From: Nymphaea colorata
Lineage: Eukaryota; Streptophyta; Magnoliopsida; Nymphaeales; Nymphaeaceae
Direction: 5' to 3'
NCBI RefSeq assembly: GCF_008831285.2
Contig: NC_045143.1
Coordinates: forward strand, 18,129,655 to 18,193,654
Length of the DNA: 64,000 nucleotides
Shown here: positions 1-64,000 of the stretch, piece by piece
How the letters are laid out: each line of letters opens with the position of its first letter
How positions within the stretch are numbered: position 1 is the stretch's first letter
Notes under the pieces: model-generated
What the model was told of the DNA's origin: nothing
Database searches by the model: none
What the model saw: only the letters and a program-made list of their open reading frames with translations
Program-made: the position numbers and the translations under genes

Positions 1-1403
1 GCCAGACTTCTCCCACCAAGCATACCATCTATTTAAGGAAGCAATGAACTCGAGCTTATTTAATAGAAAAGGAAAGGAACAACAGATATCTGATACATAA
101 ATGCAAAGATCTTACGCTGCCTCCACAGCACTTGGGTTGTACTGTTTTGCCATTTGCCTGGAGAGTTTTTTCTTCTCACCAGGTGGAGTCGCAGGATCTA
201 TAAAATCTTCAGCATTTTCGTGTACATTGTCCCTCTTTGCTGATTTCTTCTCGGCCTTTTTGGAATTGGTAGGTTCTTTTAATGCCTGAGAACATTTATG
301 CACCAATTAGCCTGAATAATGGACAGAGATACTGCTTATGGCTGAGAGATAGCATGAAAAACATTGATAACAACAACAGGGACACAGAAATAACAATGGA
401 AGACAAGATCCAACACCCTTATATCATCTTCTTAAATACACAGAAATAACAATGGAAGACAAGATCCAACGCCCTTATATCAGAAATAACAATGGAAGAC
501 AAGATCCAACGCCCTTATATCAGAAATAACAATGGAAGACAAGATCCAACACCCTTATATCATCTTCTCAAATATCACTGAGAAGAACTTTGAAGCACTG
601 AGCTATTCATTTATAACAGGATTAGCTAGGAGATGTTTATACCTGAGCAGCAGCTTCAGCCTTCTGTTTGGCCTTCTGTTTCTTCAGCTCCTTTTCCTTT
701 GCCTATAATGAGATAGAAAGGTCAAATGCAATTGAGCTCCCCATTGAATGCATAGGAAGTCTCTTATTTGATGCATTTTTCTTATGGTTATTGTTGTTGT
801 CAATGTAAGTGCACGGGTCTGCCCATGTATCTACATGCACAATTATGGTAAAACCACTTGATGTCACTTGCTGGTAATACAAACTCTTAGTTGCACACAT
901 CATCATAGTAAAGATGCAGTGCAGCTTACAAGTTGCAATGGACATTCTTTCATGAAGAGAGTGACATAATAAAGGACCTACACTGCATGCAATGTGAAAT
1001 TATCACAAGATCAGACCTAGCTGTCCATGGACCTATAAGTTCAAATCAGGAATTTTCAATTAAGCTACAGCAACTCCAAAAGACCTATATCACATCTATC
1101 ACAATGATAGCAAAAAACACACGCAAATTAAAGACAGGCAAGCATATTTGGTTACAAAAGATGGCTTTTCAAACTATGGATAAAGCAAGCTTGACAAACC
1201 TTTTCCTCCTTTTTTTTCTTCCTTTCCAAATCTTCTGCTTTCATGCCATCAAACGTTTCATTGTTCTCACCCTGCACCAGAAACATCTTTAGAAAGATGC
1301 TACAAATAGAAAGAGCAATTAAAAATTTGAAAGAACAAAACGAAATAACCATAACTAAATTAAAAATAGATGTCTTATCAAAAAAGTATCTTACTGGAGC
1401 CAT
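1..1403 (-). CDS. VALRS: Valyl-tRNA synthetase, N-terminal exons (partial)
   Basis: Class I synthetase that charges tRNA-Val; plant ValRS is known to serve both cytosol and mitochondria. Five exons are visible on the minus strand, all with GT-AG borders and matching phases: 1403-1395 (ATG GCT CCA, then gtaag), 1271-1200, 702-643, 285-116 and 28-1, the last cut by the window edge. The product starts MAPGENNETFDG, continues with the charged helix DLERKKKKEEKAKEKELKKQ, then SRQMAKQYNPSAVEAAWYAWWE, the conserved entry to the catalytic half of plant ValRS. The HIGH and KMSKS motifs lie outside. The exon holding the ATG stays open upstream (to about 1429, after a possible acceptor gcgcag), so a longer organelle-targeted form joined to an upstream exon is possible. 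Family assignment is firm; the start is less certain. Confidence 0.9.
385..574. repeat. 40-bp tandem repeat in ValRS intron
   Basis: Four nearly identical copies of a 40-bp unit (beginning cagaaataacaatggaagac) lie at 385-424, 441-480, 481-520 and 521-560. Copies 1 and 4 are each followed by the same catcttct... tail, so the array probably grew by duplicating an internal unit. It sits inside the intron between the exons at 116-285 and 643-702. Confidence 0.9.
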
Positions 1404-1429
1404 GTTGTCACAAGTATGCAACAAAAATT

Positions 1430-2617
1430 CTGCGCATCAAATAACACAAATGCATGTCAGTACATCAGAGCATCAAGCGAGTATTGAAACTAAAGAAACT
1501 GCTGGATGTTATGATATGTCATATAATATATCAATACTGCTCATCAGCTAAAACATACATAGAAGCCATTGAACAAGATTAAATCTTGAACAACCTTAGA
1601 GGGTTTCCTCGATGAAACAGACATTTAACAGGATAACAACCTTCACAAATGCAGCTATGGTGAGCTATGATACATGGGTGCCAATTCACAGCATTAAGAA
1701 AAAACCAAAAAAAAACTTATAGGCCTCTCCCTCACTCTCTCTCTCTCTCTCTTCCTCCAATGGTGTGCATGCCTAGGCTACCTAGGTCTGCTAGCCATAG
1801 GCTGATCACCTAGGAGGGATGTCCCTAGCAACCTGCCATATGAAAACATCTAGGCCATGGCCTAGGACACCCAGCCAAAGCATTAAACATGGAAAAAGAG
1901 CACTTTACTTTATTTTTCTTTTTCTTTCATCTTCTTTTGATACTGTTCAGGGCAGAATTTTTCTTTTGCTTCCCCTTCCACTTCTGCCATCACATGCAGT
2001 TTCTTCTTCTATTTTGTTCAGGTTTTCCATTACTCACTTTTCTTGATAAGAGAGAGGGTATTTAACCCATTGACACAGGTTTTCATCTACTCATACTACA
2101 CGCTGTACCCCCAAATTCTTTCTTTCTTGAACCAGAAGAGGGTTCAAACAAAGCCACTAGATATATATATATATACATGCATATATGTGTGTGTGTGAGA
2201 GAGAGAGAGAGAAATTAATAAAAACCAGACCACTTATGTAGCAGACAAAAGCCACGCCCATTGAAAATAATTACTTAAATGTTTTCTTTCTTTGTTTTAA
2301 TTTTTCTTTTTTTACAATCTAACTTTATGGATATGATCTTATAAGTAATTTGATGAGAAACATGTATTAAGTTAGTACATTTTTTACTTTAATAATTTTT
2401 TTATAATAAAAAAATTAACGGCTCATAAAACATCAAAATTTTGATAGTAAGACAATCAAATTTTTTAAAAAATAACTTAAACTAAAACATGATTTATATT
2501 AAATTAGTGGTCATGAACACATTAGGATGTTCAGAATTTGTTTGCAATATTTTTTAACATAAAATTAAGAGGCCTGGTTTTTGTATCTTACGTAAGTGGA
2601 GTGGTATTTACCAATTA

Positions 2618-2657
<40 letters not shown>

Positions 2658-2918
2658 TGGGGACAATCAATTGGCTCCTAGTGCCTCCAGTTATATAGAT
2701 GGATGCGAACTATTAAAATTTATAGAACTCATGAGAAAAATCACGCAAACCAGATGTACAAATTAGGTTCTATAGGATTTTGAAAACTAACAGTCTTAGA
2801 TTTGTCGGCTCATAAAATCTAATTTAAACATCAAATTTTCAAGATTACTTTTCATCCTTATATTTCTCTATATTTTGTATCTATCTATATAGTTAGATTT
2901 ATGAGAAATACACACACA

Positions 2919-2987
<69 letters not shown>

Positions 2988-3950
2988 CTGTTCATTGTGT
3001 GATGTTCTTAGTGGTCAAAAGCACTAGGCAAGCCTTAAAGTAACTACTATTGAAGGGGTCAAAAACAAGAACTCATGACTCACGTGCCAAATGCCTTAAG
3101 GTAATACATTACTGAAGTTTAGACAAAATTTACTCATCGACAACCAATCTAGTGATGGTTGCTGGTAAAAAATAAGAGGTTGACAAATCATTTCAACGTT
3201 TTTTTTGTAACTGCAAATTGTCAACCTTTTAGTTTTCCCAATTTCAGAAAAGTTGGGTTTAATTGGATGGAAGAACTTGAACCCAAAACCAATTTTAACA
3301 ACAGATACGGAAAGGCGCAGCGAAGTGACTCAAACATTTTAAAATGGTTCCTTGAGCCATCTCACCTATTACGAGGTCCGGAATAAGCTTCTAAAGACCA
3401 AGCAATATAGCCAGCTCCTTACCAATTTACAACTCACTGTAATCAAGAAAAATAAATGCATATACACAACAAGATTACTTGAATCTAGAGATCAACACAC
3501 CAGATAAAAAGTCCCTGAACAGATACATCGGGCCTCTTCCAGATGACAAACCAAAACCAATTCAACGTTAAAACATAAGTTCTACAAGACAAGCAAAGAT
3601 AATCCTTTGCAATCTCATGCACTGAATCTAGACATGATAATGTCGGCGCAGCAAAAGAAATAAAACTCCAAAAAAAACAACATAACCTTAAATAAAAAAT
3701 AGCAATGAGCAAAGACAACAATTTTTGCAGGTCAGAACTGCAAAGGATAATATCAACCAGGAAAAAGGTAAAATTTGATAAAAAATGAGAGGAGACGATA
3801 ACAGAAGGTAATCTGAGAATACAAAATTATATATGCTTCCAACAAGCAAAGAGGAAAAGGAAAGGAAAAGCTAAATAATGGAAAGGGAAAGGTAAACAGA
3901 TCAACAGAATAGCACACAAACAGAGCAGCAATTAAACTATTAGCAGATAA
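1430..3950. other. Intergenic or long-leader region with microsatellites
   Basis: No gene was recognised. Simple repeats: (CT)n at 1727-1753, (AT)n(GT)n(GA)n at 2161-2212, (AT)n(GT)n at 2617-2658, and a long (AT)n at 2921-2987. If the CT-rich block at 3950-4250 is a ValRS leader exon, this stretch would be its first intron; that is inference only. Confidence 0.6.
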
Positions 3951-4250
3951 AACATAGAGAGATACGGCGAGAGAGAGAAAGCGCGCGCGACGCCGACTGC
4001 AGCGACGGTAGCGGCAGCCGACAAGTGAGAGAGAGAGAGAGAGAGGGGCTACGCGGAGTGTGTCTGTGTCTGTGCGTGTTGGAGGCGAGCGAGAGAGAGA
4101 GAGAGCGTACAGCGAGAGAGACCGAAGGCGGAGAGGGCGTCGGAGGCAGCAGGAGAAGCGACGGCTCGTGGGGAGTGGAGTGGCAAGCAAAGAAGGGGAA
4201 AAACGAGATAGCAGAAAATGACGAAGGAGAACAAGAGCGCACGCCTACAA
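3950..4250 (-). promoter_or_regulatory. GA/CT-rich block, possible leader exon upstream of ValRS
   Basis: A GC-richer stretch with two (GA)n runs (about 4026-4045 and 4090-4105) and a CGCGCGCG core near 3983. Read on the minus strand it is strongly CT-rich, like many plant 5' leaders. It stays open in minus frames but contains no useful ATG there, so it is not annotated as coding. It is the nearest leader-like sequence upstream of the ValRS start, 2.5 kb away. Confidence 0.3.
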
Positions 4251-4259
4251 TGTGAGTTG

Positions 4260-5790
4260 TGCCCTAAACTAAGACCTCGGGCACCCGACTAGGCCCGACC
4301 AAGTGGATCGCTTAGTCGATCTTGGTGGCGCCCAGCGCCTGGGCTAAGGAGATGTTCATTTATGCAATATTTGTATGATTATATCATCCATATGTCATGT
4401 TTTTGATGGTTTGGAATTTGGATTCCCCAGCATCATAATTCCTCCTCGAAATGAAATGGAATCAAAATTGCAGTTTCAGTTTCTAATTTCAAAAACAAAA
4501 TACTTTGTTTGTTTAACAGTTCCCATTTATTAAAAAACGAGCATTTTGATTATAAAATTCCATAATTTTGGGTAGATCAGATTGCCTCCTAAAAGTTATA
4601 ATTCATATAACTTTCAAGCTTGAATTGTTCGATTACAATAAGTTTGATATTTTAAATTTCTAATACTTTCTTACCATGTTAATCACTATGGTGTATCTTA
4701 GTTCTTTCACTTGTGTAGGTTGGCCGCCGTATTTTTCTTTCGAGACAAAGCCTGCTGTGGCTGCCTGCTAATACGTCGGACAATCTCTATTTTGTGTTAC
4801 AAAAGCTTTGCCTTGTTCAGCTATTGTTTGTGCGTGCTAGGTTAGTGCATGGATTTAAAGTTTTTGAAGATATGGTTGATGCATTGAAGAACTGCGGCTT
4901 ATCTTTGTTTTATTTGTCCACAAGTACGAACAGGTCTCATAATCTTAGCAAGCTCGGTTTTGCTTTGTAGGTAAATTCATTTCTTTTTTTTTTTAGCTCT
5001 TTCTTTCTCTCTTACATTAATATCTTATCCATACAAATTTGTAATTTTCTTAATTAAACTTATCTGAAGGTATGGAAGTACCTTGAAGAGGTCGGAGCCC
5101 TCTCTCCTGGGTTCAAGACTGCTTCATGACTTGGATATGAAATCAGACAACCATCAACTAGAGTATTACATCCACCATTTATAGCCTATTCGAGTAACAC
5201 CCATGAAAATCGAACTAATAGCCAGCTGGCCAGTCAATCCAACCAATCATCTGAGTTTATCAAAGAATCTAAAGTATTACTGACTTTCATCGGAAATTTC
5301 ATGGCTCCACCACCTAGTGTTTATGGTGATTGAGTTGCGTGCGCACCTCTCTTTATGCAACAAGTACCCACCAAAAGATGGTGGGGGTATTTTTAAAATT
5401 TTTATAAAGGGATATTTTAGATTTTTTTCCTTCATCACAAGCCTTTTTACCATGAAGGTATTTTGGTCATTATACACACTCATCTGCACAATTTTTAGTG
5501 CACAATGGTGTCCACATAACCAGCTTTGGTGTTTATGGACTTCCAACTTTTTGCATAAGTTGAAGTATGTATGCATTGAATTATAGCACCGAGGTACCAA
5601 GAAATGAAAGTTCACCAGCCAATGACTAAGCATCTAAACTAAAGTCCTGTTTTGCTCGTGCAGTAGCTAAACTGAGTTGTCATTGTCTACAAATTGGTGT
5701 TTGACCCAGGCCAAGCCCATATTAAACCTAGTAGGATCTGGGTTTGATGGGAAAGGGGCTAGGGCTCGACTACCATTCGAATATGTAATG
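4260..5790. other. Intergenic, no gene seen
   Basis: 4260-4345 is a short GC-rich segment resembling dispersed plant repeats. 4426-4566 matches a second copy at about 15697-15870. The remainder is AT-rich with no supported gene. Confidence 0.5.
4426..4566. repeat. Dispersed repeat D, copy 1
   Basis: Shares ordered blocks with 15697-15870, including tagaatcaaaat/tggaatcaaaat, gcaaaatacc/acaaaatact, and gtgagcattttgattttaaaatt against cgagcattttgattataaaatt. The copies differ by substitutions and small indels. Probably a non-autonomous element; its ends were not resolved. Confidence 0.6.
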
Positions 5791-5814
5791 TACATCCCAA
5801 ATTAGGCCTATATA

Positions 5815-6188
5815 TTAACCGAGTTGAGCTTGAGCTCAGTCAGCTCAACTGGACTCGTCCTCATATTAGCTCGAGTTGAAGTGCAGAAGGTCAGCTTAAA
5901 ATCAAGCTGAATAGACCAGTCCCAACTTAAGTTCGACTTATTTAAGCTCGTTATTTGACTTGTTTTCGTTCCTTAGTTTTCGATTTGAAAGTTACAAAAA
6001 AAAAAAAGAGGAGAGATAACTTCTATTAAAAGAGCTTATTTGAGTTTATAGTTGAGTCGAGTAAGCTTAACTTTTTAGTTAAGCTCCAACTTGACTCACT
6101 TACAAACTAATCAAGTTTGAGTTAAGATTAACTAAGGAAGGTAGAGTATCGAGGTCAAGTTAGCTCGACTTGTTGTACAACCCTATCC
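5815..6188. mobile_element. Non-autonomous element, family B, copy 1
   Basis: Built from degenerate alternations of gctcgagttgagctt and its complement, with a short poly-A tract near 5996. It ends in ttgtacaaccctatcc, a terminus almost identical to that of copy 2 at 16517. No coding potential. Confidence 0.55.
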
Positions 6189-6189
6189 C

Positions 6190-7289
6190 GAGTTAGCATA
6201 TTAAAGAACTCGTGCTAGCTAGGGTTTGGTATGTGGGATTTCCTGTTAAAATGTGTGATTTCAACAAAAAAAAAAAAAGATCAGAGTAGCACTGATGATC
6301 TCAAACAATCAGTATTTTTTGTGATCATGGAATCTTTGACATGTTCTGGGTTCCAAATCTACTCTTGTACATTGACGATTGCTTTCGAAATTCAAATCTA
6401 GTATAGCCATAACGAATCGCTATGTTCAATAGTTTGGGTCCTAATTCTCTTCCTCCACCTCTAACGTATGTAAGTTTGGAGTCAACCGCAAGTGTTCTGT
6501 GTGAACTTTATGCAGGCATCCTTCACATGTTCACTGTTTAGGCAGAGGTTTATCAGAATGATCACCCTGAATCGGCCAAACTGATTCCTTCGGGTGGCTG
6601 ATTCAAGAGTGCAACCTTTCCGTCGGTTTTTAATATCTGCAAACATTAGAAGTTTTTGTCGTTCATTAATTCTTTTAGGATTTTCATTTCTTTTTTCAGA
6701 AAGAACGATTTTGTAAATATTTTTTTCCAGAGTTCAGCTGAATCAGCAAAACTTAAGATCATGAATCCATTTCATAAAACCACTTTTACAACATTAACGG
6801 AAAGCAACACTCGTGGGAATAAAATATTTTTACAACACTGGGTTTAAATGGTTTTAATTGATCAGATTTCACCATGCACATGGGGTCCGGTTTGGATCAA
6901 TTTTTGGTACGAGTTGTATGGAACCGCTTGGATCATGCAATGCAGAACCCTTGAGGTACTCAAATTGATCGGATCAAACTCGGCCTCTCTCTCTCTCTCA
7001 CACACACACAAAGACACAGAGACCATGAATCTCAAGGTATGCAGTTTATTAAGAATGTGAAGCATGGTATACAGCCAATATAAATTAGCTAGAACAGAAT
7101 GTCCATACAAGACCAGAGAAGGCCCGAGATATGAAACATATGCTAAGAAGAAGAAGAAGAAGAAGAAGAAAAGAAAGCACTAGTTTGAGGGTTAATCTCC
7201 GGAAAAGCTGAGGACATATAGGTCAGTACGTGTTTTACTTTCCAGGACGGAGGAACAGGGGAGGAGGGAGGCAGCAGGGGGTCGTCTTC
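6190..7289. other. Intergenic, 3' side of the CLE gene
   Basis: No gene seen. Contains (CT)n(CA)n at 6984-7012 and an (AAG)8 tract at 7147-7170. The segment just below 7290 would hold the CLE 3' UTR on the minus strand. Confidence 0.5.
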
Positions 7290-7878
7290 CTAAGGGAGGG
7301 GGCGCCCAAAGGGTGACCTGTTATGGTGAAGAGGGTCCGACCCAGTGGGCACCTGCCTCTCCGACCAAGCGATCTCCATGCACGATGGCCCTCTGTTGGC
7401 CGAGAAGCAGGAGGATGGCCGAACCACCGCTCTCTTAATGCAAAAATAGAAGGAATCACGTTAACGAGTGCTGATATTCACTTTCCATGAACAAAAGACG
7501 AGCAGAAGAAGATCAGAAGCTCATTAGATTTCCTTCGTTTCATAAAATTTCCTCGACGAACTTCACTAACACCCGAGCGCCGAAGGAGAGAAAACGAGAG
7601 AGAGAGAGAAAGTGATGTACCTGCTGTATGTTCACCCGATTATCTTTCATGTCTGTGGGCAGCAAACCTGCTGGAAAATGGGATGAAATGGTGTCGGTCT
7701 TCATCTAGAAAGAAATAAAGAAGAGAGAGAGAGAGAGAGAGAGACCTTGACCGGTATGAGAGATGGGTGCCTGGACAAGAGCGGCAACCATGCTTGACGG
7801 CGGGGACAGGAAGACCATGGCCGCCCATATCGCCGTGAAGGCGGAAAACCACACCGGAAAAATGATTCCCCTCTCCAT
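7290..7878 (-). CDS. CLE40: CLE peptide precursor, CLE40/CLV3 type (three exons)
   Basis: Precursor of a secreted CLAVATA3/ESR-related peptide; CLE40 and CLV3 peptides act on LRR receptor kinases to limit stem-cell activity in meristems. Exons on the minus strand: 7878-7752, 7670-7621, 7433-7290, with GT-AG borders and consistent phases (1, then 0), giving about 106 aa. Residues 1-32 (MERGIIFPVWFSAFTAIWAA...) form a signal peptide. Exon 3 carries the CLE motif RQVPTGSDPLHHN at residues 85-97 (bases 7320-7358), followed by a nine-residue tail RSPFGRPLP and TAG. From family knowledge, RQVPTGSDPLHH is the Arabidopsis CLE40 core, and a three-exon layout is typical of CLV3/CLE40 but unusual for other CLE genes. 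The central region is variable, as expected. The intron-1 acceptor reads cagcag, so 105- and 106-aa forms are possible. Expression is not shown here. Confidence 0.85.
7320..7358 (-). other. CLE motif (mature peptide region)
   Basis: Encodes RQVPTGSDPLHHN. The conserved positions are Arg1, Val3, Pro4, Gly6, Asp8, Pro9, His11 and His12. Pro4 is commonly hydroxylated in mature CLE peptides, together with the residue at position 7; here position 7 is Ser, as in CLE40, rather than Pro. Confidence 0.88.
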
Positions 7879-7884
7879 CCCCAA

Positions 7885-7907
7885 ACTCTCTCTCTCTCTC
7901 TCTCTCT
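7885..7907. repeat. (CT)n tract in the CLE leader
   Basis: A CT run (GA on the coding strand) lies immediately upstream of the CLE ATG. A second GA run at 7722-7743 lies just inside intron 1. Both are common leader/intron microsatellites and have no further visible role. Confidence 0.7.
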
Positions 7908-7959
7908 TTGCACACAAGCGAACGGAAACCACACTAGAAATTTTAGGGTGCAAAGATTT

Positions 7960-8638
7960 CATTATATATGCATTAGATATTTATATATATAAACATTATG
8001 ATGATAAACCTTTTATGAAAAATAAGATTAATATATATGATGATAAACCTTTTATGAAAAACAAGATTAATGTATAATATTCTGTTATAACTTATGTATT
8101 ATTATTATTTAAGCTATCTTCTTATTTTTTATATATTTAATTTATTGATTTTAGTTATTATTTATTGTAACGGTGCATCATGGATATATAGCTGTCTCCG
8201 TGAACACATGCAGCGTAACGCTGCACGCTCTCCCTACGTTTCCCGCAGGACAGACGCGGCCCGTAAACGTACCTTTCCAAACTGCCCCTCCAACTACTCG
8301 GAATTGGCGACAGGACTCGGGCGTTCTAAGCGGGATATTTAGGGGTAGTTTAGTCTTTAAGAAAAGGCACGTGCGTCATATAACTGGGTAAGGGGCTGGC
8401 TCGCACGCGCGAGATTTTCGCCACGCGGGACGATTTGGAGGCACGGCGTCTCATCCAATTACCATGTTAGCCTTACGGTGCCGTTGCAACATGGACTTGA
8501 TATTTGGGATCGTTTCGTTATCTTACCTGCGCCTTCTTTTACCTTAAGCCAACACGTAAGGTCGTTTTTGTAAATGCAACATTGTGAGGGACAGGCGGAG
8601 TGGTCCAAATTTGATCCCATTAAACCAATCTGCCGGTA
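7960..8638. other. Intergenic, upstream of the CLE gene
   Basis: Holds a short direct repeat (tatgatgataaaccttttatgaaaaa at about 7997 and 8036) and a GC-richer stretch at 8200-8460 that includes a CACGTG G-box core at about 8369. This is the presumed upstream region of the minus-strand CLE gene. No coding gene seen. Confidence 0.4.
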
Positions 8639-9040
8639 GGAATGTCATCGATATATTCTTAATCGTATCGGTTTTTTTAGATATTTATATATTCTGGTTT
8701 GAATTTTAATACAGAAAACTCATATTTTAATCTGAATCTGAAATCGGTTTTTACAATTTGAATCTGATTTTTATACTTATATATGAATTTAAATCAGAAT
8801 TCTGAACCCGATTTTACCAATTTTCAAACTTTAATAACATTAAATACAAGATATTTGTGTAAAAATGAATAATCTGAATCTGATCAGATATTTATGTAGA
8901 TCTGAATCTGAATCCGATCAGATGTCATTTATGAATCTGATTTTTTAATAAAAATATTAAAATTTTTTTTAATATCTGATTTTTTTGAATCGAATCAGTC
9001 GAATATCCAATTAAAATCGGTTATGTTATATTGACATCCG
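8639..9040. mobile_element. Non-autonomous element, family A, copy 1
   Basis: About 400 bp of degenerate gaatctgaatc/gattcagattc motifs bounded by inverted ends ggaatgtca (8639-8647) and tgacatccg (9032-9040). The same internal motif and ends occur at 44084-44514, and a more decayed copy lies at about 19035-19411. No coding capacity; consistent with a MITE. Confidence 0.6.
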
Positions 9041-9402
9041 TGTCTGTTGGTGTCTTTGATAACAAGTCATAGTTCTAATTAAACAAAACAGGTAAAAAAG
9101 AACATGGTAATTAATGCCATTAAAAATAGTCAAAGAGTCTCGTTTTTCTAATATATATATAGAAGAGATAGGAAAAAGTAAAATAAAATTTGGCAAGTGC
9201 TGAACAGTTATATGTTAAATGGTAAAGAACAGTCCTTGATATTTTCAAATTAATGGTTGAGAGAAAAACATAAAAAATAATTAATGAAGCATTTTCATAA
9301 TTTAACAATTTTTTTTCTCTTTCTCTTAATCACTTATCTAAAAAAGTATAGGACTGAAATGGCTCCTTCTCCATTTAATATCTATTTTTCTAGCACCTAC
9401 CA

Positions 9403-9496
<94 letters not shown>

Positions 9497-9570
9497 AGAT
9501 ATACTAGTGCTACTATTTGAAATAACTGAAAAACAAGTCTTCCACTACTGCATGCCACACAAGAGTTAGT
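9041..9570. other. Intergenic with compound microsatellite
   Basis: Contains a compound (CT)n(AT)n(GT)n tract at 9404-9495. No gene seen. Confidence 0.6.
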
Positions 9571-9879
9571 TTGTTATTGATTGGCAATAAAGGCTGCTGG
9601 GGGGATAGTCTTCCTTTCTATTTATTAAAAAAGAAAATGATATGTACATCAAAAAAACTCTAATACATCTTGTGAGAAAACTGGCATATCAGACCTGGGT
9701 GCCCCTTACATGTTAGAGCGCTATGTGTTGGCTAAATCCTAACAAGAAAGCAAAAAGCTCTAGCCACTATCAAATCTACGGCCCTCTCCTTTATATGCAT
9801 ATAAGAAATTTACCAATCTTAATGGTCGCAGAGAACTGTTAAAGTGTAAGGTGACTCTTCTCCTTCAACACATGCCATC

Positions 9880-10491
9880 TGTCTAGGATTGGTCGGCAAC
9901 CCTCAATACCTGCTTTTAGTTTTCGTTTTCATCCCATATGATTAGTTACAGCTCCATACAATCTGTTCTCACCACCACATTGCGCCTACGAATGCTCTTG
10001 AAACATACTACTTGAATGATGTCCTTGTGGCTTTGAACATTTCTGATCGGTGCTTCACGCTTGGCATAAGATAACTAAAGGCCTCAAAGACTTTATGTTG
10101 GGATTTCTCCTCCTTCGACTTCACTGACGAAAAAAACATCTGTTGGCCCATTCTCCAGACCCGTTTGAAAACTGAAGCCGCCGAAGGCTCTGTCATCCAG
10201 TCACGCACAATTTGGTTCCTGCTTCACCATAGTTTCCAACAAACTATTGGGAGAATCGCATGCCAAACAACTATGGTCCTACCAAAACTTTCTCTCCGCT
10301 ATTCTCCAGACTTGGTTAGTGAGCTCACAACCAACAAAACCATGATGGTTGTCCTCCTCGGCCTTGTGGCACAGGAAGTACATGTTGGCAACTGAGATTC
10401 TATTCTTTTGGAGACGATCAGAGGTTAACAATCTGTGATGGCTGGCTAAGAAAGACGTCCAACGACCTGTTGCCGGAAATAATAAACCCAT
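9880..10491 (-). pseudogene. LINE (non-LTR retrotransposon) remnant, zf-RVT region
   Basis: On the minus strand 10491-10279 translates to a typical zf-RVT segment found after the reverse transcriptase of plant LINEs: TGRWTSFLASHHRLLTSDRL, then CHKAEEDNHHGFVGC and NQVWRIAERKFW (the C-x-x-C...H...C...VW pattern, with the first CxxC pair eroded to F-L-C). Downstream the frame is broken by stops; 10208-10008 still reads like the continuation. No RT or endonuclease domain is present in the window, so this is a 5'-truncated, degenerate copy. The 3' boundary is uncertain and may reach about 9600. Confidence 0.6.
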
Positions 10492-10499
10492 AAAATCCT

Positions 10500-12060
10500 T
10501 TGATTTTCGAGCACATTACACCAACATGAAGAACACAATAGTTTTACATGGCACAACATAAATTTTAAGCATTTTAAAATAACTAGTTGTGACGTCACAC
10601 GTTAGTGAAAGCAATATGAATTATGAAGCAATTGAATGCATAAGTCCATCACAAAAGTCAACCGACTCGCCTAATTCTCTCGGAGAAGGCTAATTTGGAT
10701 GCCTGAACCTTGGACTCCGTGGCACTTGCCCACACCAGTCCTACAGATTTTTAATCACAGATCATGTTACGTTCATTGGACTCTGACCCATTGCCATCTC
10801 CCAACATGCATACCATCTACATGCTGGTCTGACCATTCCACCCATTTTTAACTTGTTTTTCACAGATCCACCGGTTTTGGTAGATGCAATGAGCATTAGG
10901 CCAAATGTTTGCAGGGATCTTAATGGTACAGTGTTTACCTTTCTCCGCTTTGAAAATCCTAATCAAACATTCGACTTTTATAGGTCTCTATCCCCTCAAA
11001 ATTTTGATATTTTGCATCCATATATGAGGCTAGATTTTAAAACTTCGCTGATGGTGTGTTCGAGGGCGCAGATTGTGACAGGTGGGTGTGCTCCCACCAT
11101 GGTATACTTTCGCTTTAAAACCGGCTGAAGAAAGTGCGGGACTACTTGCATTTGATTGCCTTCTGAAACCAATGATAAACTTTGCTCCAGGTAAAGGCTA
11201 TTCCAGCAATCAAACGCACCCTAAAAACATCCACATCGAGAAGACACACAATATGAACCACTATATGTGAAGTGAAATATGCCACTTATAGTAGCCTTTC
11301 CTTTCCGTGCCTCTTTTCTTTTGAATCAAGGAGGGGCTCACAAGTTCTCTCTCCTTTTTACAAGTAGAACACACTGGCAAATACACCAAATATCTTTGAA
11401 GCTTCATGAACCTGACGCTTTTTGAATGAGAGTTGAGAGAGCCGACCATTGTTTCAGAGGCACATTCCTCGTGAAGAGCATGTTCACGCCTTCTCTATGT
11501 ATGTTAAGAGTCATTTGTTCTCATGCTTTCCATTTGATGTTACTCTAATCACCTGGAACTCATTCCTGACATGTAGATACATCACTCGATAAAAAAAAAT
11601 CACCTGAACATATTGACAACCAGATAGGAGTTTACCTATTCACAGGGAACTAGATTTACAAATAATAAGCAATACAGGGGAACAAAAAAGGCCAGGATGA
11701 TCGAATTATTTTGGATCTCTCAGAACAACAGAATGAACTATTCTTTCTGTATGGACATAAATGTAGCTAAATATGGAAGATAAAATGAAGATGAAAAAGG
11801 ACAACCTTATCAATAAGGGCAAAACAAATGCAGCGTGAACCTTAATAGCAATTACCTTGAATGAAGAATTAGCCATAGGTAACCATGACTCCAACAATTT
11901 GTCAAAAAAATAGTGACTCCCACCTGGAACAGAGGAGTCTGTACTGAATTAGAACAATCTAGTTTTGTACAGTCTTTACATCAAAGGGCAGCAAAGCAAT
12001 TTGCACCAAGACCAGAGAACCATCTACATCCGTCCTGCCAAACTCATTGCACCATTACAT
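10500..12060. other. Intergenic, no gene seen
   Basis: Open frames here are short and show no recognisable domain. Part of 12060-12406 may be EIL 3' UTR. Confidence 0.5.
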
Positions 12061-12065
12061 GGATT

Positions 12066-12283
12066 AGATGGTTTGACTCTGCTGGCTTTCTGAATTAGTG
12101 AACAATAAGATTTCCCTGCAATCTATAATCCCACATAGACACACCCAACTGCACCCAGCCTGAGATAATTGGTAAGATGGTTTTACTCTGCTGGCCTTCT
12201 GAATTAGTGAACAATAAGATTTCTCTGCAATCTATAATCCCACATGGACACACCCAACTGCACCCAGGCTCAGATAATTGGTC
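12066..12283. repeat. 109-bp tandem duplication downstream of EIL3
   Basis: Two copies, 12066-12174 and 12175-12283, of a unit containing agatggtttgactctgctgg and gcaatctataatcccacat. They differ at only a few positions (for example tttgactc/ttttactc and catagac/catggac), so the duplication is fairly recent. It lies about 125 bp beyond the EIL3 stop, in its probable 3' UTR or flank. Confidence 0.85.
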
Positions 12284-12406
12284 AATGCACGTGAAGATTG
12301 TAATGGTATCTCCTACAAAAAATCAGCTAAGAAACATGAATAAGAACTGAATAACACAACAAAGAAGAACTAAACACAAAAACTCATTTACAAATGTCAA
12401 CTCACT

Positions 12407-14263
12407 TTATGCTCCAAAGTACTGAATGAAGTCATCATCGAGTGAAAAATCAAGATCAGCTGCATCAAGTGAACCAGATCCTTCAGCCCCAAAGTCGAAT
12501 GGGCTACTGAAACCATAATCCAGCGACAAGCCACCAAGGGGAGAACCAAATCGACTTTCAGCAAGTTTATCAGGTACATTGTGGAGGACATGAGAATCCT
12601 TAACTAAATGATGCACATCCGTAGAAGCCTCATTTTGACTTCCATCTAGTGTCAAAACATTAGCAAAAACTGGACTCTCATCGTGCATTTCCATAACATC
12701 CTGCCTGACCTCACCATTGATTCCAACAATATCAGGATGTTCACAACCATGAGGGTACTCATACCTCCTGGAGGAACTATATGGATCAAATGAACGTTTA
12801 GATTGCACGGACCTGTCCTTGGCTCCAGCATATAGCAAGGGATGGCCATCAACAAACATGCTGTGAGCAACTGCATTTTCAGAATACCCAGAACCATTCT
12901 GCATCCTTGGTTCTGTGGACAGATGAGGATCTCCTCCTTCCTGGGACCTTGGTGCTAAGTTAGAGCTAACATCATGCTCAGGGACGGGTACATGAAACTC
13001 TTCATTCTCAAGACTTGCACGGTTCATGTCAGGAATGGGGTTTTCTGGTTCCTCTTGGACATCACCACTCCAAACAACTATCGCTAATTGCTCAGCTGGT
13101 TGAGAAGCCTTGCGTGCCCTCTTTCTTCTTGGTCCATCAGAGGAACTCTTGTCATGCGATTTTTCATTTGCCATTTCCTGCCTGGAGCTTTGTTTATCAT
13201 TCGAGTTTCCATTTTGGACACAAGTATCATCATCTGCTCGAGAGTTTCTTCCATCATCCTTGGAAGATGCAGAACATGGTCCATCTTCACAGACGTCCAC
13301 ATCATAATCACTGTTGCTACACATGGAACCTTCTTGTCTTTCCCTGTTACCACTAGCCGGTGTACCCGTCAAACCAGAAGTTCCGTTCTCGACACATAGT
13401 GGCTTAGTGAGCAATTCTTCTCTGCTCAAAACTGCCAACCAAATTGAACTCTCTCTTGCAGTCATCTTGTCTTGCAGACACTTCGACTGCCGGACATGCC
13501 TCTTGATTTTTGCAATGTCAGGAGACATATGCTTGATCACAGCAGTTAGGACTCCCACTTTCCACACTTTCTTTAGATCGTGCGGTTTCTTATATGGTGG
13601 CGGTTGATTGATTGGGAGTCCGGACTGTATCCACCAGTCTTCGTTTCCTGTAGGCCACCAAGGTGGGGGAATACCCTTCTCCAATGGAAACTTCCTCTGG
13701 GGTGGATCACAATGCTGCATCAGTGACGACAACAAGGAACCCAAGGTTGTATCTTGGAGATCCTGGAGACTGTGAAAAACACCCTTACCATCACCATTTT
13801 TAGCTGCGAGATTGTCAGCTTCATATTTCGCTATTGCAGCAGGTCCATTTTTATCAAACCTTACCTTCTCTTTCCACCATGCTCTTATGTTATCAGAAGC
13901 ACCGCTGACAGGCTTCCCCTTGTCTGGAATGATTCCATACACAAAGCCTCTAACTTTGCACACTTCCATTAGCTTCAACATATACTTGAGTATACCATCT
14001 TGGGCTCGGGACATCTTTTTCCGTGTTGCCTGATCAGAGGTTTGTTTGTACTTGGACTTTTCAGCCTGAGTGACTGCACTACTTTTCTGCCTATCTTTGA
14101 TCCTCTTAAGCTTGATCCTGTCCTTCCACATCCGCCTCTCCAATTCATCTGGCTCAATTTCCTCGTCACTCACCTCATTCTCCGGTAAGTTATTCCTCAT
14201 GTCCTCAATATCAATATCATAGTTTTCTCCTAATCCCGTGGCAACTAAAGCAAGCTGCTCCAT
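12407..14263 (-). CDS. EIL3: EIN3-like transcription factor, EIL3/SLIM1 type
   Basis: Plant-specific nuclear transcription factor of the EIN3/EIL family; the EIL3 (SLIM1) branch controls sulfur-limitation responses, whereas EIN3/EIL1 act in ethylene signalling. A single 618-aa exon. Order: acidic N-terminus (about 20-40), [11 protein letters not shown] (39-49), basic stretch [20 protein letters not shown] (81-100), [18 protein letters not shown] (108-125), [20 protein letters not shown] (129-148), Pro/Trp block [18 protein letters not shown] (187-204), [20 protein letters not shown] (225-244) and [16 protein letters not shown] (257-272). These form the EIN3 DNA-binding core and look intact. 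The choice of EIL3 rests on [25 protein letters not shown] and the acidic C-terminus ending [11 protein letters not shown] basic cluster RRKRARK lies in the mid C-terminal half. The ATG directly follows an acceptor, so the first coding base is also the exon start. Confidence 0.95.
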
Positions 14264-14995
14264 CTAAAAATACAATTCTACAAACAACAACCTCCAAAAC
14301 ACGATTATAGGTTTGATCATCTATCAATACCGCGAACTATTCTATATGTTCTCTAAACTATGGTCAATCTGCTCAAACTCAACCTAGCTATTCCCCATCT
14401 GGAAAAATCTACCAATGAAGCCCCCGGATCTTCCTGGCTTGGGATATGCAGTCAACAGATACCTATGAAAAGTTCATAAACCATCAACACGTATAGAAGT
14501 TCAAGCAAACAAAAGATGCAACGAGAACGTCAAGTAACCAACACACAGTTATACACATCCCGTTCCCCAACAAAACATACTCAATCTCTAAAAAGCCAAT
14601 TAACTCCAGAAAGGGAGGGGGAAAAGACAAAAAACATCACGACGCAAGCAACAAAGGGATGAAAGGGGAGCAAGAAATTGGGAAAACCAACATTACCCTC
14701 TTCAATAACATGGACTCTCACAATCCCAATCAACCTATCAATTCATATCTCACGAAATCAAGCAGAGGCATCCATTCTCCTTAGACAAACACACCCAACA
14801 ATTAAAAAGCAACAAATGAACACAAATTTTCCACCAAATCTTCTGCTAAAACAGTAGTCATACGGGCATCCCTCAACCAATCCAGCAACTAAGCCACTCA
14901 AACAAAAATTGGAACATAAGCAAGCATTCCACTCAAATACAATAGCATCGAAACAGAAAATAGAACTTCCGGAAACCAAGAAGAGTAACACGTAC
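14264..14995 (-). other. Intron in the EIL3 5' leader
   Basis: Acceptor tttttag lies immediately before the ATG (ag at 14265-14264). A strong donor, cg|gtacgt, lies at 14995-14994, giving a 732-bp intron wholly within the leader. Inferred from splice signals only. Confidence 0.6.
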
Positions 14996-15296
14996 CGATT
15001 TCCTCTGGCTTTCTATCATCATACGTCTTCATCAACCACGAGAATTCTTCAATTCCGTAACCAAACAAGCACGGAAACTCTCACCGCCCCCGCGCGCGAG
15101 AACGATCGATTGAAAAAGACAAACAGATGTGGGGAAAGCCTTCTCAGAACACGGAGGATTCCTCTTGACCTTTTTCCCCGATCGCTCTGTGCCCTATTTA
15201 GACGAAGGATTCTGCCTCACCGCACAACTCGGGCACGTCTTCTCTCGCAAATTGATACATAGAATACTCGTTCCAGTTCGTCCCTCACCTCCCCTC
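14996..15296 (-). other. EIL3 5' leader exon
   Basis: Predicted non-coding first exon from the donor at 14995 back to about 30 bp downstream of the TATA box. On the coding strand it is CT/GA-rich and contains several short upstream ATGs. Confidence 0.45.
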
Positions 15297-15325
15297 TCCC
15301 CTCACCCTCGTCCTTCGCATCTCCC

Positions 15326-15332
15326 CTTTATA
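15326..15332 (-). promoter_or_regulatory. TATA box of EIL3
   Basis: On the minus strand the sequence reads cactataaagg in a GC-rich setting, 5' of the predicted leader exon. Position and orientation fit a core promoter for the EIL3 gene. Confidence 0.5.
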
Positions 15333-15696
15333 GTGGCGCTCCATTTTACCCTACCGGGACCTTGATTCCATCAATTGACAAAGCAGTACCCCAAAGTTTT
15401 GTTCATTCCCGTATCCCGATGTTCATGAATCGTCTGCAATTACTCTTCATCTTAGCTGTCCTTAACAAAATTTAAAAAGGAAATTGACGGACACGCTGAG
15501 ATCAAGCTGGCTCCCGTAAATGGAAGCCAATCAACGGACGCCCACTATGAATTTCTTAAATTTAATTTAATACTAACTCTCTCACTAGGTGAAACCGGTT
15601 CTTCTTTTTTTCAAAATCCTTTTTTAATTCGTATCCTAGAGTTGAACAAACTCTCACCCGCTTACACCAAAAGATGCATCCTGCTATGTTTGATTG

Positions 15697-15870
15697 ATGG
15701 TTAGGAATTTTAATTCAAAAATAAGAATTTCAAAATCATAATTTTTATTCAAACTGTAATAGAATCAAAATCCCAAGTTTTTGTTTATTAACTCCGAAAG
15801 CAAAATACCATGTTTGTCTAATAATCTTAGTTTGTTAAAAAAGTGAGCATTTTGATTTTAAAATTCGATG
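15697..15870. repeat. Dispersed repeat D, copy 2
   Basis: Second copy of the sequence at 4426-4566, in the same orientation. Upstream of the EIL3 promoter. Confidence 0.6.
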
Positions 15871-16144
15871 GTTTTCGATATATCTAACTCTTTCAACTTG
15901 AAAGTCGAACATCAAGCTTCACTAGCAAACACCGTTGAAAAGATCGAACCACATTGTTAGTAATGATAGGACTATAATTCTTCAGATCCACGCCGGTTTA
16001 TTATAGTCGGTTTAGTTGTTTGTTTTGATGAGAGTTCGACCACTGGTTGAAGTGAACACAGAACACGTAAACCGGAAAGGAATTTGGCATCTCTTGTCCC
16101 GCCGGCCGCCACCAGAGCAAACTGGAGATACGCATAACCTGCTC

Positions 16145-16517
16145 GACTCAACTTATAAGTTGCTCGGCTCGAGCTTGAGTCTAGCAGTAAAAAAGGTCCA
16201 CTCGAGTTTGACTCGATAGATTGAGTCCAAGCTCGAGCTGGAGTCATTTAAGCTCACTTACTAACTACACATTTCACTTGATCTATTCTATTTCCATGGT
16301 TTTTATTGGAAATTGCAAAAAAAAAAAAAAAAAAAAACTAGACTGAATGGACATAATCGAGTTTAACCAAGTTGAATTCATGTAATGAAAATCAACTTAT
16401 TTATAAAACCAAGTTTTTAGTTAAGCTCGAGCTTGACTTCGTTTATAGAAAATTTGAGCTTAACTAAAAAAAGTTTGTCTTGAACTCGAGTTGGCTCGAC
16501 TAATTGTACAGCCCTAT
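16145..16517. mobile_element. Non-autonomous element, family B, copy 2
   Basis: Same gctcgagcttgag composition as copies at 5815 and 44824, with an internal poly-A run at 16318-16338 and the terminal sequence attgtacagccctatcc. Non-coding. Confidence 0.55.
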
Positions 16518-16519
16518 CC

Positions 16520-17165
16520 TCACTCCTGCGAGTATGAGCAGTTGATAAGCAGATTAAGGTTCATGGTGGCTCCATGAACAAGTTAGGGTTGATGGCGTAG
16601 ATACACATCATCTGTGTCCAAGTACCCTTGATTATGAAACAAGCAGAAGTTTTTTTAGGTCAATGATAATAAGGAAAGGCCTAGGTGGAGAACTGTGACC
16701 ACTCGAGCTAGATGCACATTAGGGCGCATATTCCATCTGTTGAAACAAGCCTCTCAACTTTTGGCATACAAAAAAAAGTAAAAAATAACACACCGGTAGC
16801 CATTCTAGTGCGACATTGGATTAGTTCAATGAGCCAATTGCAACGTTTATAATAAATTAATGATTTTGTTATTCAAGTAGTGGCCATATAAAAACTTGTT
16901 TGGTGTTCCAGTTTTCTCTGTGCATCTTTAGACTTACCCGCCCTTTTCTTCTGCAACTTTCTTCAATATCTCTCTATCTCCTTTCTTTTAAATGTCTCTT
17001 TCCTTGCTCTCTCTCCGTTTTTTGTTTTTTCAAAGAATTATATCTTCCTCTCTCTCTTTCTCTCTCTTCCAATAAGTGTGTGCATGCATGTGTGTGCAAC
17101 TTGAGACTAAACAGCCATTTTCTTTTCCAACTTTTTTAATCATTCTCTCTCCCTTTTCTTTTAAA

Positions 17166-17210
<45 letters not shown>

Positions 17211-18277
17211 TGCATTGTATGACAGATTGCACTCTTACAAATTCAGCTTGTACTTTGAATTTGGGTGTTTTCTATTTTATGATCTTTGATATTTTGTGCA
17301 TGTTATATGACTGAATATATGAAAAATGGCTACACGAATAATGCAGATGAACTGAATATTTAAACAACTAAATATGAGTTCCCTAAAACTCTTGAGGCAT
17401 AAGCATTATAATATACGAGAAATATGAATGTAACTCTAGAATAGATTATTCAATGAAAATAATAGAGCATTTTATAACTTGTCACATATAAATTAATATT
17501 TAAAATTAAACTGTTCTCTGTCACTTACCTTTCTAACATGTGCTTGATATGTGACAACCCAAGGTTTGCCGATCATTTTAACCTTTAAGTGTTTGCGTTG
17601 CTCGTCAAATCATGAAAGAAGAAGAAAAATACGTTAAATAAGCATGTATGATTCGCTATTGCTTTATCTTTAACTTTTTATTTTAATTACTATTTATTTT
17701 CACACGTAAATTTTGTTTGAAACATCCACCTTTCACCTCCGAAGGTCCAAGACGTACGAACCGCTTATCAAAGTTTAGTTCGCAAATTTCCTTGAATTTA
17801 GGGAATTTGTTGTTAAGAAATTCAAAGTTTTTTTTTTGTTCTTGGTTTTTGAAAAATTTCAATGATTTTTTTTTTTTAATAACCTTCAAACATAGCCAGC
17901 CAGAACTTATAATCACATTCTAAGTTAATTAAAAGTCACATTGTACGCTTCTATTTTCACAAACACGAACAAGTGGACAAATTCATGCTTTAGGTCCCGA
18001 CATTTAGAACATTACGGAATCATTCGTTTTGAAACCTCACAAAGGCTGTTATCGTCTTCAATCCGTTTGGTTACAGTCGACTTCCGAGTTGCAAAAATCC
18101 AACCAAATCTATTAGAATATTTTTTTTTTATATCTGTTCAGAATTATTATTGGTTTGTAAAAAATGACAACGTTGGATGGCTTAAAATAAAATGCTTTTC
18201 ACATCCCAGGGAAGCAAGATTCAACGGTCAATCCTCATTAAAACCAACCACGGCCGAGCTAAAATTTTCTCTTGTTA

Positions 18278-18361
<84 letters not shown>

Positions 18362-18793
18362 TGATGCGGCAACAATTTACAGTGACTTTGTCGAAAATTT
18401 ATGATCCTTATACAATGCATCTAAGTCTGTTTAATCATACCTATCTCATACAATGCATCGAACAACTATGGGGGAGAGAGAATCGGGTGTTGTCATCAAG
18501 AATATTAGGTCTGCAATTAAGGGCACTTAACTATGTTAATTTATTGGAATTTCTTCAAAATTTTTAAAGGCTTTTTGAAAACTTTTCATGTAGGCTTATT
18601 AGTTTTTTTTTTTCAAAATTATTATGAAAGACCAAATGAAATTTTTTAAAAAGAATCTCCGGCCTTCCTTACAGTTACAGGAACGTGCTGGCATGAAGGC
18701 AACCAAGGTTTTTGAAAATTTTGCGGCATAAAAGAGTGTGTTTGTTTACATTTGATCGAGCATCTAGACGTGTTGTTGAGGTTGCCATACTCC

Positions 18794-18840
<47 letters not shown>

Positions 18841-19030
18841 AGGACCATGCTCGCTTCTGGTAACAAGACAAGCAAGGTAAAACACACTGACACTCTTGTC
18901 TTAAATAGGGCGAATCTTGGACAGTGTATCACTGACAAGCACCGGTTCTCTAATTAAACACCTCCCATAAAAAAAGCGGAGCAGTCATCAAGGGATATCA
19001 AAACAGCGCAGTACATGCAACTATAGGAAA
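16520..19030. other. Intergenic, AT-rich with long microsatellites
   Basis: No gene recognised. (CT)n(AT)n at 17168-17210, a very long (AT)n of about 39 units at 18280-18358 and (AT)n at 18797-18835. The open frame that spans 17941-18567 is an artefact of the stop-free AT tract. Confidence 0.6.
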
Positions 19031-19034
19031 ATTA

Positions 19035-19411
19035 AGAGATCGGATTTGAATAAGAGATACTCTTAATCACATATGCTTTTTTGGATATTTGTTTGGATCC
19101 AAATAAGAGAGAAGAAAAGTCATATTTGAATCTGAAATCTGATTGCACAATCCAAATCTAAGTTATTAGTTAATTTTCATAAAGTAAAGATGTTGGATAT
19201 AGGATATTTGTTTAAACTGAAATTTGACGAAAATCTGAATCGAATCATATATTTATTTATTTTCACATCCGAATTCAAATTCACTTGGATGTTATTTCTT
19301 ACATCTGAATCCGATCTAATTTCTCAATCCAATATTATTTGTTTTTCCATATCCAAGTTTTTATAGAATTTGAGTCAAATGTTCAATCCAAATCAAATGT
19401 ATTAACATTCC
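19035..19411. mobile_element. Non-autonomous element, family A, decayed copy 2
   Basis: Same degenerate gaatctgaatc/ggatatttg composition as copies 1 and 3. The right end attaacattcc resembles a mutated ttgacatccc. The left end was not identified. Confidence 0.4.
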
Positions 19412-19480
19412 TGAATGCATCAGGTCTCGAGCGAACATCAGTTTGTGCCTCATTTGCATGCACGACATTTTGTGAATAAA

Positions 19481-19744
19481 ATTGGACATCGGGTAGGGGT
19501 ACCCAGGCATGGGCCCAAAATTAGGCACTGGGTTGGTTCGAGTAAGATTGGACATCGGGTAGGGGTACCCAGGCATGGGCCCAAAATTAGGCACTGGGTT
19601 GGTTCGAGTAAGATTGGACATCGGGTAAGGGTACCCAGGCATGGGCCCAAAATTAGGCACTGGGTTGGTTCGAGTAAGATTGGACATCGGGTAGGGGTAC
19701 CCAGGCATGGGCCCAAAATTAGGCACTGGGTTGGTTCGAGTTGG
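19481..19744. repeat. 66-bp tandem repeat, four copies
   Basis: Exact-period units begin at 19481, 19547, 19613 and 19679. Only single-base differences are seen (for example gggtaggggt against gggtaagggt), so the array is young or homogenised. Each unit includes the palindromic core ggggtaccc and atgggcccaaaatta. The 66-bp period is a multiple of three and no stops occur in several frames, which explains the long spurious frames on both strands. Confidence 0.95.
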
Positions 19745-20017
19745 CTCAATTAAATTCGATTTGTTTTTGACAAAGTATTTTAATATTACTTTTGTTGATA
19801 TATATATATATATATATATATATAAACGAGGTTGAATCCGAGCAGTAGTCTGCTCGTACCGGACCCAAACTCTTTTATCGGGTTGAGCCAACTCGATACG
19901 TGACTTACGAGTCATATGAATGGGGCAGACGCGGACTTGGTGCGAAATCGAAGATTTTAACTGCACGGGCCCGGTCGGCGGTTGGAGCTAGCATTGTTAT
20001 GGGAATTGATTATAGGG

Positions 20018-20182
20018 AAGTTGAACTAATAGAGCCTCCTTTTTTAAATCTCATTTCGGACGAGATGTGATTATACCAAAGTTCAACACTAACAGAACCT
20101 CCTTTTTTAAATCCCGCTTCAAATGAGATGTGATTATATCAAAGTTCAACAGTAGTAGAACCTCCCTTTTTAAAATCTCAAT
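20018..20182. repeat. 61-63-bp degenerate tandem repeat
   Basis: Three imperfect units start at about 20018, 20079 and 20142. Each has aagttcaac, cctccttttttaaatc and gagatgtgattat in order. The third is truncated. Confidence 0.8.
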
Positions 20183-20184
20183 GC

Positions 20185-22329
20185 ACATATTTTTCTCCAG
20201 CTACCAACTTCCACGGGCAGATTTGGACCCACCACAAGTCCAATACGCCAACCTCCGCAGACTCCGCCTGACGTATACGCTTAGATCAGGTCGCAATAAA
20301 TGGGGAGTTTCGTTTCTGAGGCCACGCCCAGAAAGTCCCTCTAAATTCAGTTTCGTGCCCCAACGAAGTTGGTATTTCAAGTACGTGGTTAGTTTCTGTT
20401 GTGGTTAACCACCATACTCAGTGGTGCATTCAGAGGAAGTTATGGGCAACTTGGCTTTTCTATTTCAACTCCGAAGTCTAAGTCGTCATTGGATGAATGA
20501 GGAGAGAAACCACCCATCGACTTCCTTTAAGACTTGTTAGACTTGATTAATTCTTGAGTTTCTTTTTAAATATTTTTTTAATTAACATGTGAGAAATTTT
20601 CCCTCCTAATCGTCCAGCATGGGTGGGCTACCTAACCTTATAAGGTCTTTTTATTATTATTTTTGTTTTTGTTTAAAAGAAAATATTTACTTGGTTGAGA
20701 ACCAAGTTTGACTTAAAACCGTGAAGGCCATACCTTTATGTTTTTAAGGTTTTTACTTGTTTTAATACATTATTCAACTCGAGTGTCGTGCTTGTTACTA
20801 TTTGTTGTCTTGAGGAACAATACACCAATCCATTACAATGATCATGAAATTGGAAGCTCTGACTCTTTCATGAGTGTGAGCCGACTTGCCACCCTGTTGT
20901 GCTCTACTTTTTAAGATTAATTAATGCCACTTAACTTTTACAATTTTAAGCGAAGGTATTGAGGTTAATATCAACCATCCACTCGCTACTATTGCCGGCC
21001 TTTTTAGAAAAAATAAACTCTCAGAAATTATTTTTCTTTTACATTTTATTCAGGATAAACCACCTCTAACTGATAACTAGGGCCAGCATGTTAAGTCGTA
21101 TATACAACAAAAGATTAATTTTAACAATAAAATATAAAATAATGATAATTATTTTATTGGTACAGGGCCATGCCTTTAATATATTAAGATACCCTTATGC
21201 ATATGACGGTTGACGGTTAAAACTAAAAGGATAACATTTGCATTTGTGTCCAAAATTGAAGTAGATTCATGAAACACTCATTGAAACACTCATATATAGA
21301 CTTTTGTCTTTGGTGCCAAACAACCTCTAAGAGGATACTATCATATTTCATATGTAAAACATTTAATACATGTTCTTAAAATATTTAATATATAAACATG
21401 ACCTAAGAATACGATATTATTGTTTGTGGTCTGTGGATATTGTCTTCAAATTTAATAATCAATCTGCTTGCTAGAATAGGAAAAATAGTGTTCTTCAACA
21501 TGCATTGAGGAATATGTGTTTGAGAAAAAAAAAAGGATATTATTCTTTTTATCAAACGCCCCTCTCACCATTTGGTTTATAAATGCACCAATATTTGAAA
21601 ACATTGCCCCTTGCGAACAAAGCAAACTGAACTTGACCTTTTAACTTTTTCCTGAAAAAAAAAAAAAATCTCACATCACATATTGCATGTCGACAAGTCT
21701 AAGTTGACAAACGCTACTCATGATCAATAATTCATTAGTTTTGACCTTCTTGAAAAAACTGAATGTAAAAGACTTCATCGGCATTTCCAGTCAGGGGCAG
21801 AGAGATAAGTGAGGTCTTTGTAGAGAAACAGAACCCATATTGAACTTGAGTGTTCCTGAGCCTAGTTATCCAGAGGAGCACTAGGTCACAATGACTAATT
21901 AAAAATTTGCCAACTCTATATTTTATGCATAGCAACTGTTTTAGTGGTTACCTTTTTTTCTAAATATATTGAATGCCCTTAAAGTTAGAAATTTAGAACA
22001 AGCCACAAAATTTCTGGTCGCGTCACTTGATTCTCACCATTTCTAGTGAAAATGTGTTGGGTTAAGCTCAGATTCAATTCAAGCCTCCGGCGTCCCTTCA
22101 TAAGAGATGCCTGCGTCAGAGCGAGTGCAGTCGATGCTCGGCATCGGTGTTTTCTCTTCAATGCAGGTTGACTGACCCCCTTTTCCTTAAGGGCTTTTTT
22201 GTCTTTTTGAAAAAATAACATTTTCATTCTTCCAAGAGTTTGTCTTTCTTAATGTTTAGAACACCCAAATGAGCCTGCTAAGGACCTCGAATTCCCATGA
22301 TTTGGTTGGGCCATGAGATGATCACGACG

Positions 22330-22371
<42 letters not shown>

Positions 22372-24265
22372 TGCACTAAAATTATTATTTTTCTTATATT
22401 ATTATATATACATTTTTATATCTATTGTCTGTAATATATCATAATGAATCAAAAGTACCATTTTATACACAAAAAATGAAATTATCAAAATGAGACCGAG
22501 CGAGTAAGATGCAAACAATTCTTTTTCCTTTCATTTTCTTTCTGTTGTCCCATTCAGTATACGGGCATTTTGGTCATTTAAAGTCTAAGCATTTACTTGA
22601 AATGCATGGTAGGCCGAGCATTCAACCTCTCTTAGCATTTTCTCAATATTTGGAGGCAAATATTTAAACCCGTCTCTGCATGCATACATCTCTTTGAAGC
22701 CAACCACTACCCAAATGAGAGGCTCGACCAGGGCAGGCAAAATAAATAAATAACTCCCACATGAAAAAGGTGAGTCCAACCATTTATAAAAAAAAAATTA
22801 AAACAAAAAAGGAAAAAATCTCCGTCGATGGAGCCCAACTACCAGCGGTGTGCTCCTATAAGTGGTATCAAACAGCAAGTGAATTTAATATTTTGAATGG
22901 ATTTCGTGTATAAATACAAGCAAAATGTGATACAGATTTATGCGCACATTTCGGATATTCAAAGTTGCTCCATATCCAAATAACTCGACGTGTATTCTCC
23001 TCATTTATAAAATTACCCACAAGCGAAAGTCAAAAGGGCAGGTTGTGGTATTTCTATGAATAATTCATAAAAAAATCTTCATCGTTGGCATTCTTAGATA
23101 CTAGTAGCAATATGTATAAGTCTTGTTTTTTAAGGAATTTATACCACTTCGATTCGACAAGAGGTTGAAACCATCACATTTTTTTCCCCTCGCTCCTAGT
23201 GTCTAGGGTTATTTAGGACTTAAATGGTTTTATAGTTATACCCGTCAACTAAATTGTATGGTCTACTGTTGTTTGCAGTCTAAAAAAGTAGCACCCATAG
23301 TAGTTGAACTGATGCTCAAACTCTCATTATTTCGATGCTCAAACTCTCATTATTTCACTAGCCGGGCCAGCTACACTATGCCTCTCAAGACAATTAAGAC
23401 TACTATGTGATGGTTAGGAATATCCAGTGTAATAGTTATGTGAAAGGCTTTAAAAAATATATTCATTGATAAGAAAAAACGTGAACAGTGATTGGATTGA
23501 TGATGAAGAAAGAGAATTCTTAATTCAGTTATCGACCTTAACAACAGGAAAAAAGATTGATCAAATTCTATCGGGTCTGGCTCATACTAATCATTTATCA
23601 AAGTTTTGACCAAATTTATAAATTTTTATAGATGTGATCTGAATGGTTACTTGGACACCGATTTCAGCTTTTATGCCCTTGATATTTGCATGTATCGGGT
23701 ATTATACAACATTTAAGGACACAAAAAAAAAAAAAACTTGCAGCTATAAAATTGTCAAAAATTTATGATGAGAAACAATTAATTTATAGTAGAAAATGGA
23801 ACCGAAAGGATGACTAATCCTCTCAAATCAACCATGTTGACAATATTAATATGGAGACATGTGGCTCGAGATAAAGGAAGACTTGTAAATAGTTTAATTC
23901 TTATTTAAGGTAACGCAACAACATAACTATTGCATATATATGTGCGGAAATCAGCTCAAGAGCTGTGATGAGATGGCCACAGTGCTCTTAAAGCTGGCTT
24001 TGACCCTTTTGAGATGGAGGTGAACTGTGCCATAGACGTAGCTGTTAGAAAGACTTTTACTTTTAAGAAACTTGTCTTGAAAAAACTGAATATTTTACTT
24101 TGGCTAAGAAGAGCTCCATCAACCAAATATATGGAAATTAGTAACTTGATGGATCGCTTGCCAATGAAAATATTCACAAAAGACATGAAAGAGTTGAAAA
24201 ATTAAGCAAAGAATGTGTATATAGTAAAATTATTAAGGCATCTACCAAAAGTTTCATGTTAACAA
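20185..24265. other. Intergenic, no gene seen
   Basis: Four kilobases of AT-rich DNA with an (AT)n tract at 22334-22369. Short frames only, none with a recognisable domain. A GC-richer patch at 22015-22180 shows no known motif. Confidence 0.5.
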
Positions 24266-24267
24266 TG

Positions 24268-24552
24268 TGATATCATGACAAAAAGGTTGACTTAATTTTT
24301 AAATAGCAGGCTTGTTGAAAGCGTCAGAGCCATTTGCTTGTGATATATGACAAAAACATGAGACTTTTAAAATGGCAGATGTGCTGAAAGCATCACAAGC
24401 TTATGGCCTGTGGTGTCATGATAAGAACCTTAAGACCTAAAATAGCTGATGTGTTGAAAGCATGTACCACAGATTTTTGGCTTCTGATGTCATGATAAAA
24501 ACTTGAAACTTTTCAATTAGCAGATGTAGCATCACACATTTATAGCTTCTAG
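24268..24552. repeat. About 72-bp degenerate tandem repeat
   Basis: Four diverged units begin at about 24268, 24341, 24411 and 24487. Each contains gatgtcatgataaaaac-like, aacttttaaaatagcagatgt-like and gaaagcatcac-like blocks in the same order. Confidence 0.65.
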
Positions 24553-27500
24553 AAGCGCCACAATGGTAACAAGTAATGTTTGTCCACAGAGTACAATGGT
24601 CTCCATCATTCTTGGATTAATAGCACAATTACATCCTCACTTGTTTGGAGAACCAGATCAATGATATTCGTTATCTTAATCGCATTGTGTTTGAGTACTT
24701 GTCAGAACATGAGAGCAATCCTATGCAAATAATTTTAAGAACCCTAAGGGGGTTTAGAAACCTTTGTCCTATATTATCAAGTCTCAATTGTGTCTCAATT
24801 CTAGCATTTTTTAATGTAAATTGAAGGCCAGGAATAAGGGAATCAGGATTTTCTATTTTAGACACGTGAATATCTGTTTTTGTTTGAGTTGTAATACACT
24901 ATTGGTACAAAAGCCATGTCTTGACATGCAGATTTATGCCCGAAAATATTCAAAAATAGTTCTACACTGTTCATTTCTGGATATTTTCAAGTACCTACAT
25001 ACCTGTATCCCATTTACCAAATGTCCTAGTGTTTGCTTGTTAGGGTTAAGGTTGAAATATGCTATATCAAACATTTGGGTTCTGGGATTGGCCATTATAG
25101 AAAGCCTATTGATTTGAGAACATAAAATTCAATAGGGTTAAATTTTAATATTGATTGGCTATAGTGGAGGAAACAAAGCAAAATAACTTGTCTCAACAGA
25201 AACATCCAAAGTTCCTAACCATGAATTTGAAATGTAGTCACAACTTTCTTGGGGTATGAAAACAAATTGTATTTATATAACTTTTTACATTTTTTTAAAA
25301 GAAATTAGTCTTATATCGGGTGAGTTTATGAGACTTGCAAAACATTACTTTTGATTGTAATTTATATATGCGGACATGTTTGAATCATTATTGTTGAGCA
25401 AAATTTTATTTGATGGTACTAGAATAAAGAGCACAAGAGTTTGACACTGAACATTTAGGTTGCACATATCAGCAATTTGGAAACCCAAAACATATAAGCT
25501 TTTTTTTGCCAACATAGTTATGTCAAACTCAATTTTATGCTACAATTATATATATATATGCATGGATAAGATTTCTAAAATTTTTAAAATACATTATTTG
25601 AAAAATTTAGGTCATAAACACTATACAACATTTTTTTGGCATTGCCAATGGCTGAGGGGTTTGGCATAGACTCCCCAAAAGTATTGGCATGCATATGCTA
25701 TTCCGATGGTCACAAAACAATTGGGAAAAAATCCATTGGCATGTGAATTGTCATTTGTGTGTTCATTCACATTTTCAGTTGTTCTTGACCTTGTTAATTC
25801 TCATTTAATTCCCAGCTTGAAAGGTCTTGTGAATTCTAAAGATTATTTCATATGTGAAGCCCTTGGAAATTCAGATTTATCAATATGAGTGCACATGTTT
25901 TGGGCCATGGCTAAAGCAAAACCTTGGCTGTGTGGTGAAACCATGGCTAAAAACATAAGAAATCATGACCATACCCACTGTGACCGAAAGCATTCGGCAA
26001 TGGTTTATAAATCCTGAGATACTAGATCCATAAGGATAATCTTGGCTGTTGATCATTCTGACTTGGATGACTGAAAAAAATCCATAGAGTGAAATAAAAG
26101 AGATAACTTATTTTAGTTATCTAGCATTAATTAAAAAAAATTTCCCTTTGATTTTCTCTCAACAATCTATTCTAAAAAAAACCAAGCAAAACTGCTCTTT
26201 ATTTAGCAATTATGTCTTATGGGAAAGTCCATGAATACATCAATAAATTCACGAAAGTAATGGCTCATTATACAAATAAAAATGGTGTTACCTGACATTA
26301 TGCATCATGAATGATCCAAAATATGTTTAACTTCAGAGCATGAATTAGTTTGGCATTGTGCAGCTATATCACCATCATCAACAGGCAAATCCGACAATGT
26401 TCAATCTAGCCTTTAGGTGTAATAAGGCATCAGTATGATCCTTCAGAGGGTATCAATCACCTCAAGAAATCAGATAGAAGTTGAGTTACCTAAATGAGAG
26501 TTCCTAGATCCATTACCAAATATAATTCCAACATCCATTACAAAAAATAGGTTCACAGTAATCTACAAAATTTGCCATGCACATACTCACACAAGAATCA
26601 CCATCCACCACCCAAAACAGACATAAGAATCCACTTTTTTCGCTTGCAGTCAACGATAAGAGATTGGTGTTTTGTGATTAGAAGACATAATGCCTTCATC
26701 ATAAAACACCAATATCTGATGCAACCTATATAGTGAGACAAATTTGAGCAATTTAACATGAGACAAATTTCTTTGTTAATAATTGACTACAATATGTAAC
26801 GTGAGACAAATCTGGGTCTCCATTATTTCCCTTAAGATTTGGGTCATCTTTCACCTCCAAACTAAATGGTCCCCTTAGTAAATTCATGGAGCCTTCATAG
26901 CAAGATTCAAGAAGCAACTAGCTAATAAAGTGAGGTGAGTAAAAAAGTTACTGAAACATGACCGATGCCCAGACCTTCCAAAATCAGAAGCTATAACATG
27001 GACATGAATAAAGAGGTTCACATGATTGAGATGGTCAACACATGATTTGATAAATTTGTCACGAATAGTAAAGTGTCTTTTAAGCAGCTATAATGCCCGG
27101 GCCCTCATTATTAAATTCAACAGCAATCGAGACCCAAGCCCCAAACAACCAAAAAAGATAAGACAATATATATATTTGAGAGTAGCATCAAAATTTCTCC
27201 CAATGTTGTATATGAAAACGTCACTATCTCTTCCTCTTGAACTTGATCACCTATGAAAAGTATGAAAATATTAAGCATATCATGCATGTTAAGAAATTGC
27301 AAGAGAGATCTCAATGATAATAGCAAACAAACCATGATTTGAAATAATAAACTACCTTGCATCCCTTCCATCACTAAACAATCCACAATTGTGAAAGTAA
27401 TTAATTAAATTCAAATAAATAAAAACATAGTGCAAAAAGGTTACTTCACTGAGTGTTGTTTCTTAATTGAGGACAATTGAATTTTTTATGGCCACTTTGT

Positions 27501-27735
27501 TTACAAGTGTAGCCTATTCCAGGATTCCCAACTATGGTATTTGTAGAAGTGCACCTACAACAAAATTCTATACTGCCCAATTAATAGTTGAAAAAAATGG
27601 TGTAAATAAAAGGATGAGATTCTTACCCAACTTTTATGTTAAAAGCACAAGTTCGATAGTCATGACCAGAAAGATGTTATGTAGCACACATCCTTAAGCG
27701 TTTGCTCATATGGATTTGATTCAATTCATTTTTCA
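24553..27735. other. Intergenic, no gene seen
   Basis: AT-rich with scattered short frames. No domain recognised on either strand. Possibly old transposon flank of the FAR1-like locus that follows. Confidence 0.4.
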
Positions 27736-29960
27736 CTACGTTTTGCATGTACTTTTTCTCAATCTGGGATAGTTTAATAGTAATCTAGTTGCAATCTTAT
27801 CAAATGCTTGTGTGTTATGATCATATTGTTGTTGTGACTTGAGTGTCACACCTATACAATTATTTGCTTTTAAGCATAATGTATGTCTCATGAATGAATC
27901 ATTAAATCCAACTAAATCATTTGAATAGTCCATGCCATGTGCTATACCAATTCTTGCAGTTCTTGTCCATCTTTCCATAGTATAAGTAGATGAGATTTCT
28001 TGAAACAAGATGATTCATGTTTCAAGAAAGAAAATATGACAACATAAAATCCTAGATATTTGCCATAATAAACAAGTGCAAGTGGAAAATGCTTTGGAAA
28101 TCTTATTATAAGTAAACTCATACCCTCTAACTTTTCCAATCTTTTGTCTCTCACTCACAATGAATTTTTGTTGAATCACCAGCACAACTATAAATAATTG
28201 TACAACCAAGCGAGTGTAGCAGTTGTTCTCTTAACTTTGAAAAATCATGGGAGTAAATATTATCCTCAAGTGTATCTCCATAGCACTATTTGTCACCAAG
28301 GGTATAATTTCATTCTTCATTTTATAGTCACAATTTCACTCTTTATCTCTTTGTTTTTGAATTGCTTCATCAAACTTTACAATAAACTCTCTCAAAGCAG
28401 TATTTTTGTTCATATACTTCTTAAAAAACTTGTTCAAACTTTCACTACACTGCGTGGTTGACATACCTACAATCAATTTTGTAGATGTATATGGTTTATC
28501 CCACTTAACATGAGTATTCCATAGCTTCATGACCTAATAATCGTCCGATAAGGTAGGAAATAAAATGACTAATTCACTCCAAAGAGCTTCAAACTCTTCA
28601 ATTTTTTTCTCATTGATATAGCCACTTTTCCCATAAGTCATAAAATTGTGCATGTCTATATAATCTATTGACTTGCCATGTTACTTTTGATATATATGCC
28701 AAATGCTAAACCTATGGATGGAATGAGGAAATACCTTCTTTATTGCAAAGTTCATAGTGGGGTCTTGATTTGTGATAATAGCTACTGGGTACTTTTTGTC
28801 GTTGCTTAAATCCATTGAATAAATAACAATAGAAATGATGCTTCTTTCTCATCGACAAGAAGAGCACATTCAAATATAGTTGATTGATAGTGATGGTTCC
28901 ACCCCAGTAAATGGTGCAAATGGCATCAAATAGTTATTTGTTTTGTAAGTTGTATAAAATGAAATCACATCTCCAAAATAGTAAGAATCCTCTCAAGCTC
29001 ATGCATTCAACCAAAAGCAATTTCCAAATTGTACAAACGAATCAAATTGAATAGAATAACAGAAATTAGGATTTTCCTCTTTTAAAATAATCAACAACAT
29101 ATTGACAATCCCTTCTTTTTCCCAGCTTTCTAAGATGAACTCTTAATTGATCTTCAATAAACAGAGCATTACGAAGTTCACCAGCTTCATGTAATAAAAC
29201 GTCTATAACTCAAACCTGCACCAATCCATGTAGTTACAAACAATTCATGTTGCTTATCAAATTACATTTTCAGCTTTGATGGAGACTGTAACACATGGTT
29301 ATGTTGTAGATGTGTAGAACTCATAGACCAAATCTTTTTGTCATCTTTCCATGAAATGTTAACTTTTGCTGGACAACCACATCTTGTTTCAAACTTTTCT
29401 ATTTTTCCATTAGTTGTTTTTTTCTTGAAACCTTCTTTGTTACATGTCAATTGTTTCCTCATGATTACACCATTTTTTTCTTACTTGAATGTATACGAAC
29501 ATCATATCCAGCCATATTTGCATGTGATTTATAAAATTCAAAAGCATCTTCATCAGTTTTAAATTCCATACCAACTAAAAATGTACAATTGATAGGCATG
29601 ATTGGAGTGTAGACTTCAATTTCAGACATAACATTTTCTTCGATGTTATCTATAGATTCAGAATCATTATTGAATTCTACCTCATAATCCTCAATGGTAT
29701 CAATATTAGGTATGTTCTGGCTACTTTCACAAATGTTACTTGGCTTACCTTCAAATAACATTCTGATCACCTTCTTTGTTGGTCTTGCATCCATAACTTT
29801 AACAAAAAGCAATAAAAAATGCAATTCAATAAATGATGATTTTTTTTTTCTTATTGTTGTAAGAATGAATATGAAGACAAAACATAAAACACTACATCAA
29901 ATATCATATTCAATATCTTTACTTCTGATTCTATGGTGTTTCTCCTTTCCACTTAATTTC
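27736..29960 (-). pseudogene. FAR1/FHY3-like MULE transposase, decayed
   Basis: FAR1-related proteins derive from Mutator-like transposases. On the minus strand, in order: start ATG at 29794 (MDARPTKKVIR) and an acidic segment; FAR1 domain with GMEFKTDEDAFEFYKSHANM; after a frameshift at a homopolymer near 29475, LTCNKEGFKKK, RCGCPAKV and HLQHNHVL; the MULE core near 28990-28690 with FGDVISFYTTYKTN, MPFAPFTGVEPS and ITNQDPTMNFAIKKVFPHSI; TKLIVGMSTTQCSESLNKF (28530-28336); a SWIM-like CTC...CCHIF (about 28090-28030); and STYTMERWTRTARIG (27995-27950). In-frame stops and frameshifts break the core. The expected acidic residues in the D-T-T-Y and T-D-Q-D positions read Y and N. Not functional as a transposase. 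Confidence 0.8.
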
Positions 29961-30769
29961 TCTCCCTCCATCCCTCTCTCTATTTTATCTTTTCTTAGTG
30001 GTATCATCTGGTGATGGTGAATATGAAATGAGAGATTATGTAGATTTGAACACAAAAATTTGGACATTTAATTATAACAAATTCTATGCAAAATGTCATG
30101 TTATGACATTTGTTGTTTACACATTTTTCTTCTATAGTTTTTACACATCATGTTCTGACAAATGTCATTTATGCATTTTCTTTGTACATATTTTACAAGG
30201 TGGTAGCAAATGATACTTGGTTATGGTTTCAATATTGCCTTACAAGTTGCTCCTTTTCCTTATTTTGCATTAGCTATTATCATTGATTCTAATATTCTAT
30301 TATGGCAGCTCTCCTGAGTAAAATGGAGATGCATACTTTCTGGTGTTATTACAATATATTTAGCTATACCTTTAGGTGCAATGGAACATTTAGTTATGCT
30401 TTGTAACTGACAATATGAATTTTACATAACAACTCTTCATTCAGTTATGCTTGAAAGGATCAGTGGATACTCTGTACACCCTTTTCCTTGGAAACAAATT
30501 AAAGCTCTTTATTGATATTGAAGTTGAAAAATGATGTATAGATAACCCATTTACATCATGAGGTATCTGATCACGTAATTTCTCCCTTTTCTTCCAAAAG
30601 TCAATTCAACTCTTGTTTAATACATATTTACAACAGAGAACTCCTAATCACAGGGAGGGAGGATTCATAAATGGGGCATTTCATGAAACGTCTAGCATTG
30701 ATAGGGTAGGACAAAAATAGAAAAGTCCTATTTCCGCATGATGAGCAGTTCAAACCTTAGGCAATATGT
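29961..30769. other. Spacer between the two FAR1 copies
   Basis: AT-rich; no domain seen. It separates the two copies of the FAR1 5' region and shows no similarity by eye to the MULE core. Confidence 0.4.
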
Positions 30770-31475
30770 TGCTTATCAAATTACATTTTCAGCATTGATG
30801 AAGACTGTAACACATAGTTATGTTGTAGATGTGTAAAACTCATAGACCAAATATTTTTGTCATCTTTCCATGAAATGTTAACTTTTGTTGGACAACCACA
30901 TCTTGTTGCAAACTTTTCTTTTTTTCCATTAGTTGTTTTCTTCTTCAAACCTTCTTTGTTACATGTCAATGGTTTCCACATGATTACACCATGTTTTCTC
31001 TTACTTGAATGTATACGAGCATCAAATCCACCCATATTTGCATATGATTTATAAATTTCAAAAGCATCTTTATTAGTTTTAAATTCCATACCAATTACAA
31101 TTGATAGACACAATTGGAATGTAGCCTTTATTTTCAGGCATATCATTTTCATCTTTGTTATCCACAGATCCAAAATCATTGTCCAATTCTGCTTCATTAT
31201 CCTCAATGGTATCAATATTAGGTATGTTCATATTGCTTTCACAAATGTTACTTGGCTCACACAAATAATATTCTTGTCACCTTCTTTGTTGGTTTAGCAT
31301 CCATAACTTTAACAAAAAATAATAAAAAGTACAATTCAACAAATGATGATTTTTCTTATTGTAACAATGAATATGAAGACAAAAAGATGCTATATAAAGA
31401 ACTCAAATATGCTAAAGCGATGCATCAAAGATCATTTTCAATATCTTCACTTCTAGTCCCGTGGTGTTTCTCCCT
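30770..31475 (-). pseudogene. Duplicate 5' part of the FAR1-like gene
   Basis: Second copy of 29250-29960, about 1.5 kb upstream in gene orientation. It carries only the N-terminal FAR1 domain region. Here the homopolymer differs, so GMEFKTNKDAFEIYKSYANM runs on without the frameshift into GVIMWKPLTCNKEGLKKK, CGCPTKV and HLQHNYVL in one open frame (31215-30781). It has its own break: the acidic N-terminal segment (31264-31079) is in another frame. No MULE core follows before copy 1. Confidence 0.75.
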
Positions 31476-31859
31476 TCCACTTTTTACACCTAAGAGCACA
31501 CCTACGCACTAATTTTGTTATAGATAAACTAGTTCAAATCAAACAAATCATGTGTATTATGACAACAAAAGCATGTGATCAGGATAACACAAAGTAGACC
31601 TTAAGTTTCCATACTAATTAATTTGCTTGCTGAAAGGAACCTGCAATGATGATATTGACATGTAGATATTCCTTCCCATTAATACAAAATACAAGAACTC
31701 ACTGACTTGGTTCTGTAGAATAGGAAATTAGAATTGTTTCATAAACAAATAGGAAATAAAATAGTCACTAGAAGTAAACACAAATGTATACTCTGCTATG
31801 AACTGAGAATTGCACATATTTAACTCAGGAGTGCAAGATTGTCAAGTTAAAAGGACATC

Positions 31860-32557
31860 AAAAATTCATCTTAAGGTGTCTCTCATGGCATAGCCTGGTA
31901 AAGAAGCTTCCCAACTCGTGATTCCAAAATGTTCACATCATCTACATGACATTTTTGGATTATATGGAATAGCTAGAAGTATAAAGCATTGTGACTTTAA
32001 TGGGTTTACCATTGTGTTGGTGTGACAAAAAGATCACTAAAAGAAATAATAATGATATTTATTGTTGTTTGCTCCTCAAGTTGTGTGTGCCATTTCTTTC
32101 TCAATGCTTTTAAAAAAGTGTGAGCAATGAAGGCATAAACAAATGTACATGCTATACATGCCAATATCATAGAACCAATCATGCTTGACATTGAGAAGTT
32201 TGCAAAAGTATAACAATGTCCACTGCACAAATAGAAGAAGGCCCAATGAATCTTCCAAAGACTGCAAGGGCTATGACATGAAATCCTCTAAGATGGAACA
32301 GATGAGATCACCTAATAGAATTTTCCTAAAACTTGTGCCTTGGGAACTACAACCCTATTTATAGACTTATGAGGGTCTAAAAGATGGTTTTTCCCATCAT
32401 AAATTAGATAAGGTTCCTTTTTCATTTCTACATATGATCCATACTAAATGAGAATCCTCACTTAGTCACCTTAAATTGAGTATGTCTATAGAGATGTCCT
32501 GTAATGCACGATAATCGACATATATATATGCACACTGTATAGATTTCTAACAATCTT
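31860..32557 (-). mobile_element. 3' LTR of a decayed copia element
   Basis: Reading on the minus strand, a purine-rich stretch caagtggaagat is followed by TGTTAGAAATC at about 32557, a typical copia polypurine tract and LTR start. A TATA-like tctataaataggg lies near 32353. The far end of the LTR was not defined; no matching 5' LTR was found in the window. Confidence 0.5.
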
Positions 32558-32811
32558 CCACTTGGGTCACATATGTCATAATAAAATGATACATTGAGAT
32601 CAAAACTGCTATGCTTACCATCATCTCAAAAATTTTCATCCATTAACCATGCTAATATAGGAACAAATGGAACATCATTGTTGTCATCATAAACTCATCA
32701 GTGATCACACATATCAACATAATCAAATGACATAGATCATGTATTGTTATGCCGTATGGAAATTACATGCAATGTGATCTTAACATGTCTATTTTCAAAC
32801 TGGTTCAACCT

Positions 32812-33415
32812 AGGCCAGGGCACCGATTGGACCATCAAGGTACCCAATACCCGACCTGAACCTCCTCGCTGTCGTCGGTGCTCCCATAGCCCGCAGGTTG
32901 TCATTGTCCCCATCGCTGCCCTGCTCCATTGATCCTACAGGCCCTCATCATTGCAACATCTTGACTCCTGTGGCCCTGCCCTACCTTGATCATCGACGCC
33001 ATGCTTGTCTCACGTTTGCCCTACTCCATTAGCTCCCAAGCCAGTGATTGTAGGCTCTCGCCATCGTGCACCTCCCAGCTCCTATCCTGCCTCGTGTTGC
33101 CACTGTTTGCCTGCCTTTGCAGCCCACATGCCTTCACCATTGCACCTTCTACCTTTTATCTGGCTCTTGCCCTGCATTGTATCACTATGGCCCACCAACA
33201 CTGCCTTGCTCTCACAACCCCCAGGACCTCACCACTATTGACGCCACACCTTGGTTGGGTCCCGCCTGCCCCTACTTCGCCATGTACAAGACAAGCCTTG
33301 ACTCAAACTAGTTCGGTCTATTTAACGAATAAAAAACAAGTCGACTCAATCCAAGATCAGGTACTTGATGACACAAATTAATCAGGTCGGTCCTGCCTGG
33401 CCTGATACCCAGGCC
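32812..33415. mobile_element. GC-rich insertion in the copia 3' region
   Basis: About 600 bp, much more GC-rich than its surroundings, bounded by imperfect inverted ends (ggttcaacctaggcc at the left, ggcctagtacaacc at the right). It separates the RNase H end from the 3' LTR. Its open plus-strand frames are Ser/Pro/Cys-rich without a known domain and are judged spurious. Confidence 0.4.
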
Positions 33416-33599
33416 TAGTACAACCTGATACTTTAGTGAGATCAAAACCAAATAAACTCAGAGTGGACTGAAAAGAACTATATTTTATAAAAAAAGACAT
33501 ACATGTTTGTGATAAAATTGACGAGATATAAAGTCTCACTCAAACCAACAAGTTTTAGATTTTTGTTTGATTAAATTAAGTAGTAGAACTAAACACCCA

Positions 33600-36500
33600 T
33601 ATGCAAACAATATGCTCATGAATGACCTTGAGTAAAACACTCTTAGTGAGTAGATCTGCGATCTTAGAGTAGAAGTCAATGTGTTCAATGGACACTTGAT
33701 CATTTTGAATTCATTTTACTAACAACAAGGAAATTAATGTCAATGTATTTTGACTTTAACAAGCTCTTATTATTGCTGAAATATAAGATAACAGAGTTGT
33801 TGTTGCAATATAACCTTAATGGTCTTTCGATTCCATCTAGAATACAGAGTTCGGTGACAGAATTTTGCAGTCATATTCGATAATTGAATGCCTCATAACA
33901 AGCAACAAACTTTGTTTCCATAGTAAATGAAATAATGAGTGTTTGTTTGGCACTCCTTCATGAGATTGCTCCCTTAGCCAAAAAATAAACATAACCTGAT
34001 GTGGATCTTGACTGTCTTAGCATCCAACAAAAGAGAAGCTAGAATACACATTGATCTCCGTCTCCAAATGATATGATTTCTTGTATGTGATCATGTAGTC
34101 TTTAGTCCTTTGTAGATATCGCATAACCCGTTTGGTTGGTTTCCAATGATCCATTCTTGGGTTGCTTAAATAAATGTTTAACATCCCCACAATGAATGCA
34201 ACTTATAGGCATGTACATACCTAAATATACATCAGACTCCCGACAGTCAAGACATATGGAATCTTTTACATTTGCTTCACCACAAACTGGTTTTTGAGGC
34301 ACTATTTGGGACTAAGTTTGTATACTTGGCAAAAGGAGTATCACCTCGCTTGCAATCCTTCATGTCAAATCTCTATAGAACTTTATCTATATAGCTCTTT
34401 CGTGATAATCTAAGAATATCTTAAGAGGACCTCAATGTATTTGAATTCCTAATACAAAATAGGCAATATCAAGATCTTTCATTTCAAATTTCTTTGACAA
34501 AAATGTGTTGCTATCATGCAATAAGTCTATATCATTACTAGCAAGAAGTATGTCATCGAACTACAATATCATGAATATACATTTAACTCTACAAAATTTA
34601 TAGTATATGCATTCATCAACCAAAGTTACCGTAAAACCAAATGAGATAATAACTTCATAAAATTTATGATACCATTAATTAGAAGCCTATAAAAGACCAT
34701 ATATTGATTTTTTTTTAGTTTGTAAATCATGTCCTTTGCATCTTCTATTGCAAGGTTTTTTCGGTTGCACGTTATATATCATTTCATCAATGTCTCTATT
34801 AAGAAATGCAGACTTTACATCCATCTAATGAAGCTCCATATCAAAATGAGCTACTAATGTCATTATGATTCTAACGGAATCCTTCAAAGAAACTAGAGAG
34901 AAGGTCTCCTTGTAATCTATGTCTTCTTCTTGGGTGAAGTTTCTAGTGAGATTTATATCTTTCTAATGAAACTCCACATCAAAATGAGCTGCTAATGTCA
35001 TTATGATTCTAAAGAAGTCCTTCGAAGAAATTAGAGAGAAGGTCTCCCTGTAATCTATGTCTTCTTCTTGGGTGAAGTTTCTAGTGACAAGACGAGATTT
35101 ATATCTTTTTACATTATCATTTGAATCTCGTTTAGACATAAATATTCATGTACCACCAATGTATTTCTCACCTACATGTAATGGGACAAAATCTCAAATA
35201 TCATTGTCTTCCGTGGACTTCAACTCCTTTTGTATGGCATTGATATACTTTTGAGAGTTAAAGATGGTCTCACAAAAGTTAGCAGGATCATCTTTCATTC
35301 CACCAATACCTGTATGTTCTTGAAGATACATAATGTACTCACCCGAAATTGTACTCCTCTCTCTAATGGATCTTCTTAGTAGCACATGTTCCTAAATTTC
35401 ATGAGGTTGTAGAATTTGATATCCAAGTGAAACATATTACTCATTAGCAGGTAGATCTTAAGTGACTTCTTGTTCTAGATCGGTTATTTGATTCAAGTTA
35501 AACAACTGAACATAGTCTTCATCAATAGCAACTGTAGAAGTAGAAACGTTCTTCTTCAAATACAAGGTCTATAATCTTATCTTATCTCTCAAACTCTATA
35601 TTCTTAAAGAAATGAACATTTTCTGTCTCAAAAATGACTCATGAACGAGGTCACAAAACTTCTAATTTTTATATCTTTTAGAATAACCAACAAAGTAGAA
35701 GCCTACTGTTTTGACTTCCAATTTTCTTCCATTAGATATATATGGCCTAGACTTAACTGGACTTCTCCAAATATGAAAATGTTTCATATGAAGCTTTTTG
35801 TATGTCCACATTTCATAGGAAGTTTTACTTACTATTTTACTTGGTACTCTATTCAACATATATATTGTAGTATTCAGGACTTCATCTCAAATGGATTCAA
35901 GTAAGGTGGAATGACTAATCATACTCCTTACCATGTTCTTAAAAGTCCTATTTCATCACCCATCAATACTATTCATGCAAGGACTACCCAACATTGTGTA
36001 CTGATGGACAATTCCACATTGTTTTAAGAACCTAACAAATGCTAATAGACTTTGTTCACCTGATCCATCATATCTACCATAGTATTCATCACCACGGTTT
36101 GACCTAATGTCTTTAATCTTTTTGCCAAGCACTTATTAACTTCAGCCTTACAAGCATTGAACATGTCTACCGACTGTGACTTTTCATTAATTGAATGCAA
36201 GTACCTATAACAAAAATAATCGTCTATAAATGTTGTTGGTTATTCCAAGCAGTTGTAGAGAATAAACCACAAACATCAATATGAATGAGTTCTAAGACAT
36301 CTAAACATCTCTAGGGCACCAGTTTTTTTAATGTTCGTTGTTTTTTCTTTGAAACGTTTGATATGCACTTCAAAATGTGTAAAATCAAGGAAATCTAAAA
36401 TTTCATCCCCTACAAGACTTTTAATTATCTATCTAAAGATATGACCTAAGTGTTTGTGTCATAATGCAATAGAATTCTTTTCGATTAATTCATGTTTTGT

Positions 36501-37700
36501 AGCACAATCATTAAAACAGAAGGTTTCACCAAATGAGGCAATAGTTTTGAGAAAATATAGGTTGTCAGAAAAAAAAAAAAGTAATCTGAACCAAGAAGAC
36601 TTGAATTTTGAAACAAAATGAACTTATTATTTCCAAATGAATAAGAGTAACCAAATTTTTCCAATACAAAAATAAAAATTAAGTTATGCCTAAATGATGA
36701 AACACCATAAGTTTCTTTCAAGATGAAATAAGAAACAGTCTTTAATAGTAACCTCAAAGTTCATATTGCCTCAAATTCATCTGTCCAGTGTCACTCACAT
36801 AGATGAATCTTTCATCATCATCTGACATTCGACAACTTAGACAATCCTCTATAGATACACTTGTGCATGTAGTAGAACCAAATCTAACCACCAAGTATGT
36901 TTGAGTTTATAAGTTAAATTTACTTCAAAAACAAACTACAATAATGATAGTGCATTTCTTTTTATGCGAGGTATGATACATGACATGGTCATTCTTCATG
37001 TGACCATTACCTTTGCAGAAAAAAAACTTGACTTTTTCTCCTTATATCTTTTTTGTTTCTTAATGAATCAATCTTCCTTGGCCTTTTTCCCTCATTGGAG
37101 TTTGTTCAGGCATGGTTGCATGTAAGACTTTCTGTCTTTTCATGTTTCATCTTTTTTTTTCTCTTGCATATGCAAATGAACTCATTCAGAGTCCATTTCT
37201 CTTTTTAATAGTTGTAACTAACTTTAAAATGGTTAAACTGTCTAAAGGAGATACAATTACTAAATTTACGAGCAAATCTTCAAGCAGCTCAACTTAAGTG
37301 CTTTTAACTTTGAAACAAAGAGAGAGATTTTCATTATGTACTCCCTCATGTTTCATTTTCCTTTTTTTTTTGAGAAAAGGTTTTCTAGACGTATATATGT
37401 CTCTCCTTTCTCATTATTGGCAAAACTCTTTTTTATTACATTTAGAAATCGCTTAACATTTACATCTTCAAATATGGCATCCCTAAAAGTTTTGGAAATT
37501 CCATGCTTCATGATCATAAATCTCATCCGATTGGAACAATGTCACTTCTTAAAGTTCCTTTTATCTGAGTGGAACTTCCATTCATAAGAGCCTGTGGCAT
37601 TTGCTCTCTTAATGCAATATCTAGATCCTAGAACCGTTGTTACATTTTCTTTCTAGTTTTTAAAGTTTGAGCCATTCAATATTAGTAAAATTGATTTGCA
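33600..37700 (-). pseudogene. Ty1/copia polyprotein, decayed (gag to RNase H)
   Basis: Minus-strand relic of an LTR retrotransposon polyprotein. In coding order: zinc-knuckle remnant FCKGNGHMKNDH (about 37010; last Cys lost); protease region near 36880-36790 with SIEDCLSCRMSDDDERFIYV, its active-site Asp-Ser-Gly replaced; integrase traces at 36.7-35.6 kb; RT entry SIRERSTISGEYIMYLQEH (35370-35310) and KYINAIQKELKSTEDN; RT core FDDILLASNDID near 34540, directly preceded by a stop; KFEMKDLDIAYFVLGIQIH; and RNase H end KIADLLTKSVL near 33670-33630. Many stops and frameshifts. A 138-bp tandem duplication lies inside the RT region. No autonomous function is possible. Confidence 0.75.
34825..35100. 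repeat. 138-bp tandem duplication within the copia RT
   Basis: Copies 34825-34962 and 34963-35100 share ctaatgaarctccayatcaa, gagaaggtctcc and cttcttcttgggtgaag blocks. The period is exactly 46 codons, so the duplication itself did not shift the frame. Confidence 0.8.
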
Positions 37701-38159
37701 TAGATATTGAAGCAAGATTGACATTAACTACAGAAAAGACAAAATTACCAAACACAAGCTACCATCAATGTTTGAATAAGCATGCAATAAGAACAAATTC
37801 ATAAAACGATGTAACCTATTTGAGAACACCTTGCACAACATTGATATCCTATCATTGGACAACAAGATCAATTGTTAATAAATATTGACAAACAACATTA
37901 TTAGATAACAAATCTATCTTTGGACAGACTTGTTTTTATGTGACAACCTTATACATTATCACTTTTGAACATATGCCAAGCAGTAGCTTTCCTTCCAGGA
38001 CAAGCACACAGACATCTTAATATTCCAAATGAACTAAATTCAACAACAAAGGCTACTTTGATAAAATGTTTTTCAGTCTATTCATCTTTCAAATATCAGA
38101 CAACCACAAATTGAATTTGAATCCCAATGTAACTAGCATGCACAAACTATTGAATATTC

Positions 38160-38760
38160 AAAGCAAATGGATTTATATCATGAACTTCGATCCAAAGCCA
38201 AACTGATCCATGTCCAAAAGGATCCAAATCATGACTTTGGATCCATGTCCAAACAAATCCAAATCATGACTTTATAGTCAAACACAAACAGATCTAGATA
38301 ACGATACTAGATCTAAATCACAACTTCAGATCCAAATCTAATGGATGCAAATCATAAATCTGGATCTTGACCAAATAGATCCAAATCATGACCTTGAACC
38401 CAAAACCAAATGGATCCAAATCATGAACGTTAATCAAAACTATATGGATCTAGGTTAAAGACCAAACCTAACTTAATCGATTTGGTACATAACTTTGGAT
38501 TCAAAATAGATATGGATCCAAAATAATCCAACTATTAAGATTCAGACATGAATTTAACATGGATCTGAAACTAGATAAAACATCCAGATTCAATCTATAT
38601 GGATCTAAATCTTGTTGCATAGGAAATGAATCCAAGTACGAAGATTCATATCTAGATATTAAACGAACATGAAAACAAAATAGATCTAGATTCAACAATT
38701 AAGATCCAAAATAATTCCATATAGATCTAAATCATGTTCTAAATACTGGACGTGAAATAT
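38160..38760. repeat. Degenerate gatccaaatcatga repeat block
   Basis: About 600 bp dominated by irregular copies of ggatccaaatcatgac and relatives (gatctaaatc, gatccatgtccaaa), spaced roughly every 25-45 bp. It lies upstream, in element orientation, of the copia gag and could be the 5' untranslated part of that element. Confidence 0.6.
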
Positions 38761-39640
38761 CCAAACAAATATTCGCTTTGCTGTAAAATATAAACGCTCA
38801 TTAACATTAAAAACGGGAAAAAGTTGAACGTCTTATGGCCTTAACGCATAAACCCTTTTTTTAATGCCTTAGCACGAACTGCCCAAACGGCAGAAAGGGG
38901 AAGTACGTTATGCCAACTTGTAACAAGACTCCAGAACCAGAGGTGAACGACGGTGGTCTCCTGAGAAGTCGGGTCCCTCTGCGTCTCTCGTTTCCTTACG
39001 GTTACCGTCTTGCCTTTGCTGCAGCAGCCAGGGAGGTACCGACGGCCCTCCTTCTACAGTCAGAAACCACTGGCGAGGACGGCCAGTCGACACTCACCCT
39101 CTCGCCTGATCAGAATCAAGGGACCCATTTCCCGACTCTCTCTCGGTAGTCGGCGCCAGCTACTACCGCCACTGGCCTCCTCTTTGCCGTCATGAAAAAC
39201 TGGTGGGAGCCTAGGTCGGACCGCCTAAACTAGTTGTCGAATGCCGAACTCCCTTTCCAAGGATCTCTTGAGATAGATGCGGAAAACAATATAAGAGGGC
39301 TTATACAACTCAATCCCCGCCGGACATGCAACCCCGGCTAAAAATTTTCCCAATAGGACGTGAAAACTGGAATGGTTCCTCAAAACCCCAAAGGCCGACT
39401 CCTATCACAGATGCAAGGAGGGTCGAGGCTAGTACAACCGATGCGATACAAGTAAGCACTCACCACACTCAACGCGCATCACATACAAGCAACCAAACCA
39501 TTCAAGCATGCCTAGTCGAGCAAACCACGCCCGTAACCCCTAGGTGGTCAAGCAGCCCGTAGGTGTGTCTTCGGCACTCGTGCCTAAGAGGACCCCGATC
39601 GGCCGCAACGCCTTCAAAGGCAGGCTCAAAACAAGAACAC

Positions 39641-40518
39641 TCAATCCCCGCTCTATAGGGGAATCGACACCAACCTTCCCGGAGCTAGTATGGGGTCACG
39701 CCGTGACAAAAAAGACCAGGTCACAACACTCAGCAATCAGCCCACTCTGTCATGTGGGGTGAGCCCACAGCTCGGCTGAAGGAAGAGCTCTCGGTTTTGT
39801 TCGTTGTCGAGGGCCTTCTTTCACCACACACCGTAACGCGCGAAGAATTCCTCCCGCACGATCCCTGTCTTGGCAGCTCCGAGGCAGTCACAGGGAAGGG
39901 TTCGGCTGGGCAGCTCCGCAGCAGCAACAAAAGAGGGAGTGGGGGGGGGGGGTTAGGCAGATGCTTCCGTATTGACTCCCAGGAGCTCGAGCCTCTGCTC
40001 TCCTCTTGCTTAGGACGTCGAGCTCTCTCGGTCCTCTATTTTCACCGAAACCCTGCGATCTCCTGGTTCGAAGGCAGCCATCGGTCGTCGGGGTCTCCTC
40101 CACAGCAACACCAGCAAGCTTTAAGTGAAGGAGAGGGAGTCGGTCTGTAACCCCGCTCAGAACGTTAAGGGGGAGGACTGAGTAGCTGCTCCCACACTCA
40201 ATCCTCGCTCTATAGGGGAATCGACACCAACCTTCTCGGAGCTAGTCCGGGGTCACGCCGTGACAAAAAAGACCAGGTCACAACACTCAGCAATCAGCCC
40301 ACTCTGTCATGTAGGGTGAGCCCACAGCTCGACTGAAGGAAGAGCTCTCTCAATCCTCTGTTTTCACCGAAACCCTGTGATCTCTTGGTTCGAAGGCAGC
40401 CATCGGTCGTCGGGGTCTCCTCCACAGCAACACCAGCAAGCTTTAAGCGAAGGAGAGGGAGTCGGTCTGTAACCCCGCTCAGAACGTGAAGGGGAAGGAC
40501 TGAGCAGCTGCTCCCGCA
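39641..40518. repeat. 557-bp tandem duplication, second copy deleted internally
   Basis: Copy 1 is 39641-40197, copy 2 is 40198-40518. Both open with tcaatcc-cgctctatagggg and share gtcacgccgtgacaaaaaag and ggtcgtcggggtctcctcc. Copy 2 lacks about 235 bp. The joint is at gagctctc, which occurs at both ends of the missing segment in copy 1 (39785 and 40020). Confidence 0.85.
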
Positions 40519-42689
40519 CCGATCAACGAGGTTCCACAGCTCTCGGTTCCTCCTGAGCGGGCTCTGCTTCACGATCTCCAGCAGAACACCGTCGTCTCCT
40601 CCTCACAACACATCACGAAACAAATCAACAGCAGGAAGGAACAACAAGTAGAGATGCACAAACGAGAGGGAAGAAATGCACCGGATGAGGTGCCTCTCCC
40701 GAAGACGAGTCAGTCGGGGAAGCTAGAGGTGATGCCTCTGTTTCGTGGCAGAAGTTTGAGCAAGTGGTCTGCAAGTTGGGGAAGAAGGTTCGCCACGAAG
40801 AACAGCGTCTGTCAATGGAGATGCAGACGATTTCTGGTGAATGGAACAGGGCTCCAGCATGCTCCTGTAGTAGAAGGGCAACGGGGAGACAGAGGACAGC
40901 TCGAGTGGAACCCTCGGCGTCAAGAAGATCACGCTCGGGTTCTGTTTTTCTGCAGACTCAGGAAGAAGACGACCAACCAGACCTCTGAAGCTTCAGAAAT
41001 TCGCCATAATTCGTGGGAAGCGTGAAACTTGGCTGAGAGGTAGCCAACACCTCAAGGATTGGATGCCCAAAAGATGGGAAGCAACCGAGCACCAGAAGGC
41101 CCACTCGTTGAGCCTAAAATCTCGTCGGAGTTCTGCGTTTTTCAGGAAGCTCGTCGCCCATGTTCTCAGTAGATTTCTTCCTTCCGAGCTCCAAATCGGA
41201 CGAAATAAGAGGAATACAGCATTGAAATCAGTGTGGATGGGTTTATAACTAATAAACGAAGAGAATGAAAGTAAAAACATCATCGGAATCCATTGTAATC
41301 CCCAGAATGAGCAGATTCTTGGGTCGCGGTGGTTACAGGCGGCGATATTGAAGAAACGTCGCCGATTTCTGCTCGACTCCGTTCGGTGCCGCCCATGCCG
41401 GCATCCACCGTTGGATCTTCACAAAAATTGGTGGATAGGAGCGCCTGGATGTTAGGAAGAGAATGGCACCAGAGTTGGGAAGATCGAACGGTCGGATCGC
41501 CGGAAAATGCGCCGAAAACTTGATGTGGTCGGCGGCGGCGCCTGTCAGGAACCCGCCTGTTTGTTCTTCATTTTCCGGCCTCGATTCCTCACCAAATCGA
41601 GAAGTTCAAAAGGCAAAGTTGCAGTAGACTTCGAGAGGAAAGCAATGGGAGCAAAAGCCTCAAAAGATTTTGTCAATGGGTCGTCTGATCGAGGGAGAGA
41701 ACGCCTCGGCTTGCTAAGGCCTGCGCGCATTTCTTCCTCACCCGATGTTGCGTCTCCTTGACAGAATTGGTCGCCTGAGGACACCGGAGGCTGGAACGGT
41801 CGTCTAGACACGATCAGCCCGGTGTCTCCTTTCCTGGTGACGAACTAGCCCATTCGATTCGATCGTTTTCATCGAACCCGTGCCTAGCTCACGATTTCCG
41901 TGGGTTGGGGAGGATGAACGGAGGAGAGGAAGAACCCGCCGGTTCTTCTCCACCTGTGGGCTTCCGGTTGAAGAAAAACTAGAGAAGGTTCGAAGAGAGG
42001 AGGGTGATCACCGTTGTGATCCCTCGGTTCAAAAGAATTGAGCTACGTAGAGCTCTCGGGTAGAGAAGTTTCAAACGAGAAGAGGAAGAAGACGAGAGTG
42101 GAGGCGCACTGTAGATGCATCAAAACTTTGATTAAAATCCATTCAAAAGCTTCCCTAAAACACTGTAGCGATTACATTTATACTATTGCGCATCCCGAGA
42201 TGGTCTATGTCTCGTCCCGAGTTAGCACGTGTGCCGGGTCGATACTCCAACGTATCGATTCTAAACCCTAGATCTAGGAACCGGTTTCAGAAAACCGATC
42301 CGATACAAAAATTACCCAGTTTCTGCCTGTCTCACTCACTGAACCGGTTCGTTCTGAAGGTGGATCCTGATCCATGGATCTGCTTTGTCGCTCCTGCTCC
42401 AAGACCCGATCCGAAATTGTCTGGATCGCTGTATCTGGATCTCCCGTATCGAGAACTTGGTCAAACCCGGTTCGCTACGCGTCTTTGGTCAAACCGGTTT
42501 GGGCTCTGGTCAACGGACCACTTGGTTCGGTCTGGAGGTGAGAAGTGGGCTCGCTGGTTCTGAACTGGGCTCGGCAGATAACCTCCCTAGCATTTATGAC
42601 TGCACCTGTAACTCGGTATGTAGCCTCACAACAGGTTTCGGCAGGGTCTGGGCATGTCCGTCGGCGGAAAGCAACCTCACTGTGATCTA

Positions 42690-43145
42690 CGGCAGGGGCT
42701 AGGCTGCGGCTGACCTGCTGCGCTCGGCGGGTCTCGGCGGTCGTCCTGCGCGCGGCAGCTCTCAGCGCGGCCTGGTCTGTGGTCTCGTCCTGTCCTGGCT
42801 GGCTCGTCGGCGTCTGGCATGCGGCAGCGCTCGGCGCGGTCGGACGTGCGGCGGCACCCTGCCTCGGCTGGCCCGGCAGTGTCGTCAGCTCCGCCCGGGG
42901 CTCGTCTACTCGTCGCCTGGCACCATCGTCTGTCCATCCGTCCTGGCCCTCGGCAGTTGGCTCGGCCATGCCTGTCAGCTCCTCCTGGTCCTCTCGGCAG
43001 TCGTCCTCTCCGCGGCAGGCTCTCCCGTCGTCCGCGGCTGGCTCGACCACGCTCGGTAGCTGCGAGGTGGCCTCGGCCGGTAGTGGCTGGTCTGGCAGGG
43101 CCGTGTGGTGTGCTGCGGCGCTGGGTGCGGCGTCTCCAGTGCTAT
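42690..43145. repeat. GC-extreme low-complexity core
   Basis: Irregular repeats of ctcggc, ggcag and gtcgtcc elements with almost no A. It stays open in several frames on both strands for that reason. Confidence 0.7.
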
Positions 43146-43355
43146 AACCTGCATCCACAAGGGTTAATACTGCCCCTAGACCCCCTACGTCGTGCGGCCA
43201 AGTCTCGCCCTCACTAAGCCTCTCGGGCTCTCTTGGCGACAAAGGGTTCGCGCAGTCGAGCAACGAGTGAGGCTAGTCTCGGCCTAGTCCTAGGTAGTCC
43301 TGTATCAAAAACCGAGGGGCCCGTTTGGTTCAATTGATCTGTAACATGACGATGA

Positions 43356-43674
43356 AGGCCGATGTGGTGCCTCGACTGGTAGAGGGGCTCGGCGATCTCT
43401 CTACCGCTTTCTCTTCTCTGTGATCTGACGGAAAAGGGGAGGGGTGTTGTGCCCTCCCTCCGTTGTATTAGGCAAATGGAGACATCAGGCCCTCCCTGTC
43501 TTTGCCATACCATAGGAAAAAGGGAAGGATTGGGCGCCTTCCCTTTCATTGGTCTCCAGCAAGGAGGCGTCGGTCCTCCCTTCGCCAGCGGCATTTTTTA
43601 AATGAAACGATAGCGTAGGCACTCGACGATGCCTGCTAAGCGCCACGACGATGGCACGGGCACCTTCTGGTGCC
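43356..43674. repeat. Chain of nine short inverted repeats
   Basis: Consecutive perfect or near-perfect stems, each with its own sequence: AGGC/GCCT 43356/43369; GGTAGAG/CTCTACC 43378/43399; GGGAGGG/CCCTCCC 43437/43452 extended by ACGGA/TCCGT; GGCAAA/TTTGCC 43471/43501 with inner GACA/TGTC; AAAGGGAAGG/CCTTCCCTTT 43519/43537; GGAGG/CCTCC 43563/43575; AGGCA/TGCCT 43617/43630; GCCA/TGGC 43642/43652; GGCACC/GGTGCC 43659/43669. Loops are 4-14 nt for most stems (12 nt for the inner GACA stem). Stems are listed by the start base of each arm. Confidence 0.75.
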
Positions 43675-43850
43675 TGCCCAAAGAGGCAAGAGATAGTTGA
43701 AGAGATAGGGAGAGAGTGTTAGAAAGAGGGAGAGAGATGTGGAGACCAGCGTCTCCTCTCTCAACCCTACTTCCTGGCTCATCAGCCCAACTGGTCGGAT
43801 CAGGCCGGCCTGGCCCAGCCCGATGCCCCACCCTTATTTCTCAACAATAT

Positions 43851-44082
43851 GATCAACAGTTTTACCAGCCACTCTCAACAACACAACTCAATAGCTATAC
43901 GAAAAATCGAATCACATGGAAAACAGAAACTGGATTAAATGAAAAGCACACATGTAAGAACATCCTATATAAATTCACAAAGCCATGATAAACGTACATG
44001 AGAATGTTTGACTAATAACCAGAAAACCGATTTCTATTTCGAATGGCACCCCACTCCGAAGATGATATAACCTCTTGTCTTT
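43851..44082. other. Intergenic, no gene seen
   Basis: Ordinary AT-rich sequence between the GC-rich block and the family A element. Confidence 0.5.
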
Positions 44083-44083
44083 G

Positions 44084-44514
44084 GGGATGTCAATATATCT
44101 GATTTGAATTGGATATCCGACCGATCTGATCTGAAAAAAAAGGATATGGATAAAAATTTAATATCTGATTAAGAAATCAGATCAGATTCAGATTTAATAA
44201 ATGACATCCGATTAGATTCGAATTCGGATTCGGATATACATGAATATCGGATTGGATTTCAGATCGGATTCATTTTTAGACAAATATCCTCTATCTAATA
44301 CTTAGAAAATGGCAAAATCCTGTTCAAAAGTCGGATTCGGATTCAGATATAAGTATAAAAATCGGATTTGGATCGGATTCAGATTGTAAAATCGGATTTT
44401 GGATTTAGATATGACTTTGATTTATTCTAATTCGAATCTGAATCTGAATCTGAATATATGAATATCCGATAAAACAGATATAATTAAAGATGTGTCTGAT
44501 CCGAATGACATCCC
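44084..44514. mobile_element. Non-autonomous element, family A, copy 3
   Basis: Best-preserved copy. Perfect 9-bp inverted ends GGGATGTCA (44084-44092) and TGACATCCC (44506-44514), with an interior of alternating gaatctgaatc/gattcggattc motifs. The hexamer cttgtc lies a few bases outside each end (44074-44079 and 44517-44522) and may be the remains of a target-site duplication. Non-coding MITE. Confidence 0.7.
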
Positions 44515-44823
44515 TACTTGTCAATCCTTTCTCTTTAGAAAGGGGCGAGGCCAACTGAATTTAAGGGAGACGTTTGACTTCTTGAAAACCAAAAGCTTTA
44601 AGTCATGTTTCCTAATCATTGTGTTTATCAAGCTGTCCCATACCATTGGGTTCTCAATTTTGTCTAGGAGCACCAACATGAAACAGAAAACGGGCGGAAA
44701 CCCTCCTCCTTTTTCTTTACTCATCTACTTAGTCTTTTTTTTATTTTACTCATTTACTTAGTCTTTTTTTTATGCTACACTGTCTATAAAAAATTAGGAA
44801 AGAGGCCGGATTAAGATTTTGCT

Positions 44824-45224
44824 AGGGATGAACATGAACCAAGTCGAGTCCTAGTTCAGTCAACTTAAACTTGGTTGACTAATGAAACCATGTCAGCTCG
44901 AACTCAACAATAGCTCAACAGAAGCCGTTCGAGTTTGACTTGATGGTTACGTCTGAGCTCGATTAAAACTCGACAAACTTGTTTGAATATAATTGATATT
45001 CATCGTTATGCGTTGAGTTCAAACTCAATTCAATTAAAGCTTAAGAAACTCATAAACTCGTTTGAATATATTAACTTGATTAAGGTTTTGATAAATTCAA
45101 TTGAGGCTCGAGCTGGACCGGGTAGTTATGAAATCGAGCTCCACTCATTAGGCAAATGTTTCGATCGAACTGGTTAAGAGCCAAACTTTAACAAGTCGGG
45201 CTTCTCAACTCATTGTTCACCCCT
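44824..45224. mobile_element. Non-autonomous element, family B, copy 3
   Basis: Inverted ends AGGGATGAACA (44824-44834) and TGTTCACCCCT (45214-45224) match at 10 of 11 positions. The interior is the gctcgagttgag-type sequence seen at 5815 and 16145. Lies about 310 bp from the family A copy and just upstream of RPL26. Confidence 0.65.
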
Positions 45225-45399
45225 GACGCTACGGAGGATTGCGGGCTAATTTTGTCATTTACAACAAAGGACGTTTTGTGAATGTACACGAAAAATTGAG
45301 GGGTAGGCTGTTCATTTCTAAAAAATAGGCGGCGAAATGTTATTATCCCAAAAGCAGATCGGTAATTTGTTATTTTTTCAACAATTTAGGGCAACTCAA

Positions 45400-45484
45400 A
45401 AGTGGAAGGGATCGGGGTGGAGGCGCTTCTTCTCATTGCTGCCGCTCTCAGGAAGGGAGAGAGGGAGGGGTCAGTGGAGAGCAG
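45400..45484 (+). other. RPL26 5' leader exon
   Basis: GA/CT-rich leader ending in gagcag|gtacct at 45484. The next exon starts at about 45958 after a T-rich acceptor (tttttgtag). Start of transcription is not pinned down. Confidence 0.5.
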
Positions 45485-45670
45485 GTACCTTCTTTCTTCT
45501 TTCACAGGCTCTCCTTAATTTTTTTCTACGTCTCGTCTTGCCTGGTTATTGTTCGATCAGGACATCTTAGAAGCTTTTTGTTTCAGAATCTATCATTCAT
45601 TGGAAATGGTGTGCATAGTGGTGTCTGGGAAATGCATTTTCTATGGTTGTGGTTTTATTTGGATGGTGCG

Positions 45671-45694
45671 AACCCTAAGACGCACGAACCCTAG
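45671..45694 (+). promoter_or_regulatory. Telo-box-like motifs in the RPL26 leader intron
   Basis: Two close copies of the core aaccctaa/aaccctag (gaaccctaagacgc and gaaccctagcgc). Telo boxes (AAACCCTAA) are typical of promoters and leaders of plant translation-machinery genes. Here they lie within the first intron, and each lacks one base of the full motif. Confidence 0.35.
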
Positions 45695-45979
45695 CGCGTA
45701 AAGTATGTTACAATGCTTGGAATATCCATGCCTTGTGTCTTCCTGTGTGGGTTGTTTTTCTTATAGGACGTGCTTAAGAAGCAGTCATTGCTTATCATTT
45801 CAATCTCTACGACGTTTCCATGATTTTTTACCTTTTTTCTTCTTCTGTTTATACGTGTTATCATCTTAATGAACCAGGATTTTTGGGTTTATTTAATTTA
45901 AGTTTTCTCAATTTATATATTATGTCTCAATGGTCTGAGCAGCTTTTTTTTTTTGTAGAAACCGAGATCGTTGGCAAAG

Positions 45980-48360
45980 ATGAAATATAACCCAAGTAAG
46001 TCTGTGGCTGTTGTCTTTGGTACTTCATGGTTTACCTTGTTCTGAACTGTAGGCTTAGGATACTGACCTGGTTTTGTACTTTGATTGGGTTGGGTGGTCA
46101 GGAGTCACAAGCTCAAGGAGGAAGTGCCGGAAGGCACACTTCACTGCCCCTTCAAGTGTCAGGCGTATTCTCATGAGTGCTCCGTTGTCACCCGAGCTTC
46201 GTAACAAATACAACGTAAAACCTCTCTCTCGTGTTTGTTCACCCATGCTTAAATGTTTTGCCTCCTTTAACATATGAAATTCTCTGTCATATATAAAAGA
46301 TTTAGAACAAAATATATTTCATGATGGGAAGACTGATTTCTGAGTTTGTTCATCATAAACATTTTTGAGGAAAATGTTTCAGGGAAAAGGAAACGTGTAG
46401 GTGCATTATTCTGTTTGTGTTATAGATATCACCACTGTCACAGATATTGCAATATTATCAAGTGTGTTATGATAATATTGAAAAACAGGCAAAATGCAAA
46501 ATTGTTAACGTTTAACAAATCTTTTGGATATTTGTCAATGTTTCTGTTAGAAAATTAACAAAAGGCCAATTTCATAATATAGTTCCTACTTTCTACTATG
46601 TTTGTGCGTGCGTGTGTGTGTGTGTGTGTGTACATCCGAGATAATCTTCACTGGGAAAACCCTGATTATGACATTTGTGACAATGATGTTTCTTTTTCAT
46701 GATCACAAAAACACTTCATTATTCTTGGCCTGCACGTGGATGGACAATTGGCTCATAACGTGGATTACTGGTGGATGTGTTGTTAAAAGGGTCATAAAAT
46801 GGAATGTCCTTCGTGGATGCAACAAGGTGTGATTTCTGGGTTTTTTCATCACAATTTATAAGCCCTACAAAAGAAATGGAGGAAAAGGAACAAGTTGGTG
46901 CATCTGGATGTTCATATTGTTACTATTATGTTTCCATTTATGTGATCACAAAAATGCTGTTCTCTCATTCTGTGCATGGTCCGTTATCTGGATACACGTT
47001 TGGCTCATGGTATCGAGTTCTGTCACGTTTCATTTAGTGGCGAAATTGATGAACGTTCAATAAATGCGTCACTTTTAATCAAGAAAGCAAACAATGAGCT
47101 AGGAGTATTGTTGAACCAAAGTGGTCCCTCCAACTTTCGTTGGGCTTTCCTATGTTCTGGTCGATGGTAACATCTGTGTCACTCACTTTATATCCCTTGT
47201 TTAAATTTCTAGTTAAACATTCTACAAGAGACATAATTTAGTTTGTCTTTTTAGTTAGTGTTTGTTAGAGAAGGAACCAAGAAATGCTTAGATGTGAGAA
47301 CTCTAATTAAGCAAGGCTCAGGTTGGGGCAGCTTATAACAACTGGATTTGATGATATGCTCTGCCCGTGAAAGTTAATCCCCTTTATTAATGTCTTTAAT
47401 AATGTGATGTCTCTGTAATAATCTTTTTTATCAAAGAATCAGTGCATAATTCTGCCCCTTTGTAAATTGCATAAGACTTAGTTCCAATTCTGTTGAAAGG
47501 CATCTAAAGTTTTTTTTTTCCTTAAATGTGTTTGCCTTCCCATAGTATCTTCATTTCAATTATGCAGTGGAAAAATGAGAAATGGAGAAACAGTCTGGCG
47601 TCCTGTGCTGAATATCAGCCCTTGGTCTGGACTCCATGAGCATGTTATTTTCAGTGCCTCAGTGGTCCTCTGTGATTAAGAATTGCTCTTTAATATGGAG
47701 AGGTGGCTGTTTACTGCTTCAAAATCCTCTGGTATCATCAACGGGTATTACAGAATTGCTTTGTGTTATTCCTCCAGGTTCGATCAGTTCCAGTTCGCAA
47801 AGATGATGAGGTGCAGGTTGTTAGAGGAACATTCAAGGGAAGAGAAGGGAAGATTGTTCAAGTTTATAGAAGGAAGTGGGTTATTCACATCGAACGTATC
47901 ACAAGGGAAAAAGTCAATGGTATGCTCATTTCACTTACCTTATATTGCCTTCTACCTGGAAATTGTGGGAAATTCTCTGTTGTCCAAATATTCAGTTACA
48001 AGTTAGGGGGACCATAACCACATAAAACATGTTTCTTTAAAAAAAACTCGGTAAAAATGATAAAAACTTGTCAGCCAGAAAAACGGGGAAAAAGCGCCAA
48101 AACAAAAAGAAAAGACATGTTTTTTTCTGCCTTTTTGTTACTGCTATATAAGGAAGGGGCTTACAGCTTTATCTTGAAAATATGTAGGTACGACTGTGAA
48201 TGTTGGCATTGATCCTTCTAAGGTGATGATCACCAAGCTGAAGTTGGACAAGGACAGGAAGGCTTTATTGGAGAGGAAGGGTAAGGGGAGAGCCGCAGAG
48301 AAAGGAAAGGGCAAGTTTACTGCAGAAGACGTTGCTGCATCCCTTCAAGGCGTCGACTAA
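45980..48360 (+). CDS. RPL26: 60S ribosomal protein L26 (uL24)
   Basis: Structural protein of the large cytosolic ribosomal subunit near the exit tunnel; a KOW-domain protein. Complete gene with four coding exons: 45980-45995, 46102-46214, 47778-47919 and 48188-48360 (TAA), all GT-AG and in phase, giving 147 aa, the usual size. The product begins [20 protein letters not shown], has [20 protein letters not shown], the KOW core [20 protein letters not shown] followed by [20 protein letters not shown], then [12 protein letters not shown] and a Lys/Arg-rich tail ending [14 protein letters not shown]. No frame damage. A leader intron separates a non-coding first exon from the ATG exon. The 1.56-kb second coding intron holds a (TG)n tract. 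Confidence 0.97.
46215..47777 (+). other. RPL26 second coding intron with internal similarity
   Basis: Contains (TG)n at 46608-46631 and two diverged similar stretches (around 46650-46770 and 46900-47010, each with tttccatt/tttctttt...gatcacaaaaa and ggctcat). Nothing coding. Confidence 0.4.
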
Positions 48361-49480
48361 TCATTGGGCAAAGTCTGTACCTTGAATTTTCCTGTAGCTT
48401 GATTGCAGCAAGAGAGAAACAGTAGCTCGTAGGCGGATGGATAGATGTTGAGTCCCCATTTTGGATGATTTGTGTGCATCTGATTGTTTTGGTATTCATT
48501 TACATTTTGGACCTCTATCTTTGGATGATTGATATATGACTGTTACTACACTTTTTAACACCGCTTTCTTTTTTCCTGTCCTTTCCATTTTGTTGATGGA
48601 TAATGACGTGCAATTGCAATCCATCCTTTCCTTGGTGAGGATCAACACTAATGGCATACAATTGCCATTTTCCATCTTCTGACTTTTCACTTCCCAGATG
48701 TCTTTCAGCGTGATGTTTCCACCTGAAGGAAACAATGTGGAGCCAAGGAGAGCCTCTTGGCTACAGCATGTTAGCTACCATGTAAGACCGCTTGCCAGTT
48801 GCCACGGTTTTCCTTTCGTTGGCCCAACAGGCTTATGGATTTATTTTCCTACAGAGAATTTATACATTTCACCTTGATATCCAATATTCCGACAGATGTA
48901 TCTGAAAAAGGATGTCTACATGAATGGTGGCAAACGGGCTGAAAGCAGTAAAAAGGGTTTTGGTTTTTTTCATCTTCTGCGTATTTAATATTAATCCATC
49001 AACGCATTTTTCTTTTGGTATCGGACTTCTCGCTCTAAAATCTTGTGTTTGTCGACGTTAGTTCAGTGATGTTAGTCCTGCATTAAGAAAGATTCACTAG
49101 TTCAGTGATGTTAGCCATTTTTTGGTCAGAACATTTTTTCTCTTTTGACCATTTTCGTTATTGGAAAGTGGCTGTTTCAACGGGAATAAACAATATCTGG
49201 ATACCTGTTTGCAATCTTTTGAGTGAAATATTAACAACCCAATGCTGGGGAATCTGGCCCCTTTCACAAAAAGAATCTAAGAATGCAGAGCAACCATGAA
49301 CAAGCCTTCAAATATCAATTTCATTTACTAAAAGAAAAAAGAAAATGGGACTCGCTTATATTTTTTCGAATGAGAGGGCAAAAGTCTTCTACAGACCTGA
49401 CAAGGACATGGAAGGGCAATATTAACAGAAAAGTTTTACGCCTCTAAAATTTCATTCAATAATCGAACAAGATATACCTT
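48361..49480. other. RPL26 3' UTR and intergenic DNA
   Basis: The first 150-200 bp are the probable 3' UTR. No other gene was recognised to 49480. Confidence 0.5.
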
Positions 49481-49700
49481 GCTCTCTGTGATGGGTCAGG
49501 GTCTGGACCCGATCCGCTTTGTAATGTTGTTTGGTTCTATTTATACCCTTGTAATCCCTCTTTTCAGTGTGAATAAAAATTTATGAAAGAAAGTAGTGGG
49601 CACCAGTCCTCTCTCACCTGGGTTTTTTTCTTCTTGTTGAGGGTTTTTTCACGTTACATCGTGCCATTCTCTTCGTTTCCTTCATACACTTTGTATTGAC
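49480..49700 (+). mobile_element. Copia-like LTR 3' fragment
   Basis: Sequence order resembles the R-U5 end of plant copia LTRs: tttatacccttgtaatccctc, then gtgaataaaaattta, then ctctctcacctgggtttttttc and gagggttttttcacgtta. No partner LTR in the window; borders not determined. Confidence 0.4.
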
Positions 49701-50459
49701 AGAGCCAGAAAGTAAACCAACAAAAGAGAACATAAATGGATGAGATACTTGTAACTTGATGATTGATCTAATTTTCGAATCACTTTACTGGAATTTTGGA
49801 AAAAGAAAAACTGAACTTGGATAAATCAGATTCAGATTTGTTATGCAGTTTCGTAACTGAATCCAAATATAAGACCAGTACTCAACTAGGATACGGTCAA
49901 TAGAGAGTTGCATATAAACGCTGGATCTTGTGTAATTGTATAAATTTGGTTTTAGAACATAAAGCACAAAACAAAGCCAAAATCTTAATCGAAATTCAAT
50001 TGCACAAGACCCAATTAAATTGACCACAGTAATGGTTGAATCCAACCCAAATCTAAACAAATAAAACATTGATATACTTACTTTTATGATTGCTTGCATA
50101 ATGAATTCAACAATCCCTTAAAGGGTGTTTGATGTGAAGAACATAGTGTTCTTAGAATACTTGTTCCTAAAACAAGTTTTAAGTGTGTTCTTATCCCACA
50201 AAAATGCATTGTGAGTTTAGGTTTCAGATTCAGAAATAACATTCACAAATACACCATGTTTTCTAAAATAATAGCATAGCATTTTTAAAACATATGTTGC
50301 ATGAACAAGTGTGCTCATAATACAATGTTCTTCTTATCAATCACTCTCTTAGAATACCTAAAGTAAATAAAAGAATGCTTATATCAGCTAGGTCTTTGAT
50401 ATATATCACTTTGTTTGGTCCTAATATGGTCTACACAACCACGAACCCAGAAATTTTAG
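49701..50459. other. Intergenic, no gene seen
   Basis: AT-rich; no repeat or domain recognised. Confidence 0.5.
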
Positions 50460-51227
50460 TGAAGAGGGACACAACTATATAAAATTTTTAGTTAAGGATG
50501 GGCATTGCCCTGCTCCTCGGCTTATAAAATTAATTGTTGATCGAGTTCGGTGATGATTGGAATTCAGCCAGCAGGAACTGGATGTGATTCATAATTGTTT
50601 TCAATTGGTTTTAATGGGTCAGGACATTCCTCACCTGAAACTTCACTTTCCTTAGCATGAGTGTCATCAATGGGCATTGGTACAAGAGTTGGAGGACCTT
50701 CACCAGAGATAGCTTTGAAAGGAATTTATGTTTCAACAAATAAAAATAAATAAAAACTTACAAAAAAACTTTTTAGTTCAAGATCTTTGACCTTGTACCC
50801 TTTTGTCCAAATGGATACCATAGCAAAACACATCTATGGGCTCATATATCAAATTTTGATTTGGGATTTAGATCGCTGGCAAACCACAAACAACCAAAAA
50901 CTCGTAAATCGTAATGACCATATGAGTGTTTCTTTTGAAATAGCTTTTCATTTGAAGTTTTGTTTTGCAAATTTTTTATGCATTGATCCCAAAAAAATTA
51001 TAGGAAGCCTTGCTTGAAATTTGAGAAAACGTGTCACATTTACAATGTGTCGATGCACTTTCAAACCACCCCATTTTGTTGTGGCATGTACACACATGCA
51101 CGTTGATGGATGATTCAAGTTTTCATCTACTTTTTGAAAAAAAACTCAGTTCTATTATGTCCTAGTACTAAGCACAGTACCCTTTATTGTTTTCAGACAC
51201 ATTAGCAAAGTTTTTCCAAGCTAAGTA
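50460..51227 (-). pseudogene. Older copia element, integrase C-terminal part
   Basis: Minus-strand reading near 50990-50780 gives LRVFGCLWFASDLNPKSKFD, a stop, then AHRCVLLWYPFGQKGTRSK, the integrase/RT linker of copia polyproteins. The other half of this integrase is at 59290-59430; the younger copia at 51228-58971 was inserted between them. Stops show it is dead. Confidence 0.65.
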
Positions 51228-51764
51228 TAAAGAAAAACATAGATTAAGAGACTAACGTCTGGTTTAACGTGGTTGGGTGTAAACTCACACCTACGTCCAC
51301 AAAGGGCAGCTATCGATCTTAATGTCGATAGAGCTGGATCTTTCTTCTATTTATAATAGAATTACATGCATCATCGTTTCCTGAATTACAGGATGTATAT
51401 CGATTTTTATAGGAGGAAACAATATCTAATTTACAGTTGATATTTCCTTGTTTAGTTGTTGCACCTATTTGTTTGGAAATCTTTGTCTCTTGTAGTAACT
51501 GCACCCATTGTCTTGGCATTACTTTCTTCATACGGTTGGCTAGTGTATATTTCCTTATCGATGTTATTTCCATCGTGAATATTACTGTTTCCATTGTCAT
51601 GACTGACTGGTGTTTCCTTCTTGAGAAGATTACAATCGTTACTGTCATGGCTGGCTGGTGTTTCTTTCTTGAGATGATTACAATCGTTGTTGTCTTCATT
51701 AGCATTTCCTTCATTGGCATGGCTAACTGGTGTTTCCTTCTTGATTCCCCTACTATTGCCTTTA
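51228..51764 (-). repeat. 3' LTR of the TA...TA copia element
   Basis: 537 bp. Aligns throughout with 58434-58971. Contains a short tandem repeat (tggtgtttccttcttgag units) encoding KKETPxSH on the minus strand. Confidence 0.9.
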
Positions 51765-54050
51765 GTCTCCCTCAAACTAGGCGACAATATGGAAAGCGCT
51801 AGTTTGCCTCGTAAAAATTCGAAACTGGTCCGTGAGAGAGCTTTGGTGAAAATGTCGGCCACCTGTTGGCTGGATGGAACAAATTGAGTGGTAAGAAGGC
51901 CCAACACAACCTTTTCCCTTAGAAAATGGCAATCTAATTCGGCATGTTCATGTGAGAGTGAAAAACCAGTTTGATAGACACTTGAAGTGCGGACATGTTG
52001 TCACAATAGAGAACCAGTGGTGTTGGGAGATAAAATTTGATGTCTTTAAGGATATCTGTAATCCAAGTTAATTCAGCAGCAGCGGATGCCATTGGTCAGT
52101 ACTCAGCCTCAGTGGTAGATCTGGCCACTGTGGGTTGCTTATCGGCTGTCCATGAGATAGGTTTAGTGCCAAGAAACGTAACAAAACTAGTAGTTGAGTG
52201 ACGTCTTGCTTGACAACCAGCCCAATCAGAGTCAGAGAAAGCATGAAGCTGGAGTTGCTCTTGCATATATAAATGGCAGTCGATCAGTGGAGCCACTAAC
52301 ATATTGAATGAGTCTTTTAACGAGTTGGAAGTGGCTGACCATGGGTGTTTGCATGTATGGACTGATGAAGTTGACAACGAAAGTGAGGTATTGGAGACCT
52401 CCCACCAAGCTCTGAAAAAGTGTCAGATCTGACAAAAGTGTGTCATCTACCAGATTTTTGTAATTTTGAACCAAAGGAGTGACAGCTGGTTTGCACGATG
52501 TCGCGGTGGCCCTTTTTAGCAAGCTATATGCATATCACTTTTTATTGAGGAAGAGCCCTCCAGAAAACTTAATCACCTCTATTCCAAGAAAGTGACGAAG
52601 ATAACCCAAATCCTTCGTAGAAAACTCTTTGCTAATATCCCGAATGAAGTCTTGAAGTAGCATAGGGTTGCTGCCAGTTAATATTATATCATCAACATAC
52701 AATAATAGAAGTATGACACCATGTTTATAGATAAATAACGAGGAATCAGAGATGTTGGAGAGGAATCCTTTGAATAGAAGATAAGTGCCAAGCCGTTCAT
52801 ACCATGCTCTTGGAGCCTGACATAAGCCATAGAGAGCTTTATGTAACTAGCATGGCATACATAACTTGGTTTTTTATCATCAATGAATTTTGGTGGTTGT
52901 TCAATAAATACAGTTGGGTTCAAATCACATGTAAAAGGCATTTTTGACATTCATTTGTTGAATATCCCAGTTGTGAGAGAGAGCAATAGTGAGCACAATT
53001 CTAATAGTTGTTGGCTTTATAACATGGGAAAAAGTTTTTGGAAAATCAACGCCAGACACTTGGTTGAACCCACGAGCAACAAGTCTAGCTTTGAGTCACT
53101 TAACCGTTCCATCGCTCTTGAGTTTGGTTTTAGAAACCCAACGAGTTGAAACAACGTTCATACCTAGTCGATGAGGTACCAACATCCAAGTGTGGCATTG
53201 TTCCAAAGCACGTAATTCTTCCTTCATGGAAGCGACCCAACTTAGATCTTTAAAAGCCTACAGTTTTAGGTTCAAGTGGTATTGTTAATGCCAAAAAATA
53301 CTTAGGGTTTGGTTTTAATATACCAGCCTTAAACCGAGTTACCATGGAATGAATATTGGAGCTTTCTTGGATCGATCATCTTTCTTCAGGCTGTTGACTT
53401 TCTTCTTCATTGTGTGGTGAAAGAAGACTATTTTCGTTTCTACCATGTGTCTCTTGTACTAAAATATTGTAGTGTCAACTATGTGACTCTTGTACGAAGA
53501 CATTGTCTAATGAACCATCGTGCAATAGATGATAATTGATCACTTGGTATGAATCATTTTTGTTACCATCTGAACAATGATCTAATGTTGTCCAATCATT
53601 GTACGTCGCCCCATTTGTGCAGGTTGATGTAGAAGAAAAAAACACTCCAGACTGTTTATAAGGGAAGATAGTTTCATCAAAGACAACATGTCGGGATATA
53701 TATATTTTCCCTATAGGCAGATATAAACACTTGTATCCCTTATGTGTATTACTATACCCAAAAATACACATGGTAAAGATCTCGGCTCAAGTTTGTTGAG
53801 AGCGTAATCTCTTATATATGAGAAACATTTAGTCCCAAATGTTCACAAACAAGAGTAAGATGGACTTTTTCCAAAAACTAGTTCAAAAGGAGATTTCATT
53901 CAATGTAGGAGTGGGCAGTCTATTAATAAGACAAACTGCAGTGGAAATGGTTTCAACCCAGTATCGAGCTGGTATGTTTGCATTGAACATCATTGCCAAT
54001 CTGAGTTTGACAATGGTTGTGTCGTCGTTCTGCCATTCCATTTTGGGGAG
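51765..54050 (-). pseudogene. Copia integrase end, reverse transcriptase and RNase H (nested element)
   Basis: Coding order on the minus strand: integrase end with PPQNGMAERRH at about 54040-54010, then after a frameshift NANIPARYWVETISTAVCLI; linker CIFGYSNTHKGYKCLYLPIG and YISRHVVFDETIFPY (53770-53640); RT stretches around 52950-52230 (for example TPTVFIEQPP-like, GGLQYLT); RNase H with [20 protein letters not shown], then ARSTTEAEY (52240-52096) and VPSSQQVADIFTKALSRTSF (51880-51820). Frameshifts and stops interrupt it several times. The last frame reads on into the 3' LTR. Confidence 0.8.
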
Positions 54051-54057
54051 GCGTTTT

Positions 54058-55699
54058 TGTAATCACCGCAAAATTTTTCTAAAAGACTACCCACTTTTAT
54101 CAAAACACAAAATGCCCTTTTTAGATCCAAATTAGATCCAAAACCCAAATTCAAATCCAAGTCAAACATTTGAGACTCATTTGCCCTTCATTTTAACAAA
54201 AAGGCCTAATTTTAGAGGGTGATTTTGATCTTTTTGGTAAACAAGATTCATTTGCTTCTCCTTTTTTACAAAGAACCTCTTTTTAGAGAGCAATTTTGGT
54301 CTTTTTAGTAAACAAGACCCATTTGCCTCTCTTTTTATTTATAAAAAACCTCATTTTAGAGGGTGATTTTAGTCTTTTATAAAAAAAATTCAAATTTTGG
54401 GTTTTGACTCCAAAATCATCTATAAATACCTCTTACTTCCCCCCTCTTGGGCAAAAGTGGTTATTGGGAGAAACCCTAAAGTATTCTGATTTGAAGACTT
54501 AGCGTTTCTCTTGAGCTCTTTCTCTCTCCATCTTCCTCTTTTCATTTCTCTTCTTCTCCAACTTGGAGCAAGTTACAACCCTCTTAGAGGCATTATCTTG
54601 GAGCTTCACTCAAGAAAATCTTCAAGCTAAGGTGTTCATTTTCTCTAAACCTTTTTCATTTAGAGGTGTGTAATCCAAACCTCACTTCATTCTTTATTTT
54701 CTTTTCTCTCTTCTTCATCTCCCCATGGCCATATGAGATAACTCTTACTCTCTATTTTAGAGTCAAGAGGCTATACTCGAGAGCACCGAGAGCATGAGAA
54801 GATGAGATAATCTTTCATTCTACGATTAAATCATGTTATTTATTTTCTCAAATATAATATTGTTGTTGTTGCTCTTTCCTTTCTTGAATATAGACTTCTT
54901 TTGTTTTCTTCATTTTCTTCTCATCTTCCTCTCTTCATTGCCAAAGGAGATAGCACTCAATTTCTTCTTTCAGAGATAAGAGACTATGTTCAAGGGCACC
55001 AAGAGCATGGAAAGATGAGATGATCTTTCATTTCATAATTATCTCATGCCCTCCCTTCTAGTTGAATCTTTCTCTTTCCATCTCTCTCTCTTTCTCTTTC
55101 CTTCCTTGAATATTGTCTATATATTATTCATGCATAGCATAGTTGCTTGGTTTTTCTATTTATATGTGAATTTATGGTGGGAATGAGAGTGTGGTTTGAG
55201 GATTCTTTATCTTAATATTGATTTTTGAGGCTGGACTTGTCCCAGTCGGAGAAACTCTCATGAATATGTACATGTTAATGTGCATATTCTTTAACATTTC
55301 GGGTTAGTTTCCTTTTAATCATCCCATTATAAACCCTAATGAGCATCTTATTGTATGATTTGTTTTCTTCCATACCCAACGGAGGAAGAAATATATCCCT
55401 TGTGGCAAACCAAATCATAACATTCTATGTTTTTATATAAATCATATTTTTCAAAACATTTTTAGAAGAAATTTCTCTAATGCGGCTTTGGAGACTTAGC
55501 TTAGGCTCTTGCATGAGTCCAAGCTCTCTTCCGTTCTATATCAAAATTTGAAGTCGCTATTTTCAAATCATTCCTTGATTTTTATATTCATGAAAACGTA
55601 TGCGTATATACATGTTATATACGTATGTATGCACATGAATATCTTTCTTTGTTGTTTCTCTTTCTATGATTTAACATACTTTTATAAACTCTCGTATAC

Positions 55700-55755
<56 letters not shown>

Positions 55756-56694
55756 GTGTATTCCATTTTAAAATCTCTCTTTCTCTTTTTAAAATGATAT
55801 TCTCTTCTCTACTTGATATAAACATCATTTTCATAAGCTTTTATATATGTATATAAATACATATCTTTCTTTTTCAAAACATGTGATTTTATGATTTTCA
55901 AGATCTTTTTCTTTCTCTATATCCCTCTTTGGATGTAGTCCTTCATCTTTTTCATTTTTTCAATATCTTACCATTTAAGATTTTAATTTTTCATTTACCG
56001 ACTTCATTAAGACCACAACTTAAGTAATGACCCAATATTATATTCATGCTTGATGGTCTACAATCTCAATCCATTTTCAAAATCTTTTTTTTCTTATATA
56101 TGATAACTATAAAAACAAAAATCTTAGATGTATGTTATGGTAAGAATGTCTTAGAAGAACGTTGTTGTAGAAATGAATCCTTTTTCTTCCATTCATCTTG
56201 GAATTGATGCATCCATGCATTCACTTCCGCTCAATATCTCAAATGAGGACAAACACAAAAGAATTTGAGCCATATGAGATGGAGCTCTAATTAGGTGGTA
56301 ACCGAATTACAGCAAAATCTCAAACCTACTTAAAGTCTTAAGAGAACACTAAAATGACTTCAAAGTGATTCCCCAAGCTTTTCAAATGATATTTAAAAGA
56401 TTTTTCAACTCTAGTTTTTATCAAAATGTTTCACATTCTCAAGCAATTGTTAAAGAACCTTTTCAAAAGTTTGAAACATCAAACTTCCAATATTCTTCTA
56501 CACCACATATAAAAAAGATGTTTAAGATAAAATGAAATGCATTAATAATAAACATAGCCCTTGGATTGATTACTCCCGGAAACAGTTGATCCTCATACCG
56601 ACGGGCAAGTCTTTTTCTCTTTATTTTCAAATATAAAAATCTCATTTTTCTTGAGCGCTCTAAAAAAAACCAAAATTTTTTGGAGATGCAAACA
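54058..56694 (+). mobile_element. Solo LTR (2637 bp), probably Ty3/gypsy
   Basis: Begins TGTAATCACC and ends GCAAACA (TG...CA), flanked by identical 5-bp repeats GTTTT (54053-54057 and 56695-56699). It splits the copia integrase exactly: the frame before and after the insertion is contiguous once the insert and one GTTTT are set aside. Contains a TATA box (ctataaatacc, near 54420) in plus orientation, followed by a long CT-rich part and an (AT)n tract at 55703-55754. No coding region; no second copy in the window, hence a solo LTR. Gypsy assignment rests on length and layout only. Confidence 0.8.
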
Positions 56695-56699
56695 GTTTT

Positions 56700-57330
56700 A
56701 CGATAGACTTTATGATGATGTATACCATTTTCTTGTAGATACGCTGCAAGTTGAAGACTATTGAATTCGACTCCTTCATCTGTTTGAAACTTCTTAATCT
56801 TCTTATCAAACTGATTTTTAACTTATTTATGAAAAATTGTAAACATTTTGTATAACTCTGATTTATAATACAAAAGATAAAACCAAGTGAACCGAGTGGC
56901 TTCATCAATAAAAACAACATATAATATGTATTTAACAACTGAAATGATAGAGGCTAGTCCCCATAAATCATAGTGAACTTTGTCAAGAAAATTATCACAA
57001 TGTTCATCCACTGGTAAGAAAGAAAGACAACACATTTTTGTCATTTGACAACTAGAACATATGTTGTTCAAGGAGCTAGGTCCTATCAAATGAATAGCCT
57101 TTTTATTTGCAAGAAAATTTACTACCTTACGATGAACGTGACCCAAACGTTGGTGCCAAACTTATTTATTCGCTGCTTGAAATCTTGTAGAAAAATGTAC
57201 TTCATGGATCCGGTCAATGGCTTCTCCCTTATTTTCGATTGCATAGAGATCTTTATGCCTCTTTCCCGTAATTACCACTTTTTGGTGATCTTTTCCTTCA
57301 CAACAAATTCATTAGTTGAAAATTCAAAAA
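56700..57330 (-). pseudogene. Copia integrase, N-terminal part (nested element)
   Basis: Minus-strand reading 57146-56823: HVHRKVVNFLANKKAIHLIG, then CSSCQMTKM (zinc-finger CxxC), FDKVHYDLWGLA-like and VVFIDEATRFTWFYLLYYKS, the catalytic-core start with its Asp. Another frame at 56790-56710 gives FQTDEGVEFNSLQLAAYLQE and NGIHHH. The frame change shows one indel. The solo LTR interrupts the rest. Confidence 0.75.
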
Positions 57331-57427
57331 CATAAGGAAGATCAAACGTTAATTGGCTGATGGAGATAAGGTTTTTCTTGATCTTCGGAACGACTAAACA
57401 TTATCAAGAACCAGTTTTTGTCGCCCA

Positions 57428-58420
57428 TTAGCTATAGTAGCCTACCCTACATGAGTAATATCTAAATTTTCTCCATTTCCAACCATTATTTATTTGTCCC
57501 ATAATATTTTGATAGAGAACTGAGAATACCTGCATTAGACATCGCATGAGCCGATGCACCAGTGTCGGAAACCGTTGTTGTTCTTGACTATTAGAAGCTT
57601 TTATGGTGGGTAAAGCTTGTTGGAACGCTTGATTGAACCTATGCCAGCAGCTGAGAGCCGTGTGGTTTCTTCTGTTGCATATTTGGCAAATTATGCCTTT
57701 TTCCTGAGCTGATTGACTCTGATTGTCGTCTTTGTTTTTGTTGTTTGAATTCCATGAACCACCTTGACTAGCAACTACCTCAACATATGAGGGTGTTGGT
57801 GGTTTCACCAGGTTGTCAATAGAGTTGTTCGAAAAGATTCATAGTCTTTTTCGAGGCTAGTGAGAAGCAAAAAAACTTTAGTTTCGTCTGTAATAGGCTT
57901 TCCAATGGCAGCGAGCTCATCAAAAATTTTCTTGAAGTTGTGAATATATTCATCAATGGATGAGATCCCTTTCTTATGCATTTGAAGTTTTTGCATAAGA
58001 AACATTTCTCGTTCCTTAGATTTGTTTGCAAAATGCTGAGTTATGGTGGTCCATACCTCCATGGCAGTTTGTTGTCCGATGATAATGCCCAGGATTTCCT
58101 CTGCATGGGTCCCAGTGATCCATCCTTTAAAGAGACGATCTGACTTTTGCCAAGCGAGATAGTCAGGATTTAGTTCTTTGACTGTACTTCCAATGGATGT
58201 GGTGAGGAACTATGTGGGCGGCTGGTATTCTCCATCAAGAAAGCGAGTCATATCTTGGCTCTCAATGAGCCCCATCATCTGTGTTTGTTGTAGCAAAAAA
58301 TTACTTTGATTGAGCTTGATCGACACAAAGTTGGCAACGTTCAGATTGTATCAATAAGGGTATTTGCTTAGAGTTGACGCCATGCTTGAGGAAGAATTGC
58401 TCTGCGCCATATGGTTGTCC
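57428..58420 (-). pseudogene. Copia gag (nested element)
   Basis: Capsid-type UBN2 region at 58062-57805 with EVWTTITQHFANKSKEREMF, ISSIDEYIHNFKKIFDELAA and TSLEKDYESFRTTLL. The zinc knuckle CQICNRRNHTALSC (CX2CX4HX4C) lies at about 57690-57650. The N-terminal part at 58380-58100 is open only in pieces. Frames are broken between these blocks. Confidence 0.8.
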
Positions 58421-58433
58421 TGCTCTAATACCA

Positions 58434-58971
58434 TAAAGAAAAATAGACAGTAAGAAACTAACACCTGGTTTAACATGGTTCAGTGTAAACTCACACCTAC
58501 GTCCACAAAGGGCAGCTATCAATTTTAATGTCGACTGGATCTTTCTTCTATTTATAATAGAATTACAGGCATCAACGTTTCCTGATAGGATGTATATCGA
58601 TTTTTAGAGGAGGAAACAATATCTAATTTATAATTGATATTTCCTGTTTAGTTGTTGTGCCTCTCTGTTTGGCAGATGTATCTTCGTCTCTTGTAGTAAC
58701 TGCCTGTTCACCCATTGTCTTGGCATTACTTTCTTCATACGGTTGGCCAGTGTATATTTCCTCAACGATATTATTTCCATCACGAGTGTTAATGTTTCCA
58801 TTGTCATGACTGATTGGTGTTTCCTTCTTGAGAAGATTACAATCGTTACTGTCATGGCTGGCTGGTGTTTCCTTCTTGAGATGATTACAATCGTTGTTGT
58901 CTTCATTAGCATTTCCTTCATTGGCATGGCTGACTGATGTTTCTTTCTTGATTCTCGTGTTATTGCCTTTA
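58434..58971 (-). repeat. 5' LTR of the TA...TA copia element
   Basis: 538 bp. The inner end touches the primer-binding site at 58433. The outer end is followed directly by AAGTA, the target duplication. Confidence 0.9.
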
Positions 58972-58985
58972 AAGTATACCCAAAC

Positions 58986-59265
58986 TGATCTAGAAAAAAA
59001 TCTATAATGGACTAGAGATAGTGTGCTCTAATATAAGATGATTCTATTTTTTTTAAAGGGTGAGTGGTTCATTCCACCGCCCCTAAGAGACGCCACTATC
59101 CCCCTTGTACCCGTCCCATGGGTTTTCACAGAGCATGTTTCGGGCCCTTTTCCAGGCCAAAGGTAGAGCGTACTGGGACATGATAGTGACCACTCTAAGA
59201 CTCGAACCTGAGTCCTTAGAGGAACCGGACCACCTTGCCGCACAGTATGCTACCACCCCTTTGCG
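58986..59265 (-). mobile_element. tRNA-derived SINE, 280 bp
   Basis: Flanked by perfect 9-bp duplications TACCCAAAC (58977-58985 and 59266-59274). On the minus strand it starts with cgcaaaggggtgg, has an A-box-like TAGCATACTGTGCGG (about 59252-59238) and a B box GGTTCGAGTC (59208-59199) at the spacing of pol III promoters, and ends in an A/T-rich tail with aaaaaaaatag. The body is GC-rich and non-coding. It sits within the old copia integrase, right next to the AAGTA duplication of the younger copia. Confidence 0.8.
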
Positions 59266-59274
59266 TACCCAAAC

Positions 59275-59960
59275 ATCACAATGAAGTAACTCAAAAATTC
59301 TGCAAGAACATGAATCACTTAAATGGCAGTCTCTTTTGTTAGCAATCTTGCAAGCTTCACCAAGAACATTTGATAATTTAATAACAAGATCATACCTAGA
59401 AGTGTTTGATTCCTTGAGTGGGAGAGATGTCATAATCTAAGGTGCCAAAGATCATGTTGTGACTGAACTCAATTGGATGTCAAGCATTCGGTGGAGCATT
59501 GAAGACCTTGTAGATGAATAGTCCATTCCTAGATTCTTCCAATCCAGTCATCACCACTGAGATATGGTTCTGCATAGCATCTGTGGAAGTGACGAGAAGG
59601 TGACCATTAATTTGATGAATTAATTTACTCATATACCATAGGTTCTAACTGAAGTTGGGAAGGTAATAGACGTTTTCAAGGTTAATTGAGGATGACAAAG
59701 CCATTTTACCACATGAGAAACATAAAAGTTGTAATTTTCTCGAGCAAAATGCAACATCAGTCATGAATTTTATGGATGAGGACATGTGGTCGCTTGTGCC
59801 ACAGTCTACATGTTGGAACCAAAGGAATTCATACCTACAAAATTTGACTGAGAGATACATCCATCTCAATAAATACATTGTAAGCTTCACAAAAAACATT
59901 TGACAAGTTCTATTCATGTCTTCCATGGTAATCTTATATCAATGTATTTATTGATAATTA
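59275..59960 (-). pseudogene. Older copia element, protease and integrase start
   Basis: Minus strand: protease-like VDCGTSDHMSSSIKFMTDVA near 59820-59750 (the Asp-Ser-Gly site reads D-C-G). After more decay, integrase-type ACKIANKRDCHLSDSCSCR and FELLHCDVW at 59370-59280, where the SINE begins. Together with 50460-51227 this is the oldest layer of the nest. It is truncated beyond about 59960, so gag and 5' LTR are missing. Confidence 0.65.
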
Positions 59961-60119
59961 AATACATTGTGTTGTTGAATTGCTGCCATTCTTTGCTTAA
60001 TGCTTTTTTGTGAACATTTCACATTTATTCATGATAGTTGCATTATATAATATGATCGTGTTTGCTTTTACATGCAGTCATACATTTAGAGCATCAGAAG
60101 ATGAAATTGAGGAAATGTT

Positions 60120-60440
60120 TGCTCAACTCATCCGTACAATAACATACCTTACCATTTTACTTTTAATAAGAAAACATAGGCCAATTGACATCCATACAAG
60201 GGATTTGGGGTCCATGTTCATTCAAAACATAATAAATGGTCATCCTCAGAAATTATATTGTTTGGATCTACTCTGAGTGGATCAAAATAGATACCTGAAA
60301 TTATATGATACATTGAGGGGTGACAATCTTCTGGATGATACTCGCAACATTATATGTGACATGAATGTTGGCATATGGTTTACTTTAATGCAGAGCCATG
60401 GAATGTTAGTTCACAATAAGTTTGTAATATGATTGAACAT
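60120..60440 (+). pseudogene. HARBI1-like (PIF/Harbinger) transposase N-terminal fragment
   Basis: Plus-strand frames give HRPIDIHTRDLGSMFIQNII with NGHPQKLYCLDLL, then after a break YLKLYDTLRGDNLLDDTRNI. This resembles the region ahead of the DDE domain in plant HARBI1-like proteins (the part with ...NGHPERC..LLRM..., then LRG..LL.DTR). No catalytic domain follows. Confidence 0.45.
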
Positions 60441-61570
60441 ATTCGTAGAATGGAATATGTTGGTGCGCAACAAGTTGTCTTGTCATTTAACAGGAACTGT
60501 CTTGATGATTTCAGTACCCGATGTGCCAGAATTATATAGTCTTTGTTATTTTTCTAATGTGATTGCTAGATGCCAGTTTTCATATCTTATGTGTGTATGA
60601 AGTGCATGTCTATTGGTTTTTTATGCTTTGGGCAAGTTCATCTATATAGGACATGGCTTTCAAGTTGACACATTTACAAACATTTACTTTTTGGTATATG
60701 ACAAATTTACACAATTTTATGAACTATACTTTTTTCCCTACCTCAACAGACAATACAAGTGGTCACAATCTTAATGGTTGCCTTCAAACAAGTAGAATTT
60801 TAGTTTCATGTACAAACGAACATGCAACTAAATGCATGGAACAAAAGTTCCAGATATTCAAAAAATTATGGGGTATATGGAAGGTAAAGATTTTATGGTC
60901 ACGAAGATTCAATACCATGCATTCAAATGCTACCTAATGAAACTTCATGGTCACAAAAAAAAAATTCCTATAAAAAATTAGTAGAGAGCTTGATCTAATG
61001 AAGCAAATGCCCCCCAATTGTGAATTAGTCATGCATCCTCTAGAAGAAACACAAAATACAAAAGGTGGTCATTTGGGGACCTTTTATGGAACCATACTTT
61101 CATAAAAATTTGTTGCACGACCCTTGTAGTCTTTATCCCATACATAGGTGGTTCTTAGTAAGTTGAATTTAAGCCCTAATAAATTTACACATGCCCAAAA
61201 ACCAAATGTGCAACAAAAAATCTCCTAGTCCAAGTTACTAAGGACAACAAATAGAAAAGCTTGGAGAACACCAATGGTAGCTTTAGAAATTCATACTTAT
61301 TGAGAAAGTAAATTCACAAAAAGGAAAGGTTATGATAAGAAGTACCTTCCAATGATCTTGAGAAACTACAACATGCGATTGTAGTAAGTTGTGTCCTTCC
61401 TGAACCAAAAGGTTCAATCACTACTTGCCCAAGCACCACAACATTTTGCCACAAAATATTAGTGCATGGTTGATGACAAATAGTCTCACACATGAACAAC
61501 ATGTTGTCAGGAATCTGCAAGATGGAGAATTTGCAATGAAAAGTTACCTTATTAAAACTACAAGAAATTG

Positions 61571-61613
<43 letters not shown>

Positions 61614-62480
61614 GGTGGATTATCAAGCCTGCTACAAAAAAACGAGTTAAGATATCACCGTCGAGATTTTGGTATTCATTCGACGATCCCTTTCCTAACT
61701 TCAAACATGAAGCATTTTCAACTTCTAGTCAAAGTGGACGGCTATTTAAATGAAAATATCAATTTATTTGACTTGTGAATGCGGGTGCAGCTAGAGATCA
61801 TAGTGGCTATTAAACTATGTTTATAATTGACGAACGTCACGAACCAGTGGTGTCGACACTCTAATTTTAGCGTAAAATTGAGAAAATGGTAATTTTCATG
61901 TATTTACGTTAATTAACTTGACAAGGTAGGAGGGCTTCGGTTTCTGAATCCATTTAATTAATTACATAGTCAATCTGAAAAGGTTGCAGCATGTAAATGT
62001 CTTTTTATCATGTATGAAATTCGATATGCAATTATGAATTAAATAAAGAAAAGAAAATATTATCGTTCTTTCTTGATAATCCCCCATTTTTATCAGTGTC
62101 ACTAACATCTTTAATGTCGCTACGAGAGAGACAACCCCATCCTCACCACATCATATTCTTTCAGGAATCATCAAGAGACATAGATAGTCATTCACCTTTT
62201 TTTTTTTTCTCTCTCTCTCTCACGCGTGCGCGCGCACACACACACACACATATCAACCATGCACTAATATTTTGTTGCAGAAATGTTGGTGTTTGGCCAA
62301 CTAGTAATTGAACCTTTTTGGTTCAGGACAGACATGGTGGATTATCAAGAATGGTGGCAATGATATACACAATCAATTTAATTAATGGTTTACAAAGTAA
62401 AATTATTTAAGACGTTCCTTGGAGAAAACATAAAAACCAGTTAAGGTATCGCCGGATCATTTATTCTGAGATCAATTCCA
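60441..62480. other. Intergenic, no gene seen
   Basis: AT-rich with (GA)n at 61574-61610 and (CT)n/(CA)n at 62208-62250. Short frames without recognisable domains. Confidence 0.5.
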
Positions 62481-62659
62481 GTGTTTTCTTAATCCAAACG
62501 CGACTCACCTGAACTGAATCGATTCACGGAGAATCGGAAAGCTGTCCAGAACGCTCCTGAACTGCGCGGTGGGGACTGGGGGGTGACTTCTAAAACCGGT
62601 GTCCGATTCGTACATGCGATTTTGTACCCACATTTCCTATCGTATCGGATGAGCGCACT

Positions 62660-62823
62660 TTTCAGTTTTCCCTTTCTCGCCTCCTCCTCCTTTCTTCGCT
62701 CCCCTTCCTCTCTCTGTTGTCCATCAACCGTTTTCTTCCTCTTCTTCGTCTCCCATTCGATTGAACGCCATTCTCCTCTGAGACGACGCGCATTTCCCTT
62801 CTCCCTTCCCCTGTGCGGTGAAA
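62660..62823 (+). promoter_or_regulatory. CT-rich 5' leader of the TBCC-domain gene
   Basis: Strongly pyrimidine-rich stretch (ctcctcctcctttcttcgctcccc and similar) ending at the ATG at 62824. No clear TATA box upstream. Confidence 0.5.
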
Positions 62824-63312
62824 ATGAACGAGACGGCCCCGGCGCCTTCGTCGCCGCTTCTGCACGCCCGGCGGGAGCCCTTCGAGTACGGTCTCCTCCC
62901 ACTCTCCAAGCTCATCTTCTCTGACGGTACCCAAACCCTAGCGCCGCTTCGTGACGAGCTCCTCCGTCGATCCTCCCCATCAGACGGCCCCCACGGTCCA
63001 TGCCGCGTTGACGCCACCGCGATCAGCGAGGTGCTCCAGATCTCTCCGGAGAACGCGAACCTCGTCCTCGACACCTTGGCCTCGGTCTTGCCTGATCCCC
63101 TTGATGGCAAGGCCGCTGATCCGCTTACGACCGCCAAGGCTGCCGAGGTCGACGTGATGGGCGCGAATGTCTTCGACTTGATCCTCTTCCTTTACATTCA
63201 GTCATACAAGAGACTTCTACCCAGGACGCACAAGGATTCGGCGGCGGTGAACGACGTTTGGCCATCGACCTCCGCGTTCGACGGATACTTGTCCGTGCTT
63301 TCTCCCCTTCAG
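62824..63312 (+). CDS. TBCCD1: TBCC domain-containing protein 1-like, first exon (partial)
   Basis: First 163 codons of a plant protein of the tubulin-binding cofactor C/C-CAP domain type, whose animal relative acts at centrosomes. Starts MNETAPAPSSPLLHARREPF and EYGLLPLSKLIFSDGTQTL; conserved VLQISPENANLVLDTLASVL, VFDLILFLYIQSYKRLLPRT, then HKDSAAVNDVWPSTSAFDGY and LSVLSPLQ, where a gtcaga donor follows at 63313 in phase 0. The TBCC domain itself would be encoded beyond the window. The in-frame GTG at 62818 is not used as start because an ATG with a normal context follows. Assignment rests on recalled similarity of this N-terminal region. Confidence 0.75.
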
Positions 63313-64000
63313 GTCAGATATGTTTGCCTTCTCTTTTTTTCTGTTTACTTCTTTTCTTTAGGGTTCTTAGATCCTCATTTGGTTTGTTTTCTTTTATTTC
63401 TGCTGTTACTAGTAATTGCGAGAAAATGGCAATGCCTTTGCAGTTGCCGGGTAAATATTTTGTTGAATTTGACGACTGCATGCGCGTATCTCGGCAAGTT
63501 GTTGGCTAAATGAAATCAGATACCGATGTGAATAATCGCGTGCAGGAAAGCCAGCCTACCTCTGCATACAGAATATATGCAAATTTCCGGAGGCACTAAT
63601 TCCTGAAATAAGGCAGTTAGATAGATTTTAGCAGCTTTATTGTACTAGCAGGATCTGTAACATATATTATGTATTAGTTGGAAGCTTAGCTGATTGAATT
63701 ATGTTCGCCGACCTAAACTTGAAATCATAGAGGCGGTATACAGCCAAAGTGAAGGTGGATAGGATGTTCACGGAAGTCTCTTATTCTTCCGAGTTAAGTT
63801 GCTATATTTCTTACCATATATAAAGATAGTAAACTGCAGGTTAACAGGATCTACTTCCTCATTGTGTGAGCTATTTCTTACCTAAAAGTTCGTACCGATT
63901 TACAATTATTAAAACTCCCAATTGCTTGTGAAATTGCAGGGGTGCTAGCGATTCGGTTGAATTGGTGGTTGTTTAAACATTTGATACGTAGACATACAAT
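63313..64000 (+). other. First intron of the TBCC-domain gene
   Basis: Begins gtcagatatgtttgcc. No plausible second exon was recognised before the window ends. Confidence 0.6.

Follow-up and report, generated by a model that had tools for sequence, protein, structure and literature searches.

The window analyzed here, a 64,000-nt stretch of DNA, carries a putative gene for a small secreted peptide of the plant CLE family on its minus strand (Table 1). The start codon lies at 7878–7876, and translation of the window placed the string RQVPTGSDPLHHN at 7358–7320, nine residues (RSPFGRPLP) before a stop codon at 7292–7290, as the first-pass annotation had stated. That annotation had described a three-exon CLE40/CLV3-type gene, and the observation as a whole was confirmed: motif, tail, stop codon and in-frame GT-AG exons are all present on the minus strand. 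The sequence itself shows the motif, an N terminus that is hydrophobic and lacks charge, an extension at the C terminus, and a structure that can be read as three open exons. We put the probability of a protein-coding gene belonging to the CLV3/CLE40 group at roughly 0.9.

Table 1. Coordinates of the predicted CLE gene and its candidate flanking signals in the window
Feature	Position	Strand	Basis or remark
TATA-like elements (TATATA from 7991, 7989 and 7987; TATAAA from 7985)	7980..7991	minus	Position only; about 110 bases before the ATG
(AG)11 tract, presumed 5' UTR	7886..7907	minus	Sequence
Exon 1, start codon and signal-peptide-like stretch MERGIIFPVWFSAFTAIWAAMVFLSPPSSMVAALVQ	7746..7878 (ends at 7752 in the earlier reading)	minus	Uncharged run, hydropathy, donor scores
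Intron 1, opens with a CT-repeat tract	7668..7745 (78 nt with donor 7745)	minus	Acceptor AG 7669/7668
Exon 2, part of the variable spacer, (G)LLPTDMKDNRVNIQQ	7621..7667 (starts at 7670 in the earlier reading)	minus	Translation and splice-site scoring
Intron 2, 187 nt, CAG|GTACAT ... TTAAG|A	7434..7620	minus	Splice-site scoring
Exon 3, rest of the spacer, CLE motif, tail RSPFGRPLP and stop	7290..7433	minus	Translation
CLE motif, predicted mature peptide RQVPTGSDPLHH(N)	7320..7358	minus	12/12 identity to CLE40; sole match in the window
AATAAA, candidate poly(A) signal	7045..7050	minus	About 240 bases past the stop

The first 12 residues of RQVPTGSDPLHHN are identical (12/12) to the Arabidopsis CLE40 peptide as printed in PMC5538625, in agreement with the earlier reading of the motif as that of CLE40. 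Among the 15 non-CLE40 Arabidopsis peptides printed in the same source, CLV3, CLE8 and CLE18 matched the window 12-mer at 9/12 positions and the others at eight or fewer. The three differences from Arabidopsis CLV3 are Q2 for T, T5 for S and S7 for P. In the 107-residue version of the protein, the 12-mer RQVPTGSDPLHH occupies residues 86–97, near the C terminus.

A chance origin of the string is extremely improbable. The 36-base degenerate code for RQVPTGSDPLHH had one exact match in the 64,000 nt of the window, none in 100 dinucleotide-preserving shuffles of the window, and none in the viral and prokaryote contig collections scanned. These collections are non-plant and may omit records close to the source genome, so the absence of the motif from them serves as a control for chance and not as a survey of relatives. 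A relaxed six-frame scan of the window for CLE motifs likewise returned a single full match, RQVPTGSDPLHH itself; the best of the other 12-mers among the matches listed reached only 6 of 10 key positions. A full-text literature search returned no paper for the RQVPTGSDPLHHN string and two for VPTGSDPLHH; absence from the library searched says little.

The exon–intron structure was only partly as first described. The earlier model joined 7878–7752, 7670–7621 and 7433–7290 by GT-AG introns with matching phases to give a 106-residue protein; such a reading does exist, although its border between exons 1 and 2 is not the best available. Splice sites were ranked with approximate plant consensus frequencies as weights, which makes the ranking rough. 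By this score the earlier exon set (6.14) came fifth among the in-frame models, and the two top models used intron-1 donors at 7751 (9.45; 105 aa) and 7745 (9.21; 107 aa), both with the acceptor AG at 7669/7668. That acceptor was matched or beaten by just 0.4% of AG sites on the minus strand between 200 and 20,000; it is probably the better one, which would leave the earlier exon 1/exon 2 border a few bases off. Adopting the better-scoring borders alters the protein by just one or two residues, and across the border choices the predicted precursor measures 105–107 aa.

The two intron-1 donors, GT 7745/7744 and GT 7751/7750, scored nearly equally (0.37 and 0.61) and are weak, with 11% and 13% of GT sites scoring as well. 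The score leaves the donors tied; we describe the 7745 version by judgement, its exon ending in the common AAG|GT. This version encodes 107 aa: MERGIIFPVWFSAFTAIWAAMVFLSPPSSMVAALVQAPISHTGQGLLPTDMKDNRVNIQQRAVVRPSSCFSANRGPSCMEIAWSERQVPTGSDPLHHNRSPFGRPLP. The earlier model and both top models share intron 2, with donor 7620 and acceptor 7435/7434; the donor was equaled by 1% of GT sites and the acceptor, an ordinary one, by 20% of AG sites over the same minus-strand interval. The motif frame had been described as open only within a 144-bp exon. It in fact spans 56 codons between stops (7460–7293), slightly beyond the exon at 7433–7290. With the earlier borders, exons 1, 2 and 3 have GC contents of 58%, 48% and 63% compared with 42% and 41% for the introns. 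Third-position GC of the gene is 0.69.

A splice pattern of this kind is not proof of a gene. With introns of at least 70 nt, 184 three-exon GT-AG models and a further 18 two-exon models keep the frame, and splicing alone was therefore rejected as evidence. If intron 1 is retained, the frame stops inside it and no CLE peptide is made.

In the predicted precursor, a run of 46 residues after the initial MER of the spliced protein contains no D, E, K or R, and the best 15-mer of this N terminus has a hydropathy of 1.81. This is below our first, arbitrary threshold of 1.9; the corresponding criterion (15-mer hydropathy of at least 1.9 and no charge at residues 6–20) was passed by 17 of the 412 ATG frames in the window and missed by the CLE gene. 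An uncharged run of at least 30 residues together with a hydropathy of at least 1.81 was found in 7/412 frames, with cutoffs set post hoc from the CLE gene's own values. An N-terminal signal peptide is plausible. The 107-residue protein is small and cysteine-poor, with two cysteines (1.9%); the figure for soybean and bean CLE proteins in PMC4526924 is 1.3%. Searches for wider similarity were negative within their limits: no Pfam family was returned for the 106-residue version at E values up to 1, no solved structure in the PDB matched the 107-residue version at E values up to 10, and none of the 13 pattern-matching stretches in viral contigs was confirmed as a protein relative by tblastn.

Comparison with known genes supported the earlier interpretation as a CLE40/CLV3-type peptide gene. 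In the account given in PMC8594942, CLE40 and CLV3 have two introns at very similar positions and the other Arabidopsis CLE genes are intronless; the three exons predicted here agree with that layout, to which the split-gene structure had been likened. Parallels come from radish (Brassicaceae), whose RsCLE40, compared on its 12-mer and intron count, has the same 12-mer and two introns like AtCLE40 (PMC4895270), and from soybean, in which the CLV3 genes are split into three exons and their product is 105 aa long (PMC3871822). Every Group I gene (CLV3 and CLE40) in PMC4526924 is described as having a predicted intron, and the table there lists a truncated pseudogene, GmCLE40b, without one. Introns were also reported in further CLE genes, 7/15 in tomato and 9/44 in rice (PMC4195864), so the presence of introns is not by itself diagnostic of the group.

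The 12-mer is followed by a 10-residue C-terminal extension, NRSPFGRPLP. The earlier reading took such a tail as CLV3/CLE40-like and unlike most CLEs, and it is common in this group according to PMC4526924, which reports a C-terminal extension for 32.5% of the CLEs of soybean and bean vs. 83.3% of the intron-bearing ones, predominantly in Groups I, II and VI. In precursor length (105–107 aa) the gene differs from the legume CLE40s reported, with 82 aa in soybean CLE40a and 114 aa in common bean, and agrees with CLV3, which has three exons in Arabidopsis and soybean, precursors of 104–105 aa in bean and soybean and a C-terminal extension in its orthologs. Motif, tail and length of the window gene fit the published description of the CLV3/CLE40 group, and a fitting set of introns can be modeled.

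Arabidopsis CLE40 (AT5G12990) is the closest counterpart by peptide, with an identical dodecapeptide and two introns, the number modeled here. We take Arabidopsis CLE40 to have a short tail after the motif as well, and its residue 13 to be K, compared with N here. The grass FON2 and FCP1 motifs presumably differ from RQVPTGSDPLHH. PMC7917188 assigns the FON2/CLV3-like and FCP1 genes to Group 1D of Goad et al.; one of its legends speaks of a CLE40/FCP1 subgroup.

An unexpressed relic of a CLE gene, in which the motif exon has stayed intact by luck, is quite unlikely. The weak intron-1 donors beside a simple CT repeat would suit a relic, as would the soybean CLE40 copy reported as a probable pseudogene in PMC4526924; against this, the start codon, the open frame in three exons, the motif and the tail are all intact, and the frame is kept when the two introns are spliced out. 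In favor of a coding gene of this group, the candidate TATA-like elements and AATAAA signal lie at distances that plausibly fit it, the exons are richer in GC than the introns, and an intact EIN3-family gene is close by. The locus is probably a real, working gene of the CLV3/CLE40 group, a known family, and ordinary in kind.

Several repeats surround the gene. A 39-base unit occurs twice in tandem at 7997–8076, in its presumed promoter. On the minus strand, the (AG)11 tract at 7907–7886 has its complement in a (CT)11 tract that opens intron 1 (7744–7722), and a further CT tract lies near the start of intron 2 (7609–7596); 4 of the 12 GA/CT tracts of at least six units in the window fall at 6985–7907. 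Folded locally, the 5' UTR (AG)11 and the intron-1 CT tract gave a z score of -3.67, with 0/200 shuffles as good. In a 906-nt fold, the CT tract of intron 2 was the main partner of the AG tract, pairing with 13.0 of its 22 bases against a mere 0.9 for intron 1, and shuffling the order within the two tracts cost only about 5 kcal/mol (-281.5 vs. a mean of -276.5, SD 2.4, n = 30). A pre-mRNA hairpin between (AG)11 and the intron-1 CT tract is not claimed, the intron-1 pairing being lost in the longer fold.

An intact EIN3/EIL transcription factor gene sits on the minus strand 4.5 kb from the CLE gene, at 14263–12410; its Pfam match is EIN3_DNA-bd (E = 5.2e-128) and its third-position GC 0.40. 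This neighbor bears on whether the CLE gene could be the functional counterpart of CLV3/FON2, the shoot or floral stem-cell-limiting signal, rather than of CLE40, with the CLE40-type peptide as a retained ancestral form. EIL and CLV3-group locus numbers given in the literature are neighbors in both Arabidopsis (EIL1 AT2G27050, CLV3 AT2G27250) and tomato (EIL Solyc06g073720/073730, SlCLE9 Solyc06g074060). The comparison is not like for like, however: the gene here is nearer to Arabidopsis EIL3 (102/127 identical residues) than to EIN3 (98/129) over the solved domains. None of the EIL genes tabulated for soybean lies next to CLV3: chromosome 12, which carries CLV3a, has none in the table, and on chromosome 13 the nearest is 2.5 Mb from CLV3b (40.87 vs. 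43.40 Mb), in a table whose accompanying passage leaves the assembly unstated. An old EIL–CLV3 linkage is hinted at by the Arabidopsis and tomato positions and is a weak lead.

A CLV3/FON2 role is also compatible with the statement in PMC8594942 that CLE40, expressed in the stem-cell domain, can complement clv3-2 fully. Since CLE40 can replace CLV3 there, the peptide alone cannot distinguish a role in the root or periphery from one in the central zone; expression does. The 12-mer itself speaks the other way, being identical to CLE40 at 12/12 positions compared with 9/12 for CLV3. Weighing these points, we hold a CLV3/FON2 role to be credible but less likely than not. A more far-reaching reading, in which the plant lies outside the eudicots and the gene exists as one unduplicated copy of the type ancestral to CLV3 and CLE40, with an unchanged CLE40 peptide, appears unlikely; if true, it would mean that the original flowering-plant meristem ligand was CLE40-like and that CLV3 is a derived copy.

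For a gene of the CLV3/CLE40 group, the mode of action can be sketched from established CLE biology. The 105–107-residue prepropeptide would enter the secretory pathway and lose its signal peptide, and proteases would then free a 12–13-residue peptide, RQVPTGSDPLHH(N), whose prolines may be hydroxylated. CLV3 carries a sugar chain on hydroxyproline 7. Position 7 of the predicted peptide is Ser, as in CLE40, so a CLV3-type sugar chain on hydroxyproline 7 would be impossible there. The peptide would bind CLV1/BAM-type LRR receptor kinases of neighboring cells and tune a WUS/WOX-type stem-cell regulator in a root or shoot meristem.

Stem-cell number in shoots and roots is controlled by genes of the CLV3/CLE40 group, whose short, split form makes them easy to miss; soybean CLV3 was missing from the first soybean gene set (PMC3871822), a precedent for gene callers overlooking members of this group. 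A correct model would provide a candidate meristem-size gene for this plant and a data point on exact conservation of the CLE40 peptide. Of 474 dicot CLE motifs surveyed in PMC7552357, only 18 were reported as common to monocots and dicots, so the clade of the host decides how notable the CLE40 match is. The third-position GC of the CLE gene (0.69) and of the start of the frame at 62.8 kb (0.76), which exceeds that of the EIN3-family gene (0.40), is a weak hint of a monocot.

Rfam and tRNA searches of the window gave no match, and Pfam scans (E up to 0.01) covered six frames at about 1–29.9 kb, three plus frames at 62–64 kb and three minus frames at 39–44 kb. A zf-RVT match at about 10306–10458 on the minus strand is, judged by its domain, a retroelement remnant, and FAR1, MULE and SWIM matches at about 28.0–29.5 kb on the same strand are, by the same token, remnants of a transposase-like locus of the Mutator-like/FAR1 type; the positions of both were derived from residue numbers. 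A GC-rich block at about 39–44 kb (52–57% GC, between stretches of about 31–41%) had no Pfam match in its three minus-strand frames at E up to 0.01. A long open frame at 62782–63513 on the plus strand, with a third-position GC of 0.76 at its start, had none in the plus frames of 62–64 kb at the same threshold; it presumably resembles TBCC-domain protein 1 of plants and is truncated near the window end. Well-conserved tandem repeats occur at 12066–12282 (109-base unit, two copies) and 19477–19741 (66-base unit, four copies). One 48-base tandem repeat unit is present at both 51595–51688 and 58802–58895, 7 kb apart and inside similar minus-strand frames, which suggests two copies of one repeated element.
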